Source of the DNA: Anaerolineae bacterium
GTDB taxonomy: Bacteria; Chloroflexota; Anaerolineae; Aggregatilineales; Aggregatilineaceae
Assembly: GCA_027494015.1 (NCBI GenBank)
Contig: JAOSJP010000023.1
Coordinates: forward strand, 124,001 to 188,000
Direction: 5' to 3'
DNA: 64,000 nt
The notes below the pieces were generated by a model that did no database searches, was not told the DNA's origin, and saw nothing but the letters and a program-made list of their open reading frames with translations. The position numbers and the translations under genes are program-made. Within the stretch, counting starts at the first letter, position 1; each line of letters starts with the position of its first letter. Positions 1 to 64,000 of this stretch are shown here, piece after piece.

Positions 1-1345
1 CGCGGCGGTGGCGGCCCTTTTCGCCTGGGCCGCCTATGACCTGGGCTGCGAGCTGGGCGAGCGGCGGCTGGGCCGCGCTTTCCTGTTGGCGGCGCTGGGC
101 GGGACGGGCCTGCTCACCGCCTTCATGGACTCGCACTACACGGCGCTGCTGGCGCTGGCTTTCTCGCTGGGATTCCTCACCTTTGCCCTGCGCGCCCTGC
201 GCTCGCCGGACGCCTGGAACGGGGCGCTGGCGGCGATCTGCCTGGCAGCGGTGCCGCTCAGCCAGCCAGACACGACCATCGCCCTGATCATCGGCTACGC
301 GCCCTGGCTGCTTATCGTGTGGCTGGCCCGCCCGCGCCCGACGCTCCGCGCCTGGCTGACGGTCGCCATCTGGATACCGCTGGCTGCGCTGCTGCTGGTC
401 GCGCCCTGGCTGGTCAGCCTGCGCGATCTGCTCGGCTCTGGCATCGAGTCGCCGTTTGAGGTCAGCGCGGCGCACTGGCGGACGATGGTGATTATGCACG
501 GCGGGGTGGTCGTGGTACTGGCCGCGATCGGCGCGCTGACTGGGGTGCGGCGGCGCTCCCCGGCGACTCTACTGGCGCTGGTCTGGCTGGCGGCCATCGT
601 CGAGTTCTCGACGCTCGGCCTGCTGGAGCGCACCTTCCCGGCGCTGCTGGCTCCGCTGCTCAAGTACGATTACCCGTTCAGCCTGGCCTGGCACGGGCCG
701 ATCATCCCCTACACCATTCTCGGCGGGAGCGGGCTGCTGTGGCTGGCCGACCGGCGGGGCGCGGCGCGCGCCGACCAGTTGGCGCGGCGGCTGGCTTACC
801 CGGCGATGGCGCTGGGCGCGGTGATTCTGCTGGTGATCGTCGTGGCGTTCGACCCGCTGCTGGCGATCAGCAAAGATGCGGGCGTGCATTTCTACGGCGC
901 GTTCTCATCGGCGGCGGACGTGGCGGCGATGCAATGGCTGCGCGACCACACGCCCGCCGCTGCGCGCGTGCTGAATCACCCCGGCCCGCACGAGGGCGAC
1001 TGGGCGTCGGTCATCGCCGAGCGCGACACGGTCTTCTTCCGCCCGCAGCCGTTCTTCCGCGGGACGGCGCGCGCCGACGCCGAGCAGGATGCGCTGCGCG
1101 CCTTCTGGCGCGATCCGGCTGATCCGGCGCAGCAGGCGGCGCTGCTGGGGGCGGGCGTGCGCTACGTGCTGGTGCCGCAGGTCTTCGCCGACGCGGACGC
1201 GCTGGCGGAGATGGTGCGCTGGCGTCCGCCGCTGGAGGAGGCGGCGGCGTATGCGGCGGGGCGGGTGGCCGATGCGCCTTATTTACGGCTGGTGTTTGAC
1301 CGCGACGGCGCGCGCGTCTACGAGGTAGTGGCGGGGGAGGGCTGA
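1..1345 (+). CDS. Large polytopic membrane protein, C-terminal part (5' end outside window)
   Basis: The frame is open from the first base, so the true start lies upstream. About 445 residues are visible. They hold a run of hydrophobic segments, roughly seven to eight in residues 1-300, broken by short Arg-rich loops. A soluble tail of about 160 residues follows, containing a MQWLRDHTP-like stretch and several Trp/Pro-rich turns. This plan (multi-pass body, then an extracytoplasmic domain beginning near AADVAAMQWL) resembles the large uncharacterised membrane proteins of Chloroflexota related to YfhO-like or GT39-like glycosyltransferases. No catalytic motif can be assigned because the N-terminus is missing. 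It ends in TGA and is followed by a hairpin. Family assignment is tentative; that it is a real coding region is near certain. Confidence 0.7.
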   Translation, partial: AAVAALFAWAAYDLGCELGERRLGRAFLLAALGGTGLLTAFMDSHYTALLALAFSLGFLTFALRALRSPDAWNGALAAICLAAVPLSQPDTTIALIIGYAPWLLIVWLARPRPTLRAWLTVAIWIPLAALLLVAPWLVSLRDLLGSGIESPFEVSAAHWRTMVIMHGGVVVVLAAIGALTGVRRRSPATLLALVWLAAIVEFSTLGLLERTFPALLAPLLKYDYPFSLAWHGPIIPYTILGGSGLLWLADRRGAARADQLARRLAYPAMALGAVILLVIVVAFDPLLAISKDAGVHFYGAFSSAADVAAMQWLRDHTPAAARVLNHPGPHEGDWASVIAERDTVFFRPQPFFRGTARADAEQDALRAFWRDPADPAQQAALLGAGVRYVLVPQVFADADALAEMVRWRPPLEEAAAYAAGRVADAPYLRLVFDRDGARVYEVVAGEG

Positions 1346-1355
1346 GCGAAACGAA

Positions 1356-1387
1356 AGTCCCGTCTGTCGAAGTGAGAAGACGGGACT
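1356..1387 (+). terminator. Hairpin after the first gene
   Basis: A perfect 10-bp inverted repeat, AGTCCCGTCT / AGACGGGACT, has a 12-nt loop and lies 11 nt past the stop codon at 1345. No clear U-tract follows, so it is either a weak intrinsic terminator or a transcript-stabilising stem. Confidence 0.5.
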
Positions 1388-1480
1388 ATCAGGGATGATG
1401 CGCATCGCACTGCCATAATAATGAACCATTTGTTATGGTAGCGCAAGTGGGCGGGGGGGTGTCAGTTTTCGCTGCCGAGA

Positions 1481-1755
1481 GCGGGCAAAGGTTGACAGCG
1501 ACTCGCTGGGCGCGGGGATATTGACCTCACCCCCAGCCTCGCTGCGCTCGGCTTGCCCCCTCTCCGTTAACGGAGAGGGGCGGCACGCGTCAGCGCCGAG
1601 CGGGGTGAGGTAAACCCAGGGGCGAAGGGATGTATTTTGTAAGAAAGGTTGAAATGTGGGGATAGATACAGGTGCCTGTTAAGGAGGGGAGGGGTAGGAG
1701 GGGGTGAAAAGGGCGAGAGAGCAGCGCCCCTACCTGACAGGTTTTGCACGCGCCC
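1481..1755. repeat. R1 MITE-like element, copy 1 (extended)
   Basis: The left end GCGGGCAAAGGTTGACAG and the right end CTGACAGGTTTTGCACGC are imperfect inverted repeats. Between them is the R1 core: CCTCACCCCCAGCCTCGCTG, then CCCTCTCCG / CGGAGAGGG around a GTTAAC centre, then the complementary CGCCGAGCGGGGTGAGG arm. About 110 bp of extra sequence separates core and right end, so this copy is longer than the 188-189 bp copies elsewhere. It fills most of the gap between the first gene and higA; no gene is seen in it. Confidence 0.7.
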
Positions 1756-1785
1756 GGGCGGCGGCCCCCAGAAAGGTCACCTATG

Positions 1786-2898
1786 CTACGACTCGGCCCA
1801 TTCGAGTCCCACTTTGAGTTTATTGCCGTGAGTAAACGGCAGCAGCCCCTCGTGCTGCAATCTGCCCACTACAATACCGGGTGCTATGCCTATCTCGCCA
1901 GAGAACATCCTGATTTTCTCCAGGCTTATGAATCTCCCTGGCGCAGGGATCAGGCGTCTGAGGCGAGCCATCTGCGCTGGCGGAATAAGGAGGTCAGCAG
2001 CAAACGTGTTGGCCTCCGCCTCCTTTGAGTTCACAGCCTCCTTGTCTTCTGTTTCAAGGAACACTTCGCTCTTTCCATGCAGAACGATGTGACCCGCCTC
2101 ATGGAAAAACGAGAACCACAATTGATCATCCGTCTTGTAGCGTAAGCTCAGTTGAATGAGGGCCTTTGTGGGGCTGAGCCAACGAGTTGCCCCGCTCACG
2201 CGCGATCCACTGAGTTGTGGCACGAACACAACAGCAACCCCCGCTGCTGCGCAGACTGCACGTAACTCAGGCACGAAGACTTCCGGTAACGCGGGCGTCA
2301 ACGCCCGCGCTTTGTCCAGCGCATCCCGAAATCTGTGTGGATTGTAGGGAGCGCAATGGATGGCATGTGCTCCAAGCTCGCCTTTACGCAGCCAGGCTGC
2401 TACCGCTGCATGGTTGACTTCATAGACGTGAGCTTGGCGGAAGCTGGCCTGGTAGTCGAGAGCGGGCCATTGGAGCGGAGAAATGATGCCAAAGAAGTTG
2501 AGAACAGCCTCTAGCACCTGAACAAGATCGTCAGGATCAGAGGGATCGATCCAGCCTTTGGACGCCATCTCTTTCCAGGGAATCTTGCTCGACCTCAGCC
2601 ACTCGATCTGGGTGGCCAGACCTTCTCGTTCCTTCCGCCTGGCAATAGACTCGCGATAATGCTGCTCGCGCCTCAGCCAGAAGCCGGCTGGTACCCTTAA
2701 CACCCGCTCCAACTGCAGGGCTGTCTCCGGCGTGATCGCAGCTTTGCCCTTGATGATCTCGTTGATCGTTTTGGTGGGCCTGCCCGTGCGTCGCGCCAGT
2801 TGCGCCTGGGACATGCCGATATTGTCGAGAATCTCCTGCAACGTTTCTCCTGGGGGAGAGACACTATCAGGATGATACTCATTCACTACGTTACTCAT
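1786..2898 (-). CDS. higA: HigA-type antitoxin fused to an ImmA/IrrE metallopeptidase domain
   Basis: A 370-residue protein with two parts. Residues about 15-75 form an XRE helix-turn-helix of the HigA family (GMSQAQLARRTGRP recognition region). The C-terminal half is an ImmA/IrrE (COG2856) zinc peptidase with HEAGH at about 266-270 and a downstream EAEANTFA helix supplying the third ligand. The start is ATG at 2898, preceded by a strong GGAGG; a longer frame to 2982 lacks this signal. Its ATGAGTAA start overlaps the stop of the toxin gene by 8 nt, so the pair is translationally coupled. By family knowledge it neutralises the toxin and represses the operon. The peptidase suggests that release of the toxin may involve proteolysis, which is inference. 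Confidence 0.88.
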   Translation of the reverse strand: MSNVVNEYHPDSVSPPGETLQEILDNIGMSQAQLARRTGRPTKTINEIIKGKAAITPETALQLERVLRVPAGFWLRREQHYRESIARRKEREGLATQIEWLRSSKIPWKEMASKGWIDPSDPDDLVQVLEAVLNFFGIISPLQWPALDYQASFRQAHVYEVNHAAVAAWLRKGELGAHAIHCAPYNPHRFRDALDKARALTPALPEVFVPELRAVCAAAGVAVVFVPQLSGSRVSGATRWLSPTKALIQLSLRYKTDDQLWFSFFHEAGHIVLHGKSEVFLETEDKEAVNSKEAEANTFAADLLIPPAQMARLRRLIPAPGRFISLEKIRMFSGEIGIAPGIVVGRLQHEGLLPFTHGNKLKVGLEWAES

Positions 2899-3250
2899 GG
2901 GTGTCCTCCACTCCCAGTATCCGGACAGCAGTGACCAGTTTCCAGTCCAGGCCGCCGTCTGGCTTGCGGGGAATTGGCTCATTGGCGACTTCGAAGATGA
3001 GACGGTAGGGCTGAACGAGATCGAGCGACAGTTGCCCTCGACGATCCCCCGTTAGTTCGTGGCAGCGGCCCCCGATATACCTCATTTCCTCAAGAGTCGC
3101 CGCCGCTCGCAGGTCGTCAAGACGCTGCCTTATCTTTCTCGCCTGTCTCTCGCCGTAGCGCTTAACTGAGAGTCTGAAAGAAGAACATTCCTCACGAAGT
3201 TTATTGGTATCGAAAGTTATTTCCACACCCCGAGCATCTCTCGGACACAT
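2891..3250 (-). CDS. higB: HigB/RelE-superfamily toxin
   Basis: A 119-residue basic protein with the ParE/RelE/HigB fold signature. A helical N-terminal hairpin (YGERQARKIRQRLDDL) is followed by GGRCHELTGDRRGQLSLDL, then a strand with YRLIFEV and a final VTAVRILGVEDTHE. Family members are ribosome-dependent mRNA endonucleases inactivated by the adjacent HigA. The ATG at 3250 has no ribosome binding site and lies about 14 nt from the predicted transcript start. A GTG at 3226 (protein starting VEITFDTN) is the length-typical alternative. Toxin-first order and the 8-nt overlap with higA are characteristic of higBA. No other TA gene is nearby. Confidence 0.85.
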   Translation of the reverse strand: MCPRDARGVEITFDTNKLREECSSFRLSVKRYGERQARKIRQRLDDLRAAATLEEMRYIGGRCHELTGDRRGQLSLDLVQPYRLIFEVANEPIPRKPDGGLDWKLVTAVRILGVEDTHE

Positions 3251-3270
3251 TAACGGATAAGGTTAATATG

Positions 3271-3299
3271 ATTATAGCCTTTTCTTGCCAGGAAGACAA
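3271..3299 (-). promoter_or_regulatory. Sigma-70-type promoter of higBA
   Basis: Read on the minus strand, the -35 is TTGTCT and the -10 is TATAAT, with a 17-bp spacer. The -10 ends about 21 nt before the ATG of the toxin gene. The match to consensus is among the best in the window, as expected for an autoregulated TA module. Confidence 0.72.
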
Positions 3300-3387
3300 T
3301 CGTCAGTTCTGGGAAGTGATCGTTCCTGGCACGAAGGGGCGTTTCTTGAGGAATGCTCCAAGTCGGGCGGCCCCATAGTCTCACCCC

Positions 3388-4092
3388 TCAGCCGGCGGCT
3401 CCGCTCCCCCGGCGCAGCAGCCCCTCCAGGTGGGCCTGCACGCCCGGCCACTCGCCGTCGAGCACGCGGAACCAGGCCGTGTCGCGGCTGCGCCCTCTGA
3501 CGATCATGTGCTGCTGCTGAATGCCCTCGAACTGGAAGCCCATGCGCAGCGCGGCCCGGCGCGAGCGCTCGTTGCGTGCGTCGCACTTCCATTCCACGCG
3601 CCGGTAGCCCAGGGCGAAGGCGTGCCCCAGCATCAGCGCGGTCGCCTCGGTGTTGGCGGCGGTGCGCTGGGCGATGGGGCTGTACCAGATGCTCCCTAGC
3701 TCGATGCGCAGGTGTTCGGGCGTGTTGTTCAGGTAGTTGGCCATGCCGATGGGCCGCCCGGTGGCGCTGTCCACCACGCAGAAAGGCAGGCCGTTGGGCG
3801 CGTTCACCTGGGTGCGCACGTAGCCCTCAAACGCTTCCAGCGAGGCGAACGGCCCGCCGAACAGGTAGCGCCAGATGAGCGCGTCCGCGTCATACGCGCC
3901 CAGCGAGCGACCCCTCAGCGTAATGGGGCTGCCGTTGGAGACCGCCCACAGCCCTTCCAGATGGCGCTGCACGTCAACCGGCTCCAGGCGCACGAAGTCA
4001 CCGCGCAGCACGACCGGCTCCGGCTTGAGGGGCAGGCGCGCGCGTCGTTCCAGCATGTCAGGGGGGAGCGGGGCGGGTCTGTCAGCGGTCAT
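3388..4092 (-). CDS. GNAT-family N-acetyltransferase (RimJ/RimL-like)
   Basis: A 234-residue protein starting at an ATG with GAGGAG 10 nt upstream. The RimJ/RimL-type fold is visible: N-terminal VVLRGDFVRLEPVD, central GRPIGMANYLNNTP and IELGSIWYSPIAQRTAAN, and C-terminal RVEWKCDARNERSRRAALRMGF, where the N-E-R-S-R-A-A pattern is the acetyl-CoA binding region of this subgroup. Members acetylate small amines or protein N-termini; the substrate here is unknown. It follows the M20 peptidase by 31 nt on the same strand, so the two are probably cotranscribed. Antisense frames across it are shadows. Confidence 0.88.
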   Translation of the reverse strand: MTADRPAPLPPDMLERRARLPLKPEPVVLRGDFVRLEPVDVQRHLEGLWAVSNGSPITLRGRSLGAYDADALIWRYLFGGPFASLEAFEGYVRTQVNAPNGLPFCVVDSATGRPIGMANYLNNTPEHLRIELGSIWYSPIAQRTAANTEATALMLGHAFALGYRRVEWKCDARNERSRRAALRMGFQFEGIQQQHMIVRGRSRDTAWFRVLDGEWPGVQAHLEGLLRRGSGAAG

Positions 4093-4123
4093 CGGTTGTT
4101 TCTCCTCGATACGCGCGCCCCGC

Positions 4124-5272
4124 TCACAGCCGCGCCATGTCCCAGTCGCACAGCATTTTCGCCAGCAGTGCGGCGCGGCGGGGCAGCGTGCGCAGGTGCA
4201 CCTGCTCGTGCGCGGCGTGCAGGCCCAGCCCGCCCGCGCCCAGCCCGTCCAGCGTGGGAATGCCCATCGCCGCCGTGAAGTTGCCATCGCTGGCCCCGCC
4301 GCTGCCGCCTTCGCGCAGTTCCAGCCCGATGGACGCGGCGATCTCCTGCGCCTGGCCGAAGGCGCGCAGCATCTGCTCGTCTCGCTCCATCGGCCCGCGA
4401 TCAATGCCGCCGCTGACGGTCACGCCCGCGCCGGGCAAGGTCGGCCCCAGGCTCTGGATGGCGCGATCCACGCGCTGCGCCTCGGACGCCTTGAGGAAGC
4501 GCACATCCACCTGCATCGCTGCTTCCGGCGGGATGACGTTGGTGGCGAGGCCGCCCTGGATCACCGTCACCGAGACAGAGGTGCCGTTGGGCAGGTCGTT
4601 GAGCCGGTGCAGAGTGATCGCCTGGTGCGCGGCCTCGATCACCGCGTTGATGCCGGCTTCGGGGGCCTGCCCGGCGTGCGAGGCGCGTCCGGTCGTGCGC
4701 ACGGTGTAGCGGGCGATGCCCTTGCGCCACGTCTTGAAGGCTTCGCCTTCCGCCGCTGGCTCCATCACCCACACGACGCCCGCCTGGGCCGCCGTCGCGC
4801 AGATCAGCTCGCGCGAATGCTGGCTGCCGGTCTCCTCGTCGGTGTTGAACAGAATCCAGATCGGGCGGTCGGGCAGTTCGCCCCGGTCGCGCAGGCCGCG
4901 CAGCGCCTCCAGCGCGACGACCACGCCGCATTTCATGTCCAGCGCGCCCGGTCCGTAGAGGATGTCGCCTTCTTCGCGCAGGGGCATCGTCGCCAGCGTG
5001 CCGGCGGGCCACACCGTGTCCAGGTGAGCGAGCATGAGGATCGGCTGGCCGGGCGCGCCGTCGTTCCAGCGGGCCAGGCGAATGTCGCCCACTTCGGCGC
5101 GGGGGAAGACCTCCATCGTCGCGCCCAGGCCCGCGCACAGCCCGCCGACGAAGACACTGATCGCGTCGGTGAGCGGCTTCTCGTGCGAGGGCGACTCGAA
5201 CTGCACCAGCCGCTTGAGCAGAGTCACCATCTGCGGCGCGCGCTCCTGAAAATAGGCCAGATAGTCAGACAT
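4124..5272 (-). CDS. M20 family metallopeptidase (carboxypeptidase G2 / ArgE-DapE type)
   Basis: A 382-residue dizinc peptidase. Visible ligands and catalytic residues are H83 and D85 in HLDTV, D112 in GPGALDMK, E146/E147 in NTDEETGS, E171 in VMEP, and a C-terminal His in LHAAHEQVHL. A dimerisation (lid) domain with GRASHAGQAPEAG lies between. All active-site positions are present, so it should be active on an N-acyl amino acid or a glutamyl compound such as those used by glutamate carboxypeptidases. The start is ATG 5272 with GGAGAG upstream; the longer frame to 5356 runs into repeat sequence. It is first of a two-gene unit with the acetyltransferase. Confidence 0.9.
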   Translation of the reverse strand: MSDYLAYFQERAPQMVTLLKRLVQFESPSHEKPLTDAISVFVGGLCAGLGATMEVFPRAEVGDIRLARWNDGAPGQPILMLAHLDTVWPAGTLATMPLREEGDILYGPGALDMKCGVVVALEALRGLRDRGELPDRPIWILFNTDEETGSQHSRELICATAAQAGVVWVMEPAAEGEAFKTWRKGIARYTVRTTGRASHAGQAPEAGINAVIEAAHQAITLHRLNDLPNGTSVSVTVIQGGLATNVIPPEAAMQVDVRFLKASEAQRVDRAIQSLGPTLPGAGVTVSGGIDRGPMERDEQMLRAFGQAQEIAASIGLELREGGSGGASDGNFTAAMGIPTLDGLGAGGLGLHAAHEQVHLRTLPRRAALLAKMLCDWDMARL

Positions 5273-5306
5273 AGCTCTCCTCTGGATGAAGCGTTGATGA
5301 AGCGTT

Positions 5307-5382
5307 CTGAGTCTGGAGTTCTGAGTCGTGAGATGGCCTGCGCGGACTGGTCTCAAGACTCCTCACCCCAAACTCATCACCC
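5307..5382. repeat. Heptanucleotide repeat pair (R4 family)
   Basis: Period-7 degenerate repeats (CTGAGTC, TGGAGTT, CTGAGTC, GTGAGAT) at 5307-5334 are followed after about 20 nt by heptads on the complementary theme (ACTCCTC, ACCCCAA, ACTCATC). The pair could fold as a long imperfect hairpin. It lies between two divergently unrelated minus-strand genes. Other members of the family are at 6897, 20714, 22797, 25967, 31761 and 43797. Confidence 0.5.
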
Positions 5383-5415
5383 ACCGCGAGCGTTGCTGCA
5401 CGGCCTCTGTTCCTA

Positions 5416-6855
5416 TCAGAACGGGCACACATCGTTGAGGGTATAGGCGCGGTTGGCGTAGCCATAGCTGTTGAGCGCGCCGAGCACATTCGCTCCGCTG
5501 GCAATCGCCGCCGCGCACGCCGCCCGCGAATCGCCGGTCGCGCGGAAGTTGTCCATGAACGCCCCGCCCATCTGGGCGAAGCCGTAGCCAGGCGTGCCGG
5601 GAGGATTCTCGCCGATCAGGGTGTTGAACCAGGTTTCGGCGCGGGCGTTGCCCAGCCGTGCGTAGGTGATGACGATGCGCCAGGCCGCGTAAGCGCGCAG
5701 CGCCTCCGTCTCGCCGGGGGGCGTCCAGGCCAGCAGGTCGCGGTTGGTGCGCGCCTCATCGTAGGCCAGGATCGCCGGACGCCACTGCCCGCCGCGCAAC
5801 AGGTTGTCGGCGTCGTAGATGGCGTGGATGCGATAGCGCGCGCCCGGCACCTCTTCGCGCAGCGCCAGCACGTAATCTTCCCCATTCCAGTCCCATGTAT
5901 CCAGCACGCTGCGCTGGGGGCCGGTCGCTGCCGTGCCGGGCGGGTTGATGGCGGCAGTCAGTTCCAGCACGCCGTCGCCGTCCACGTCCAGGACGCTGAT
6001 CCGCCCGTTGATGGCCACGATCTGCCCGTTATTCAGTTCTTCAAATGCGCCAACAACCGCGTTCCAGCTCAGAATCTTGGCCTCTTTGACGCAGGCCGCT
6101 CCGCTGCACGTCTCGGTGAAGAAGACCAGCTCGCTCCTGACATCGGTGTTCATGTCGCCCACGCGCACCAGCTCCGGCAGGGCGATGCCGGGGTTGAACG
6201 CGGTCTGGTAGAGCAGGCGGTAGCCGCCGCTGTCGCAGCCGTAGACGAGCAGTTGGCCGGCGTTGAGCGGCGCTTCTTCGTTGTACGTGGCCGGGTTGTA
6301 GAGCGTGACGATGACCTCGCGCACGCCGTCGCCGGTCAGGTCGGTGTCCGCCTGGACGATGCCGCCCCGCTCGGTGATCGCGCCCCAGTTGCGCAGGGTC
6401 GCTTCGAGCACGGTGGACGAGCCGCCCGCCGACAGGTAGCGCCCGATCATCACGTTGTAGTCGCCGAAAGAGTCTGGGCGCGACGGCGGCGCGGGCACGG
6501 CGGGCGCAGGACATTCGTCCGGCTGGAAATAGGGGGCGGGCGGCGGGGCGGCGGCGGCTTGCGTGGCCGCCTGGATGGTGGCGAAGGCGGCGGTCGCCGT
6601 CGCGTTCGGCCCGACCGGGTTCCCCACGCCGCCGCCGGGCAGGGGCGTGGGCGGAGCGGCAGACTGGCCGGCGGGCGTCACCAGCCACACCGACAGCCGT
6701 CCGCCGGGCGTGGCCGTGGTCAGCGGGCGGCGGGTGGGCGTGGGCGGCTCGCGATTGCCGATCACGTCCGTGACCGAGTCGCAGGCGGCCAGCAGTGCAG
6801 CGATCAGCAGCAGTGCCAGCGCCAGGGCAGCGCGCAGGTGTCGGGGTGTGCTCAT
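5416..6855 (-). CDS. Lipoprotein with FG-GAP/VCBS-like repeats
   Basis: A 479-residue exported lipoprotein. The signal peptide ends in the lipobox LLAAC at about residues 21-25. A Pro/Thr-rich linker of about 100 residues with PTPTR and PPTPLPGG follows. The body carries acidic calcium-binding-like loops (TDLTGDGVREVIVTLY, VGDMNTDVRSELVFF, LDVDGDGVLELTAAI), three FG-GAP/VCBS-type blades at about 170-310. The last 150 residues include helical YAAWRIVITYARLG and a Cys pair (about residues 457 and 477). No enzymatic motif is recognised. It is monocistronic, with heptad repeats on both sides. Its role is unknown. Confidence 0.8.
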   Translation of the reverse strand: MSTPRHLRAALALALLLIAALLAACDSVTDVIGNREPPTPTRRPLTTATPGGRLSVWLVTPAGQSAAPPTPLPGGGVGNPVGPNATATAAFATIQAATQAAAAPPPAPYFQPDECPAPAVPAPPSRPDSFGDYNVMIGRYLSAGGSSTVLEATLRNWGAITERGGIVQADTDLTGDGVREVIVTLYNPATYNEEAPLNAGQLLVYGCDSGGYRLLYQTAFNPGIALPELVRVGDMNTDVRSELVFFTETCSGAACVKEAKILSWNAVVGAFEELNNGQIVAINGRISVLDVDGDGVLELTAAINPPGTAATGPQRSVLDTWDWNGEDYVLALREEVPGARYRIHAIYDADNLLRGGQWRPAILAYDEARTNRDLLAWTPPGETEALRAYAAWRIVITYARLGNARAETWFNTLIGENPPGTPGYGFAQMGGAFMDNFRATGDSRAACAAAIASGANVLGALNSYGYANRAYTLNDVCPF

Positions 6856-6896
6856 AGGGCGAAGTATAGCGCGGGCGGCGGGCGGACAGCAATCGG

Positions 6897-7064
6897 CGGT
6901 CAGCAGACAGCCGTCAGCAGTCAGCCAACAGCAAGAGCGACTCCTGTTTGAATGCCATCTGTGCCGTCACGGTATCCTGCTGCACGAGGACAGACTCCCC
7001 CGTCAGGCTGCCGACGGCTGTCCGCTGACTGCTGACCGCTGATAGCTGACCGCTGATAGCTGAC
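6897..7064. repeat. Inverted pair of heptanucleotide arrays (R4 family)
   Basis: Five heptads (CGGTCAG, CAGACAG, CCGTCAG, CAGTCAG, CCAACAG) run from 6897 to 6931. Seven complementary-sense heptads (GGCTGTC, CGCTGAC, TGCTGAC, CGCTGAT, AGCTGAC, CGCTGAT, AGCTGAC) run from 7016 to 7064. The 85-nt middle is unique sequence. The arms can pair along most of their length. The array sits just upstream of the tmRNA promoter. Confidence 0.65.
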
Positions 7065-7092
7065 AGCTTCCGTTGCTGGGCTGCGCTCGCTC

Positions 7093-7121
7093 TTCACCCG
7101 CGCGCCGAAAGCTGCTATAAT
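7093..7121 (+). promoter_or_regulatory. Promoter of tmRNA
   Basis: The -35 is TTCACC (7093-7098) and the -10 is a perfect TATAAT (7116-7121), with a 17-bp spacer. The mature RNA begins at 7133, 12 nt after the -10, leaving a few nucleotides for 5' processing. Confidence 0.7.
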
Positions 7122-7132
7122 AGGAGCTGCAA

Positions 7133-7517
7133 GGGGGTGACAGGCTTCGACGTGGGAGGCTGGTCACAGACTGCAAGCCGAGGCGCTCTACCCTCGTTAA
7201 TCCAGAGCAAACCAACAAGTGCCAACCAAAGCACTCCTCGTCTCGCTATGGCTGCGTAAGTAGCCTAGCAGACACCCGATACCCTGCGGGGTATCCGTCT
7301 GCCCCAACCGTCTCCTGTCCGGGTGGCAAGCAGGCGTCACAAACGACAGGGTGCCCTGCGCCGACGCCGGTACCGCGCAGCTAAGACTCACCGGCTAGTG
7401 CGTGGCTTGGCCCCCGCCGGCTTGGGTTGCCCCGCGCGAAACCAAAAAGCTGGCTACGCTTGTAGACGTTTGTGCTCGAATCTTGCGGACGGGGGTTCGA
7501 TTCCCCCCACCTCCACC
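7133..7517 (+). ncRNA. ssrA: Transfer-messenger RNA (tmRNA)
   Basis: The 5' end GGGGGUGACAGGCUUCGACG and the 3' T-arm/acceptor GGGGGUUCGAUUCCCCC-CACCUCC are the conserved tRNA-like ends; GGGGGUG pairs with CACCUCC with one G-U. The discriminator is A7515. The following genomic bases are CCT, so the CCA must be completed enzymatically. The reading frame GCC AAC CAA AGC ... GCT GCG TAA at 7221-7259 encodes the tag ANQSTPRLAMAA, whose hydrophobic AA end is the usual degradation signal. tmRNA with SmpB rescues stalled ribosomes. It has its own promoter and terminator. Confidence 0.95.
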
Positions 7518-7528
7518 TGAAGACAGCG

Positions 7529-7566
7529 CAGCACCGGTTGATTTGTCGCCGGTGCTGTGTGTTTTT
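7529..7566 (+). terminator. Intrinsic terminator of tmRNA
   Basis: The 9-bp GC-rich stem CAGCACCGG / CCGGTGCTG closes an 11-nt loop and is followed within 4 nt by TTTTT. It begins 12 nt after the tmRNA 3' end. Confidence 0.88.
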
Positions 7567-7572
7567 CCCAGA

Positions 7573-7786
7573 CCTCAACCCCAGCCTCGTTGTGCTCGGC
7601 CCGCCCCCTCTCCATCATGACATTCGACATTCAGGACGAGTAATACGCGCAAATGTTATGTAGGGGCGGGTTTGCAAACCCGCCCCTACAAGCGACTACC
7701 GATCATGATCGTCAAGGTGCATCATGGAGAGGGGGCGGCGAGGCGCGCCAGCGCCGAGCAGGGGTGAGGTAAATCGGGGCGCAACC
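7573..7786. repeat. R1 core repeat interrupted by a nested insertion
   Basis: The left R1 arm (CCCAGCCTCGTTGTGCTCGG, then CCCCCTCTCC) and the right arm (GGAGAGGGGGCGGCGAGG, then GCCGAGCAGGGGTGAGG) would normally meet at a short centre. Here they are separated by 107 bp flanked by the direct repeat CATCATG (7613-7619 and 7720-7726). The insert carries the R2 palindrome. No terminal inverted repeat of R1 is seen outside the arms. Confidence 0.7.
7660..7689. repeat. R2 palindrome, copy 1
   Basis: A perfect 30-bp palindrome with arms GTAGGGGCGGGTTTG / CAAACCCGCCCCTAC. It lies inside the insertion that splits the R1 repeat. Other copies are at 31561, 42121, 47608 and 62403. Confidence 0.85.
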
Positions 7787-7816
7787 CAACGCCTTGACGT
7801 ACCCCTCCCCGCCCTC

Positions 7817-8660
7817 TTACCCGCCCACCAGCCAGGTGCGCAGCGTGGTGATGTAGCGTTCCGGCGAGTCCATCATGATGAAGTGCCCGGCGTCGGGGAA
7901 CCACTCGATCTGCGCGTGGGGCACGCCCGCCTTGAGCGTCTGGTGCTCGCTGGGCCGCACGATGATGTCGCGCTGCCCGTACATGCCCAGCGCCGGCACG
8001 GTGACCCGGTGTAGCTGCGGGCGCAGGTCGGTCCTGCGCAGCGTGCCGATGCTCTGGAAAGAACGACTCGACGTTGATCTTGGACACGTCCTTGGTGATC
8101 ATGCGGCCCAACGCCCGGCCATCGCGTGCCATGAAGTGGCTGTAAAAACGCAGGAACAGCCGCAGACCCCGCCCGCCAAAGAGCCAGAACAGCGACGCCA
8201 CTCGCCGCCGGCCCGACAGCTTGAGCAGCAGATTGAGCGAGCCGCCGTTGATCGGCGAGCCGATCACGCACACCTTGACCGTCTTCTGCGGGTGGCGGAT
8301 GGCCATGCTCAGCGCCACCGTCCCGCCCATCGAATGGCCGATCAGCGGCGCGCGCTGGATGCCCAGCCGCTCCATGAACTGGTAGACCATCTCGACATAG
8401 GTCGGCACGGTGAAGGCGTCCAGGCGGGTGCGCTGGGCGCTGCTGCTGGCGGTGCCGGGCACGCCGGAGTCGCCGAAGCCGAAGAAATCGAGGGCGTAGG
8501 TGCGGTATTCGCGGCCCAGCACCTCGATGGTGTCGCGCCAGAGCTCCCACGAGCCAAGCCAGCCGTGCAACAGCAGCACGGGCCGCCCGCGCCCATAGGT
8601 TTCATAATGGATGATGCCGGGATCAGTAATCAGAGACGGCACGTGTGGCCCACCTCTCAC
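7817..8660 (-). pseudogene. Alpha/beta hydrolase, broken by a single-base frameshift
   Basis: The N-terminal frame (from 8660, or the GTG at 8642 preceded by AGGTGG) contains the oxyanion-hole HGWLGSWELW and the nucleophile elbow GHSMGG. It reads correctly to about 8058 (VSKINVESFF). One extra G at 8056-8057 then shifts the frame. The remainder, with GMYGQRDIIV (acid region) and DAGHFIMMDSPERY (catalytic His), is intact in the next frame to 7817. Removing one base gives a continuous protein of about 275 residues with a full Ser-Asp-His triad. Without correction the frame runs on into repeat sequence to 7722. It could be a true pseudogene or an assembly error. It lies downstream of the GTPase gene on the same strand. 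Confidence 0.85.
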
Positions 8661-8692
8661 CGCGCCTGCAGGGCTGCCATGCCCCCGCGCTG

Positions 8693-9229
8693 CTAAGCCT
8701 CCATCTCGTCGAGGATGGCGTAGAGCAGCTCCAGCAGCACATTCTTGACGCTCTCTTTGTCAGTGGCGACGCACGGCAGCAGCTTGATGTGGTCGTCAAT
8801 GCGCAGGGCGATGCGCAGGTCATCGGGTGCCCAGGCTTCGGGGTGATCCTGCTTGTTGGCGGCGACGACGTAGGGCGTGGGCGCGTAGGCGCGGAAGGTC
8901 TCCAGGATGCTCTTGGCTTCGCGGAAGGTCTCCGGCCTGGCGCTGTCCACGACCACCACAAAGCCCAGCATCCCCTCGGCCAGAATCTCCCACATGAAGT
9001 CGAAGCGGCGCTGGCCGGGCGTGCCGAACAGGTAGAGCACCAGGTCGTCGTCCACCGTGATGCGCCCGAAGTCCATGGCCACGGTGGTCTGGGGCTTGAT
9101 GCCGTATTCAGGCGCGTCGCGGGAGATCGTCTCGTCGGTGGTCACCGCCCCGATCTCGCTGATGGAGCGGATGAACTCCGTCTTGCCCGCGCTGAAAGGA
9201 CCGGTGATGACCATCTTGACGAATTGCAT
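8693..9229 (-). CDS. MglA/Gtr-like small Ras-superfamily GTPase (COG2229)
   Basis: A 178-residue cytoplasmic GTPase. The P-loop is GPFSAGKT (10-17), switch II is GTPGQ (69-73, with Gln in the catalytic position), and the base-recognition motif is NKQD (125-128). Bacterial members of this family act with roadblock/LC7 or DUF4388-type partners in polarity, motility or surface organisation. The next gene upstream on the same strand is a DUF4388 protein (9309-10202), 79 nt away, which supports such a partnership. No roadblock gene is in the window. All nucleotide-binding residues are present. Confidence 0.9.
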   Translation of the reverse strand: MQFVKMVITGPFSAGKTEFIRSISEIGAVTTDETISRDAPEYGIKPQTTVAMDFGRITVDDDLVLYLFGTPGQRRFDFMWEILAEGMLGFVVVVDSARPETFREAKSILETFRAYAPTPYVVAANKQDHPEAWAPDDLRIALRIDDHIKLLPCVATDKESVKNVLLELLYAILDEMEA

Positions 9230-9308
9230 GGGCTGATCTTCACTCTTTCACCAAAAGCACCCGAAAGGGTTAGAATCTACCGTGCAGTGGGCGGCCTTGC
9301 GCGCCGGC

Positions 9309-10202
9309 TCACGCCTCTTTGATACGGGCGATCAGGCGCTCGACCACGCTGCGCTTGACCTGTGGTCCCTGGGGCAGCGTCCGGCGCGTGCCGTCGGCGG
9401 CCTGGACTTTGGGCAGTTGCATACCGGGTGGTCGCACCAGCTCCACCAGGCCCGCCTGCAGCAGCCCATAGACCACGCGCCGGATTTCGGTGTCGGTCAT
9501 GTTGCACGCTTTGGCGATCTGGTGGATCGAGTTCTTGGGATTGACGAAGCCGACGACGCGCCATTCTTCGACGCTGAGACGCACACCCCGGAACTTGTCG
9601 CCAGGCGACTCGGGGAACTTGAGCGCCAGGTCGAGGTTGGGCAGCTCTTCTTCGAGCGGCTTGATCTCGCGGGCGCGGCGCGTCCCCTCGATGATCACGT
9701 TCTTGAGGTCTATCGGCACGGTGATGCGGCCCGGCGGCGGCGAGACGTTCTCTTCGAAGACGAACGGCTCGCGCTGCCAGGTCATCACATCAAACACAAT
9801 GTCCAGCGTGTGCTGGCGGATGCTGCGCACGATGTCGGCCTTCGTCACGTAATTGGCGTTGATCAGCATCAGGGCCAGCGCCTTGTCGGAGTATTTGCTG
9901 CCGCGCTCGCGGATGACGCGCGTCTGCTCCGCGTTGAGCTTGCCGGCCTTGTGCAGCACGCTGGCCAGGTGCCCGTCGTGGTCGCCCATCGCTGCCAGCA
10001 CCAGGCGACCCTGCTCGAAGAGGACCGTCGCCCGCTCCTTGCCGGGGATGACCCTGGGGCGTTTATGCCCCGCGCCGTCGGCAATCATCTCTTTGGTGAC
10101 GACCGGTTCGTACAGGCGCAGGGTGCCCGTCTTCTTGGCCAGGTTGATCAGGTGGAGGATTTGCGTTGTGCTGAAGTCCGCCAGGTTGCCTTTGAGCGCC
10201 AT
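9309..10202 (-). CDS. DUF4388 (PatA N-terminal-like) domain protein
   Basis: A 297-residue soluble protein. Residues 1-110 begin MALKGNLADFSTTQILHLIN and contain AKKTGTLRLYE and VLFEQGRLVLAAMGD, the hallmark of DUF4388/PATAN domains found in response regulators and GTPase-linked proteins. The middle, with LTWQ/MTWQREPFVFEENV, continues the domain. The C-terminal 120 residues carry a winged-helix-like segment (VEEWRVVGFVNPKNSIHQIAKACNM and TEIRRVVYGLLQAGLVELV). DUF4388 domains are thought to bind partner proteins, so it is plausibly the effector or regulator of the adjacent GTPase. Expression is driven by a strong promoter at 10286-10314 with a leader of about 77 nt. Confidence 0.85.
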   Translation of the reverse strand: MALKGNLADFSTTQILHLINLAKKTGTLRLYEPVVTKEMIADGAGHKRPRVIPGKERATVLFEQGRLVLAAMGDHDGHLASVLHKAGKLNAEQTRVIRERGSKYSDKALALMLINANYVTKADIVRSIRQHTLDIVFDVMTWQREPFVFEENVSPPPGRITVPIDLKNVIIEGTRRAREIKPLEEELPNLDLALKFPESPGDKFRGVRLSVEEWRVVGFVNPKNSIHQIAKACNMTDTEIRRVVYGLLQAGLVELVRPPGMQLPKVQAADGTRRTLPQGPQVKRSVVERLIARIKEA

Positions 10203-10285
10203 CTTATCTCGTTTCTACCCACTGTCAGGGTCACGTGGCGGGTGGAGTCGGGTGGGTTGTGTTGCTGCAAACCGGGCTGCCCGGC

Positions 10286-10314
10286 ATTATACACTCCCCA
10301 AAATGGGCAGTCAA
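10286..10314 (-). promoter_or_regulatory. Promoter of the DUF4388/GTPase operon
   Basis: On the minus strand TTGACT and TATAAT are separated by exactly 17 bp. The predicted start near 10279 leaves a leader of about 77 nt before the ATG at 10202. Confidence 0.75.
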
Positions 10315-10455
10315 CCGCTCTGGCGTGCGACGCCAGGACGCGCTACCGCCCTGGTCACTGATCCCCGTCCCGCCGATCATGCACGATTCGTCTCAAGGCT
10401 ATATCCCGTTTACATTCATCATTATAGGCTACATTGTAATGCGCAAGTGCTGTCA

Positions 10456-11583
10456 ATGGCAGACCCGCTCACGAAATTCGTGAAAAATTCATTCTGGGAG
10501 CGGGGACGCTGGCTGCTCGTCAGCGCCTGGCTGCTCACCCTGTTGGTCGCCTGCACGCCGGGCGGAGAGCCGCCGCGCATCATCACCGCCACGCCCGCCA
10601 GTGCCCCCACGCGCGTGGCCGCTGCCGCCGCCCAGATCGCGCGCCCGGCCAATGTGAACCCGCTGACCGGGCTGCCCGTCCGCGACCCGGCGGCGCTGGC
10701 CCGCCGCCCGCTGGCCGCCAAGATCTCCAACGCGCCGGACAGCGTGCGCCCCCAGGCGGGCATTGGCGCGGCAGACCTGGTCTTCGAGCACTACGTCGAG
10801 GCCGGCCTGACGCGCTTCACAGCCATTTTCTGGACGCACACGCCGCCGCGCGTCGGCTCGATCCGCAGCGCGCGCCTGATTGACCTGGAGATTCCGGCCA
10901 TGTACGGGGCGCTGCTGGTCTATTCCGGCGCGAGCGAGCCGATCCGCCAGCGCATCGCCGCGCTGCCGTTCGCTCCGCGCGCCTACGAAGGCGTCGCCAT
11001 TGGCGCGCCGCTCTACTTCCGCGATCCGTCGCTGGACGCGCCGCACAACCTCTTCGCCGTGCCAGCCGAGGTGTGGGCGCGCGCCCGCGCCGACAGGCTG
11101 AGCGCCCCGCCCGACCTGCGCGGCATGATCTTTGGCCCATCGTTGCCAGAGGATGGCGCGTCCGCCGCTGCCGTGACCATTGACTACGGGCCGGACGAGG
11201 TGCGGTGGCGCTATGACCCGCCCAGCGGGAAGTACGCGCGCTGGGTGGATGGCCAGCCCCACACCGACGCGGACAGCGGCGCGCAGGTGACGGCGGCCAA
11301 CGTGGTCATCCTCTACGCGCGCCACCAGGACGACGAGAGCATCGTCGAGGGCGAGTGGAACGGGACAGCGTTCTATTCGACCGGGATCGAGCTGTGGGCG
11401 CTTGGCCCGGCCACGCTCCTCCGCGACGGAATCGCGACGGACGGCTTCTGGATGCGCTGGGCCGAGGACGTGCCGCTCACCCTGTGGGCGGACGAGGGAG
11501 CCGCCCAGCCGCTGGCGCTCAAGCCGGGCAACACCTGGTTCCAGGTGGTGCCGCTGGGTTTCGGCGGCGTGCGCCTGGAGTAG
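10456..11583 (+). CDS. DUF3048-domain lipoprotein (YerB-like)
   Basis: A 375-residue lipoprotein with lipobox LLVAC (Cys at about 33). The DUF3048 features are a NPLTGLPVRDPAALARRPLAAKISN start, QAGIGAADLVFEHYVEAGLTRFTAIFWTHTP, VGSIRSARLIDLEIPAMYGALLVYSGAS, and a C-terminal GTAFYSTGIELWALGP / TWFQVVPLG. The function of DUF3048 proteins is not established; in Firmicutes YerB is envelope-associated. The start at ATG 10456 has no obvious Shine-Dalgarno. A longer open frame upstream is antisense to the neighbouring gene and rejected. It is followed closely by a small membrane-protein gene. Confidence 0.88.
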   Translation: MADPLTKFVKNSFWERGRWLLVSAWLLTLLVACTPGGEPPRIITATPASAPTRVAAAAAQIARPANVNPLTGLPVRDPAALARRPLAAKISNAPDSVRPQAGIGAADLVFEHYVEAGLTRFTAIFWTHTPPRVGSIRSARLIDLEIPAMYGALLVYSGASEPIRQRIAALPFAPRAYEGVAIGAPLYFRDPSLDAPHNLFAVPAEVWARARADRLSAPPDLRGMIFGPSLPEDGASAAAVTIDYGPDEVRWRYDPPSGKYARWVDGQPHTDADSGAQVTAANVVILYARHQDDESIVEGEWNGTAFYSTGIELWALGPATLLRDGIATDGFWMRWAEDVPLTLWADEGAAQPLALKPGNTWFQVVPLGFGGVRLE

Positions 11584-11664
11584 GTGTACAATGGCAGTAG
11601 CGCGCGCAGGCGCGGCACTCTGGCCTGCGCCGCGCCCCGACATCGCCCGCACACGGGAACAACC

Positions 11665-12207
11665 ATGCTGGACCCGCGCTATCCCTGGCTGGCTATTGTC
11701 TTTCTGGCGGTGATCGCGACCGCCGCGTTGTTACGGCGCGCGACGGTCGCCTTCGGGCTGTTCAAAGACCCGCTGCTGGCGCATTTTCGCCTCTATGGGC
11801 CGGAGATAGCCTATTCGCCGCTGGCCCGCTTTCTAGACATGCTCGGCGTGTGGAGCCTACTGGTCGCCAGTATGCTCGACGCGCTGACCAGCGACCAGCG
11901 AGGGAGTTGGGGCTATACGCCGGTGATCTTCTTCGCAGTGATGCTGATGGCTTTCACCGGGAGCGTCATCACGCGCAACAGCGACACCCTGCGCCACGCC
12001 TTGCCGCCCTGGTATGGCGAGCTGATGCAGCAAACCACGCGCCAGGAGCGCCGTCACCTGGCCTATGCCTGGCTGCGCATCCCGCGCAAGATGCGCTGGC
12101 GGCTCAACGCCGACCAGGCGTCGTTCCGCGTGTTTGTCGAGCTGGTGCGGCTGACGTCGCACTACGGCGCGCGCGACCCCGATGACCCCTGGGTGATCTG
12201 GCAGTGA
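11665..12207 (+). CDS. Membrane protein of unknown function
   Basis: A 180-residue protein starting at ATG 11665. Three hydrophobic segments are visible at about 8-25, 50-66 and 78-98. The last 75 residues are cytoplasmic-looking and basic, with QERRHLAYAWLRIPRKMRWRLN, and end in DPDDPWVIWQ. I recognise no family. It lies 81 nt after the DUF3048 gene in the same direction, so cotranscription is likely. An in-frame GTG at 11584 would extend it, but the added residues look non-coding. Confidence 0.65.
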   Translation: MLDPRYPWLAIVFLAVIATAALLRRATVAFGLFKDPLLAHFRLYGPEIAYSPLARFLDMLGVWSLLVASMLDALTSDQRGSWGYTPVIFFAVMLMAFTGSVITRNSDTLRHALPPWYGELMQQTTRQERRHLAYAWLRIPRKMRWRLNADQASFRVFVELVRLTSHYGARDPDDPWVIWQ

Positions 12208-12281
12208 GCAGGGAACGTCTGCCGGTTGGCATGGGGAAACACACCCTTGCGAGATGGCCCTGCTAAACGATTGCTTGCCTC

Positions 12282-12632
12282 TCAAAACAGCGCAAGCTGC
12301 CCTGGCGGGACGGGCGGCGGCTCGTCGGGGCTGTCGTCGCCCTCAGCGTCGAGGGCCGCCTCCTCATCGAAGGGCGCAGGCTCAGCCGCCATGCCCCCCT
12401 CGTCGAGGCCCTCCACCGCGTGAGGTGCGTCGCTCGCGCTCTCCGGCAGGGAGCGACCGGCAAATCCCTCTGCCTGCAGCGCTGCCATCTCTTCGTCGCT
12501 GATGCCCGTCTGGTGCAGGACGTGGCGCAGTGTCGGCTCGGTGACGGCGTCGCCGGCGCGCAGGACGTGCACGTAATGCGCGCGCAGGCAGTCCTGCCAT
12601 TCGTCGAAGAAAATGCTGTGTTTGTCGCTCAT
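12282..12632 (-). CDS. Small acidic protein of unknown function
   Basis: 116 residues. The N-terminal half (SIFFDEWQDCLRAHYVHVLRAGD, ISDEEMAALQAEG) is predicted helical and looks like a small interaction domain. The C-terminal 55 residues are a disordered stretch rich in Asp, Glu, Pro and Ala, ending PPGQLALF. No homologous family is recognised. Codon usage matches its neighbours. The next gene upstream on the strand is galK, separated by a strong palindrome. Confidence 0.6.
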   Translation of the reverse strand: MSDKHSIFFDEWQDCLRAHYVHVLRAGDAVTEPTLRHVLHQTGISDEEMAALQAEGFAGRSLPESASDAPHAVEGLDEGGMAAEPAPFDEEAALDAEGDDSPDEPPPVPPGQLALF

Positions 12633-12703
12633 GGTGGGTGCAGGCGTTGATCGCCTCGCTCAGGTTATTCCATCAGGCAGAGCGGCGAGTCTGGCCCCTG
12701 TAC

Positions 12704-12737
12704 AGACTTCCGAAGTCTTTGGAGACTCCGGAAGTCT
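12704..12737. terminator. Palindrome after galK (R3 family)
   Basis: The 15-bp arms AGACTTCCGAAGTCT / AGACTCCGGAAGTCT (one mismatch) close a TTGG loop. The structure starts 14 nt beyond the galK stop. A sibling with the same arm sequence lies between fabI and metG. Its position suggests a transcription terminator, although no U-tract is present. Confidence 0.55.
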
Positions 12738-12750
12738 CTCGTGTACGCCC

Positions 12751-13897
12751 TTATAGCCGCTCGACGCCGCTGCCCTCCGCCGCCTGGCAGACGTAAAGGT
12801 GCGGCGCCAGGCCGGTCTTGGCCGTGTAGGTGGGGCCGACCGCTCCCACGAAGGCGTCCACCGCCTCATTCTGGACGAGAGCCACCGCGCAGCCGCCGAA
12901 ACCCGCGCCGGTCATGCGCGCGCCGTAACAGCCGGGCTGGGCGTTGGCGATGTCCACGATGGCGTCTAGCTCGGCACAGCTTACCTCGTAATCGTCGCGC
13001 AGGCTGGCGTGACTCTCGCGCAGCGCCTGCCCCACCGTCTTGAGGGCGTTGCCGCGCAGCGCCATGACGGTGACGCGCACGCGCAGGTTCTCGCTGACGA
13101 TGTGCCTGGCCCGGCGGTAGAGCACGTCGCCAAGCTGCGCTTGGGCCTCTTCAAGCTGCGGCAGCGTGGCGTCGCGCAATGCCGGCACGCTCAGCTTCTC
13201 CGCCGCCGCCTCGCACTGCTCGCGCCGCGCCGCGTATTCAGAGTCCACCAGCCCGCGCCGCTTGGCCGTGTCCATGATGACGATGCTGGCCCCTTTGGGG
13301 ACGGGCACCGGCTGCGCGTCCAGGCTGCGGCAGTCTATCAGCAGGGCGTGCCCGGCCCGGCCCAGCGCCGAGGCCATCTGGTCCATCACGCCGCAGGGCA
13401 TGCCGATGAACTGGTGCTCGACCTCGACGCCGCCCAACGCCTTCTCAACCTGGGACAGGCTCGCGCCCAGCCAGGGCCAGCCCCAGCTCGATCAGGGCCA
13501 CTTCGACCGCCGCCGACGACGACAACCCCGCGCCGATGGGGATGTCGCCGCCGATCAGCGCGTCGAAGCCGGGCACGGTGTGGCCCTGGTTCTCCAGCCA
13601 CCACAACGACCCGCGCGGATACTTGCTCCAGGCGGGCAGGCCGGGGTCGTCCAGGTCGTCGAGGGCGAAGGTCGTCTCGGCGCTGAAGTCGGTGGAGATG
13701 AGGTGCACCGTGCGGTCAGGGCGCGGGCGGGCGGCGACGTACACGGCGCGGTCAATGGCGGCGGGCAGCACGAAGCCGTCGTTGTAGTCGGTGTGCTCGC
13801 CGATCAGGTTGACGCGCCCCGGCGCGCGGGCCAGCAGCGTTGGCTGCCCTCCAAAACGGTCGGCGAACGTGGTGAGCACGGTGTCTTTTACGGTCAT
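12751..13897 (-). pseudogene. galK: Galactokinase, broken by a single-base frameshift
   Basis: The first frame (13897 to 13445) has the GHMP-kinase galactokinase signature GRVNLIGEHTDYNDGFVLP and the ATP-binding PIGAGLSSSAAVEVAL. It then runs to a premature stop. The second frame, ending at 12751, continues with FIGMPCGVMDQMAS, MDTAKRRGLV and the third GHMP motif GARMTGAGFGGCAVAL. Deleting one base in the CCC run at 13466-13468 joins them through GASLSQVEKALGGVEVEHQ into about 381 residues, normal for GalK. It phosphorylates galactose at C1 in the Leloir pathway. It follows the GT39 gene and galT, so an operon is likely. All motifs are intact except for the shift, so an assembly error is a serious alternative. 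Confidence 0.92.
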
Positions 13898-13960
13898 GGT
13901 TCCATCCAGAGTGTGCAGCGGAATACCGGGCAGAGTATAGCGCAGCGCCCGCGCGCGGGC

Positions 13961-15481
13961 CTACTCCACGCTGGCAAGCTGATCGGCCTCTTCGCGCGTG
14001 TCCACCAGAAAGACGGCCAGCCCATTGAACTGCTTTTCCGCCAGCACGCGATCCCGGCGGGCCTGCACCCAGGGCGGCGTGTACTTTTCTGGCACGGGGC
14101 CAGCGCTGGCGCGGGCCAGGGCAAGCTCGTTCTGGTGCGCGCCTTCGTCTGCGGTGGTGCGCGTCAGAACCCATACGCGCGTCACCGGCTCCGCAAACGG
14201 GGAGATCGCCAAAGGATCGTCCGCATCGTACCAGGCATAGGGCGGCAGTTCAGCCTGCAAGAAGTAACGTTTGAAGGCGATCACTTCCGCCGGGTCGCCA
14301 GCCAGCACGCCGTCGCCGGGCTGGAAGTCCGCCGCCACGTACTCCGCCGCGCCGCGCCAGTCTTCCTTGTAGTGATCGCCCGCCTGGAACACGTCCAGAG
14401 TGATAGCTGCTCCGGTCAGAGCTACCAGCGCAGCAGCGCCAATGGCCAGGTACGGGCGACGCGGGCCGGCCAGCCACTGCCAGCCGCGCAGCATGAGCAC
14501 AATCAGCGCGGGCAGGATGATGACAAAGTAGCGATCCACATAGAGCGGGCGCACCAGCAGGGAGACGGCAAAAACCAACGCCAGCGTCCCCACGATCAGC
14601 CAGAACCAGTACCACAGGTCTGGCTCGGTGCGGTAGTGGCGCGCGGCGTAGACCAGTCCTGCGCCCAGGCCGGACAGCGCGACGATCAGCGCCGGCACGG
14701 TCAGGAGCGGGATCGCATCGCCGGTGCCAACGGTCATGGCGCTGAGCGTGAGCAGCAGGTCTGCTGGCCCCGGCTTGCGAATCCAGCCCAGCCCTGCGGC
14801 AACCGTCTCCGCCTGGAACATGTAGCCGATCCACAGCAGCAGCGGAATCACGGCGACAGCCTGCGCGCCGATCCAGCGCCGGAACAGCGCCCGCTTGCGG
14901 CGCAGCAAGAAACCGAAAACCAGGTATTGGGCGAGAGCCAGGGCCGCAGCGAAGTAGTGGGTGACGTAGCCGCTCGTGCTGGCCAGCACGAACACGACCC
15001 AGTTGGCCCGTCTGCGCTCCCCGGCCAACAGGCGCAGGAAAGCGTAGGAAGCGATGAGCGCCAGCACAAAGGCCAGCGCGTAGACGCGCGCCGTGCGCGA
15101 CAGCCAGATGTGGTATGGGTTGAGCGCCAGCAGCAATCCCGCGCCCAGGGCCAGCCAGGGCGAGCGGTACAGCCGTGCGACGGCCCAGATCGTGCCGGCG
15201 ATGCCCAGCACCCCCATCAGAGCGGAGAATGAGCGCAGCGCGAAGTCCGATGCATTAGGATAAGCGTGAAGCAGCAGGTAGTACAGAGGTGCCTGATTGC
15301 CCAGATCGCGCACCATCAACAGCATGTCGCCGAGCGAGGCGTGGGCGAGGGTGGCGGTGTAGACCTCATCCACCCACAGGCTCGGCCCGCCCAGGTCGTA
15401 CAGGCGCAGCGCCGCTCCTACGACCACGATCAGCGCGGCCCACAGCCAGAAGGTGCGCGGACGGGCGACGATAGTATCCAT
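13961..15481 (-). CDS. GT39 / ArnT-like membrane glycosyltransferase
   Basis: A 506-residue multi-pass protein. After the first membrane segment comes LGGPSLWVDEVYTATLAH; the DE pair in the first extracytoplasmic loop is the catalytic acidic motif of GT39/GT83-type C-fold enzymes that use polyprenyl-phosphate sugars. QAPLYYLLLHAY follows, also conserved. About ten hydrophobic segments run to residue 350. A soluble C-terminal domain (GDHYKEDWRGAAEYVAADFQPGDGVL...) completes it. The acceptor is unknown. It lies between galT and galK with gaps of 16 and 63 nt, suggesting that galactose metabolism feeds a glycan or glycolipid made by this enzyme (inference). Confidence 0.85.
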   Translation of the reverse strand: MDTIVARPRTFWLWAALIVVVGAALRLYDLGGPSLWVDEVYTATLAHASLGDMLLMVRDLGNQAPLYYLLLHAYPNASDFALRSFSALMGVLGIAGTIWAVARLYRSPWLALGAGLLLALNPYHIWLSRTARVYALAFVLALIASYAFLRLLAGERRRANWVVFVLASTSGYVTHYFAAALALAQYLVFGFLLRRKRALFRRWIGAQAVAVIPLLLWIGYMFQAETVAAGLGWIRKPGPADLLLTLSAMTVGTGDAIPLLTVPALIVALSGLGAGLVYAARHYRTEPDLWYWFWLIVGTLALVFAVSLLVRPLYVDRYFVIILPALIVLMLRGWQWLAGPRRPYLAIGAAALVALTGAAITLDVFQAGDHYKEDWRGAAEYVAADFQPGDGVLAGDPAEVIAFKRYFLQAELPPYAWYDADDPLAISPFAEPVTRVWVLTRTTADEGAHQNELALARASAGPVPEKYTPPWVQARRDRVLAEKQFNGLAVFLVDTREEADQLASVE

Positions 15482-15497
15482 CAGTAGCGCACTCCCC

Positions 15498-16538
15498 CTA
15501 CACCCGCGTGTAGTGCAGGGCAGGCTGCTGGCGCAGGCGGTCGGCGGCCTGCTCGGCGGTGATGTCGCGCTGCGGCGTGCCGAGCATCTCGTAGCCGACC
15601 ATGTGCTTCTTGACCGTCGCGCTGCGCAGCAGCGGCGGGTAGAAGTGCGCGTGCAGGTGCCAGTACGGGTGCGGCGCGCCGTCGGTCGGGGCCTGGTGGA
15701 AGCCCATGCTGTAGGGGAACGACGTGCGGAACACGTTATCGTAGCGCACCGTGATCTGGTGCAGCGCGTCGGCCAGTGCGGCGCGCTCGGCGGCGTCCAG
15801 GGCAGGGATGCTAGTCGCGGCGCGGTTGCTGATCAGCAGCGTCTCGAACGGCCAGATCGCCCAGAAAGGCACCAGTACAGTCCAGTGCTCGTTGGCGCAG
15901 ACCAGGCGCTCGGCGCGACGGTGCTCCTCAGCCAGGTAATCGCCCAGCAGAGTGATGCCGTGCGCGTTGAAGTAGTCGCGCTGGGCGATCAGCTCCTTGT
16001 CAATCTCGCGCGGCAGGCGCATCGTAGACCAGATTTGGCCGTGCGGGTGCGGGTTCGACGCGCCCATCATCTCGCCCCGGTTCTCGAAAATCTGCACGTA
16101 GCCGATGAAGTCGCGCCCGCCCAGGTCGAGTGTCTGCTCGGCCCATGTATCTACTACCGGACGGATGTCGGCGGTCTCCATCTGGGCCAGGGTCAGGTCG
16201 TGGCGCGGGCTGAAGCAGATCACGCGACAGATGCCGCGCTCGCCCTGCACGCGAAACAGCGGGTGATCGGGCGGCTCGCCGGCGGGCGTGTCGGGCAGCA
16301 GCGCGGGGAAGTCGTTGTCGAAGACGAAGGTGCCCGTGTAGGCCGGGTTGACATGGCCCCCGGCGCGGGCGTTGCCGGGGCACAGGTAGCAGGTCGGGTC
16401 GTAGGCCGGGCGCGTCTCCGGCGGCGCGCTGGCGACCTCGCCCTGCCAGGGGCGCCTGGCCCGGTGCGGCGAGACGAGAATCCATTCGTTGGTGAGCGGG
16501 TTGAAGCGCCGGTGCGGGTGCTCGCTGAGGGTGAACAT
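15498..16538 (-). CDS. galT: Galactose-1-phosphate uridylyltransferase
   Basis: 346 residues. It transfers UMP from UDP-glucose to galactose-1-phosphate. The zinc-site CYLC is at 50-53. The active-site [10 protein letters not shown] at 161-170 has the nucleophilic His at 166. The C-terminal [15 protein letters not shown] is the second conserved His-rich stretch. The start is ATG 16538 with GAGGA 9 nt upstream; the ORF extension to 16565 has no such signal. Length is typical of bacterial GalT. It is the first gene of a galT-GT39-galK unit. No galE is adjacent; the epimerase at 62567 is of another type. Confidence 0.95.
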
Positions 16539-16633
16539 GCTGCGTCCTCGCTGGGTGAGCGTCACGCCATGCCAGTCATGGGCAAGTGTACAGAGCCGCG
16601 CGCGTTTGTGCTACTGCGCCGGGGCTGGCGGGG

Positions 16634-16790
16634 GCGTGCAAAGGATTGTCAGCGACTTATTTGACGCGGAGGTATTGACCTCACCCCCAGCCTCACTGCG
16701 CTCGGCCTTTCCCCCTCTCCATGCATGGAGAGGGGGAGTCGAGGCGCGCCAGCGCCGAGATGGGGGTGAGGTAAACCAGGAGCTACCCAA
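16634..16790. repeat. R1 MITE-like element, copy 3
   Basis: The left end GCGTGCAAAGGATTGTCAGC matches the terminal repeat of the family. The core then has CCTCACCCCCAGCCTCACTG, CCCCTCTCC-ATGCAT-GGAGAGGGG and CGAGATGGGGGTGAGG. The right terminal repeat is degenerate. It fills most of the gap between galT and the M24 gene; no gene is seen there. Confidence 0.7.
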
Positions 16791-16831
16791 AACCGCTGGG
16801 GAAAGACAGGGCCGTCAGTGCATAACAGCCT

Positions 16832-17926
16832 CTAGAGCACTTCCAGGATCAGCGGGCGCTTGATCGTGGCATCGCCCGCCGCGATGGCCCGCGTCGGCCA
16901 GCCATCAATAGCGGTGAGAATTTCCGGCGCGCTGCCCGTCTGCGGCACCAGGATCGTGTCCTCCGACTTGACGCCGGTAATGGACGGGTTCCACGCGCAG
17001 ACCATCCCTGCGTCCAGGGTCTCGGTCTCGCCGGGCGTGGCGATGAACTCGCGCGCCTCGTAGCCGGCAGTGCCGCCCTGGTGATGCAGCCTCCACTCGT
17101 CGGCGAATCCGGTGCGGGCGTAGGCGTCCTGCAACGTCCTGAACAGCGCGCTCAACGAAGCGCCCGGCTGCGACGCCGCGATGATCGCCGCGTCTACTTC
17201 GGCGCAGGCGTCCATCCTGGCGCGCAGGTCCGGGGGCAGCGCCCCGAAGTGGACCAGCCGCGTCACCGAGCAGACCAACCCTGCCTGCCGCCCGCACAGC
17301 ACGAGCATGGCGTAACGGCCCATGATCTTGCTGGTCGGCAGCGGATGGCGGTAGCGGTGAATGCGCTCATCAGTGGCGATCAGCACGACGATGGGCGTGA
17401 CCTCGCGGGCGTAGGTTTCAGCGGCCAGCGCAGCGGCGATCTGCCATTCGCTCATGCCGGGGCGCACGCGCTGGATGGCGGCGTTCATCGCCGCGCCGCA
17501 GGCGCCGCCCAGCGCGCGGAAACGCCCCACCTCAACCGGCAGCAGGCGCGAGCGCAGCGCCTTCAGCTCGCTGCTGAGGTCTTTGGCCCCGGCCAGCGGC
17601 GCGTCAACGCCCAGCGCGCCGCCCAGGTCAACCGGCTCCGGCTGCTGCCAGGGCGTCGTGCGCAGGGCGAAACCGCGCGCTTCAACGCTGTCCTGCCCGG
17701 ACAGGCGCGGCCCTTCGATGCTGTTCGTGTGCACGGTGGCGCTGCCGGGCGTGATCACCACGCTGGCCACGCCCATCGTGTCGGCGTGATTGACGGCGGT
17801 ATCCACCCCGCCGGTGATCCAGGCGACGCTGCTCACCGTGCGCAGCCACAGCGTGTCCACGCCCTGCGCGTCCATCAGCGCGCGGACGCGCGCCAGCTTG
17901 GTTCGAACTTCTGATGTGTCATCCAT
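16832..17926 (-). CDS. M24-fold (pita-bread) protein lacking most metal ligands
   Basis: A 364-residue protein with the two-domain architecture of Xaa-Pro aminopeptidase/creatinase. A creatinase-N-like domain (1-130) is followed by the pita-bread fold (135-364). In active M24 peptidases the dinuclear site uses D, D, H, E, E. Here the segment MLVLCGRQAGLVCSVTRLVH replaces both aspartates, and AWNPSI replaces the first glutamate motif. The His region (LHHQGGTAGYEARE) and the final SEDTILV are kept. Such loss is known in metal-independent members like creatinase, so hydrolysis of a C-N bond without metal, or a non-enzymatic role, is possible. IHRYRHPLPT is a further conserved patch. It is monocistronic, between two R1 elements. 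Confidence 0.82.
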   Translation of the reverse strand: MDDTSEVRTKLARVRALMDAQGVDTLWLRTVSSVAWITGGVDTAVNHADTMGVASVVITPGSATVHTNSIEGPRLSGQDSVEARGFALRTTPWQQPEPVDLGGALGVDAPLAGAKDLSSELKALRSRLLPVEVGRFRALGGACGAAMNAAIQRVRPGMSEWQIAAALAAETYAREVTPIVVLIATDERIHRYRHPLPTSKIMGRYAMLVLCGRQAGLVCSVTRLVHFGALPPDLRARMDACAEVDAAIIAASQPGASLSALFRTLQDAYARTGFADEWRLHHQGGTAGYEAREFIATPGETETLDAGMVCAWNPSITGVKSEDTILVPQTGSAPEILTAIDGWPTRAIAAGDATIKRPLILEVL

Positions 17927-18144
17927 GATGTGCCCTCAACAACAGGTAGCAAGCAGATTCACCAACTCGCCCCCCAGCCTATCACAAGTGAGCGGGTCGC
18001 GCACGGGTCACGCCAGCGGAAGAGTCTCACAAAGCGGGGATTTGCCGAACCGCAAGGGCGCAGAGGACGTGGAGCTAGATTGGCACTCCCTCCAACCCGT
18101 CTTTTCTCTGCGCTCTCTGCGGTGATTTTTCTGTTCTGGCGGGT

Positions 18145-18333
18145 GTGAGCAAAACTTGTCAGGGAGGGGCGCTGCTCTGCCGCGTCCTGGTTTACCTCAC
18201 CCCCGCTCGGCGCTGACGCGCCTCACCTCCCCCTCTCCGTTGACGGAGAGGGGGAAAGGCCGAGCGTAGCGAGGACAGGGGGTGAGGTCAATACCTCCAC
18301 GTCAAGCAAGTCGCTGTCAACCTTTGCACGCAC
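18145..18333. repeat. R1 MITE-like element, copy 4 (inverted orientation)
   Basis: 189 bp, ending in GTGAGCAAAACTTGTCAG on the left and CTGTCAACCTTTGCACGCAC on the right, which are imperfect inverted repeats. The internal core reads opposite to copies 1, 3 and 5. The flanking 17927-18144 holds a fragment of the widespread GCAGAG/CTCTGCG type of imperfect inverted sequence but no gene. Confidence 0.75.
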
Positions 18334-18433
18334 CCTGTTCTTTCGCCCCAGTTGATCGAATCGCAGCGCGTGCACTACAATGAGCGCGGGGACTGAAGAC
18401 CCCCATCCGCAATCACTCAGCAGGAGGGGCAGC

Positions 18434-19777
18434 GTGACAACGGTCAGAACGCGTATCCGCTGGATCGTGCTCGCGCTGGGGCTGCTGGCGCTCAGCCTGG
18501 CGGCCTGTGGCGGCAATGGCGGCGGAGGGGACGACTCCGCCCCGATCCCGACGCTGGCCAGCCTGGACGACCTCGCCACCGCGCGCGCTGGGGTCACTGC
18601 CGCCCCCGCGCTGCCGACGGATACGCCCGTCCCTGCGCCGGTGATTACTACGCCCGCGCCCATTGTCGCGCTCGCCAGCGCCACCCGGACACCTCTGCCC
18701 TCGCCGACAGATACGCCCAGCGCCACGCCCACCGCCCTGAGTACCGTTGCCCTCGGCGCGACGGGCATCGCCCTGACCAACACGGCGGCGGCGGGCGTGC
18801 TGCCTTTCACGCAGACGGCGGCGGCTGTGATCGGCGCGACGCAGACGGCGCGGGCGCTGATCACGCCGACGAATACACCCGCCCCGCCCCCTGACGAGCC
18901 GTACCAGGTCGTCTTCTACAGCGACCGCGACGGCAGCGATGATCTCTTCCTGATGACGCTCAACGGCGCCGAGCGCCGCCTGACCGGATCGCCCGCCAAC
19001 GAGCGCGAGCCGTCCTGCGCGCCAGATGGCCGCTCGGTCGTCTTCGCTTCGGACGCGAGCGGCAGCTACCAGATTCACCTGCTGCGGCTGGATGGGAGCG
19101 CGCCGGTCGCGCTCACCGCTTCGGCGGGGATGAGCTTCGCCCCGGTCTTCAGCCCGGACGGGGCGCAGATCGCCTTCGTCTCCACGCGGGGGGGCGGCGT
19201 GCCGACGATCTGGATGATGAACGCCGACGGGAGCGGCCAGCGCCAGGTGACGACCGAGCTGGGCCGGGCCACGTCTCCGTCGTGGAGTCCGGATGGGCGC
19301 CAACTGCTCTATTCCAGCGAGCAATTCGGCCCCTGGAACATCTTCCTGACGGTGATCGGCGACGAGGTAGAGGGGGAATTCCCCGTGCTGCCGCCGGAGT
19401 TCAGCGAGGCTAACCAGCTCTGGCCGGTCTTCGACCCGACCGGCGACCGCATCGCCTATACTGTCTGGACGGATTTGAACGACCCGCAGACCGCCGACAT
19501 CTGGCTGCTGGACTTCGAGCAGGCGGAGCCGCTGGCGATCCGGGCGGGCGAGGGGGCCGCTATCGCCTGGGCGTGGGGCGATGACACGCATCTGCTGGCC
19601 TCGGTCGGCGGGCCGGGCGACGTGCAAATCGCCCTGCTGGACGTGACGAGCGGTGAGGCGGTCCGCCTGACGAGCGCGGGGAGCTTCAACGGCGGGGCGC
19701 GGCTGTGCGTCGTCCAGCCAGAGGGGTTGCCGCCGGAGCCGACCGTCGCGCCCAGCCCGACAGCGGGCGGAGGGTGA
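18434..19777 (+). CDS. TolB-like PD40 beta-propeller lipoprotein
   Basis: A 447-residue lipoprotein starting at GTG 18434, preceded at good spacing by AGGAGGGG; the ATG at 18380 is less likely. The lipobox is SLAAC. A Thr/Pro-rich linker (about 35-160) follows. From about 160 come five or six PD40 repeats: [69 protein letters not shown]. This is the propeller type found in TolB and in many Chloroflexota surface proteins, where it mediates protein-protein contacts. No tol-pal genes are nearby, and no catalytic domain is attached. Its function is unknown. Confidence 0.88.
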
Positions 19778-19838
19778 TTGGGGGCGTGCAAGACCTGTCA
19801 GGCCGCCTGGATTGCCTCGTCCTGGTGATCGCCCCGGC

Positions 19839-19868
19839 GTGACAAAACCGCGCCGGGTGTGTTACAAC
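19839..19868 (+). promoter_or_regulatory. Possible fabI promoter
   Basis: GTGACA and TACAAC are separated by 18 bp, 43 nt before the fabI start. The match is moderate, and a partial R1 terminal sequence (GCGTGCAAGACCTGTCAGG, about 19784-19802) lies just upstream. Confidence 0.35.
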
Positions 19869-19910
19869 AGTCTGTCAACATCTCAGCACGCAAGCAGGGA
19901 GGGACGACTC

Positions 19911-20705
19911 ATGGGAGTGCTGGCAGGCAAGACCGCGCTGGTCTTCGGCGTGGCCAACAAGCGTTCGATCGCATGGGGAATCGTCGAGGCGCTGCTGCGC
20001 GAGGGCGCGACGGTCGGCCTCAGTTACGCGGGCGAGATGCTCGAAAAGCGCGTCCTCCCGCTGGCCGAGGAGGCGGGCATTGACTTCGTGGAACAGTGCG
20101 ATGTCACGTCCGACGAGCAGATCGCGGCGACTTTCGCCAAAGCCGGGGCGAAGTTCGGCACCCTGGACATCCTCGTTCACTCCGTCGCCTACGCGCCGGG
20201 CGAAGACCTGGGCGGGCGCTTCCGCGACGTGAGCCGCGACGGGTTCAAGTTGGCCCTGGACATCTCCGCCTACAGCCTGATCCCGATGGCCCGCCATGCC
20301 GCCGATCTCATGCCGAACGGCGGCAGCATCATGGCCCTGACCTATTACGCGGCGGAGAAGGTGGTGCCGCGCTACAACGTCATGGCCATCGCCAAAGCCG
20401 CGCTGGAGAATATCGTGCGCTACCTGGCCGCCGACCTCGGCCCGCAGGGTATCCGCGTCAACGCGCTCAGCCCCGGCCCGATCAAGACGCTGGCTGCGGC
20501 GGGGGTGCCCGGCTTCCGCATGATGCTCAATTACAGCGAGAAGGTCACGCCGCTGCGCTCGCTGGTGACGCAGGAGGATGTGGGCAACGTGGCCGTCTTC
20601 CTGGCCAGCGACTGGGGCCGCCAGGTGACGGGCGAGACCGTCCACATTGACGGCGGGTACCACGTCCTCGGCCTGACCCTGACCGAGGAAGACCTGGAAG
20701 AATAG
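19911..20705 (+). CDS. fabI: Enoyl-[acyl-carrier-protein] reductase (NADH)
   Basis: 264 residues, ATG 19911 with GGGAGGGA upstream. It is a divergent short-chain dehydrogenase of the FabI type. The nucleotide-binding loop is [12 protein letters not shown] (13-24), HSVAYAP is at 90-96, and the active-site Tyr-x6-Lys is Y155...K162 in RYNVMAIAK with the additional TYY at 144-146. [17 protein letters not shown] contains the substrate loop. It catalyses the last reduction of type II fatty acid elongation. No other fab gene is in the window. It is monocistronic, convergent with metG. Confidence 0.95.
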
Positions 20706-20713
20706 GAGACGAT

Positions 20714-20755
20714 CAGCCGTCAGCCGTCAGCCATCAGCTATCAGCTATCAGCGAA
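20714..20755. repeat. Heptanucleotide array (R4 family), single arm
   Basis: Six heptads (CAGCCGT twice, CAGCCAT, CAGCTAT twice, CAGCGAA) lie 9 nt after the fabI stop. Unlike the other R4 loci there is no obvious complementary arm nearby. Confidence 0.65.
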
Positions 20756-20831
20756 GAGGGCTTTTCAGGCCGGAGCAGAGCCAGCTACAGAGCGAAGACG
20801 CGGGGGTGCAAAGCGCGCGGGGAGGATGGCC

Positions 20832-20864
20832 AGACTTCCGAAGTTTTCGAAACTTCGGAAGTCT
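20832..20864. terminator. Perfect palindrome between convergent fabI and metG (R3 family)
   Basis: 15-bp perfect arms AGACTTCCGAAGTTT / AAACTTCGGAAGTCT close a TCG loop, followed by CTTTCTC. Its place between convergent genes and the A/T-rich inner arm suggest a bidirectional terminator. It shares the AGACTTCCGAAG arm with the palindrome at 12704. Confidence 0.6.
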
Positions 20865-20907
20865 CTTTCTCTGCGGTGACTCCCTCTCACACCCTGCGGC
20901 GCACTCG

Positions 20908-22719
20908 CTACGAGTCTCGCGCTGGCTGGGTCTCCGCTTCGCGCGGCTGGCCCAGGCGGGCGCGCTCCTCGTCAACCAGCGTCGGCTCCAGCTTGCGGAA
21001 GAGTGGCTCCGGCTCGCGCAATGCCTGCCCGATCGGCAGTGCGCTCGGCTCCCAGCGCCCGATGACGCGCTCGTCGGCGTGATAGGTCAGCGCCTCGTGG
21101 GGGCGCTCGCTCTCCTGGAAGACCTCGATGCGCTGCTCGCCGAAGAGCGTGCCATCATAGCCCAGGTACTCGTGCACGCGCTGCGAGGTGAAGGGCAGGA
21201 AGGGCGCTAGCAGCGTCTTGAGGCTGTCAATGCAGCGCAGAGCGGTGTAGATGGTCGTCGCCGCCGCCGCCTTGTCTTCCGCCACCACCTTGAACCAGGG
21301 CGCGCGATCCAGGTAGCCGTTGACCTCGCGGGCCAGGGCAATCCCCTCGGTCAGCGCGTCGCGCAGGCGCACTGCCGCCAGCAGCCCGCCGACCGTCGCA
21401 AAGCCGCCCTCCACTCTGGCGATGATCTCCTCGTCCATCGCCCGCAGCGCGCCAGGGTCGGGCACCGCGCCGCCGAAGTGCTTGTGGGCGAATTTGAGCA
21501 CGCGGTTGACCAGGTTGCCCCAGGCGGCCAGCAGCTCGGTGTTGTTGCGCGTCACAAAGCCGTCCCAGCTCCAGTCGGAGTCGCGGCTTTCAGGGAAGGT
21601 CATGGCGATGTAGTAGCGGATCGCGTCGGGATCGTAGCGATCCAGAATATCCGGCACCCAGATCGCCCAGTTGCGGCTCTTGGAGAACTGCTGGCCCTCG
21701 ATGTTCATGAACTCGTTGGCGGGCACGTCGTAGGGCAGCGAGATGGGGCCGTCGTCCTCAGCGGCGTACAGCCCGTCAATGCCCAGCAGCTCCGCCGGCC
21801 AGATGATGGTGTGGAACTCGATGTTGTCCTTGCCGATGAAGTTGTAGATTCTGGCGTCCGGGTTGTACCACCAGCGTTTCCAGGCGTCGGGCTGGCCGAT
21901 GTTGCGCGCCCACTCGACGCTGGCCGTGAAGTAGCCCATCACTGCCTCGAACCAGACGTACATGCATTTATCTTCCCACCCCTCCAGCGGGACGGGAATG
22001 CCCCAGGCGATGTCGCGGGTGATCGGGCGGCCTTTGAGGTCTTCGACCTTGTTCTGCGAGACGCGCAGCACGTTCGGTCGCCAGGTCTGCGCCTTGAGCG
22101 GGTCGTTGAGATAGGCGCGCAGCTCGTCAATGAAGGCGGGCAGGTTGAGGAAGTAGTGCTCCGTCTCGCGGATCACCGGCGTGCTGCCGTCGGTCTTGCT
22201 GCGCGGGTTGATCAGGTCTACGGCGTCGAGCAGGCTGCCGCAGTTGTCGCACTGGTCGCCGCGCGCGTCGGCGTAGCCGCAGATGGGACAGGTGCCCTCG
22301 ACGTAGCGGTCGGGCAGAAAGCGCCGCTCGGTCTCGCTGTAAAGCAGGCGTTGCGTCTCGGTGTAGAGGTAGCTGCGCTCCAGCAGCCGCAGGAAGATGT
22401 CCTGGGCGACGCGATGATGGTTCTCGGTGTCGGTGTGGGTGAAGAGATCGTAGCTGATGCCGATGCGCTGCTGCGTCACCAGGAAGCGGTGATGGTAGTG
22501 CTCGAAGACCGCGCGCGGTGAGAGGCCCAGCCGGTCCGCCTCGACGGTGATCGGCGTGCCGTGCGCGTCCGACCCGCTGACCATCAGCACGTGGTTGCCC
22601 TTCAGCCGGTGGAAGCGGGCGAAGATGTCGGCGGGCAGGTAGGCTCCGGCCAGATGCCCGGCGTGCAGGTCGCCGTTGGCGTAGGGCCAGGCGACGGAAA
22701 CGTGAATGTGCTCAGGCAT
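20908..22719 (-). CDS. metG: Methionyl-tRNA synthetase
   Basis: A 603-residue class I synthetase charging tRNA-Met. The HIGH-type motif is HAGH at 19-22. The connective peptide holds a zinc site with CPICGYADARGDQCDNCG. The second signature reads FSKS in NIEGQQFSKSRN (canonical KMSKS). The anticodon-binding helical domain occupies about 400-560. The C-terminal tRNA-binding (EMAP-like) extension of some MetRS is absent, so it is the short form. Start ATG 22719 with AAGGGG upstream. It is followed, convergently, by the R3 palindrome. Confidence 0.96.
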   Translation of the reverse strand: MPEHIHVSVAWPYANGDLHAGHLAGAYLPADIFARFHRLKGNHVLMVSGSDAHGTPITVEADRLGLSPRAVFEHYHHRFLVTQQRIGISYDLFTHTDTENHHRVAQDIFLRLLERSYLYTETQRLLYSETERRFLPDRYVEGTCPICGYADARGDQCDNCGSLLDAVDLINPRSKTDGSTPVIRETEHYFLNLPAFIDELRAYLNDPLKAQTWRPNVLRVSQNKVEDLKGRPITRDIAWGIPVPLEGWEDKCMYVWFEAVMGYFTASVEWARNIGQPDAWKRWWYNPDARIYNFIGKDNIEFHTIIWPAELLGIDGLYAAEDDGPISLPYDVPANEFMNIEGQQFSKSRNWAIWVPDILDRYDPDAIRYYIAMTFPESRDSDWSWDGFVTRNNTELLAAWGNLVNRVLKFAHKHFGGAVPDPGALRAMDEEIIARVEGGFATVGGLLAAVRLRDALTEGIALAREVNGYLDRAPWFKVVAEDKAAAATTIYTALRCIDSLKTLLAPFLPFTSQRVHEYLGYDGTLFGEQRIEVFQESERPHEALTYHADERVIGRWEPSALPIGQALREPEPLFRKLEPTLVDEERARLGQPREAETQPARDS

Positions 22720-22796
22720 GGTGTCCCCTTCTGTGTGCGTGCGGTCGGCTGACCGGCGGACATTGTAGCAGGCGGCGCGATGGCGAACAACGGTGA

Positions 22797-22931
22797 GTGA
22801 TCGGTAATCAGTTGGCAGTGATCAGCTTTCAGCGGACAGCCATCAGCTTTGCAAGACTCCTCGAACGCTCATGCTACTGATCACCGAAAACTGATTACTG
22901 ATCACTGACAACCGATCACTGACAACCGATC
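22797..22931. repeat. Inverted pair of heptanucleotide arrays (R4 family)
   Basis: The left arm at 22797-22845 has seven heptads (GTGATCG, GTAATCA, GTTGGCA, GTGATCA, GCTTTCA, GCGGACA, GCCATCA). The right arm at 22876-22931 has eight (ACTGATC, ACCGAAA, ACTGATT, ACTGATC, ACTGACA, ACCGATC, ACTGACA, ACCGATC). The arms are complementary in sense and could form a long hairpin upstream of metG. Confidence 0.65.
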
Positions 22932-22935
22932 ACCC

Positions 22936-22971
22936 TACAAAACAAAAACCGCCGATTGCTGCTCGACGGTT
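22936..22971 (-). terminator. Intrinsic terminator-like hairpin
   Basis: Read on the minus strand, AACCGTCGA and TCGGCGGTT (one mismatch) form a stem with a 7-nt loop, followed by TTTGTTTTG. It would stop transcripts coming from the degraded region at 23.1-23.4 kb before they reach metG. The stretch 22972-23100 shows no gene. Confidence 0.5.
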
Positions 22972-23100
22972 TGCTTGCCGTGATCCTGTGGCGCGGGCGC
23001 TATTCACGCGCGCAGCGCCATCGCCGGAGTCCCTCCGACCACGGCAAGCGGCACATGCGCATCATGCTGCTCCGGGCATCGTGCGGGAACTGGACTACGA

Positions 23101-23256
23101 TCATGACACCGCCGTTTTGGCCGACTCGAAAACCAGGTAGTCTCCCTGACGGATGTTGTTAGGCGAATCGGTCTGATATGACAGCGAGCTTCGTAGCGCT
23201 TTTGCCTGATCGACAGCGTGATCTTCGGTGATCCACCAGGTCAGAACTCTTGCCAT
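23101..23256 (-). CDS. Small ORF, doubtful
   Basis: About 51 residues beginning MARVLTWWITEDHAVDQAKAL and ending ESAKTAVS. The ATG lies 1 nt after the stop of the preceding fragment (TAGGATG). I do not recognise it. The base composition is AT-richer than the window average. It could be a real micro-gene, or part of the same decayed locus as the methyltransferase fragment. Confidence 0.25.
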   Translation of the reverse strand: MARVLTWWITEDHAVDQAKALRSSLSYQTDSPNNIRQGDYLVFESAKTAVS

Positions 23257-23257
23257 C

Positions 23258-23419
23258 CTAACGCCAACACTCAACAGGGAGACCACCCAAACGCAAAGCC
23301 GAAGGGTATTGGACGAATTTTTTGGACGGATCGACCTCAACTAAACCGGCATATTCTCTGCTGATAGAATCATATTGCTCTGGGTTTGGGGCATCTGCAT
23401 TTCCTTCATCTACAGCCAT
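23258..23419 (-). pseudogene. N-terminal fragment of a class I SAM methyltransferase
   Basis: A 53-codon frame begins MAVDEGNADAPNPEQYDSIS and continues REYAGLVEVDPSKKFVQYPS, ALRLG. It resembles the N-terminal cap of class I SAM-dependent methyltransferases of the type Y-D-x-I-A-x-E-Y ... E-x-D-P-S-K-K-x-V-Q-Y-P-A-L-R-L. In intact proteins this cap is followed by LG-D-V-x-G-K and the SAM-binding glycine motif. Here a stop codon arrives just where the SAM motif should begin. Low GC relative to neighbours suggests transfer followed by truncation. Identification is from memory of the family pattern and is tentative. Confidence 0.5.
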
Positions 23420-23450
23420 TTTGCTATTATTCTCCCTCCATGTCGCCGGA

Positions 23451-23888
23451 TCAGCGCGGGGGCGCGAACAGCCGCCGAAGAGGGGTGCGCAGCGCGGCGA
23501 CGCTGATCAGCACGCCCAGCGCGTTCGCCGTGAAGTCGAGCAGGGACAGCCCGCGGTGCGGGACGATGCCCTGCCCCAGTTCCAGCAGCAGCCCACTTGC
23601 CGCCCCGATAACGAGCGCACCGGTCAGCGCCGGGGCGGGGGCCAGATAGCAGACCAGCACGGCGTACCACAGGGCCGTGAAGATGCCGAAGAGCAGCACG
23701 TGGCCGAGCGCATCGGTCATGTCCGTGCCGCCAAAGAAGCCGGATGTGTCCTCGGCAATAGAGTCCTCCCCGGGCAAGAGCATCAACAGGCCAACCAGCG
23801 CCGTCCAGGTCAGCGCTGCCATCCACCGCGGCAGCGGGTGACGTGCCACGCGCCACAGGAGCGAGCGGAGATTCGCAGGCGCGCTCAT
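23451..23888 (-). CDS. VanZ-family membrane protein
   Basis: 145 residues with four predicted membrane segments at about 22-40, 58-80, 86-105 and 120-138. The VanZ signature is LGHVLLFGIFTALW, together with LLELGQGIVPHRGLSLLDFTANALGVLIS, where the E-x-x-Q and D-x-x-A-N residues of the family are present. VanZ proteins confer low-level teicoplanin resistance in enterococci; most family members have unknown roles in the envelope. It sits alone between gene fragments. Confidence 0.85.
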   Translation of the reverse strand: MSAPANLRSLLWRVARHPLPRWMAALTWTALVGLLMLLPGEDSIAEDTSGFFGGTDMTDALGHVLLFGIFTALWYAVLVCYLAPAPALTGALVIGAASGLLLELGQGIVPHRGLSLLDFTANALGVLISVAALRTPLRRLFAPPR

Positions 23889-24070
23889 GGGGTCGAACCT
23901 GCTGCACCTTCTGCGCCAGACGCCAGCCCCAGGCCAGTGCCGGGGATTCCGCCAACATTGCTGCCGCGATGGAATCCCTCGAACACCTGAACACGGCCGG
24001 CGAGCGGGATGCCGATGCCCTCATCTTGCACATGGATAATGTTCTCAGCCAGATCGCTGCTCCGAAGCAC
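23885..24070 (-). pseudogene. Remnant of a histidine kinase ATPase domain
   Basis: A short frame contains IIHVQDEGIGIP (G1 box), VQVFEGFHRGSNVGGIP (F box) and GTGLGLA (G2 box) in the correct order and spacing for a HATPase_c domain. There is no N box, phosphoacceptor His or sensor part in any frame upstream to 24286. The frame overlaps the VanZ start by 4 nt. It is a relic, not a working kinase. Confidence 0.6.
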
Positions 24071-24286
24071 TGGTGCACACGGGCCTTTCCTGCTCGTGCG
24101 CAGCGGGCGAATACCTCAGACCCCCAGCATACCACAAAGCAGATGCCTCAGCAGGTTTGTGCCTGGCCCGACAGTGCCCATTTTCGGGCCAGTTATGGTA
24201 CCCCGTAACACGCAAATGATCTGGCCGGGCATGAGCAATGAGCGTTCTATGCCGCCCGCAGGGAAGCCTGGCGGGAATGCTGCCCT

Positions 24287-24868
24287 TCAGCAGGCAGTGC
24301 AGACGGGCGACGAAGGCGTGGCCGTCGGGCAGGCGGGCAGACTCAGCAGCCACTCAATGACGGCGATCAGCGCGGCTTCGTCCTGGTATCCTGAGAGTGA
24401 CTCGACGAGATGGCCTTCGGCGTCGAGCAGCACGGTGAGGGGGATTCCATACGCCTCGTACTTGTGAACCAGGGCGCGACTCGCGGCAGAATCCACGTTG
24501 AGGATGTGGAAGTCCACCCGATCCTGGTACTGCTGCTCCAGCCGGAGCACAATGGGGAGCATGGCGTTACAGGCGCTGCACCACCGCGCGCGGAACTCGA
24601 TAAAGTGCGGCTTGCCGCTATTGATTATCTGGTATGGCTCCATCGGGGTGGGTGTGGGCCACGCGCCGGCGATGGCGGTGAGGGTGTGAATTGGCCCGGC
24701 GAAAGCATGGCGCGTCGGCGAGGGGATGGCTGTTTCGCAGGTGGCGACAGGGGTCGCGTCAGGGCTGCTGGTACAGGGGGCAGCCGTGCGAGGTGCGGTT
24801 GAGCACGCCGCGGCCAGGATCAGGACGCAACCCCACAGAGCGACAACCCAGGCCCGTCGGAGGGTCAA
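24287..24868 (-). CDS. Thioredoxin-fold lipoprotein
   Basis: 193 residues. The start is TTG 24868, chosen because AGGAGGTGG lies at ideal spacing. The lipobox is LAAAC. After a Pro/Thr-rich linker, a thioredoxin domain begins at about 82: PHFIEFRARWCSACNAMLPIV has the W-C-x-x-C redox motif, then VDFHILNVDS and the cis-Pro region YGIPLTVLLDAEG. It should act outside the membrane as a disulfide reductase or oxidase, like TlpA/ResA proteins. Four further Cys lie in the C-terminal tail (LPACPT, SPVCTAC), which is unusual. No cytochrome-maturation gene is adjacent. Confidence 0.87.
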   Translation of the reverse strand: MTLRRAWVVALWGCVLILAAACSTAPRTAAPCTSSPDATPVATCETAIPSPTRHAFAGPIHTLTAIAGAWPTPTPMEPYQIINSGKPHFIEFRARWCSACNAMLPIVLRLEQQYQDRVDFHILNVDSAASRALVHKYEAYGIPLTVLLDAEGHLVESLSGYQDEAALIAVIEWLLSLPACPTATPSSPVCTAC

Positions 24869-25033
24869 GCGGCCACCTCCTGCGCACGTTTATCATTTGC
24901 CGGTTGTCAGCAAAGGCAAGGTCTCCTCTGGGGGGCAGCGTAGCGGCAATGCGGGTCCTTAACTCTCTCTGCTGTTTTTCATTGTAGCGGCAATCGGCGG
25001 GCAAAATCAACCAGGCTGAGAGCGTCCGGCCCC

Positions 25034-25945
25034 CTATGGAGCGCTGAGCAAGGCGCGCAGCGCCAGCGGCGTGTTGCTGGTGAACTGATCCACGCCCGCC
25101 GCCAGCAGACGCCTGGCATTGGCTTCCGCCACCGGGTCGCCGCAGTCGAGCGTCCAGGCGTCGCACTTCAACCCCGCCGCGTGCAGCGCAGCGGCCCAGT
25201 CGAAGCCGTCCTCCAGCGACTGAACCAGGAAGCAGTGATTGATGTAGAGCGTGGTGGCTTCCGGCAACTGCGTCATCAGCGCCGCGCAGCGGTCGGCCAG
25301 GTAGTCAGCCGCCGACCAGTTGCGCCGCGTGGCCAGAGGATGGTCATCATAATACCCGTATGCTCCCAGCCGATAGGGAGGCTCAGCGGGGTCGCGCCGG
25401 TGGTCCGTGTCCGGCCAGGCGATGTAGAAGTGAATGTCGAAGCCCAGTTCCAGCCAGGGCGCCAGCCGACGCAGCCGGCGAAGCTGCCAGTCCGCCTCGC
25501 TGCTGACGATGACTCGCTCGCCCAGCGGTTCGATCAGGCGCGCCAGGCGGATCAGCGGCCCATCATCCGCAAAAGGCACCACGTCCTTGTAGTCGAGTTG
25601 CAGGCGGGTGCGCGCCGGGTGCTCGGCGAAGAGAGCGGCGACTTCGCCGAGCGTGGGCACGTGAAAGTCGGTCGCCGCGCCGTTCACCTTGCAGCGCAGC
25701 GCGCGCGCCTGGCGGACCGTGCAATGGGCCACCGGCCCGCTGCCGGTCGTCTCCGACTCCAGCAGCGGGTCGTGCACCAGCAGATAGTCCTTGTCGGCCA
25801 GGGCGGTGACATCCACCTCGATGAAATCCGCGCCCTGGTCGAGCGAAGCGCGCACCCCCTCGAGGGAATTGGGCGGGAAATGCCCCCCGTCCAGCGCGGC
25901 CATGTGGTGGACGATGAGCGGCGGACGGGGTGGTAAGGCGGTCAT
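25034..25945 (-). CDS. Glycerophosphodiester phosphodiesterase family protein
   Basis: 303 residues with a TIM-barrel GDPD domain. PPNSLEGVRASLDQGADFIEVDVTALADKDYLLVHDP contains the NSLE and E-x-D metal ligands and the catalytic His of HDP. LQLDYKD carries a further acidic ligand, and QFTSNTPLALRALL closes the barrel. The first catalytic His of the usual HRG is at VHHMAALDGG in altered form (HH-M instead of H-R-G), so the substrate or efficiency may differ. The start ATG 25945 has CAGGAG upstream. It hydrolyses deacylated phospholipids to glycerol-3-phosphate in known members. It lies 114 nt beyond surE on the same strand, but the pair is separated by a heptad hairpin. Confidence 0.85.
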   Translation of the reverse strand: MTALPPRPPLIVHHMAALDGGHFPPNSLEGVRASLDQGADFIEVDVTALADKDYLLVHDPLLESETTGSGPVAHCTVRQARALRCKVNGAATDFHVPTLGEVAALFAEHPARTRLQLDYKDVVPFADDGPLIRLARLIEPLGERVIVSSEADWQLRRLRRLAPWLELGFDIHFYIAWPDTDHRRDPAEPPYRLGAYGYYDDHPLATRRNWSAADYLADRCAALMTQLPEATTLYINHCFLVQSLEDGFDWAAALHAAGLKCDAWTLDCGDPVAEANARRLLAAGVDQFTSNTPLALRALLSAP

Positions 25946-25966
25946 GCGGTCTCCTGACAACGAGGA

Positions 25967-26060
25967 GGTTGCTGGTTATTGGTTATTGGTGGTTGGTTGT
26001 TGGTAAAGCACATCCGCAACCGAGGCACTTTCACCAAGAACCAAGAACCAATAACCAATC
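25967..26060. repeat. Inverted pair of heptanucleotide arrays (R4 family)
   Basis: The left arm has GGTTGCT, GGTTATT twice, GGTGGTT and GGTTGTT (25967-26001). The right arm has ACCAAGA twice, ACCAATA and ACCAATC (26033-26060). The unit type is the same as at 43797-44068, 18 kb away. Confidence 0.7.
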
Positions 26061-26844
26061 ACTGACCGGGCACGAGACGCTCGACACCCGCCGCCTGCAA
26101 GTCGCGCATGACGGCGTAGCTGGTCATGTCCAGGTGGATGGGCGTCATGGAGACGTAGCCGTTGTGCGTGGCCCACAGATCGGTGCCTTCTTCGGTCATG
26201 TCGCCGCTGGGCGCTTCGCCGCCGATCCAATAGTAGGGCCGGCCATACGGGTCAATGCGCGAGATCAGGGCGTCGTTGTACGTGCGCAACCCCTGCCGCA
26301 CGATCTTGAACCCCTTGATCTGCTCCAGCGGCAGTGGGGGGATGTTCACGTTGAGCAGAGTGAGTGGCGGCAGGTTGCGGTACAGCCCCAGGCTGACCAC
26401 CTGGCGGGCGATGGCTGCCGCCGGGCGGTAATCCGCATCCTCCGAAAAATCTACCAGCGAGAAGGAGATGGCCGGCTTGTGCCAGATCACCGCCTCGAAG
26501 GCGGCGGAGACGGTGCCGCTGTAGGTCAGGTCCTGGCCCATGTTCGCCCCGCGATTGATGCCCGACACCACCAGGTCAATCGGCTCCTTGATGAAGCCCA
26601 GCAGGGCCACCGCCACCGAGTCCGACGGCGACTCAGACGTGGCGAAGGCTGCGACGCCTTTGATCGGGAAGGAGGAGGCGGGGTCAATGCGCAGCGGCTT
26701 GTGCATCGTCTTGCGGTGGCCGATTGCGCTGCGGTTCTCGCGCGGCGCGATCACCGTGACCTGGCCGAAGGGCAGCATCGCCTCGGCCAGGGCCGCGATG
26801 CCCGGCGCATAAACGCCATCGTCATTGGATACCAGGATGTGCAT
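26059..26844 (-). CDS. surE: 5'/3'-nucleotidase SurE
   Basis: 261 residues. The N-terminal MHILVSNDDGVYAPGI gives the DD metal ligands of SurE. Ser/Asn ligands follow in IAPRENRSAIGH and VVSGINRGANMGQDLTYSGTVSAAFEA, all hallmark motifs. It dephosphorylates nucleoside monophosphates in stress and stationary phase in known systems. ATG 26844 is preferred (AGGTGA upstream) over the ATG three codons earlier. It is monocistronic, preceded by an R1 element. Confidence 0.94.
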   Translation of the reverse strand: MHILVSNDDGVYAPGIAALAEAMLPFGQVTVIAPRENRSAIGHRKTMHKPLRIDPASSFPIKGVAAFATSESPSDSVAVALLGFIKEPIDLVVSGINRGANMGQDLTYSGTVSAAFEAVIWHKPAISFSLVDFSEDADYRPAAAIARQVVSLGLYRNLPPLTLLNVNIPPLPLEQIKGFKIVRQGLRTYNDALISRIDPYGRPYYWIGGEAPSGDMTEEGTDLWATHNGYVSMTPIHLDMTSYAVMRDLQAAGVERLVPGQ

Positions 26845-26936
26845 GGGTGTCACCTGCGCTGCGCCAACTTTGTGCGGTCTGAGGCGCGCATTGTACCACG
26901 TCTGGCAGGGGGATCACAGCCCTGCGCGCGGGGGGG

Positions 26937-27124
26937 GTGCGTGCAAAAGCTGACAGCGACTCGCTGGACGCGGGGATATTGACCTCACCCCCAGCCTCGC
27001 TGCGCCCGGCTTGCCCCCTCTCCGCTGCGGAGAGGGGACGGAGAGGCGCGCCAGCGCCGAGCGGGGGTGAGGTCAAGGGGGGCGCAGCAGAGCAGCGCCC
27101 CTACCTGACAGGTTTTGCACGCAC
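26937..27124. repeat. R1 MITE-like element, copy 5 (best preserved)
   Basis: 188 bp. The left end GTGCGTGCAAAAGCTGACAG and right end CTGACAGGTTTTGCACGCAC are inverted repeats identical at 18 of 20 positions. The core palindrome (CCTCACCCCC ... CCCCTCTCCGC-TGCGGAGAGGGG ... GGGGGTGAGG) is complete. No open reading frame of note is inside. It lies between the divergent surE and the amidase gene. Confidence 0.8.
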
Positions 27125-27218
27125 CCGCGCGCGGTGGGTCCACGCCTGCGAAGTTTCCCTTTTGCGCCAGGTGCGTTAAGATTCTCCCCAGAGCACCTGG
27201 ACTGCACACTCACGGATC

Positions 27219-28268
27219 ATGGCCGACGATACCGATCTGACCTGGGACGACGACCCGCTGGAAGAGCTTGCCAGGGAGTACGCGCGCCACGCCGAGGAAG
27301 AGGACGACTTCGCCGTGTGGACGTTCGACACGGGCGCGCTCGACCTGCCTCCCCGCAATCCTTCGGACGGGGCACCGCCCGGCGCGCTCCCAGTCGAGCC
27401 AGCCAGCGGCTCCTCCGCTGCGCCGGCGCTGTCGCTCCCCCTGGGCCGGCGGGCAGCCTCGCGGCCACGCCCGCCAGCGCACGGCGGCCCGTCCCCCGTG
27501 TGGTGGAACACCCTGCGCAATGTGCTGATCGTCGTGGCGGCGGCGGTGCTCGTCTCGACGATCTTCTCCCTGTGGACGCGGCCCAACTTCTTCTCCGACG
27601 AGTTCCGCGCGGGCCTGAACAAGGTGCAGGCCACCCAGCGCGTCATCTCCTTCCAGCCCTCGCCGCTGCCCACCGACGCGCATCAGATGCGCATCGGCGT
27701 CATCGCCGGGCACAGCGGACGCCCACAAGACTCCTCTTTTGAGTCCGACCCTGGCGCAGTGTGCCCGGACGGGCTGACCGAGCTTTCGATCAACGAGGCA
27801 GTCGCGCGCCAGGTGGTGACCACGCTCAGCCAGGAACGTTACATGGTGGACTTGCTGACCGAGTTCGACCCGCGCCTGGCCAACTACCAGGCTGATGTGC
27901 TCGTCTCGATCCACACCAACGATTGCCAGGATTACGGGGCGGCGGGCACCGGCTTCAACGCGGCGTCAGCGTCCGCCCGCCAGACGACGCGCGGCAAAGA
28001 TGAGAAGCTGCTAGCTTGCCTGATCAGCCAGTACGCGGCGACAACTGAGCGGCCTCAGCACTACGGCCTCACCTACGACATGACCGAGTATCACACCTTC
28101 GATGAGGTCGCCATTGACACGCCAACGGCCATCATCGAGATCGGCTTCATGCGCAACGACCGCGCTTTTCTCACCGAACAGCAAGACCTGATCGCTCAGG
28201 GCATCGTCAACGGCATTCGCTGCTTCTTGCTGCCCGACGCTGCCGGGACGCCCATGCCCGGCTCCTGA
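27219..28268 (+). CDS. N-acetylmuramoyl-L-alanine amidase (Amidase_3) with membrane anchor
   Basis: 349 residues. A cytoplasmic, acidic, Pro-rich N-terminus (1-98) is followed by one membrane segment at 100-120 and an extracytoplasmic amidase_3 domain. The zinc ligands are H165 in VIAGHSG, E188 in LTELSINEAVA and the His of VSIHTND. The catalytic Glu is in AIIEIGFMRND. It cleaves the amide between MurNAc and the peptide stem, in cell separation or wall turnover. No binding domain (SPOR, SH3) is attached. The glutaredoxin-like gene follows 39 nt later. Confidence 0.9.
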   Translation: MADDTDLTWDDDPLEELAREYARHAEEEDDFAVWTFDTGALDLPPRNPSDGAPPGALPVEPASGSSAAPALSLPLGRRAASRPRPPAHGGPSPVWWNTLRNVLIVVAAAVLVSTIFSLWTRPNFFSDEFRAGLNKVQATQRVISFQPSPLPTDAHQMRIGVIAGHSGRPQDSSFESDPGAVCPDGLTELSINEAVARQVVTTLSQERYMVDLLTEFDPRLANYQADVLVSIHTNDCQDYGAAGTGFNAASASARQTTRGKDEKLLACLISQYAATTERPQHYGLTYDMTEYHTFDEVAIDTPTAIIEIGFMRNDRAFLTEQQDLIAQGIVNGIRCFLLPDAAGTPMPGS

Positions 28269-28307
28269 GAGATCATCCGCGCCTGCCATTCACCTGGGGA
28301 GGAACCT

Positions 28308-28634
28308 GTGAGCTACGAACTGGTCATGTACGCGCGGACGAACCCGTGTCCCTACGTTCGCACGGCCAAGCGCGTGTTGGAACGCGAGAACATCCCCTAC
28401 CGCGAGATTCTGATTGATAAAGACTCCGCCGCCGAGCAGCGCGTCATCGCCTGGACCGGGTTCAAGTCGGTGCCGACGATCATCGTCGCCCGCCCCGGCG
28501 AAGACCTGCCTTTTGAGGAACCGGCTCCGCTGGTGGGCGATAGCCCGCGCAACGTGGACCGGGGCAGCATGATCACCGAGCCGGGGGAGATTACGCTGGA
28601 GAATTGGTTGCGCAAGCACGGCTTTCTCAAGTAG
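28308..28634 (+). CDS. Glutaredoxin-family protein with CPYV active site
   Basis: 108 residues starting at GTG 28308 with GGGGAGGAA upstream. The fold is read from YELVMYARTNPCPYVRTAKRVL, IPYREILIDKD and the cis-Pro motif SVPTIIVA. The active site is C14-P-Y-V17, so the second cysteine of the classical CPYC is missing; monothiol chemistry is expected. A C-terminal 35-residue extension (GDSPRNVDRGSMITEPGEITLENWL) is not typical. It could use glutathione-like or other low-molecular-weight thiols; the partner is unknown. Confidence 0.85.
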   Translation: MSYELVMYARTNPCPYVRTAKRVLERENIPYREILIDKDSAAEQRVIAWTGFKSVPTIIVARPGEDLPFEEPAPLVGDSPRNVDRGSMITEPGEITLENWLRKHGFLK

Positions 28635-28691
28635 GGCGGAGGGCTGTTCCACCGCGCTCGACTCAAGGGAGCCTGTTGGTTTGCGTGCGTA

Positions 28692-28720
28692 TTGACCCTC
28701 GCCCGGCGCGCGGCTATAAT
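28692..28720 (+). promoter_or_regulatory. Promoter of tRNA-Ser
   Basis: TTGACC and a perfect TATAAT are separated by exactly 17 bp; the tRNA starts 25 nt after the -10. Confidence 0.8.
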
Positions 28721-28744
28721 TGCCCCAACTGAATAGCCCCATGT

Positions 28745-28837
28745 GGAGAGGTAGCATAGTCTGGCCTAATGCGCGCGCCTGGAGAGCGCGTGAGCGGACA
28801 TTCCGCTCCGTGGGTTCAAATCCCACCCTCTCCGCCA
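28745..28837 (+). tRNA. tRNA-Ser(GGA)
   Basis: 93 nt. The acceptor stem is GGAGAGG/CCTCTCC, discriminator G, with CCA encoded at 28835-28837. The anticodon stem CGCGC/GCGCG closes the loop CTGGAGA, giving anticodon GGA (28781-28783) that reads UCC/UCU. The long variable arm (TGAGCGGACATTCCGCTCCG) is the class II feature of serine tRNAs. The T-loop TTCAAAT is standard. Confidence 0.97.
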
Positions 28838-28852
28838 CAGAGTTGGAGGGAT

Positions 28853-28883
28853 GGCAGGCGCACAACCGCCTGCCATTTCGTTT
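28853..28883 (+). terminator. Terminator after tRNA-Ser
   Basis: The 8-bp stem GGCAGGCG / CGCCTGCC closes a 6-nt loop and is followed by ATTTCGTTT. It starts 16 nt after the tRNA CCA end and overlaps the leader of the next gene, which it could attenuate. Confidence 0.6.
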
Positions 28884-28889
28884 AAGAGG

Positions 28890-29540
28890 ATGCCTCGCGT
28901 GATCAGTATCGAGTTCGCCCGCACGCTCTACAACGACAGCGATCCCGTCCACGACTTCGACCATGTGCTGCGCGTGCTGGCGCTCGCCCGGCGCATCGGC
29001 CAGGCGGAGGGCGCGGAGTTGGCCGTCGTCGAGACGGCGGTGTTGCTCCACGACATCCAACGCGCTGGCGAGGATCACCTCGCGCACGTGCACAACGCCG
29101 AAACCGCCGACCATGCGCTGCTGGCCGCCGGGCAGGCCCGCGAGATTCTGGGCAGGCTCGATCCGCCACCCGCGCCAGCGTTCATCGAGGCGGTGGCGCA
29201 CGCCATTGCCGCGCACCGCTTCCGCAATGCCATCGCCCCGCAGACGCTCGAAGCGAAGGTCGTCTTCGACGCCGACAAGCTGGACGCCATCGGCGCGATT
29301 GGCGTGGCGCGCGCTTACGCCTACGGCGGCATGACCGGGCAGAAGCTGTGGGGCGACGTCCCGCCCGGCTACCCCGGCGGCGGGGCGGAGCACACGCCGC
29401 GCCACGAGTTCAGCTACAAGCTGTCGCGCATCGTCGAGCGGATGCAGACGGAGACGGGGCGGGCTATCGCCCGCGAGCGCCATGCGTTCATGGCAGCGTT
29501 CTTCGCCCGGCTGGAGCGCGAGGTGCGGGGGGAGGGGTAA
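28890..29540 (+). CDS. HD-domain phosphohydrolase (YedJ-like)
   Basis: 216 residues. The HD metal-binding signature is HDFDHVLRV (first His), LLHDI (HD pair) and FDADKLDAIGAIGVARA (distal Asp). This order matches the small HD hydrolases of the YedJ type, which act on phosphate esters of nucleotides or similar compounds. The ATG at 28890 is immediately preceded by AAGAGG with almost no spacing, so the GTG at 28899 may be the true start. It lies directly downstream of the tRNA terminator. Confidence 0.88.
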   Translation: MPRVISIEFARTLYNDSDPVHDFDHVLRVLALARRIGQAEGAELAVVETAVLLHDIQRAGEDHLAHVHNAETADHALLAAGQAREILGRLDPPPAPAFIEAVAHAIAAHRFRNAIAPQTLEAKVVFDADKLDAIGAIGVARAYAYGGMTGQKLWGDVPPGYPGGGAEHTPRHEFSYKLSRIVERMQTETGRAIARERHAFMAAFFARLEREVRGEG

Positions 29541-29628
29541 GGTCAATCGGGGCGCGACAGGACAGCGCCCCGGCGGGCACGGAACCCATCCAGGGCGCTG
29601 AACAGAGCTTGACTGCGGGATGGAGGCG

Positions 29629-31365
29629 TCACTGCGCCACAATCGGCGCGGCGCTGACGTCCCCCTGCACGACGCGGTACCACGCCGTGTAGCTCCAGCC
29701 GGTCACGCTGCCATGCTGAACCTTGTACCACAGACCGTCCGGGCTGCGACCGAGCACCTGCACCCGCGCACCCCACAGGGCGCGCCCGACCTGCGGATAC
29801 TGAAGGCCCGGCCCGCTGCGGATGCGCATGTTGCCATACGCCTGCACGACGATGCCCTGCGTCGCGGGCGGCGGCTCGTATTGCGGCTGCGTGCCGTCAG
29901 TGTAGGGCAGCGCGTCGGCGGTGCCCTGGATGATCTTGATCCAGGGAGCATAGGACCAGCCCACAACCCCGCCATAGCTGACCATGTACCACGAGTGCCC
30001 GCGATTCCTGCCCAGGATGTCCATTTCCGCGCCCCAGGGCATCACCCCAACCTGCTTCGAGCGGGTGGTGGGGGCTTCGCGGATGCGCAGGTTGCCCAGC
30101 ACCCGCCCGCGCACGCCGGTCGGCTGGGGCGCTGCCGGCGGGGCGACGCCGCTATCCACGACGGGCACCGTGTTGAAGTCGCCGCTGAAGGTCAGGTATT
30201 GCGCCCAGGCCCAGCCGGTCGTCGTGCCGGCCAGCAAGCGCGCCCAGGCCCCGTCAGCGCTGCGCCCGGTCACCGGGTGCGTCTCGCCCTTCTTGAGCTT
30301 GGTCAGGATGGGCGCGGTCAGCAGCGGCGCGCTGCGCAGGTTGAGCAGCGACACGTTGACCGTCGCCGTGATGCCGGTGGGCACTCCACCGCCGCCCTGT
30401 CCATCCGGCGCGCCGTCGGGCGGCAGCACCGGGTTCTGGGCGTTGGGCGGCGTCCAGGTGAGGAAGATGGAGGCGTCCAGCTCGCGCTCGCGGTACTCAA
30501 CCTTGAGCGTGTGCGGGCCGTTGAGCAGCGTCACCACCGCCGTGTAGGTCTGGCTGTTGGCGAACGTATCCCAGTAGTCGAAGATGGGTGTCGCGTCCAC
30601 ATAGAAGCGGAAATTGTCATCGGCGCGAGCGTAGAAGGTGTAGACGCCCTCCGGCAGGTCGGACGGCACGTTGAGCGTGCGGATGAAGCGCGCCGACCAG
30701 TTGTCCACCGGCACCGCGCCGCCCGGCGATCCCTGGCCCCAGTTGTTGTTGAGGCCGCTTGGGGCGTAGGTCGTGGTGAAGACCACCGGCCCGGCCAGGT
30801 CCAGCCCGTTGAAGAACTCCGCGTACCAGGGCACGCCGGCGTAGAAAGGCGTCGGCGTCACCAACGGCCCCACCGCCAGCGCCCAACTGGCGATGATCGT
30901 CGCGTCGCCTGTCGCGTCGAACATCTCGACGGTGATCGAGTGCAGACCGTCGGTGAGGAAGTTGTAGTCGGCCTGGAAGGTGCGGAAGCCAAAACCCGAC
31001 TCCCAGTGGTTGATCAGCGGCAGGCCATCCACATACAGCCGCGCGCCGTCGTCCACCTGCACGGTGAAGCGATAGTTGCCCGCTGTGAAGAAGACCGACG
31101 ACGTGAAGCGCACCGAGAAGTTGTCGGCGGGCGCGCCCGTCGCCGCCCCGCCGATGACCGGCGGGCCAGCGCCCCAGGTATAGTTGACGCTGGGCGACAG
31201 CCCGACCCAGATCGGACCGCCAGACAGGTTGGGATTATTGAAGACGCTGACCGTCCACGACGCGCCGCGCGCCTCGCTGAGCGGCGGGCTGGCAGCCCAC
31301 AAGCCGCCTAACAAGGCTGCGCACAGCGCCGTGATGATCATCCATCGCCCTAGTGCTCTGCTCAT
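29629..31365 (-). CDS. Exported protein with two PA14 and three SH3b domains
   Basis: 578 residues with a signal peptide (MSRALGRWMIITALCAALLG, cleaved near SEARGA). Two PA14-like beta-sandwiches cover about 35-170 (WTVSVFNNPNLSGG ... VDDGARLYVDGLPLINHW) and 180-325 (WYAEFFNGLDLAGP ... ADDNFRFYVDATPIFDYW). Three bacterial SH3 domains follow at about 345-410, 430-495 and 510-575 (VSLLNLRSAP, LGNLRIREAPTT, GNMRIRSGPG, each with VGW/TGWSY ends). PA14 binds carbohydrate and SH3b binds peptidoglycan in known proteins, so it is likely a wall- or glycan-attached surface protein. Start ATG 31365. It is the next same-strand gene after the signalling cluster but separated by 438 nt of repeats. Confidence 0.87.
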   Translation of the reverse strand: MSRALGRWMIITALCAALLGGLWAASPPLSEARGASWTVSVFNNPNLSGGPIWVGLSPSVNYTWGAGPPVIGGAATGAPADNFSVRFTSSVFFTAGNYRFTVQVDDGARLYVDGLPLINHWESGFGFRTFQADYNFLTDGLHSITVEMFDATGDATIIASWALAVGPLVTPTPFYAGVPWYAEFFNGLDLAGPVVFTTTYAPSGLNNNWGQGSPGGAVPVDNWSARFIRTLNVPSDLPEGVYTFYARADDNFRFYVDATPIFDYWDTFANSQTYTAVVTLLNGPHTLKVEYRERELDASIFLTWTPPNAQNPVLPPDGAPDGQGGGGVPTGITATVNVSLLNLRSAPLLTAPILTKLKKGETHPVTGRSADGAWARLLAGTTTGWAWAQYLTFSGDFNTVPVVDSGVAPPAAPQPTGVRGRVLGNLRIREAPTTRSKQVGVMPWGAEMDILGRNRGHSWYMVSYGGVVGWSYAPWIKIIQGTADALPYTDGTQPQYEPPPATQGIVVQAYGNMRIRSGPGLQYPQVGRALWGARVQVLGRSPDGLWYKVQHGSVTGWSYTAWYRVVQGDVSAAPIVAQ

Positions 31366-31519
31366 GACTGCCCCCTGCTCTCGCGCTCTGCCATGCCCTC
31401 CGACCAGCGGCCACGCCATACGGCCCCGGCCAGACGCTGCGGCCCGCGCGAACCTGCTACCAGTTGACTGTAATCTTATCACGAATCGCGCCAGCGCGCT
31501 GAGGGGAACAGGTGGGGGC

Positions 31520-31716
31520 CAGGGCAATCGCATCAAAGTCCGCCGCGCGCCAGCCTACTCGTAGGGGCGTATCGCAATACGCCCCTACGGACCTCACCCC
31601 CGCTCGGCGCTGGCGCGCCTCGCCGCCCCCTCTCCGTCAACGGAGAGGGGGCAAGCCGAGCGCAGCGAGGCTGGGGGTGAGGTAGAACAACACGCACGTT
31701 TGAAGCGATTGCCCTG
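31520..31716. repeat. R1-core element with a second type of terminal repeat
   Basis: The ends CAGGGCAATCGCATCAAA and TTTGAAGCGATTGCCCTG are inverted repeats with one mismatch, different from the R1 termini. The 197-bp interior holds an R2-like palindrome (31561-31588) and the R1 core (CCTCACCCCCGCTCGGCG ... CCCCTCTCCGTC / GACGGAGAGGGG-like ... GCTGGGGGTGAGG). The element at 42270-42340 has the same right end. It is a mosaic of repeat families; no gene is seen from 31366 to 31803. Confidence 0.65.
31561..31588. repeat. R2-like palindrome, variant copy
   Basis: Arms GTAGGGGCGTATCG / CAATACGCCCCTAC with one mismatch, 28 bp. It shares the outer GTAGGGGCG with the four R2 copies but has a different centre. 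Confidence 0.6.
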
Positions 31717-31760
31717 AGGCGGGGGCGAGCAAAGGTAGACAGCGAATCGCCTGACGATTT

Positions 31761-31788
31761 CGCAATCCGCAATCCGCAATCCGCAATC
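31761..31788. repeat. Heptanucleotide array (CGCAATC) x4
   Basis: Four perfect tandem copies of CGCAATC lie 16 nt after the stop-codon side of the single-domain response regulator gene. It is the only perfect R4-type array. Confidence 0.8.
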
Positions 31789-31803
31789 CACACTTCCCGC
31801 CGC

Positions 31804-32181
31804 TCAGCCCTGCCCGTCGCGCAGATGCCGGTGCAGTTTTTCCAGCAGCTCGGCGGTGCTGATCGGCTTGGAGAGATAATCGTCGCAGCCCGCCGCCAGA
31901 AAGCGCTCGCGGTCGCCGCGCATGGCATTGGCCGTCAGGGCAATGATCGGGATCGGCCCGGTGTCGGGGCGCGCCTTCAGGCGGCTTGTGGCTTCCACGC
32001 CGTCAATCCCCGGCAGGCTGATGTCCATCAGGATCAGGTCGGGCAGCTCTTTTGTCGCCACCTCGACGCCAGTCAGCCCGTCGTCCGCTTCCAGCACCTC
32101 GAAGCCGCGCGCCTGCAACATCTTGCGCACCAGGCGCTTGTTCTGGAAATTGTCCTCGACGTACAGAATGCGGTATGCCAT
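31804..32181 (-). CDS. Single-domain response regulator (CheY-like)
   Basis: 125 residues, one receiver domain. The acidic pocket ED is in ILYVEDN, the phosphoacceptor Asp is in LILMDISLPGIDG, Thr is in IIALTAN and Lys is in DDYLSKPI. GCDDYLSKPI is typical of receivers paired with hybrid kinases. There is no output domain. Start ATG 32181 with GGAG upstream. It is last in the six-gene cluster, 56 nt after the PLP-receiver fusion, and probably a phosphate shuttle or diffusible output of the kinase at 34378. Confidence 0.92.
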   Translation of the reverse strand: MAYRILYVEDNFQNKRLVRKMLQARGFEVLEADDGLTGVEVATKELPDLILMDISLPGIDGVEATSRLKARPDTGPIPIIALTANAMRGDRERFLAAGCDDYLSKPISTAELLEKLHRHLRDGQG

Positions 32182-32237
32182 AGCACACTCCACGCCCCAC
32201 CCCCCAGGTTGACCTGGTCAATACCCTGCCCGCGCGC

Positions 32238-34367
32238 TCACCGCTCACCGAGCGTTTCATCCACCGACGCGATCAACGCCTGGCGATCCAGGGTCGCCTT
32301 TTGAAACAGCGAGATAATCTGGCCCAGCAGCCGCTCGCGCTCGTCGCGGCGCAAATCCTTCGCCGTCAGCACGACCACCGGGATGTCGCGCGTTCTGGCG
32401 TCGGCGCGCAGCCGCTCCAGCAGCGCTTCGCCGCTGATGTCTGGCAGCATCAGGTCGGTGACGACCAGCGCCGGTTGCTGGCGCAGGATGGTCGCCCAGC
32501 CCGACTCGCCGTCATACGCCTCGGTCACACGGTAGCGCCCCGTCGCTTCGAGCAGCCGGCGGATCAGGCGGGCGTCGCGCGGCTCGTCGTCAATGACCAC
32601 AATCGCGCGCGGCGGCGGCGGCTCTGGGGCGATGCTCTCTTTGGAAGCTGCCGCCACCTGCCCCTCGCTGGCCAGGGTTAGCTCCGGCGGGGTCTCGCCC
32701 AGGCTGCCGCCGAGCGCGCTGACCACGTGCTCGACCAGATCGCGCGTGTTGAAGCTGCCCTTCTGCCACAGCGACTCGGCGACCCCTTCCAGCCGCGCGC
32801 GGTCGGCGGGAGTCAGCGTCTTGGCCGAGACGACCACGACCGGGATACGGGCCACGTCCGGGTCGTTCTTCAGCATGGCGAGCAGGGCGAAGCCATCCAG
32901 ATCGGGCATCATCAGGTCGAGCACCACCAGGTCGGGCCGTCGCTGGCGAACGATGTCCAGGCCGTCGCGCGGGTCGTTGACCTCAAACACGCGGTAGCTC
33001 TTGTGCGCTTGCAGCAGGCGGCGGATCAGGCGGCTGTCCTGCGGGTTGTCGTCAATGACGACGACGGTCGTCACCTGCTCGTCGAGGCGTTCGAAGGCCG
33101 CGCCCAGCCCCTCGGCCATCTGCACGTGCCCCGGCCCCGGCTCCGCCTCGGCGAATTCCAGGTCGAGCACGTACTGGTCTTCGAGGATGTGCTTCTCCGC
33201 CGGGAAGGTGTGGCCAGAGCAGTTGATGATCACTGTCTCGGTGGGGGCGATCACGCCGCCCGCGATCAGGTGCTCCAGCCCGGCGAAAGCCACCGCCGCC
33301 GCCGGCTCCATGCTGATCCCCTCGACGCGGGCCAGGCGGCGCATGGCGCGGAACGCCTCCCCATCGGCGACGGCGATCATCGTCCCCTCGGTCGCCAGGC
33401 ACGCCTGGCGCAGCAGCGGGTAGGCGCGCCCAGGGTCGCCCGTCGCCAGCACGGAGATGCGCGTCTGCGGGCTGACCGGCTCGGCCACTTCGTGCCCGGC
33501 CTCCCACGCCGCCACCATCGGCGCGCAGCCCGCCGACTGCACCAGCGCCAGGCGGGGCAAGCGGTCAATCAGCCCCATCTGCCATAGCTCGCTGAAGCCC
33601 TTCCACACGCCCAGCGGGCCGATCCCCCCGCTGACCGCCTGGACGTACCAGTCGGGCGCGTGCCAGGGAGTGTTGCCGGGCACCATACGCGCAAGCTGCT
33701 CGGCGATCTCGTAGGCGATGGTCTTGAACGACTCGCGGCCCAGCAAGGCGCTCGCGCCGGGGTCGTAATACAGATCGCGCCGGGAGGCGAAGTCCTGCGC
33801 GATCTGCTTGGCCTGGTCGTAGGAGCCAGCGATCTTGACCACTTCTGCGCCGTAGAGAGCCAGCTCGCGCAGCTTTTCGGCGGGCACGCTGCTGGTCAGA
33901 AAAACCCACAGGCGGATGCCCGCCCGCGCGCAAAACGCGGCATAGGCCGCCGCCTTGTTGCCCGTCGAGGCGATCACGCACTCGTCAATGCCCTGCTGGG
34001 CCAGGTGCGTGATGGTCAGCGCCGCCTGCCGGTCTTTGAAGCTGGCAGTGGGCAGCCGCCGCTCGTCCTTGACGAACAGGCCGGCGTGCCCCAATTCGCG
34101 GCCCAGCCCAGCAGCCGGCATCAGCGGAGTCCATCCCTCGCTCATCGAGACCGCCCCGCGCGGCGCGATGGGCAGCAGCTCGCCATAGCGCCACAGCGAG
34201 GTGGGGCGGGCGCTCAGATTGCCGCGCCACGCCGCCGCCGCGCGCGCGTAGTCGTACTGCGCGTCGAGCCAGGCCGATCCGCACTGGTCGCACACGGCGG
34301 GCAGCGGCTCCGGGGCCATGTGCTGGCCACAGTCCAGGCATACCACCGCGTTCAGCAGCGAAGGCAT
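32238..34367 (-). CDS. Threonine-synthase-like PLP enzyme fused to two receiver domains
   Basis: 709 residues in three parts. Residues 1-430 are a fold-type II PLP enzyme of the threonine synthase group: an N-terminal zinc-ribbon-like Cys set (C10, C13, C26, C29), the Schiff-base Lys K111 in TASFKDRQAA, the phosphate-binding STGNKAAAYAA and SGGIGPLGVWKGF. A first receiver domain spans about 432-555 (DD439-440, phosphoacceptor D484 in VVLDLMMPDLDG, K in VVSAKT). A second spans 586-705 (DD593-594, D638 in VVTDLMLPDISG, K in VLTAKD). All receiver residues are present. Such a fusion is not one I know from characterised systems. It starts 10 nt after the sensor kinase stop, implying that phosphorylation may control the enzyme. 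Confidence 0.88.
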   Translation of the reverse strand: MPSLLNAVVCLDCGQHMAPEPLPAVCDQCGSAWLDAQYDYARAAAAWRGNLSARPTSLWRYGELLPIAPRGAVSMSEGWTPLMPAAGLGRELGHAGLFVKDERRLPTASFKDRQAALTITHLAQQGIDECVIASTGNKAAAYAAFCARAGIRLWVFLTSSVPAEKLRELALYGAEVVKIAGSYDQAKQIAQDFASRRDLYYDPGASALLGRESFKTIAYEIAEQLARMVPGNTPWHAPDWYVQAVSGGIGPLGVWKGFSELWQMGLIDRLPRLALVQSAGCAPMVAAWEAGHEVAEPVSPQTRISVLATGDPGRAYPLLRQACLATEGTMIAVADGEAFRAMRRLARVEGISMEPAAAVAFAGLEHLIAGGVIAPTETVIINCSGHTFPAEKHILEDQYVLDLEFAEAEPGPGHVQMAEGLGAAFERLDEQVTTVVVIDDNPQDSRLIRRLLQAHKSYRVFEVNDPRDGLDIVRQRRPDLVVLDLMMPDLDGFALLAMLKNDPDVARIPVVVVSAKTLTPADRARLEGVAESLWQKGSFNTRDLVEHVVSALGGSLGETPPELTLASEGQVAAASKESIAPEPPPPRAIVVIDDEPRDARLIRRLLEATGRYRVTEAYDGESGWATILRQQPALVVTDLMLPDISGEALLERLRADARTRDIPVVVLTAKDLRRDERERLLGQIISLFQKATLDRQALIASVDETLGER

Positions 34368-34377
34368 ACGGCTCCTC

Positions 34378-37641
<3,264 letters not shown>

Positions 37642-37720
37642 AGGTTGATGCCCCTGTCACGATGGCCCGCCCGCTGTGGCGCGGCCTGTCCCGCCGGCTT
37701 GGGTGTGTGGCGATACACCG

Positions 37721-37795
37721 CACCCTCACCCCCTGGCTCCCTCGCCGTTAACGGCGAGAGGCAAACTGAGCGGAGCGAAACGGGGGTGAGGAGAA
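37721..37795. repeat. Divergent R1 core repeat
   Basis: CCTCACCCCCTGGCTCCCTC, then GCCGTTAACGGC, then GGGGGTGAGG form an imperfect palindrome of about 75 bp. It lies in the 178-bp gap between two genes of the signalling cluster, so it may affect readthrough. Confidence 0.55.
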
Positions 37796-37819
37796 TCATC
37801 ACGGTGCCTCCCGGCGACA

Positions 37820-38884
37820 TCACTCCTGAGCGCTCAGGAAATCGAGCGTATAGGCCGCCTCTACATCGAGCGGCGCGGTCAGCAGGCCCAGATCGAGCAG
37901 CGTCTGATGCGTGAACGTCCAGTTGTCGTCGTCCATTATGCCCGGCTGCCCGCCGGCGGGCACCAGCAGCGGGATGGATGACTGCATCCCCAGCAGGTGA
38001 ACCTCGCGGTCTTCGGCGTAGGGCTGACCGTAGGTGGACTTCAGAAAGGCCTCCACCGCCTGGTCAGGCTGCTCGACAGCCCACTGCGTGCCCTTCATCG
38101 TCGCCTGCAGGAATGCGCGCACCATGTCGGGCTGGCTGGCGATCAGGTCTTCGGTGGTGAAGATGACGCTGCTGTAAATGTCAATGCCGTAGTCGCTGAC
38201 CATGATGAAATTCGCTTCAGGATCGCGCTGGCGCACCTGCACGCCCTCGGTCGTCACGAAACCGGCCAGCACCTCAGCCTCGTCCGTGAACAGGGGGTTG
38301 CTGGTGAAGTCGGTGCGCATCGTTTCCTGAATCTGCGCCCGGTCAATGCCCTGCGCGGCCAGCAGCGCCTCGTAGGCCAGCCCGACGGTGGCGTTGGTCG
38401 GCTGCGTGGAGACGCGGTGCCCGACCAGGTCCTGGGGCCGGGTGATGCCGCTCTCCGACAGGGCGATCAGCACCACCGGGCTGCGCTGATAGATCGTGGC
38501 AACGGCGACGATGGGCGCGCCCTCAGCGCGGTGCGCCAGCAACACGTGCGCTCCGGTCACGCCGAAGTCGGCTTTGCCGTCCAGCACCGCCTGCACCGGG
38601 TCAATGAACGCGCCGCTCTCGTCGAAGCCGCCGCCGTCCAGGCGTACCTCCAGGCCAGCGTCGCGGTAGTAGCCCTGCTGCTCGGCGACATAGAAGCCAA
38701 TGAACTCCACGTTGTGCACCCACGAGAACTGGATGCTGGTCTGGGTGAGGCTGGCGGGCGGCTGCGTTCCGCCAGACGGCTTATTGTCGCCATTCTTATC
38801 ATCGTCCCCACAGGCGGCCAACGCAGCGACCAGCAAGACGACCAGAAGAAACAACCCCACACGGCGAAGTGAACGGACTGGCAT
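37820..38884 (-). CDS. NMT1/THI5-like solute-binding lipoprotein
   Basis: 354 residues, lipobox ALAAC. The fold of SsuA/THI5-type periplasmic binding proteins is visible: IQFSWVHNVEFIGFYVAEQQGYYRDAGLEVRL, then QAVLDGKADFGVTGAHVLLAHRAEGAPIVAVATIYQRSPVVLIAL, and LVGHRVSTQPTNATVGLAYEALL. Such proteins bind hydroxymethylpyrimidine-like, sulfonate or aromatic ligands and normally feed an ABC transporter. No permease or ATPase is in the cluster; it lies between two sensor genes (48 nt after the GAF sensor). A role as the ligand-binding partner of the sensors is inferred. Confidence 0.88.
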   Translation of the reverse strand: MPVRSLRRVGLFLLVVLLVAALAACGDDDKNGDNKPSGGTQPPASLTQTSIQFSWVHNVEFIGFYVAEQQGYYRDAGLEVRLDGGGFDESGAFIDPVQAVLDGKADFGVTGAHVLLAHRAEGAPIVAVATIYQRSPVVLIALSESGITRPQDLVGHRVSTQPTNATVGLAYEALLAAQGIDRAQIQETMRTDFTSNPLFTDEAEVLAGFVTTEGVQVRQRDPEANFIMVSDYGIDIYSSVIFTTEDLIASQPDMVRAFLQATMKGTQWAVEQPDQAVEAFLKSTYGQPYAEDREVHLLGMQSSIPLLVPAGGQPGIMDDDNWTFTHQTLLDLGLLTAPLDVEAAYTLDFLSAQE

Positions 38885-38932
38885 CAGTTTTCCCTCCTAT
38901 ACCGGACGCCCACGCGCCCGGCTGACCGGCCA

Positions 38933-40711
38933 TCATTGGGCCGGGACAGACTCCTCAGATTGCCCGGCGTGCCCGTCGGCGTCGTCAGAGGCCAGCTTCA
39001 GCTCGATGGCCGTGTGCGGCACGCGCAGCGCCTTGCCCAGCTCGCGCGCTGTGGTGTGGATCAGCTCGTCGAGGCTGGTGGCGCGCTGAATCTGCTCGGC
39101 GATGACGTTGAGCGTCTGCTCGTGGCGGGTGGCCCGCTCTACGCCGCGGAACAGGCGGGCGTTCTCCAGCGCGACGGCGATCTGGCTGGCCAGCGTCATG
39201 AACACGTCCAGCAGGTCCGGCCCGAAGCGATCCTCCACGTCCGCCTGCACGTCGAGCACGCCCAGCACGCGCTTCCCCGCCACCAACGGGAAAGCCGCCT
39301 CTGAGCGCGTGTCGGGCAGCAGCGGGTTGGGCAGGAAGTTGGGGTCTTGCGTTGTGTCGGCCACGATCACTGGCTGGTTTTCGCGGGCGGCGCGAGCCAC
39401 CAGGCTGCGCGCGCGCAGGGAGATGCTGTGCCCGCGCGCGAGCATCACCCGGCCTGGCTCGCCGGCGCCCGCCGCCAGCAGCAGCGCATCGCGTTCCTCG
39501 TTGAGCAGGTAGACATGCGCGTGATAGAGGTCGAAGCTCTCTTTGGTCAGCTCGACAATCTGCGGCAGCAGCTCGTCCGGGTCGAGGATGGCCGCCGCTT
39601 GCTGCGCCACGGTTGACGCCACGCGCAGGTCATGGGTGCGGGCTTCCACGCGGTCTTCCAGCGCGCCGACCAGCGCGCCAAGCTGCCCGGCCATGTCGTT
39701 CAGCGCGCGGGCTGCCGTGCCGATCTCCACGCCGCCGGATTCCGGGGCGCGCGTCGCCAGGTTGCCAGCGCCCAGCGCGCGCGCCGCGCCAGCCAAAGCC
39801 GCCAGCGGGCGCGTGACGCGGGCCACGATCAGCAGACCGATCACCGCCACGCCCAGGACCGTTGCGGCCAACACGATGACGGTGGTCCTCAGCACGTCAT
39901 AAGCAGGCCGGTACGCTTCGGAGGTGGGAAGCTCGGCCACCACTGTGAACGCCTGATCCCCTAACCGCACGCGCTCATAGGCCAGCACCACATCGCTGCC
40001 GCTGAGGCCAGTGGTCTCGCCGAAACTGTCCGGCACGGCGAACTCGGTGCCGCGCAGCACGATGGAGGGGTTGCGGTGAGCCACCACGCGGCTCTGCGCG
40101 TCCACCACATACACGTCCTGGCCCCTGGCAACGGGCAGATCGGCAATCAGGTTCCAGACCGGCTTGAGCCGGACGGTGGCAGCGAACACCAACCGCACCT
40201 CGCCGGAGCGCAGGTCTACCAGCGGCAGAGACATCTCCATCAACGGCTCGCCGGTCGCCGCCTCGATGCGCACCGGGCCGTAGTAGGCCGTCTGCTGCGT
40301 CGCTGGCACGCGGAAGACATCCTCGCTGGCGCGGTTGGCGAGATCGGCGGGGGACACTACAGCGCGCTGGGCCACGCGCATCAATTCCTGCCCATCCGGG
40401 TCGAGCAGGGCCAGCTCGGTGAAAACGCGGTCATAAGCCAGCAGGTCCGACAGCGCTGCCGCCTGCTCTTCGGCGGGCAGGTCGAGCAGCCCGCCAACCT
40501 GCGCCACCAGCTCCAGCGAGCGGGTGCGCTCGGCCAGGAACTGCTCCACTTCGCCCGCCACGCGCCGGGCGACCTCGGCCTGCAGGTCTTGCGACTGTTC
40601 GCGCTGCGCGGTGAAGCTGCGCGCGGTGGCCACGCCGCCGGCGATCAGCGTCGGCACCACGGCCAGCACGATCATGATCAGGGTCAGTCGTCCACGTAGG
40701 CTCTTGAGCAT
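38933..40711 (-). CDS. Membrane sensor with HAMP and GAF domains but no transmitter
   Basis: 592 residues. Membrane segments at about 10-30 and 272-295 flank a dCache-type extracytoplasmic domain (VFTELALLDPDGQELMRVAQ, YYGPVRIEAATGEPLMEMSLPLVD, QDVYVVDAQSRVVAHRNPSI). A HAMP domain (RPLAALAGAARALGAGNLATR), a coiled coil and a GAF domain (about 370-525; FLPNPLLPDTRSEAAFPLVAG) follow. A 60-residue tail, TRHEQTLNVIAEQIQRATSLDEL, ends IELKLAS. This resembles the start of a second GAF-adjacent helix and stops before any kinase, cyclase or phosphatase domain. It shares close GAF sequence with the kinase at 34378, so the two may heteromerise (inference). Confidence 0.87.
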   Translation of the reverse strand: MLKSLRGRLTLIMIVLAVVPTLIAGGVATARSFTAQREQSQDLQAEVARRVAGEVEQFLAERTRSLELVAQVGGLLDLPAEEQAAALSDLLAYDRVFTELALLDPDGQELMRVAQRAVVSPADLANRASEDVFRVPATQQTAYYGPVRIEAATGEPLMEMSLPLVDLRSGEVRLVFAATVRLKPVWNLIADLPVARGQDVYVVDAQSRVVAHRNPSIVLRGTEFAVPDSFGETTGLSGSDVVLAYERVRLGDQAFTVVAELPTSEAYRPAYDVLRTTVIVLAATVLGVAVIGLLIVARVTRPLAALAGAARALGAGNLATRAPESGGVEIGTAARALNDMAGQLGALVGALEDRVEARTHDLRVASTVAQQAAAILDPDELLPQIVELTKESFDLYHAHVYLLNEERDALLLAAGAGEPGRVMLARGHSISLRARSLVARAARENQPVIVADTTQDPNFLPNPLLPDTRSEAAFPLVAGKRVLGVLDVQADVEDRFGPDLLDVFMTLASQIAVALENARLFRGVERATRHEQTLNVIAEQIQRATSLDELIHTTARELGKALRVPHTAIELKLASDDADGHAGQSEESVPAQ

Positions 40712-40774
40712 ACCGCTTCTCCGATCAGGGCCGGGCCGCTGGCAGCGCCTCGCGCTCCCCCGCGCCGCCGGACA

Positions 40775-41783
40775 TCACTGCGTCGCCGGGCGGAGGATCG
40801 TGTCGGCCTGGCTGAGCACGGCGGTGGGCACCTCAATGCCCAGCGCCGCCGCCGTCTCCAGATTGACCATCAGCGCAAAATCGAGCGATTCAACGGGCAG
40901 GTCGCCGGGGCTGGTTCCGCGCAGCACCTGCGCCGCCAGCCGCGCCACCTGCTCGCCCGCCGGGTAGAACTCCACGCCGTAGCTGAGCAGCACGTTGTCC
41001 GTCTCCGGGATGCTGGGCGTAGAGAAGGGCACGCGCCGCGCCATTGCTGCGGCGGCGAACTCAACGGCGAAATCGTTGGTCGTCACATCGGGCAGGATGA
41101 CGATCACATCCACGTCATCGGGGATTTCGGCGATGGCCTGGCGCACTTCGTCGGGCGTGTGGACTTCGCGCAGCAGCAGCTCCAGGCCGAGCGGATCGGT
41201 CACGGTGCGCACGTCTTCCAGCGCCGACTGCACCGCCTGGATGTCTCGTGTCCAGCGGCAGATACACACGCTGCATATCGGGCAGCACCTGCTTGAGAAT
41301 CTGCAAGCGGCGCGAGTCCGGGTTGGCGTCGGAGACGCCGGTCATATTGCCGCCGGGCTGGGGCCAGCTTGCCACGAAGCCCGCGCCCACCGGGTCAGTG
41401 ACCAGCGTGAAGATGATCGGGATGGTCTTGCTGGCGGACTGGGCGGCCAGCGCCCCCGGCGTGGTGATGGCGAAGATCAAGTCCACATCGTGCTCGACCA
41501 GGGTTTGGGCATAGGTCGCCAACCCCTCGCCGAAATTGCCAACTGGCCCATCGTATTCGTAGGCGATGTTCTGCCCCTCGACATAGCCCAGCGCGGCCAT
41601 GCCGGTCTTGAAGCCTTCAACGGACGGGTCAAAGAGGTCAATCGGATTGAGGATGCCTATCTTGAACTGCTTCTGGGTGCTGTCATCATCGCCGCCACAG
41701 GCAGCCAGCCCCAGCGCCAGCAGCATTACTACCACCCACATCCCTGACCAGTAGGGTTGCTTCCGTGCTGTGTGATGAGACAT
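40775..41783 (-). pseudogene. ABC_sub_bind (TrpX-like) solute-binding lipoprotein, frameshifted
   Basis: The first frame (ATG 41783) has a signal peptide with lipobox LAACG, then FKIGILNPIDLFDPSVEGFKTGM and IPIIFTLVTDPVGAGFVAS, PGGNMTGVSD, the ABC_sub_bind (DUF534/TrpX) signature. It breaks near 41244-41248 after RVYLPLDT. The second frame continues DIQAVQSALEDV, VDVIVILPDVTTND, VPFSTPSIPE and VLLSYGVEFYPAGEQVARLAAQVL to 40775. Removing one base restores about 335 residues. It is the first gene of the signalling cluster and has its own promoter. The family binds amino acids or similar ligands for ABC uptake, but no transporter gene is present. Decay versus sequencing error cannot be decided here. 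Confidence 0.87.
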
Positions 41784-41911
41784 TGGCTCTCTCACCTTTT
41801 CCGGCTGAAGGGCGCTTCCAGCGCCTGCGACCCCGGCCAGCCCTCTGGCAGGCAATGGCGTCGGAGGGCCGGCTCGTGGGGAATCCTGCGAGGTCCACAA
41901 GAGACGTTTTC

Positions 41912-41940
41912 ACTATGGCATAACATGAAGGCGAAGTCAA
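41912..41940 (-). promoter_or_regulatory. Promoter of the signalling cluster
   Basis: On the minus strand TTGACT and CATAGT are 17 bp apart. The predicted start near 41905 gives a leader of about 120 nt before ATG 41783. Confidence 0.6.
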
Positions 41941-42007
41941 CGAAGCATTGAGCGCTCTACACACTTTTCATAAATTTTTCAGTTGCGCCGCCTCATCTCA
42001 CCCCCGC

Positions 42008-42269
42008 TCTCCAACGTGGAGGGTCGGACAAATAAGATTGCATTGACGGCTAACGATAGATCGCGGAAGAACAATTCAAGGGGAGAAACGAGCCAAGAAG
42101 GCGACTTCGCGAAGCCGGTTGTAGGGGCGGGTTTGCAAACCCGCCCCTACAGGCCCTGCCAGGCTGCTGAGCTTCTCGCTCAAGCCGCCCGTTTCTTCCG
42201 TTGATTACAATCGCTTGTCGTTATGCTAAATCAACACTGTCTAATATGTCCGTCCCTCCACGGTGGAGA
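42008..42269. repeat. 262-bp palindromic element carrying an R2 copy
   Basis: The ends TCTCCAACGTGGAGGGTCGG-ACA and TGT-CCGTCCCTCCACGGTGGAGA are inverted repeats matching at 21 of 23 positions. Inside, AACGATAGATCGCGGAAGAA and its near-complement TTCTTCCGTTGATT extend the symmetry. The centre carries an R2 palindrome at 42121. The element abuts an R1-type arm (GGGGGCGAGCCGAGTG, GCTGGGGGTGAGG) on its right. No open frame of note is inside. Confidence 0.6.
42121..42150. repeat. R2 palindrome, copy 3
   Basis: Identical to the copy at 7660: arms GTAGGGGCGGGTTTG / CAAACCCGCCCCTAC. Confidence 0.85.
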
Positions 42270-42427
42270 GGGGGCGAGCCGAGTGCAGCAAGGCTGGGGG
42301 TGAGGTAGAACAACACGCACGTTTGATGCGATTGCTCTCACACCTGGGCAAATCGCACAATAGCCCGGCGGGGCGGCCTGGTATAATGGCCTCTCCATCG
42401 CTGGTCTCAGCCTGACGAGTAAGCACC

Positions 42428-43777
<1,350 letters not shown>

Positions 43778-43796
43778 GCAAACTCGGCGTATAATT

Positions 43797-44068
43797 GGTT
43801 GCTGGTTATTGGTTGTTGGTTATTGGCTGTTGGTAATTGGTTCGACTGTCTGCCGGAATAACGCAGCCACTATAGTGGTTATTGTTATTGGTTATTGGTT
43901 ATTAGTTATTGGTTGTTGGTTGCTGGCCCGACTGTCTGCCGGAATAACGCAGCCACTATGCGGTTATTGGTTATTGGTAGAACTGCATGAAGCGAAGCGC
44001 CCTTCACCACAAACCAACAACCAACCACCAACCACCAACCACCAATCACCAACAACCAACAACCCGGT
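43797..44068. repeat. Long inverted heptanucleotide arrays with internal duplication (R4 family)
   Basis: Left arrays of GGTTATT/GGTTGTT/GGTTGCT units occupy 43797-43838, 43877-43926 and 43962-43978. The right array of ACCAACA/ACCAACC/ACCAATC units occupies 44006-44061. Between left arrays the stretch CGACTGTCTGCCGGAATAAC followed by GCAGCCACTAT occurs twice (from 43843 and from 43929), showing an 86-bp duplication. The array fills the gap between the GS-like gene and the PucR gene. Confidence 0.75.
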
Positions 44069-44085
44069 CTGTTGCGAGGATCGCC

Positions 44086-45699
44086 GTGCCAGCCCCATCC
44101 CGCTCCACCATTCGCGCGCTGCTGCGCATGGCGCTGCCCGTCGGCACGACCATCGTCGCCGGGCACCAGGGGGCCGACCGCCCCGTCACCTGGGTGCATG
44201 TGCTCAACACGCGCCCGCCCGCCTTCCCAGAGTTGCGCGGCGGCGAATTGGCGCTGCTCTCGCTGGACGCCATGCATCTGCTGAGCGACAAGCTCACCCT
44301 CGTCGGCCTGATCCGCGACCTGGCCGAGATGGCCGTCAGCGGCATCGGCGTGCTGGGCGAGATCGGGCCGCCCGCCCCGGAGGCCGCCGACGAGCTGGGC
44401 GTCGCGCTGCTGCGCCTGCCCGACACGGCCCAGTTGCGCAACGTCGAGCGCGATGTCGCCCAGGTGCTGCTCGGCACGCCGCCCTCGCCCGAACAGCGCG
44501 GTCACGAGATCCGCGAGCAGCTTCTCCAGCTTTCCACCGAGAATCGCGGCCTGGAGGCGCTCAGCGAAGTCATCGCCGCGATGGTCGGCAAGACGGTGGT
44601 GGTGCAAGACAAGCGGCTGCACCCATTGGCCGCCGCCGGCGCGCTGACCGAGTCGCGGCTGTGGCCAGACATCGAGGACGCCCTCTACGACACCAATCCG
44701 CTGCCCGCCCTGTTCCGCGACCGCGTGGAGGTGGCCCAGGCCAGCCCGGACCCGGTGGCTATTCCCCTGCCGAACCTGGGCATGCAGCGCCTCGTCGCGC
44801 CCATCGTCGCCGGCAAGATGGGGCGCGGCTTTCTCTCGCTGGTCTTCCCCAGGGACGAGCCATACGACACGCTGGACTTGCTGATCACGCGGCACGGCGC
44901 GGCGGTGTGCGCGCTGGAAATGGCCAAAGAGAAGGCCATCCGCGAGGCCCAGAAGCGTGTGCAGGGCAACGTGCTGGAGCAGTTCCTCGGCGGGATAATC
45001 AACGAGAGCGAGGCGCTGCTGCGCCTGACCCGCCTGGGCTACCAACCCGATGAGCGCTATACGACGCTCTATATCAGCGGCGTGCGCGAGAACACGCCCA
45101 CCGCCCGCCAGATCGAGGCGCTGTGCAACGAGCAGGCCGGGGCGCTCGGCTTCGGCGCGCTGGTGCAGCCCTACGGCAGCGCGGTGATCGTCTTCTGCGA
45201 GGGCGATGAAAGCGCCGCCCGCGACCTGGCCCTGGCCGTGCAGGGCCGCGTCGAAGAGCGCTACGAGGCGGCGGTCGCCTGCGGGGTGGGCCAGTGTGCC
45301 GGCGACCTGCGCGCCTGGCGCGAGAGCTTCGAGCAGGCCCGCGCCGCGCACCGCACCGCCCTGCAATGGCGGCTGAGCGCTCCGCTCGCCTTCAACGAGA
45401 TGGGCGTCTACCGGCTGCTGTCGCTGCTGGTCGGCTCGACGGAATTGAGCCGCTTCTACCGCGAGACGCTCGGCGAGCTGGCCAACGCCACCCCGCAGAA
45501 CGCCGAGTTCATCGCCACGCTCGAAGCGTTCTTCGAGGAGCACGGCAATCTGACGCGCACCGCCAAGCGCCTGCACATCCACCGCAACACGCTGCTCTAC
45601 CGCATGGATCGCATCAAAGAGATCAGCGGGCTGGACATGGACAACCCGGAGACGCGGCTGGCCGTGCACCTGGCCCTGCGCATCCGGCGGATTCTGTAG
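44086..45699 (+). CDS. PucR-family transcriptional regulator
   Basis: 537 residues, start GTG 44086 with GAGGA upstream; the longer frame into the repeats is rejected. The N-terminal PucR domain (about 1-130) contains LLRMALPVGTTIVAGHQGADRPVTWVHVLNT and GELALLSLD. A central GAF/GGDEF-like segment follows. The C-terminal HTH_30 is FFEEHGNLTRTAKRLHIHRNTLLYRMDRIKEISGLDMDNP. PucR regulators control purine, amino-acid or polyamine use. It follows the GS-like gene and precedes the oxidoreductase in the same direction, so it probably governs them. The signal ligand is unknown. Confidence 0.9.
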   Translation: MPAPSRSTIRALLRMALPVGTTIVAGHQGADRPVTWVHVLNTRPPAFPELRGGELALLSLDAMHLLSDKLTLVGLIRDLAEMAVSGIGVLGEIGPPAPEAADELGVALLRLPDTAQLRNVERDVAQVLLGTPPSPEQRGHEIREQLLQLSTENRGLEALSEVIAAMVGKTVVVQDKRLHPLAAAGALTESRLWPDIEDALYDTNPLPALFRDRVEVAQASPDPVAIPLPNLGMQRLVAPIVAGKMGRGFLSLVFPRDEPYDTLDLLITRHGAAVCALEMAKEKAIREAQKRVQGNVLEQFLGGIINESEALLRLTRLGYQPDERYTTLYISGVRENTPTARQIEALCNEQAGALGFGALVQPYGSAVIVFCEGDESAARDLALAVQGRVEERYEAAVACGVGQCAGDLRAWRESFEQARAAHRTALQWRLSAPLAFNEMGVYRLLSLLVGSTELSRFYRETLGELANATPQNAEFIATLEAFFEEHGNLTRTAKRLHIHRNTLLYRMDRIKEISGLDMDNPETRLAVHLALRIRRIL

Positions 45700-45749
45700 C
45701 TGTCACGCTGCGCTGGGCAAATCCGGCGCGCATCCACCAGGAGAATGTC

Positions 45750-46763
45750 ATGTCTGCACACACCCCCATCCGCCTGGCGCTGATCGGCGCCGGCATCTTC
45801 GCCCGCGACACGCACCTGCCTGCCCTGGCTGCGCTCGGCGACCTGTTCCGCATCACCGCCGTCTACAGCCGTACCCTGGCCAATGCCGAGGCGCTGGCTG
45901 CCCGGCTGCCCGCCCCCGCCGCCGCCTCCGACGATCTGGACGCTGTCCTGGCCCGCGACGACGTGGAGGCGGTCAATATCGTGCTGCCCATCCCCCAACT
46001 GCCGGACGCCGTCCGGCGGGCGCTGGAGGCGGGCAAGCACGTGATCAGCGAGAAGCCCGTCGCGCCGGACGTGGCAACCGGGCGGGCGCTGCTGGATCAC
46101 TACGCGGGACATGCCGACCGGGTGTGGATGGTCGGTGAGAACTACCGCTACGAGCCAACCTACCTGCGCGCGGCGGAGATCGTCGCTTCCGGCGCGATTG
46201 GCAGGCCGGGCGTGGCCGTGTGGCCGATCCAGATTGACATGACGCCCAGCAACAAGTACTACCACACGGCCTGGCGGCGCTCCAACACCTTCCCCGGCGG
46301 CTTCCTGCTGGACGGCGGCGTGCATCACGCGGCGGCGCTGCGCCTGATCCTGGGCGAGATCGCCAGCGTCAGCGCCATCACGAGCGTCATTCGCGGCGAC
46401 CTGCCGCCCTGGGATACGCTGCAGGCGGCCCTGGCCTTCGAGAGCGGCGTCAGCGGCGTCTACAGCCTCACTTATGCGTACAGCGCTCCCTGGAGCACCA
46501 CGCTCGACATCGTGGGCGACGCGGGGGCGCTGCGGGTGCGCCTCGGCGCGCTGGAGCTGACCAGCGGCGGGGCCACACAACAGATCGCGCTGCCCGCCCC
46601 GCGCGGCGTGGTGGAAGAGCTGCGCGCTTTCGCCGCCGCCATCCGCGACGGCGCGCCGCACCGCAACGCGCCCGCCCAGGCGGTGCAGGACGTGGCCGTG
46701 ATCGAGGCCATGCTGCGCTCGGCGGAGACGGGCGCGCGAACTGACGTGGCGCGCGTGGTATGA
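45750..46763 (+). CDS. Gfo/Idh/MocA family oxidoreductase
   Basis: 337 residues, ATG 45750 with AGGAG at good spacing. The N-terminal Rossmann motif is LIGAGIFARDTHLPAL. The conserved EKP is in KHVISEKPVAPD, which holds the catalytic Lys. The C-terminal domain has GGFLLDGGVHHAAALRLILGE, the H-H pair that contacts substrate in this family. It oxidises or reduces a sugar, inositol or related polyol with NAD(P). It lies 50 nt after the PucR gene. Confidence 0.9.
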   Translation: MSAHTPIRLALIGAGIFARDTHLPALAALGDLFRITAVYSRTLANAEALAARLPAPAAASDDLDAVLARDDVEAVNIVLPIPQLPDAVRRALEAGKHVISEKPVAPDVATGRALLDHYAGHADRVWMVGENYRYEPTYLRAAEIVASGAIGRPGVAVWPIQIDMTPSNKYYHTAWRRSNTFPGGFLLDGGVHHAAALRLILGEIASVSAITSVIRGDLPPWDTLQAALAFESGVSGVYSLTYAYSAPWSTTLDIVGDAGALRVRLGALELTSGGATQQIALPAPRGVVEELRAFAAAIRDGAPHRNAPAQAVQDVAVIEAMLRSAETGARTDVARVV

Positions 46764-46805
46764 CGTCTTTGGGCCTCACCCTTAATGAATTCACACATAC
46801 TTCAC

Positions 46806-46835
46806 TTGACCCCGCCGCATCTTGTAGCGTACACT
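46806..46835 (+). promoter_or_regulatory. Promoter upstream of the exported protein gene
   Basis: TTGACC and TACACT are spaced by 18 bp in an AT-richer stretch, 53 nt before ATG 46889. Confidence 0.55.
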
Positions 46836-46888
46836 TCATATATCTGTTCACAATTGTGGCTGCTTCGCGGCCAGGGGGTTTCGGAACC

Positions 46889-47581
46889 ATGAAGAAGCGT
46901 TATCTCTTGCTGTCGATCGTCGTGTTCTCTATGCTGGCTCTCTTGCCAGCGATTCATCCTGCGCAGGCGTTTACCACCAACATCCCGCCCAACATTGTCC
47001 TGGACTGCGCAGGCGTCACAGATTTTGGGTCCAGCTTCACTACCGATCGCGACAACACCGGCACGGGTGATGAGGCCTACACCGTCACTGGCACCGACGG
47101 TTATGGCAACGTGCTTTTCTTCTATTCCAGCCAGCGTCCCGTGGGCATCACTAGCGTCTTTGGCTCTGCTCTCTGGACTACCGCCCCTCTGGCCAATCCC
47201 CTGACGCTCCGGTTCGTCAGCCTGGCCGGCAACGGCTTCAGCGAGCAGCTTGTCATGGAACTCACCGGGGAATGTGACGGCTTGCCCTGGGTAGATGTCG
47301 CCTTGCCCGGCTGTGACGTGCTGATGCCCATCCCCAAGACGGCGGTCGGCGGCACCTTCGTGGCCGACGCGCCGGTCTACTGGGCGCCCGGCAAGCAGAC
47401 CAGCCCGCTGGTGACGATCAAGGCCGGCAACTCGGCGCGCGTCATCGGCCTGGACAGCACGGGCGAGTACTACCAGATCATCTGGGTGTGCGACTTCGTG
47501 TGGGTGCCCAGGGCGACGCTGGGGCCGAACTACGACGCCGTGTGGAACGGCGCGCCGCTGCCGACGGCGGTGGTGAACTGA
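46889..47581 (+). CDS. Exported protein of unknown function
   Basis: 230 residues. A classic signal peptide (MKKRYLLLSIVVFSMLALLP, cleavage near AQAFTT) is followed by a beta-rich domain with a Cys pair and DRDNTGTGDEAYTVTG. The last 85 residues look SH3-like: PVYWAPGKQTSPLVTIKAGNSARVIGLDSTGEYYQIIWVCDFVWVPRA. I do not recognise the first domain. Four to five Cys in a secreted protein suggest disulfides. It is convergent with the NarL-type kinase gene, with the R2 palindrome between. Confidence 0.75.
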   Translation: MKKRYLLLSIVVFSMLALLPAIHPAQAFTTNIPPNIVLDCAGVTDFGSSFTTDRDNTGTGDEAYTVTGTDGYGNVLFFYSSQRPVGITSVFGSALWTTAPLANPLTLRFVSLAGNGFSEQLVMELTGECDGLPWVDVALPGCDVLMPIPKTAVGGTFVADAPVYWAPGKQTSPLVTIKAGNSARVIGLDSTGEYYQIIWVCDFVWVPRATLGPNYDAVWNGAPLPTAVVN

Positions 47582-47607
47582 GCTATTCAGAGATAGCGCA
47601 ACAGGGG

Positions 47608-47637
47608 GTAGGGGCGGGTTTCGAAACCCGCCCCTAC
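47608..47637. repeat. R2 palindrome, copy 4; possible bidirectional terminator
   Basis: Perfect 30-bp palindrome with arms GTAGGGGCGGGTTTC / GAAACCCGCCCCTAC, 27 nt after one stop codon (47581) and 27 nt from the other (47664) between convergent genes. Confidence 0.75.
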
Positions 47638-47663
47638 GTTGTATCTGGCGTGTTGTGATCCGC

Positions 47664-48830
47664 TCAGGGCCGGAAGGGAATCTGCACGGTGATGCACGTC
47701 CCGCCTTTTTCCGGATCGCTGTCAATGGAGAACTGGCCGCTAAGCTGGCGCGCGCGCTGATCCATATTGCGCAGGCCGAAGCTCTCCGGGTTGCGCAGCT
47801 CTGCCGGGTCGAAGCCCACGCCGTTATCTTCGACGGTGAGCACCAGGGTGTTCTCTTTTTCGCGCACCTTGACCAGCACATGCGTGGCGTGCGCATGGCG
47901 CGCCACGTTGGACAGCGCCTCGCGCACGATCTGGGTCAGCGAGTGACGCTGGCGGTCGCCGAGCGTGCGCAACCTGGGCGGCACGTCCACTGTCACATCC
48001 ACGCGGGCGAAGTCGTGGAAGTGGCGGGCCAGGTTGTCCAGCCGCTGGCGGAAGGTCGCCTGCTCCTCGCGCGCGGTGCGCAGGTTGCGGATGTACAGGC
48101 GAATGTCCTCGATGATCTGGTTGAGGTCCTCGATGATGCTCTGGTACTGTTCTTCCTGCTCCGGCGTCATGGGGAACTGCCCACGCAGGATTTCCAGCTT
48201 CATGCCCACCGCATAGACCGACTGGATCACGCCATCGTGCAGCTCCATGCCGATGCGGTCGCGCTCGCGGCTGAGGGCGATCTCCTGAAGCTGCTCGGAC
48301 AGGCGGGCGTTCTCGATGGCCACCGCCGCGTGATTAGCCAGCAGCACGATCAGCCGCTCGTCATCTTCGCTGAACGGCTCGCCGTCGAGCGGGTCGGTCA
48401 GGTACAGGTTGCCCAGGCGCGCGCCGCGACTGATGATCGGCACGCCGAGGAAGCGGCGCATGATCGGGTGGCCCTCGCCGCAGAAGCCCGCCGAGCGCGG
48501 GTCCTGAGTCAGGTCGTCGAGGCGAATGGGCGCGTCGGATTCGAGCACCGCGCCCAGCAGGCCCAGCCCGCGCGGCTCCGGCCCCGTGTGGCGCGCCTGC
48601 CTCGATGACATGCCGGAGGTAATGAAGGCGCGCAGCGTGCCATCGTCGTTGGGCACGCCCAGCGCCGCGTAACGCGCCTGCACCAGCTCGCGGGCGATGT
48701 CGGTGATTGATTGCAGCGCGCGCGGCAGGCTCAGCTCGCTGGTGATAGTCGTAGCCGCCCGGCTGAGCGCATCGAGCATGGACGCGCTCCGATCCTGGGA
48801 ATCAGTGAGTGAGTATGGGGAAGGAGTCAT
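47664..48830 (-). CDS. GAF-domain sensor kinase of the NarX/DesK type (HisKA_3)
   Basis: 388 residues, soluble. A GAF domain occupies about 20-190 (GMSSRQARHTGPEPRGLGLLGAVLESDAPIRLDDL, RFLGVPIISRGARLGNLYLTD). HisKA_3 has the phosphoacceptor His in ERDRIGMELHDGVIQSVYAVG. The ATPase has EALSNVARHAHA (N box) and DNGVGFDP, SFGLRNMDQRA. It resembles the DevS/redox-responsive GAF kinases, although a haem ligand cannot be shown. The divergent response regulator gene at 49085 is its obvious partner. Confidence 0.93.
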   Translation of the reverse strand: MTPSPYSLTDSQDRSASMLDALSRAATTITSELSLPRALQSITDIARELVQARYAALGVPNDDGTLRAFITSGMSSRQARHTGPEPRGLGLLGAVLESDAPIRLDDLTQDPRSAGFCGEGHPIMRRFLGVPIISRGARLGNLYLTDPLDGEPFSEDDERLIVLLANHAAVAIENARLSEQLQEIALSRERDRIGMELHDGVIQSVYAVGMKLEILRGQFPMTPEQEEQYQSIIEDLNQIIEDIRLYIRNLRTAREEQATFRQRLDNLARHFHDFARVDVTVDVPPRLRTLGDRQRHSLTQIVREALSNVARHAHATHVLVKVREKENTLVLTVEDNGVGFDPAELRNPESFGLRNMDQRARQLSGQFSIDSDPEKGGTCITVQIPFRP

Positions 48831-48968
48831 GAGCGTTCACCAGGTTGATCTATTACGCGAATCCGATTACCATTCCACCATAAACGTCATGAATATGACT
48901 ATAAATCATCACCGCTTATTGAGCCGGACAGCCAGACACAAGTTGGTTTTCCGCGCGGCGGACACGGT

Positions 48969-49022
48969 ATACTCTGATCGCACCATAGGTACCGAATACT
49001 CTGATCGCACCATAGGTGCCGA
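48969..49022. repeat. 27-bp tandem duplication in the two-component intergenic region
   Basis: Two adjacent copies of ATACTCTGATCGCACCATAG-GTRCCGA differ at one base (A/G). The first copy overlaps a -10-like TATACT (48968-48973) and the second recreates AATACT. It lies in the 254-bp divergent control region, 62 nt before the response regulator GTG, so it could be a duplicated promoter or operator. Confidence 0.75.
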
Positions 49023-49084
49023 CCCTAGCCAATGCTCGACCCAGCGCGACGGCCCGCTTCATGCACCCCTTGCCGGAGAATTCA

Positions 49085-49762
49085 GTGACCCCTCTTCGTA
49101 TCTTGATCGCCGACGACCATGCTGTCGTGCGCGCTGGTCTGAAGGCGCTTCTGGAACAACAGCCCGATTTCGCAGTGGTTGCTGAAGCCGAGAGCGGCAT
49201 TGATGCTGTGCGTCAGACGATGACTCACCGGCCCGACATCATCGTGATGGACATTCGTATGCCGGGCGGGCTGTCGGGCATCGAAGCCTGCGAGCAGATT
49301 GTCGAACAGATGCCCGACGCCAAAGTGATCATGCTCACCTCCTACGCTGAGGATGAGCTGGTCATGGACGCGGTGCGCGCGGGCGCGGTGGGCTACGTCC
49401 TCAAGCGCGTCGGCAGCAGCGACCTGGTGGACGCCATCCGCACCGTCGGGCGCGGCGACGCGCTGATTGACCCGACGATGACCAAAGCCCTGCTCGAAGA
49501 AGTGCGCCAGGCGGCCCAGGTCAAGGAAGCCTCCGCCTTCTCCGGGCTGACCCCCCAGGAGATGCGCATCCTGGCGCTGATGGTGGAGGGGCTGACCAAC
49601 CGCGAGATCGCCTCGCAGTTGTTCCTCGGCGAGGGCACCGTGCGCAACTACGTGGGCAACATCCTCAGCAAGCTACAGGTCTCCAACCGGGCCGAAGCCG
49701 CCGTTTTCGCGGTCAAGAACCACATCGAGCGCCATCTGCCCAAAGACGACGATCACCCCTGA
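49085..49762 (+). CDS. NarL/FixJ-family response regulator
   Basis: 225 residues. The receiver domain (1-120) has DD at 10-11, phosphoacceptor D56 in IIVMDIRMPGG, and T/K in MLTSYAE and VLKRV. The C-terminal LuxR-type HTH is GLTPQEMRILALMVEGLTNREIASQLFLGEGTVRNYVGNILSKL. The start GTG 49085 has GGAGAA upstream; the ATG 49061 lacks one. It pairs with the divergent GAF kinase. The target promoters are unknown; its own upstream region has a tandem duplication. Confidence 0.93.
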   Translation: MTPLRILIADDHAVVRAGLKALLEQQPDFAVVAEAESGIDAVRQTMTHRPDIIVMDIRMPGGLSGIEACEQIVEQMPDAKVIMLTSYAEDELVMDAVRAGAVGYVLKRVGSSDLVDAIRTVGRGDALIDPTMTKALLEEVRQAAQVKEASAFSGLTPQEMRILALMVEGLTNREIASQLFLGEGTVRNYVGNILSKLQVSNRAEAAVFAVKNHIERHLPKDDDHP

Positions 49763-50220
49763 TCGTCGCGCCCCGCCGCGCTGATCCGGCGCGCGGCGCG
49801 CCGGTCGGCGCGCGCCGATCGGGTCAGCCAGCGCAGCACCGACAGCACCAGCACGCCCATCACCGTCGCCCCGGTCGCCAGCACGTACAGTCTGGCTCCC
49901 GCCACCAGGCCGATCATGGCCACAAACCACAGGGAGGCCGCCGTCGTCAGCTCGTGAACCCGGTCGTCGCGGCGGACGATGACCCCCGCTCCCAGAAAGC
50001 CGATGCCGGTGATCACGTTGGCCGCCAGGCGCGCCGCCGAGTTGTCGTCGTAGAGGCTCTGGGCCATCACCATGACCAGCGCCGAGCCAATGCCCACCAT
50101 CATGTGGGTGCGCATCCCCGCCGGACTCTGCCGCCACTGGCGATCCAGGCCAATGAGGCCGGACAGCACCAGCGTCACCGCCAGCGGAATCAAAGCCTCT
50201 AACTGTGCTTGGACGCTCAT
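49753..50220 (-). CDS. MgtC/SapB family membrane protein
   Basis: 155 residues, four or five membrane segments. The signature is SGLIGLDRQWRQSPAGMRTHMMVGIGSAL, then AANVITGIGFLGAGVI and a LTTAASLWFVAMIGLVAG segment, all typical of MgtC/SapB. The soluble C-terminal domain of MgtC proper is absent; a short basic tail replaces it. Family members help survival at low magnesium, with an unknown transport role. The stop overlaps the end of the convergent regulator gene by 10 bp. Start ATG 50220 is chosen over 50286. Confidence 0.9.
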   Translation of the reverse strand: MSVQAQLEALIPLAVTLVLSGLIGLDRQWRQSPAGMRTHMMVGIGSALVMVMAQSLYDDNSAARLAANVITGIGFLGAGVIVRRDDRVHELTTAASLWFVAMIGLVAGARLYVLATGATVMGVLVLSVLRWLTRSARADRRAARRISAAGRDDQG

Positions 50221-50390
50221 CCAGGAACTCCGGCTCCTCACAACTATAATCGCACCCTTTGCAGAGCGGGTAGTGCTATTGATCATGGCGTGCGCGGGCC
50301 ATCAGGCACACGGGCACCGCCCGGCGCAGGCGGCGCACAGCGAGGCCGCGCCCGGCCTTGCCAGCAGCTTTCCATGTGTTTTTAGTGCTC

Positions 50391-50420
50391 TTGATCCGGG
50401 ATTGAGTGTTGTCGTATAAT
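50391..50420 (+). promoter_or_regulatory. Promoter of the leader RNA / serine hydrolase
   Basis: TTGATC and a perfect TATAAT are separated by 18 bp; transcription should start near 50427, 314 nt before the next start codon. Confidence 0.65.
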
Positions 50421-50426
50421 AGGTGT

Positions 50427-50534
50427 TACAAAGCTGATTCATCGCAACGGCGGTCTGAACGCTGCCGTCCTTCTGCTGCTGCCGAAAATGCGTCCTGCGC
50501 CAACCCCGACGGACCGTTTTCGGCTTTTGTTTTT
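50427..50534 (+). ncRNA. Candidate small RNA or leader ending in an intrinsic terminator
   Basis: About 108 nt from the predicted start to the end of a U-tract. Hairpin 1 is ACGGCGGT / GCTGCCGT (50447-50468, loop CTGAAC, two G-U pairs). Hairpin 2 is GCCGAAAA / TTTTCGGC (50481-50524) with an inner GTCC/GGAC, followed by TTTTGTTTTT. The RNA would end about 200 nt before the serine hydrolase gene, so it is either an independent small RNA or a transcription-attenuating leader. I recognise no known riboswitch, SRP RNA or 6S RNA features. Confidence 0.5.
50481..50534 (+). terminator. Intrinsic terminator within the leader
   Basis: The 8-bp stem GCCGAAAA / TTTTCGGC with an internal GTCC/GGAC helix is followed by TTTTGTTTTT. 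The U-tract is the strongest in the window. Confidence 0.75.
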
Positions 50535-50740
50535 CTGAGTGAAGAGACACGTCGCGCTCACCTCACGCGGTACTCCCCCTGGATGGCGAGAGCAGCCGTG
50601 CACCCTTCTTCCCCTCAACCCCCTGCTGCCCGTACCGCAGACGGCCCGGACTCTGGGGATCGTCCGCCGGGACGAGTGATCACCCGCCCCCATGCACATC
50701 CCGTCCGACCGAACGAGCTATGCGTTGAGGAGAATACACC

Positions 50741-52312
50741 ATGAACGCCCGTCTTTCCAGGTACGTTGTGTCCGTCGTGCTGATCGTCACGCTGGCACTG
50801 GCGGTCGCCCCGCTCGCCGGCGCGCAGGAGGGCAGCGCGCCCGACTACTGGCCCACCGAGGGTTGGCGCACGTCTACGCCCGAAGAGCAGGGCATGGACT
50901 CGGCGGCGCTGGCCACCTTCGTACAACGGATGGGAATGGGCGCAGGGTTTCACAGCGTGCTCGTGATCCGTCACGGCACGATCGTGCTGGATGCATCCGT
51001 GCCGCCCTACAGCCCGGATCAGCCGCACTATCTGGCCTCGACCACCAAAGTCATCACTTCAACCCTGCTGGGCATGGCCATTGAGAAGGGGTATGTCCAG
51101 GGCGTTGACCAGTCCATTTGGGACTTCTTCTCTAAAGACGCAACTGCCAACATGGATGCGCGCAAGGAAGCGATCACCATCCAGCACCTATTGACGCAAA
51201 CCTCCGGCTTTGATTTCGGATTCGGGGAGGACTGGCTCGAATTCTCGGTACTCACCGAAGCGGATCAGAGTTGGGTGCAGTTCCTGCTCGACCGGCAGAT
51301 GGCGACTGAGCCGGGCACGACCTTCAACTATATGGACGGCAACCCCCTGCTGGTCTCGGCGATCATCGGGCAGACTGCGGGGATGCCCGCCGACGAATTC
51401 GCCCGGCAGAATCTCTTCGACCCGCTGGGCATGGGCGAAGTGCTGTGGCTGCGCGACCCGCAGGGCGTCAGCCAGGGCGGAGATCGCTGCTTCATGAGTC
51501 CCTACGACATGGCCCGGCTCGGCTATCTCTTCCTGAGGAATGGCGAATGGGACGGCCAGCAGATTGTCCCCGCAGCCTGGGTTGAGGAAGCCACGACCAA
51601 TTACATCAAGCCGCATTACTGGGAAGGCTACGGCTACTACTGGTACAGCGGATCTTTCGGGATCGAGGACACCGCTCCGCGTGGCTATTCGGCGCTGGGC
51701 ATGGGCGGCCAGGAAATCTGGGTCATCCCAGACCTGGACCTCGTCATCGTCCTGACAGGCGACCTCATCTTCAATGGGCTGACGCACATCACGATGTTCC
51801 TGGTTCCCGCCGTGCAGTCCGAAACGACCCTGCCCGACAATCCCGAAGCGTATGCCGCGCTGCAGGCGCAGGTTGAAAAGCTGTCCAACCCGGCTCCTAC
51901 TGCGGTGGAGCCTTTGCCGGAAGCCGCCGGGCAAATATCCGGCAAGGTGTACACGCTGGCGGAGAATGATCTGGGATGGAAGACCGCCTCTCTGGCCTTT
52001 GGGGAGCAGGAAGCCACGCTGACGCTAGAACTGGCCGACCGCACGTTGGAATTGCCCATTGGTCTGGATGGGGTTGTGCGCCTTTCGACAGCGGGCTTGC
52101 CGCCGGAGCCGATTCTGCGCCCGGTGGACAACGTGCCACTGGCTTCAAAGGGCAAATGGGAGTCAACGAAGAGCTTTACCATCACCGTGCACGACACGTT
52201 GGGACTGGTAGATGCTCAGCTCAGGATTTCAGCCGGTGAGGTGCTGTACTTGCAGCTCCAGCCCAACATGGGCTTTCTGAGCGCCCCGAACATTCGGGGG
52301 ACGCTACAATAG
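50741..52312 (+). CDS. Exported serine hydrolase, beta-lactamase (class C/PBP4*) family
   Basis: 523 residues with a signal peptide cleaved near APLAGAQ. The serine beta-lactamase-like domain is at about 40-370. The S-x-x-K nucleophile motif is STTK in HYLASTTKVITSTLLG. The second motif is Y-M-D in TTFNYMDGNPLL instead of Y-x-N. The third region is SALGMGGQEIWV. HLLTQTSGF is also conserved. The last 110 residues form a beta-rich accessory domain (GQISGKVYTLAEND ... LELADRTLELPIGLDGVVRL). Such proteins are esterases or D-aminopeptidases more often than lactamases. It follows a 200-nt untranslated stretch after the terminated leader RNA. Confidence 0.88.
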   Translation: MNARLSRYVVSVVLIVTLALAVAPLAGAQEGSAPDYWPTEGWRTSTPEEQGMDSAALATFVQRMGMGAGFHSVLVIRHGTIVLDASVPPYSPDQPHYLASTTKVITSTLLGMAIEKGYVQGVDQSIWDFFSKDATANMDARKEAITIQHLLTQTSGFDFGFGEDWLEFSVLTEADQSWVQFLLDRQMATEPGTTFNYMDGNPLLVSAIIGQTAGMPADEFARQNLFDPLGMGEVLWLRDPQGVSQGGDRCFMSPYDMARLGYLFLRNGEWDGQQIVPAAWVEEATTNYIKPHYWEGYGYYWYSGSFGIEDTAPRGYSALGMGGQEIWVIPDLDLVIVLTGDLIFNGLTHITMFLVPAVQSETTLPDNPEAYAALQAQVEKLSNPAPTAVEPLPEAAGQISGKVYTLAENDLGWKTASLAFGEQEATLTLELADRTLELPIGLDGVVRLSTAGLPPEPILRPVDNVPLASKGKWESTKSFTITVHDTLGLVDAQLRISAGEVLYLQLQPNMGFLSAPNIRGTLQ

Positions 52313-52451
52313 CACCTGTGAGGCGAGCGGCTTCTAGCTCACGCACGCGGGGCGGGCACCCCTGCAGAGGATCGCCCGCCCCTGAAGCAAGTCCCGTCCT
52401 GTTGAATGAGCCACGCATTGACAGAGCCTGGTCTAGACTGGAGACACGACG

Positions 52452-52841
52452 ATGACCTTCAAGATGTTGCTGACGATCAAAGCGGTGGTATGCCTGGTGT
52501 TTGGGCTTCTCTTGCTGCTTGTCCCAAGTGGCCTGTTCGACGTCCTGGGGGCGTCCCTCGACGAAGTGGGGCGCATCCCGGCCCGTGAATACGCTGCGGC
52601 CATGCTGGGGACGCTGGTGCTGACCGGGCTTGGGCGCACCCTGACTGACCGCAAAGTCCAGCAGATCATCCTCCTCGATCTGCTCGTCTATGATGCCGTC
52701 GGCTTTGTGGTGACGCTGCTGCCGACTGTCTCCGGCACTCTCAATGCGCTGGGCTGGGGCATCGTGGCGGTGTACCTGTTCTTCACCGTCGGATCGGGCT
52801 ACCTGCTCATGCCAGCACAGGCTGCGCGGTCCGCTGGCTGA
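52452..52841 (+). CDS. Small four-helix membrane protein of unknown function
   Basis: 129 residues with four hydrophobic segments at about 6-28, 45-62, 70-92 and 98-120. The intervening GASLDEVGRIPAREYAAAMLGTLVLTGLGRTL is shared by small DUF4345/DoxX-like hypothetical proteins, but I cannot name the family securely. It lies 139 nt after the serine hydrolase. Confidence 0.7.
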   Translation: MTFKMLLTIKAVVCLVFGLLLLLVPSGLFDVLGASLDEVGRIPAREYAAAMLGTLVLTGLGRTLTDRKVQQIILLDLLVYDAVGFVVTLLPTVSGTLNALGWGIVAVYLFFTVGSGYLLMPAQAARSAG

Positions 52842-52945
52842 GCGCTCTTGCGAACGGGGGCGGGGCAGGCGAGCGTCCGCTGCATGAGGATCGCCCGCCC
52901 CGCCCATAGTCTGCGAATACGCCACCCTCGACGCTGGTTGCTTCG

Positions 52946-53752
52946 CTAGGCCGGCTTGCGCGCGGTGACGCGCGCGCTGAAGACGGGCAGCGCCGCTCCC
53001 TCCCCGCCGCAGCACTCGGCCAACTCCGGCTGAGGCGTCTCGTCGAGGGTCTTGCGCTCCACCCCCACGTCCACGAAGCCCGCCGCTTCCAGCGCCGCCA
53101 CGTAGTCCGCCACCGGGATCGCGCCGCTGACACAGCTTGCCCAGGCGTCCATCTGCGCGCGCAGCGCGTCCGGCAGAGGACGGTCGGCCAGGATGTCGCT
53201 GACGCTCAGCCGCCCGCCGGGTTTCAGCGCGCGGAACGCCTCGCGGAAGACCGCCGGCTTGTCCGGGCTGAGGTTGATCACGCAGTTGGAGAGGATCACG
53301 TCCACGCTGGCGTCAGCGACCGGCAGATGCTCGATCTCCCCCAGGCGGAACTCGACGTTGGCCGCGCTCAGCCGGGCGGCGGCGGCCCGCGCCTTCTCAA
53401 GCATCTGCGGGGTCATGTCCACGCCGATCACATGCCCTGTGGGGCCGACGCGCCCCGCCGCCAGGAAGCAGTCAATGCCGCCGCCAGAGCCGAGGTCGAG
53501 CACGGTCTGGCCGGGTTCCAGGCGGGCCAGGGCAACCGGGTCGCCGCAGCCGAGGGCCAGGCCGGTCACGTCGGCGGGCAGCGTCGCCACGTCCGGCGAT
53601 TCGTAGAGCGCGGCGATGGCGGGCGCGTCGTCGGGCGCGCCGCAGCAGCCGGACGCGGTTCCCGGCGTGAAGCCGGCGGCGATCTGCCCGTAGCGGTTGC
53701 GCACGGCGGCGCGGATGTCGTCATTTTCGCGGAGGGGGGTTGGTGTGCTCAT
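52946..53752 (-). CDS. arsM: Arsenite S-adenosylmethionine methyltransferase
   Basis: 268 residues, ATG 53752 with AGGAG upstream. SAM motif I is VLDLGSGGGIDCFLAA. Conserved arsenite-binding cysteines are visible in GTASGCCGAP, in LSNCVINLSPDKP and in ASCVSGAIPV, the characteristic ArsM positions. It methylates As(III) to volatile or less toxic species. A C-terminal ELAECCGGEG adds a further Cys pair. Its upstream region has an inverted repeat operator (53779-53800). It lies 94 nt after arsR on the same strand. Confidence 0.95.
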   Translation of the reverse strand: MSTPTPLRENDDIRAAVRNRYGQIAAGFTPGTASGCCGAPDDAPAIAALYESPDVATLPADVTGLALGCGDPVALARLEPGQTVLDLGSGGGIDCFLAAGRVGPTGHVIGVDMTPQMLEKARAAAARLSAANVEFRLGEIEHLPVADASVDVILSNCVINLSPDKPAVFREAFRALKPGGRLSVSDILADRPLPDALRAQMDAWASCVSGAIPVADYVAALEAAGFVDVGVERKTLDETPQPELAECCGGEGAALPVFSARVTARKPA

Positions 53753-53778
53753 GGGTTTGCTCCTCTGTGTCTCAGCAA

Positions 53779-53800
53779 CATATCTATAATTTTCGATATG
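53779..53800. promoter_or_regulatory. Putative ArsR operator upstream of arsM
   Basis: The inverted repeat CATATC-N10-GATATG lies 27 nt before the arsM start. It shares TTCGATAT and the ATAT...ATAT frame with the site at 54160-54179 upstream of arsR (14 of 20 positions). Confidence 0.6.
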
Positions 53801-53846
53801 ATGTGCGGAAAAAAAGAGATGGATTGACAAAGCCCGGCATCGCCGA

Positions 53847-54146
53847 TCATTCGTCGGCCTGGATGACCAGCTTGACCGGGAAGCCGGGGGCGAAGTCCTC
53901 GGCCACCTGGCAGCAGCCGGCGACGATCCGCTCGCGGTTGAGCGTGTAGAAGACCTGCTTGCCGCGCCGCTCGACCCGCACCAACCCGGCCTTCCTGAGC
54001 ACCGCCAGGTGATGCGAGACAGTCGGCTGGGCCACATCGAGCGCGCGCACGATGTCGTTGACGCTCAACTGCTGGCAGCAGCACAGGGCCATGATCTGCT
54101 GGCGCGTCTCGTCGGCCAGGGCTTTGGCGAACGTCACTTTGTCCAT
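53847..54146 (-). CDS. arsR: ArsR/SmtB-family metalloregulator
   Basis: 99 residues from ATG 54146, with GAGGGA upstream; an ATG at 54161 is a longer option. Winged helix: FAKALADETRQQIMALCCCQQLSVNDIVRALDVAQPTVSHHLAVLRKAGLVRVERRGKQVFYTL. The triple Cys ALCCCQQL in helix alpha3 and GCCQVAED in the C-terminal helix are likely As(III) ligands. It would repress arsM and itself until arsenite binds. Confidence 0.93.
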   Translation of the reverse strand: MDKVTFAKALADETRQQIMALCCCQQLSVNDIVRALDVAQPTVSHHLAVLRKAGLVRVERRGKQVFYTLNRERIVAGCCQVAEDFAPGFPVKLVIQADE

Positions 54147-54159
54147 CGTCTCGTCCCTC

Positions 54160-54179
54160 ATATCGAAGAACGTCTATAT
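54160..54179. promoter_or_regulatory. Putative ArsR operator upstream of arsR
   Basis: ATATCGAAGAACGTCTATAT is an imperfect inverted repeat just upstream of the arsR start, related to the operator at 53779. On the minus strand TTGTCC and TTTATA, spaced by 17 bp, lie upstream, so the site covers the start region. Confidence 0.5.
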
Positions 54180-54409
54180 AAAAGAATAACACACCAGGAG
54201 GACAATGGCAAGGGCCAATTCATCGAGGCATTAACCGGGTTATGCACGGAGACCAGTCCGTGAGTATAATCCTCCTCATGGGAGAGGAAGGGCACCATCT
54301 GCCAACTCCCCGCAGCAGGGCAGCGGCCCCCGGGCTGCTGCACGCAGGGATCATCGTCCGCGTCACAGTTCATCGCGCCCTAAGACATTCACCAGATCAG
54401 GAGAGTCCT

Positions 54410-55684
54410 ATGAAAACGCGTCTCGTATTAGTCATCGCTTTGCTGGCGACTGCGTTCGGGGTGACTACCGCCGCGGCCCAGGCACCGGTTGTTGTGGAGA
54501 TCTACTTCCCCATCGCAGTGGACAGCCCGATCACCCAGATTCTCGACGAGTACGCTGCTGCCTACGAAGCCGAGAACCCCGGAGTGGACATCGTTTTCTC
54601 CTATGAGGGCGGCTACGCCGACATCAAGACCAAGCTGCTGACGACGATGGAAGGCGGCGGAACGCTCCCTGCATTGGCCATCATGCTGGCCACCGACATC
54701 TACGACCTGCGCAATGCCGAGGCCATTCAACCCCTCGACGCCCTTGCCAGCGAAGACTATCTGGCCGACTTCTTCCCGACCTGGCTTGCCAACAGCTACT
54801 ATGACTACGACCAGGACGGCACGCCAGAATTGTACGGCATTCCCTTCCAGCGTTCTACAGTTCTCCTCTTCTACAACAAGGATCTGCTGGCCGAAGCAGG
54901 CCTGGCGGTGCCCACCAACTGGGAAGAGCTGGCGACAGCCGCCCAGACGCTAACCACGCCGGAGCGTTGGGGTATCCTGGTGCCCAATAGCTGGCCCTAC
55001 TGGGTATTCCAGCCGTTCGCGCTCGGCGCGGGGCAGAACATCGTCTCGGATAGCGATACTGAGGTATTCTTCGACGCGCCAGGCGTCATTGAGGCGCTGC
55101 ATTACTGGCTCGATCTGTTCAAGGTCTATGGCGCCACGCCCGCTGGCGTGCAGAGCAACTGGGGCGATGCGCCAGGCATGTTCGCTGACGGCACTGCCGC
55201 AATGATTGTCCACAGCACTGGCTCGCTGCCCAGCATCCTGCAAAAAGCGACCTTCGACTTCGGCGTGAGCGCCTTGCCTGGCAAGGAAGGCGGTCTCCAC
55301 ACCGTCACCGGAGGCGGCAATCTGTACCTGGTCGCTGGGGTTGACGAGGTCACCACTGAGGCTGCATGGAAGTTTGTCGAGTGGCTGACTGCGCCAGAGC
55401 GCGCCGTTGACTGGAGCATTCGCACCGGCTACATCACCACACGCATGAGCGGTCTGGAACTGGATGCCTGGACGAGCTACATCGCTGAGAATCCCCAGGC
55501 GGCTGACGCGGCTGCGACAATCGAGGTCGCGGGCCGCGAGTTCTCGGTGCAGTCGTTGGGGGATGTTCGCAACATCTTCCACACCTACGTCCTGAAGGTG
55601 TTGGGCGAAGAGATGACGCCCGAAGACGCCATGGCCGCAGCCCAGGCCGAGGCCGACCAGATTCTGAGCATCTTCGGAAACTAG
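54410..55684 (+). CDS. ABC transporter sugar-binding protein (family 1, UgpB-like)
   Basis: 424 residues, ATG 54410 with AGGAG upstream. The signal peptide is MKTRLVLVIALLATAFGVTT, cleaved near AAAQAP; no lipobox, so it may be released or held by other means. The UgpB/MalE-type fold is VEIYFPIAVDSPITQILDEYAAAYEAENPGVDIVFSYEGGYADIKTKLL, LYGIPFQRSTVLLFYNKDLLAEAGL, PTNWEELATAAQTLT and GNLYLVAGVDEVTTEAAWKFVEWLT. It is followed by two permeases. The ligand could be glycerol-3-phosphate or an oligosaccharide. Confidence 0.92.
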   Translation: MKTRLVLVIALLATAFGVTTAAAQAPVVVEIYFPIAVDSPITQILDEYAAAYEAENPGVDIVFSYEGGYADIKTKLLTTMEGGGTLPALAIMLATDIYDLRNAEAIQPLDALASEDYLADFFPTWLANSYYDYDQDGTPELYGIPFQRSTVLLFYNKDLLAEAGLAVPTNWEELATAAQTLTTPERWGILVPNSWPYWVFQPFALGAGQNIVSDSDTEVFFDAPGVIEALHYWLDLFKVYGATPAGVQSNWGDAPGMFADGTAAMIVHSTGSLPSILQKATFDFGVSALPGKEGGLHTVTGGGNLYLVAGVDEVTTEAAWKFVEWLTAPERAVDWSIRTGYITTRMSGLELDAWTSYIAENPQAADAAATIEVAGREFSVQSLGDVRNIFHTYVLKVLGEEMTPEDAMAAAQAEADQILSIFGN

Positions 55685-55786
55685 GCACTCCCCGAACACC
55701 GAACCCGGAGACGCTTGCCCAGGGCAGGCGTCTCCCTTTTGGTCTGGTGCTGCGCTGCGCGCGCACGCGGAAAGGACCGCTGGCTG

Positions 55787-56779
55787 ATGACCGCGACGAC
55801 CGCTGACTCCCTCGTGCCCTGGCGCAGACATGCCCGCTCCCGGCTCAAGCCGCTGCCTTATCTGCTGCTGCTGCCAACCATCTACTTTGTCTACTTGTTT
55901 ACCATCCTGCCCACGTATAAGGTGCTGCGTGACAGCCAGACCTACTACCACCCCAATCGCCCCACGCGCGTGATGGTCACCGACCTGCAACTCCCCGGCA
56001 TCGAGGAAGCCCAGCGCAGCATTCGCGGCCCCCATGATGTCGGGATGGCCTATTTCCGTGCCATGCTCGACAGAGACACAACCATCGGCAGTCGCTTCTG
56101 GCGAGTGATGACCAACACGCTGGTCTATGTCGTGGCTACAGTGCCCGCGAGCATGACCCTGGCTTTCCTGTTCGCGGTGCTGGTCAACCGGGCGGCGCGG
56201 GGGATCGGCCTGGCGCGCATCGCCTTCTTCTATCCAACCATGCTGCCGATGGTCAGCGCGGCTACCATCTGGCTTTTTTTCTTCACGCCGGAGATCGGGC
56301 TGTGGAATGCCGCGCTGCGGTCGTTTGGATATAGCGGCCCTGAGAACTGGATCATCAATCCCCGCTTAGGACTGTGGAGCCTGATTATCGTCGCCATCTG
56401 GAAGAACGCCGGCTATTTCATGATCTTTTACCTGGCTGGCCTGCAAAACCTGCCAGACGACGTCTACGAGGCCGCAGCGCTCGATGGAGCGGGCTGGCTC
56501 ACGCAATTGTGGCGGATCACTCTGCCACTGCTGCGCCGCACCACGCTGTTTGTCAGCGTGATTGCCATCATCGGCGCCTTCCAAACCATTGACCACGCGC
56601 TGGTGTTGACCTACGAATTGGTCAGCGGCGAAGCCGACCTGCTGCTGTACGAAATTTACCAGCAGCGCTTCCTCTACCAGGATTATGGGCTGGCCAACGC
56701 GCTGACGGTGATCATGATCATGATCCTGCTCGCGCTGACAATCATCAACTTCCTGATCTCGGAGCGGAACAATGACTGA
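55787..56779 (+). CDS. ABC transporter permease (UgpA/MalF type)
   Basis: 330 residues with six membrane segments. A large periplasmic loop at about 50-130 is unusual for UgpA. The EAA loop is DVYEAAALDGAGWLTQLWRITLPLLRR, which docks the ATPase. ATG 55787 with AAGGA upstream. It overlaps the next permease gene by 8 nt. Confidence 0.92.
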   Translation: MTATTADSLVPWRRHARSRLKPLPYLLLLPTIYFVYLFTILPTYKVLRDSQTYYHPNRPTRVMVTDLQLPGIEEAQRSIRGPHDVGMAYFRAMLDRDTTIGSRFWRVMTNTLVYVVATVPASMTLAFLFAVLVNRAARGIGLARIAFFYPTMLPMVSAATIWLFFFTPEIGLWNAALRSFGYSGPENWIINPRLGLWSLIIVAIWKNAGYFMIFYLAGLQNLPDDVYEAAALDGAGWLTQLWRITLPLLRRTTLFVSVIAIIGAFQTIDHALVLTYELVSGEADLLLYEIYQQRFLYQDYGLANALTVIMIMILLALTIINFLISERNND

Positions 56780-57725
56780 TAGCGCCGCCCCCGCTGCATT
56801 ATCCGCCACGCAGCCAGCGCCGCGCGCTCGCCACTGGGGACGCAGGCTGGTCGGCGCTGTGACCTTCGCGTTGGCTGCTGTGTGGGCCGTTCCCATCGTC
56901 TGGGCGGCAATCGTATCCTTTCGCCCGCCCAACGATGACCTGGGGCGCGGCGACATCTGGTTCAGCGACCGGCTGACTCTGGAGAGCTACGAGAAAGCCA
57001 CCGCTCTTGCGCCGTTCTTTCCAGACTTCGACAAGGAGGGATTTCCTGGCCACTCCTATTACGTCAATACGCTGGAATGGGTGCTGCTGACACTGGTGGT
57101 GCAGGTATTCACAGTGACCCTGGCCGGGTTCGCGCTGGCTCACTTTGACTTCTTCGGCAAGCGCTTTCTGTTCTATTTCATTCTGATGCAGATGATGATC
57201 CCGACGGCGGTGCTGCTGGTGCCCAATTTCGTCACCATCCGCGAATTCTCGACGGCCACGCTAGGCATTCCGCGGGCGCTCTACTACAAGCAGTTCAACC
57301 TGTACGACACGCCGCTGGCCATTGCCCTGCCTTACTTCGGATCAGCGTTCGGCACTTTTCTGATGCGCCAGGCATTTCTGGGCGTCCCGCGCGACCTGGT
57401 AGACGCCGGGACAGTGGACGGCTGTCGCTGGTATCACCTGCTCTGGCACGTCTATCTGCCGCCAAGCTGGCCGTCACTGGTGGCCTTTGGGCTGGTCAGC
57501 GTCAGCTTCCACTGGAATGAACTGCTGTGGCCGCTGGTGATCACCAGCCAAAACGCGCGCCCCTTGACGATGGGCCTGCTGCGCTTCACCCAGCTTACCG
57601 ATATCGGCGCGCAGTGGAGCCTGGTCATGGCTGCGACGATGATCATTGTAGCGCCGCTTCTGCTCGCGTTCCTGTTCTTCCAGCGCCAGTTCATTCGCAG
57701 CTTCCTGTACTCCGGCATGAAATAG
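56772..57725 (+). CDS. ABC transporter permease (UgpE/MalG type)
   Basis: 317 residues, six membrane segments. The EAA loop reads DLVDAGTVDGCRWYHLLWHVYLP. Periplasmic FGSAFGTFLMRQAFLG is typical of MalG-type proteins. The 8-nt overlap with the preceding gene indicates coupling. No ABC ATPase is in the window; a shared MsmK-like ATPase elsewhere is likely. Confidence 0.92.
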   Translation: MTDSAAPAALSATQPAPRARHWGRRLVGAVTFALAAVWAVPIVWAAIVSFRPPNDDLGRGDIWFSDRLTLESYEKATALAPFFPDFDKEGFPGHSYYVNTLEWVLLTLVVQVFTVTLAGFALAHFDFFGKRFLFYFILMQMMIPTAVLLVPNFVTIREFSTATLGIPRALYYKQFNLYDTPLAIALPYFGSAFGTFLMRQAFLGVPRDLVDAGTVDGCRWYHLLWHVYLPPSWPSLVAFGLVSVSFHWNELLWPLVITSQNARPLTMGLLRFTQLTDIGAQWSLVMAATMIIVAPLLLAFLFFQRQFIRSFLYSGMK

Positions 57726-57898
57726 CACGCTGCCGGAGCTGGCTGGTTGAAGTGAAAGCTGCGCGGGAGTTCGCCCCCCACCATTCGGCCCGAAGTCCGT
57801 CTGCTGCAGGGCGGTTTCGCGCTGCAGCGATTTTGGCTATAGTCTGTGCATCCTGCGAGCACCATCCGTCGCGCTCGATCGTCCTGAAGGACCGCTCT

Positions 57899-59728
57899 AT
57901 GCGCCGCCCGACCGCCATCGTCCTGCTCGTCCTGCTGATCATCTCCCTGCTGATCAGTGAATCCCCCCATGCACAAGCTCAGGACGGCGCAGGTCCCCCG
58001 GTGCACATTGTCCAGGCGGGCGACAACCTGTACCGCATCGCCCTGCGCTACGGCGTGACAATCGAGGCACTGATGGCCGCCAACGGGCTGACGACGACCA
58101 GCGTCATCGTCCCCGGCCAGACGCTGGCTATCCCCGACGCGATGGCACCGGTTCCCGCATTTGCCGCGACGATCCCCGCTGGCGCGCGGACGCATCGCGT
58201 GGCCGAGGGGGAATCGCTGCTGCAGATCGCGCGGCGCTACAACGTGACGCTGGACGCGCTGGCCCGCGCCAACAACATCACCCACGCTGCGCTGATTGTG
58301 CCGGGCCAGGTGCTGATCATCCCCACCGGGGGCGGCACGGCAGACCTGGGGTTGGTCGGCGTGACCGTGCCCGTGCAGCCGGTCAAGCCTCCGGCGGCAG
58401 ACCTGGGCATCCTGCCTGCCGGTGCATCTGCCGCCCCTGCCGCACCGCAGACCGCGCCACAGATGCCAGCTTACACGCAGGTTGTGCCCGCCAGCGCGAC
58501 GCCGGTCGAAGCCACAGCGCAAGCCACGCCATCAGTGACGCCTGAGCCGCTGCCCAGCGCCACGCACACCCCTGTCGCATCGCCGGAAGAGACTGCGCCC
58601 GCCGCGACCGCCACCGGCACGCCCACCGCGACCGCCCTGGCCCCCGTCGTCAGCGGCTCTTTCGACGCCGGGCTGGTCGCGCCAGACCTGGGCATTCTGT
58701 CCCCGTCGCCGGAGGCGGAGCCGCCGCAGGACGTGACGGCCTCCCCGGAGGCTACCGTTCTCGCCACGCCCGAAGGTGCGGCCAGCCTGGCGGAGCAGCC
58801 GGCAGGCGTGCCGGCGGAGGCAGAAGAGAGCGCCGCCATTGCGCCTGCGCCCGCTGGCGAGACGCTCAGCGCGGCGGAACAGCCCGCCGCAGCCCCGGCA
58901 GAATCCGCCGAAAGCGCTGCCCTGGTGCCCATCACCGTAGACGAGACGCTGAGCGCGCCGGACCTGGGCATCATCGCCCCGGATACGGCGGCCTGGGTGC
59001 GCCAGCCGGGGCTGTTCACGACGGGGGGGGCGCGCGTCCGCGAGATTTTCGAGCGCGGGCAGGCGCGCGGCAACAACGCGCACGCCTTCTCTAAGGTGGG
59101 GGACTGCAACAGCGAGCTGCCTTTCTTCCTGGGCCGCTTCGACAGCGGCGATTACGACCTGGGGCCATACGCCTACCTGCAGCCCGCCATTGACTACTTC
59201 GCCGGGTCGTTCGGGCGGCAGAGCATGGCCGTGTGGACGGGCAGCCACGCCTGGTCGGTGCTCGATCCCACCTGGGCGAACCCGGCCCTGTGCCTGCCCG
59301 GCGAGACGCCGCTCGGCTGTGAGTTTCGCCTGCACCGGCCCAGCGTCGTGCTGATCCGCCTGGGCACCAACGAAGCCTACAGCCCGGCGCTGTTCGAGCA
59401 GCACCTGCGCGCGATCATCGAGTATTCCATCGAGCAGGGCGTCATCCCGCTCCTGGGGACGAAAGCCGACCAGCTTGAGGGCAGCGACCACATCAATGAC
59501 ATCGTGCGCCAGCTTGCGGCGGAATACGAGGTGCCGCTGTGGGACTTTGGGCGCGTGGCGAGCACGGTGCCGGGACGCGGCCTGCGCGAGGACGGCTTCC
59601 ACATGACCTGGTACCCGCTCACCTATGGCGATCCGCGCGCGCTGCAAGCCGGACATTCCGTCCACAACCTGGCCGCGCTGATCGCCCTCCACACCGTCTG
59701 GCAGAGCGCGATGGCGAGCGTGGGCTGA
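57899..59728 (+). CDS. Exported LysM-SGNH hydrolase-like protein
   Basis: 609 residues. The signal peptide (MRRPTAIVLLVLLIISLLIS) is followed by two LysM domains at about 37-81 (HIVQAGDNLYRIALRYGVTIEALMAANGL) and 97-142 (HRVAEGESLLQIARRYNVTLDALARANNI). A low-complexity Ala/Pro/Thr linker of about 210 residues contains repeated PDLGI units. The C-terminal SGNH domain begins near 395 with VGDCNS (block I, Gly-Asp), RLGTNE (block III) and DGFHMTW (block V His). LysM binds peptidoglycan; the SGNH part is probably an esterase acting on wall glycans. Start ATG 57899 with AAGGA upstream. Confidence 0.85.
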   Translation: MRRPTAIVLLVLLIISLLISESPHAQAQDGAGPPVHIVQAGDNLYRIALRYGVTIEALMAANGLTTTSVIVPGQTLAIPDAMAPVPAFAATIPAGARTHRVAEGESLLQIARRYNVTLDALARANNITHAALIVPGQVLIIPTGGGTADLGLVGVTVPVQPVKPPAADLGILPAGASAAPAAPQTAPQMPAYTQVVPASATPVEATAQATPSVTPEPLPSATHTPVASPEETAPAATATGTPTATALAPVVSGSFDAGLVAPDLGILSPSPEAEPPQDVTASPEATVLATPEGAASLAEQPAGVPAEAEESAAIAPAPAGETLSAAEQPAAAPAESAESAALVPITVDETLSAPDLGIIAPDTAAWVRQPGLFTTGGARVREIFERGQARGNNAHAFSKVGDCNSELPFFLGRFDSGDYDLGPYAYLQPAIDYFAGSFGRQSMAVWTGSHAWSVLDPTWANPALCLPGETPLGCEFRLHRPSVVLIRLGTNEAYSPALFEQHLRAIIEYSIEQGVIPLLGTKADQLEGSDHINDIVRQLAAEYEVPLWDFGRVASTVPGRGLREDGFHMTWYPLTYGDPRALQAGHSVHNLAALIALHTVWQSAMASVG

Positions 59729-59933
59729 GCGGAAAATCCCGCCTCGCGCCGCCCGTCCCGCGTCGCCGAACCGCTGGCCTCCCAATCCGGCGCGCGATGC
59801 GGGCGAGCAGGCGTGTCCCCTGGTCAGGCCGAACGGCAGGCGTTTTTGGTGTCCGTCGCCACTGGCGGGAGAGGCGGCGGACTTGCTACTGTTGGCGCAG
59901 GTGAGAGGTTCAAGAGTATTCAGGAAGTGAGCT

Positions 59934-61055
59934 ATGCGCGAGTTCATTGACGGAGCAGAGGCCATTGCGCGCGGGGCGCTCGACGCCGGCTGCACCTTCT
60001 TCGCCGGGTATCCCATCACCCCGGCCACGCCCATCCTGCTGCACATGATCCGCGAGCTGCCCAAAGTGGGCGGCGCGGCCATCCAGGCCGAGGACGAGAT
60101 TGCCGCGCTGGGCTTCTGCCTGGGCGCGGCCATGACCGGCGCGCGCGCCATGACCGCGACCAGCGGGCCGGGCATCTCCCTCTACAGCGAGCACATCGGC
60201 CTGGCGATCATGGGCGAGGTGCCCCTGGTCATCGTCAACGTGCAGCGCATGGGGCCTTCGACCGGCGGGGCAACCACCACCGCCCAGGGCGACATCCAGT
60301 TCATGCGCTGGGGGACATCGGGCGGCTACCCGGTGATCGTGCTGGCCCCCACCGACGTGCGCGACTGCTACCGCCTGACCGGGCGCGCCTTCGACCTGGC
60401 CGAGCGCTTCCGCGCCCCCGTCTTCCTGGCGACGGACAAGGACACGGTGGCCACGCGGGCCACCGTTGACCTGGCGGCGTATGAGCGCGTCCCCGTGCGC
60501 GAGCGCCCCCTGGCCGACCCTGCCGCGCCCTTCGTGCCCTACCGCGTGGCGCACCTCGACGACGTGCCGCCGCTGGCCCATGTCGGCGGGCCGCACCTGG
60601 TGCGCTTCACGTCGTCGTCGCACGACGAGCGCGGCTACCTGACCAAGAATCCGCCCGACGTAGACCGGCTCAACCGCCACCTGGCGGCCAAGATCGAGGC
60701 GCATCTCGACGAGATCGCCCTGGTCGAGAGCGACTTGCAGGACGGCGCGGAGACGCTGGTCATCAGCTATGGCATCACCGCGCGGCCCGCCCAGGAAGCG
60801 GTGCAGACGGCGCGGGCGGCGGGGCGGCGCGTCTCGTCGCTGGTGGTGCGCTCGCTGTGGCCCGTGCCGGAGGCGGCCATCCGCGCGGCGCTGGCGGGCG
60901 TCCGGCGGGCGGTCGTGGTGGAGCTGAACCTGGGGCAGTACCGGCGCGAGATCGAGCGGCTGGCGCGCGGCGAGCAGGAGGTGAGCGGCGTGCACCGCGT
61001 GGACGGCAACCTGATCGGCGCGGGAGAGATTCTGGCCGAAGGAGGGCTGGCCTGA
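59934..61055 (+). CDS. korA: 2-oxoacid:ferredoxin oxidoreductase, alpha subunit
   Basis: 373 residues. KorA/PorA-type pyrimidine-domain features: GAEAIARGALDAGCTFFAGYPITPATPI, EDEIAALGFCLGAAMTGARAMTATSGPGISLYSEHIG and VNVQRMGPSTGGATTTAQGDI. The enzyme family decarboxylates 2-oxoacids (pyruvate, 2-oxoglutarate or branched) to acyl-CoA, reducing ferredoxin. This alpha lacks the N-terminal gamma domain that some fused KorA have. Its stop codon overlaps the start of the next gene (TGATG). Confidence 0.93.
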   Translation: MREFIDGAEAIARGALDAGCTFFAGYPITPATPILLHMIRELPKVGGAAIQAEDEIAALGFCLGAAMTGARAMTATSGPGISLYSEHIGLAIMGEVPLVIVNVQRMGPSTGGATTTAQGDIQFMRWGTSGGYPVIVLAPTDVRDCYRLTGRAFDLAERFRAPVFLATDKDTVATRATVDLAAYERVPVRERPLADPAAPFVPYRVAHLDDVPPLAHVGGPHLVRFTSSSHDERGYLTKNPPDVDRLNRHLAAKIEAHLDEIALVESDLQDGAETLVISYGITARPAQEAVQTARAAGRRVSSLVVRSLWPVPEAAIRAALAGVRRAVVVELNLGQYRREIERLARGEQEVSGVHRVDGNLIGAGEILAEGGLA

Positions 61056-62377
61056 TGGCTGAGGCGCTCACTACCTACCTGAACGAAGACCTGCTGCCGC
61101 TGCCCTTCTGCCCCGGCTGCGGGCACAGCGCCATCGTCAAGCACCTGGACGCGGCGTTGGTGCAGCTTCAGCTTGACCCGCGCCGGGTGGTGCTGGTCAC
61201 GGACATCGGCTGCCAGGGGCTGACCGACCGCTACTTCGACACGAACGCCTTTCACGGGCTGCACGGGCGCTCGGTGACCTACGCCACCGGCATCAAGCTG
61301 GCTGACCCCGACCTGAAGGTGATCGTGCTCATCGGCGACGGCGGGACGGGCATCGGCGGGCATCACCTGCTCAACGCCGCGCGGCGCAATATGGGCATCA
61401 CCGTGCTCGTCTTCAACAACCTCAACTTCGGCATGACCGGCGGCGAGCACTCGGTCACCACGCCGCCCGGCGCGCGCACGGCGACCACACGCTACGGCCA
61501 CCTGGAGCGCCCGCTCGACCTGTGCGCGACGGTCGGCATCAATGGGGCGGGCTTCGTCGCGCGGACGACCTCCTTCGACAAGAACCTGCCCGACCTGATC
61601 GCCACGGCCATCCAGCACGAGGGCTTCGCGCTGATTGACATCTGGGAGCTATGCACGGCCTATTTTGTGGAGGAGAATCGCTTCAACCGGACGCTGCTGG
61701 AGCGCACGATGGACGAGCTGGGCTTCGCCACCGGAGTCCTGTACCAGCACGACGGGCCTGAATACAGCCGCGCCAGCCGCGACGCGCTGAGCGATCAGCG
61801 CGGTAAGCCCACCCTGCCGCCCCAGCCGTTGGAGCCGCGCTACACCAGCGCGGTCGAGACGGCGGCGCACTGCGCCATCGCGGGCGCGGCGGGCGCGAAG
61901 ATCGGCAGCGCGGCGGGCGTCTTCTGCCAGGGAGCGATCCTCTCCGGCTTGTGGGCCACGCAGCGCAGCGATTACCCGGTCACGGTCAAGACGGGGCACT
62001 CCGTCGCCGATGTGGTGCTCAGCCGCGATGACGCCTTCCACGTCGGCACGACGCCACCTGACCTGATGATCGTCCTGTTCCCGGAGGGGCTGCACAAAGA
62101 GCGCGGGCGCATCGCCCGGCTGGGGCCGGGGGCGACGCTGTTCATAGACGCGGCCCTGCCCCCGGTGGAGACGGCGGCGCGCGTCGTCCCGCTCGACTTC
62201 GGCGGCACACGCCAGAAGAAAGAGGCGTGGGCGATGATGGCCGTCGCCGCCATGTTGGAGCACAGCGGCCTGTACCCGCTCGACGCGCTGCGCGAGGCGG
62301 CGGCGCTGCGCCCGGCCTTTGCCGCGCAGAACCTGGCGGCGATTGCGGCGGGAGTGGCACTGCTGGCGCGCGGGTAG
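61055..62377 (+). CDS. korB: 2-oxoacid:ferredoxin oxidoreductase, fused beta-gamma subunit
   Basis: 440 residues. The beta part (1-245) has PFCPGCGHSAIVKHL, the TPP motif GDGGTGIGGHHLLNAARRNMGITVLVFNN and LNFGMTGGEHSVTTPPG. The gamma part (about 265-440) reads AGAAGAKIGSAAGVFCQGAILSGLWATQRSDYPVTVKTGHSVADVVLS, the KorC fold that binds CoA. Separate beta and gamma genes are more usual, so this fusion is notable. There is no delta ferredoxin subunit nearby. ATG 61055 overlaps the korA stop. Confidence 0.9.
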   Translation: MAEALTTYLNEDLLPLPFCPGCGHSAIVKHLDAALVQLQLDPRRVVLVTDIGCQGLTDRYFDTNAFHGLHGRSVTYATGIKLADPDLKVIVLIGDGGTGIGGHHLLNAARRNMGITVLVFNNLNFGMTGGEHSVTTPPGARTATTRYGHLERPLDLCATVGINGAGFVARTTSFDKNLPDLIATAIQHEGFALIDIWELCTAYFVEENRFNRTLLERTMDELGFATGVLYQHDGPEYSRASRDALSDQRGKPTLPPQPLEPRYTSAVETAAHCAIAGAAGAKIGSAAGVFCQGAILSGLWATQRSDYPVTVKTGHSVADVVLSRDDAFHVGTTPPDLMIVLFPEGLHKERGRIARLGPGATLFIDAALPPVETAARVVPLDFGGTRQKKEAWAMMAVAAMLEHSGLYPLDALREAAALRPAFAAQNLAAIAAGVALLARG

Positions 62378-62402
62378 CGCGGGCGGCTGGTGGCGTACCC
62401 CC

Positions 62403-62432
62403 GTAGGGGCGGGTTTCGAAACCCGCCCCTAC
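62403..62432. repeat. R2 palindrome, copy 5
   Basis: Perfect 30-bp palindrome, same arms as the copy at 47608 (GTAGGGGCGGGTTTC), 26 nt after the korB stop. Likely acts as a stem-loop at the 3' end of the operon. Confidence 0.8.
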
Positions 62433-62566
62433 AACCGTCAGCCGCGCGCGCCCGGCGATCCTTCCGTTTTTTGCCCCATCGCAATCTGGGAGTAGACTGG
62501 GGCCATACCCTGCCGCGCTCTGGTGTTGGCAGGATCGCTGGCGAGAGCACGGAGTGATGATACGCC

Positions 62567-63556
62567 ATGGCAGCAGCGCATGAATCACCGACCAAAGTCC
62601 TGGTGACCGGAGCGGGCGGCTTCATCGGCCACCACCTGGTCACCTTCCTCAAGGCGCGCGGCTACTGGGTGCGCGGCGTGGACCTCAAGCATCCAGAGTT
62701 TGCGCCGACCGACGCCGACGAGTTCGAGCTGCTCGATCTGCGGCGCTGGGACGCCTGCCTGCAGGCGACGCGCGGCGTGCACGAGGTCTACGCGCTGGCG
62801 GCGGACATGGGCGGCATGGGCTTCATCTCGTCCAACCACGCCCAGATTCTGCGCAACAACGCCCTGATCAACCTGCACACCATCGAGGCGGCGCGGGTCA
62901 ACGGCGCGGCGCGCTACTTCTTCACGTCGTCGGCGTGCGTCTACCCCGAATACTTGCAGATGGACGCCAACGTGACGCCGCTGAAGGAAGAGGATGTCTA
63001 TCCCGCGCAGCCGCAGGACGCCTACGGCTGGGAAAAGCTGATTGGCGAGCACCTGTGCCGCCACTACCGCGAGGACTTCGGGCTGGAGACGCGCGTCGTG
63101 CGCTTCCACAACATCTTCGGGCCGCTGGGGACGTGGGACGGCGGGCGCGAGAAAGCCCCCGCCGCCATGTGCCGCAAGATCGCCACGGCCAGGCTGACCG
63201 GCAACCCGACCGTCGAGATTTGGGGCGACGGCGAGCAGACGCGCTCCTTCTGCTACATTGACGACTGCCTGACCGGTATCTACAAGCTGATGCGCTCGGA
63301 CTATCACGAGCCGCTCAACCTGGGCCAGGATCGCATGGTGACGATCAACCAGCTTGCCGACATCATCGCCGAGATCGCGGGCGTGTCTATCGCCAAACAG
63401 CACGTGCCCGGCCCGCAGGGCGTGCGCGGGCGCAACTCGGACAACACGCGGCTGCGCGACGTGCTCGGCTGGTCGCCGGAGATTTCGCTCGAAGAGGGGC
63501 TGGCCAAAACGTACGCGTGGATCGAGGGCGAAGTCCGCGCCCGGCTGGGGGCTTAG
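62567..63556 (+). CDS. NAD-dependent epimerase, GDP-mannose 3,5-epimerase-like
   Basis: 329 residues, extended SDR. The dinucleotide motif is VTGAGGFIGHHLV. Active-site FFTSSACVYPEYLQ and Y-x3-K in DAYGWEKLIGEHL are present. MGGMGFISSNHAQILRNN and the distinctive PLGTWDGGREKAPAAMCRKIA are typical of the plant-type GDP-mannose-3,5-epimerases, as is FCYIDDCLTGI. The product would be GDP-L-galactose/GDP-L-gulose for surface glycans. GalE-type or GMD function cannot be excluded without alignment. Confidence 0.86.
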   Translation: MAAAHESPTKVLVTGAGGFIGHHLVTFLKARGYWVRGVDLKHPEFAPTDADEFELLDLRRWDACLQATRGVHEVYALAADMGGMGFISSNHAQILRNNALINLHTIEAARVNGAARYFFTSSACVYPEYLQMDANVTPLKEEDVYPAQPQDAYGWEKLIGEHLCRHYREDFGLETRVVRFHNIFGPLGTWDGGREKAPAAMCRKIATARLTGNPTVEIWGDGEQTRSFCYIDDCLTGIYKLMRSDYHEPLNLGQDRMVTINQLADIIAEIAGVSIAKQHVPGPQGVRGRNSDNTRLRDVLGWSPEISLEEGLAKTYAWIEGEVRARLGA

Positions 63557-63906
63557 CGGGGTTCCGGCGCAGAAAACAGCATACGCTGGACAGAAGATTG
63601 TCGAAGTCTGCGAGTGAGTTGCTCCGTCACGCAGGGCACAGCACCCCACCAGGGAATGCAATAGCCATAGCGATCCGTCTCCGGCGTTCTTTGCACCACC
63701 AGTTCCCGGCGCGGTGCGCGGCGATCACGCCGCGGAACCAGACTACGCCCCCCGGATTCTCCTCGCTGCCCCGCTTTTGTAGCGCCTGAAGCAGACCCCG
63801 ATGTTAGCACGGGTCAAGCGGCGCATCAACGGGCCGACTCCGCGATTTGTGCGGTTGCGGTATACTGGTTCCACGTTGGCACAATTGGGCGGAGCAATGG
63901 GAACCG
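63557..63906. other. Intergenic stretch with no convincing gene
   Basis: The 350 nt between the epimerase and pyrF hold no repeat of the R1-R4 families. A minus-strand frame of 85 codons (63553-63810) overlaps the epimerase end and shows no recognised motif. A -10-like TATACT at 63861-63866 lies 40 nt before pyrF. Confidence 0.5.
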
Positions 63907-64000
63907 ATGACTCAGAGTTGGGTGGAGCGGCTGCGCAGAGTCCAGGCTGAGCGCGATACATGGTTGTGCGTGGGGCTGGACCCCTCACCGTCGCTGATGC
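63907..64000 (+). CDS. pyrF: Orotidine 5'-phosphate decarboxylase, N-terminal part (continues past window)
   Basis: Only 31 codons are visible: MTQSWVERLRRVQAERDTWL, then CVGLDPSPSLM. The CVGLDP at residues 21-26 is the first strand of the PyrF barrel and typical of the long (type 2) form. The start ATG 63907 has GGAG upstream. It makes UMP in pyrimidine synthesis. Confidence 0.8.
   Translation, partial: MTQSWVERLRRVQAERDTWLCVGLDPSPSLM

Follow-up and report, generated by a model that had tools for sequence, protein, structure and literature searches.

PleD (REC-REC-GGDEF) is a response regulator with an enzymatic output. Threonine synthase, ThrC, holds the phosphate of its substrate with two sequence motifs, TGNT and NSxNPxRxEG. 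Receiver domains are also found on standard metabolic enzymes, and multiple bacterial instances are mentioned in a census of archaeal signalling by two-component systems published in 2018 (PMC5847659). An earlier note on the DNA analyzed here had stated that direct control of an amino acid enzyme by phosphorelay, which it offered as an inference, would be a new regulatory logic. Given the REC-bearing metabolic enzymes mentioned in that part of the census, this was an overstatement.

The gene in question was found in a 64-kb stretch of DNA, which is referred to as the window, and encodes a PLP-dependent domain joined to two receivers. The following features were assigned, with residue numbers referring to the encoded protein:

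32238..34367, minus strand: fusion gene of 709 aa, in the order zinc ribbon, PALP, linker, REC1, REC2 (open reading frame list and Pfam)
34281..34340, minus strand: zinc-ribbon-like CxxC...CxxC, residues 10-29, with C10, C13, C26 and C29 as putative zinc ligands
33216..34151, minus strand: PALP domain of PLP fold-type II, residues 73-384 (Pfam, E 7.2e-68)
34035..34037, minus strand: K111 of SFKDR, predicted PLP Schiff-base lysine (homologue conservation)
33069..33113, minus strand: conserved linker stretch leading into REC1, residues 419-433 (majority fractions in 68 sequences)
32712..33065, minus strand: REC1, residues 435-552 (Pfam Response_reg)
32916..32918, minus strand: D484, predicted phosphoacceptor of REC1 (homologue conservation)
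32250..32606, minus strand: REC2, residues 588-706 (Pfam Response_reg)
32454..32456, minus strand: D638, predicted phosphoacceptor of REC2 (homologue conservation)

The open reading frame comprised 709 codons from the ATG at 34367 and contained zero internal stops. Two Response_reg matches were obtained in the protein (whole-protein E 8.6e-35). Both receivers were complete, with D439/D440, D484, S514 and K536 in REC1 and D593/D594, D638, T668 and K690 in REC2. The receiver lysines, S514 and T668 were assigned from the spacing in CheY, where the Asp is followed by the Thr/Ser after about 30 residues and by the Lys after about 52. K516 and K670 are the neighbouring lysines of SAK/TAK and are distinct from the conserved receiver lysines. 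The threonine-synthase-like PLP domain and the two complete receivers claimed in the earlier note were confirmed by Pfam and by the residue positions. K111 in SFKDR, the Cys set, D484, D638 and the acidic pairs were all found as described, and the conserved receiver lysine, which had been left unnumbered, corresponds to K536 and K690 by CheY spacing. In the AlphaFold model the mean pLDDT was 87.4 within the three folded domains, and the arrangement of the domains was left open (pTM 0.62). The pLDDT was below 50 at residues 393-399, 401-431 and 567-582; a helix was modelled at 421-429 in the linker stretch, but within this low-scoring region. The top Foldseek matches were threonine synthases (2d1f, E 2e-26).

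Of 5971 database matches, the 120 listed all contained both PF00291 and PF00072. In a scan of genome contigs for relatives the best 80 of 189 loci were kept. They come from many separate assemblies, with two pairs of loci each drawn from a shared genome, and the PALP-receiver fusion was present in 80/80. Two receivers were found in 72 and one in eight, of which one (L016) is cut by a contig end. The labels of 78 of the 80 loci are those of groups that we take to belong to Chloroflexota. L076 is labelled Pleurocapsa minor but has a gene order of the Chloroflexota type and is probably a mis-binned contig. Among 298 genomes from the class of the closest genome available, 127 matches were obtained at 1e-60 and 97 of these at 1e-100. 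Most of the 97 were of the single-receiver type, and the alignment reached REC1 in all except a fragment (G116). Those of the weaker class-level matches that were listed were either fragmentary or frames about 415-495 codons long. A phylum-level sample of 301 genomes gave 34 matches at 1e-100. Judged from these sequences, the fusion is an old arrangement, widely conserved across many Chloroflexota.

The residues expected of a working enzyme and of working receivers were retained almost without exception. D439, D440, D484, S514, K536, D594, D638 and K690 were each found in 120/120 of the type-A homologues listed; D593 was present in 119/120, and position 668 was Thr or Ser in 120/120. K111 was Lys in 118/118 type-A and 120/120 type-B homologues with the position. 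Of the zinc-ribbon-like cysteines, C26 was kept in 115/116 and C29 in 116/116 homologues with the position. Values of dN/dS were 0.00-0.22 for PALP, REC1 and REC2 in eight pairs, with one REC2 value saturated. The linker stretch at 419-433 had a mean majority fraction of 0.76 in 68 sequences, compared to 0.73 for the enzyme domain and 0.35 for residues 400-416.

In a tree with outgroups all taken from the same host genomes, and built without T1_L093 (wrong strand) and L094, a branch with 100/100 support set 45 rows, made up of 41 fusions and four PALP-only relatives, apart from 13 and 11 ThrC-like rows. From this topology a single origin of the PALP-receiver fusions is likely. Two PALP-only proteins, P0143 and P0155, were nested within the fusion clade and look like real receiver losses. 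Other PALP-only matches, P0124, P0130 and P0132, were rejected as stand-alone relatives; by eye, their ends resemble frame-shifted sequence. A 1695-codon frame in L036 that ends in PALP-REC-REC was likewise rejected as a natural kinase fusion: its first 1000 residues had no Pfam domain and resemble out-of-frame sequence, as does the long frame L108 by eye. In P0065, of 844 aa, the PALP domain is followed by three matches to receivers.

A paralogous single-receiver family, type B, with members about 550-560 residues long, was found alongside the first fusion in 10/14 genomes searched (L121, which is the same gene as L079, was excluded from the paralogue counts). All 120 type-B members listed kept K111, D440, D484 and K536, whereas the Asp at position 439 is replaced by Glu. 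A large kinase was directly upstream in 8/10 type-B regions; none was found at L114, and L117 yielded no gene call. Directly after the type-B fusion a REC-kinase was present in 6/10, by profile match and with a Pfam check in two. The single-receiver PALP-REC family extends into the class Chloroflexia. On a contig assigned to Herpetosiphon aurantiacus 114-95T, a 1877-codon frame, a PALP-REC protein (545 aa) and a receiver lie in a row; the kinase domains of the long frame were checked on a counterpart of equal length in L135.

The fusion of the window stands in a sensory operon, with the following neighbours:

34378..37641, minus strand: sensor kinase of 1087 aa, dCache-HAMP-GAF-GAF-HisKA-HATPase (Pfam, H-box and ATP-binding motifs)
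35047..35049, minus strand: H865 of SHELRTP, predicted phospho-histidine of the kinase (motif search)
31804..32193, minus strand: stand-alone receiver, 44 nt downstream of the fusion (Pfam)
37820..38884, minus strand: orphan NMT1/THI5-like substrate-binding protein (Pfam)
38933..40711, minus strand: dCache-HAMP-GAF sensor of 592 aa lacking a kinase domain (Pfam)
40775..41900, minus strand: substrate-binding protein of the ABC_sub_bind family (PF04392), with its gene split between two frames (Pfam)

The order of transcription is ABC_sub_bind, dCache-HAMP-GAF, NMT1-like, kinase, fusion, receiver. The open reading frame coordinates agree with the distance given in the earlier note, as the kinase ends 10 nt before the ATG of the fusion. 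No transporter permease was found among the six operon genes, so the ABC_sub_bind and NMT1-like proteins look like sensory inputs, to judge from gene content. No DNA-binding domain was found among the Pfam matches of the operon. The ABC_sub_bind gene was unsplit in L001, L002, L003 and L004, and the break near 41246 in the window copy is either a sequencing error or recent decay. The NMT1/THI5-like family was also found upstream of the fusion in L039, L050, L058 and L065, and GAF-bearing proteins were found upstream at many loci. Seven of seven upstream proteins from other loci, which had been picked as candidates and are not a random sample, were ABC_sub_bind or NMT1-like. Upstream sequence of 600 nt or more was available for 72 loci; a kinase adjoined the fusion in 44 of them and was within 5 kb in 55. 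No kinase was detected in 17/72 within 5 kb or the shorter sequence available; 13 of these span at least 5 kb and four less, and they include whole clades (L011-L015; L019, L020, L021, L023 and L026). A receiver was downstream of the fusion in 69/77 loci. The fusion, its intact switch residues and its linkage to a kinase, all proposed from a single window, are now supported far beyond what one window could give.

Further genes were observed near the fusion in some of the loci. In L019, L023 and L026 no upstream kinase was found, and the fusion is preceded by a gene that by eye resembles acyl-CoA dehydrogenase and by a receiver. In L039, L050, L061, L064, L073, L074 and L076 the receivers downstream of the fusion are followed by a gene for a protein of some 290-305 aa. 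Pfam identified this protein as a GNAT acetyltransferase at each of the three loci checked (L061, L064 and L073), and it may share a pathway with the fusion. Directly upstream of the fusion in L031 and L047 is a REC protein of about 360 aa with a C-terminal part that is nucleotide-cyclase-like by eye, and a gene of similar size is upstream in L035, L048, L059, L060, L063 and L066. A divergent, glutamine-synthetase-like gene (by eye) is located upstream of the operon in the window (42428-43777, plus strand) and was also seen in relatives (L003, 1990-3351, minus strand; L010, 1265-2614, minus strand).

The presence of a conserved fusion beside a kinase suggests, without being proof of it, that the enzyme is controlled or read by an external signal. 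The reading that we prefer, with a confidence just short of even, is that the fusion is a response-regulator-type protein with a PLP-dependent fold-type II domain as its output, in which a solute signal passes through the kinase and the receivers to PALP activity. From architecture, residues, conservation and gene order we infer the following putative chain. The periplasmic binding proteins and the Cache sensor would detect an extracellular solute, and the membrane kinase would autophosphorylate on H865. The phosphate would be transferred to D484 and/or D638 of the fusion. Control would presumably run from the receivers to the PALP domain, by movement of the conserved linker stretch at 419-433. 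The predicted catalytic activity would thereby change towards an amino-acid-like substrate, probably one other than O-phosphohomoserine, and the stand-alone downstream receiver could be a second phosphate acceptor, as a branch or a sink.

Counted for the response-regulator reading were the domains, the 80/80 fusion, the near-invariant PLP and phosphorylation residues, the low dN/dS and the linker stretch. The kinase and receiver neighbours, the kinase linkage of type B (8/10), the kinase/PALP-REC/receiver row of the Herpetosiphon type, the separate ThrC, the orphan binding proteins and the 100/100 branch against ThrC were counted likewise. The 17/72 loci without a kinase, the receiver losses P0143 and P0155 and the open AlphaFold arrangement were counted against it. 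A doubtful extension, which we consider rather unlikely, is that early Chloroflexota co-opted a PLP enzyme as the metabolite-handling core of a dedicated signalling module. An extracellular solute, sensed through the orphan binding proteins and a kinase, and an intracellular amino acid, sensed through PLP chemistry, would be integrated in PALP-REC(-REC); the protein may then synthesise or break down a small signalling amino acid on command.

Several sources name homologues of the fusion threonine synthase, and its closest solved structures are threonine synthases. The protein could accordingly be a threonine synthase that serves biosynthesis and has gained a regulatory domain, an explanation that we find improbable. 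The window fusion (P0001) scored below the cut-off of every threonine-synthase model listed, with 132 bits towards TIGR00260 (cut-off 167.1) and 255.8 towards PRK08197 (cut-off 303). The type-A fusion, or the nearest one, of each of 14 host genomes reached 132-157 bits with TIGR00260, and 13 of the 14 also encode a separate ThrC that lacks receivers and exceeds the cut-off, as do 3/3 further related genomes. Two ThrC queries against the 64-kb window matched only the fusion, and no canonical ThrC was detected there. TGNT and NSxNPxRxEG were both found in 12/12 ThrC of the L081-L092 type, in 0/68 aligned fusions and in 0/240 homologues listed. The evidence is mixed, however. Six of ten type-B fusions were above the TIGR00260 cut-off (170-188 bits) and both Herpetosiphon-type fusions were barely above it (168 bits), and a second ThrC-like type also passes although the two motifs were present in 0/11 of its members. 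The threonine-synthase explanation was therefore weighted up, and the response-regulator reading down, on account of the type-B and Herpetosiphon-type scores. Because of the separate ThrC in 13/14 hosts and the type-A scores below the cut-off, the fusion is, on comparison of sequences, probably distinct from the enzyme with which its host makes threonine. GKxAxGK was tried as a third ThrC motif and rejected, as it was present in only 3/15 ThrC rows. The single host genome of the 14 that lacks a ThrC above the cut-off (G011) is that of L067, where a further PALP protein (510 aa), which has no receiver, is encoded 129 nt after the fusion (12256-13788, plus strand). An assembly chimera or a missed stop, named in the earlier note as a possible source of the fusion, has next to no probability. 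Chance and chimera were excluded because the fusion recurs in the 120 listed homologues and in 80/80 kept loci from separate assemblies, and the frame is a single open one.

The alternative closest to the response-regulator reading is that the PALP domain is a sensor, which uses PLP to bind an amino acid inside the cell and modulates the uptake, retention or transfer of phosphate by the receivers, with the output located elsewhere, in the stand-alone receiver or the REC-kinase. The sequence data cannot separate the two, and we regard the sensor as possible, if somewhat unlikely. It fits with an operon whose Pfam matches include no DNA-binding domain, with the REC-kinase directly after 6/10 type-B fusions, with the downstream receivers in 69/77 type-A loci and with the loss of the ThrC motifs in the fusions. 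An invariant PLP lysine is no proof of catalysis, as a PLP-binding sensor would keep the lysine too. However, the near invariance of the whole catalytic frame, K111, N137, the glycine loop and S384-G-H, seemingly goes beyond the needs of simple ligand binding. Enzymes of fold-type II usually form dimers, and rearrangement of dimers is a frequent mode of action of receivers. Both habits would suit a PALP domain that has no catalytic role and serves a signalling protein as a module for dimerisation or as a scaffold. This is quite improbable, as the active-site lysine and the PLP-binding residues would be expected to drift in such a module, and the lysine was kept in 118/118 and 120/120 homologues with the position.

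If the response-regulator reading is true, a two-component system acts directly on amino acid chemistry, or reads it, without transcription. Both domains were present in the 240 homologues listed, and those named by their source were called threonine synthase or PLP-dependent enzyme; these annotations may therefore mislead. Aggregatilinea lenta and Herpetosiphon aurantiacus are named hosts, which makes the module testable.

Compared to known systems, the fusion shares its fold and its PLP-binding frame with ThrC (2d1f, 2zsj and 1uim), which gave the best PDB matches by sequence and by structure. It differs from ThrC in having receivers, in lacking TGNT and NSxNPxRxEG, and, for type A, in scoring below the curated cut-offs. 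As in MocR/GabR-type regulators, a PLP enzyme fold is found inside a regulator, but these regulators are of fold-type I, with a DNA-binding domain and with neither receiver nor kinase. The fusion resembles PleD in having intact receivers beside a domain of catalytic type, and its tandem receivers (residues 433-702) aligned with a single PleD stretch when a profile of 68 relatives was used. However, its output is a PLP domain located N-terminal to the receivers, whereas that of PleD follows them. The principle is common to the REC-bearing metabolic enzymes of PMC5847659, which cites Galperin 2006 and 2010 and whose passage on these enzymes does not name a PLP enzyme. A description of a PALP-receiver protein was not found among the literature matches listed (title and start of abstract, with most subscription journals outside the scope). 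What appears to be new here is the use of a PLP domain as output, together with the breadth of its conservation and the sensory operon in which it stands.
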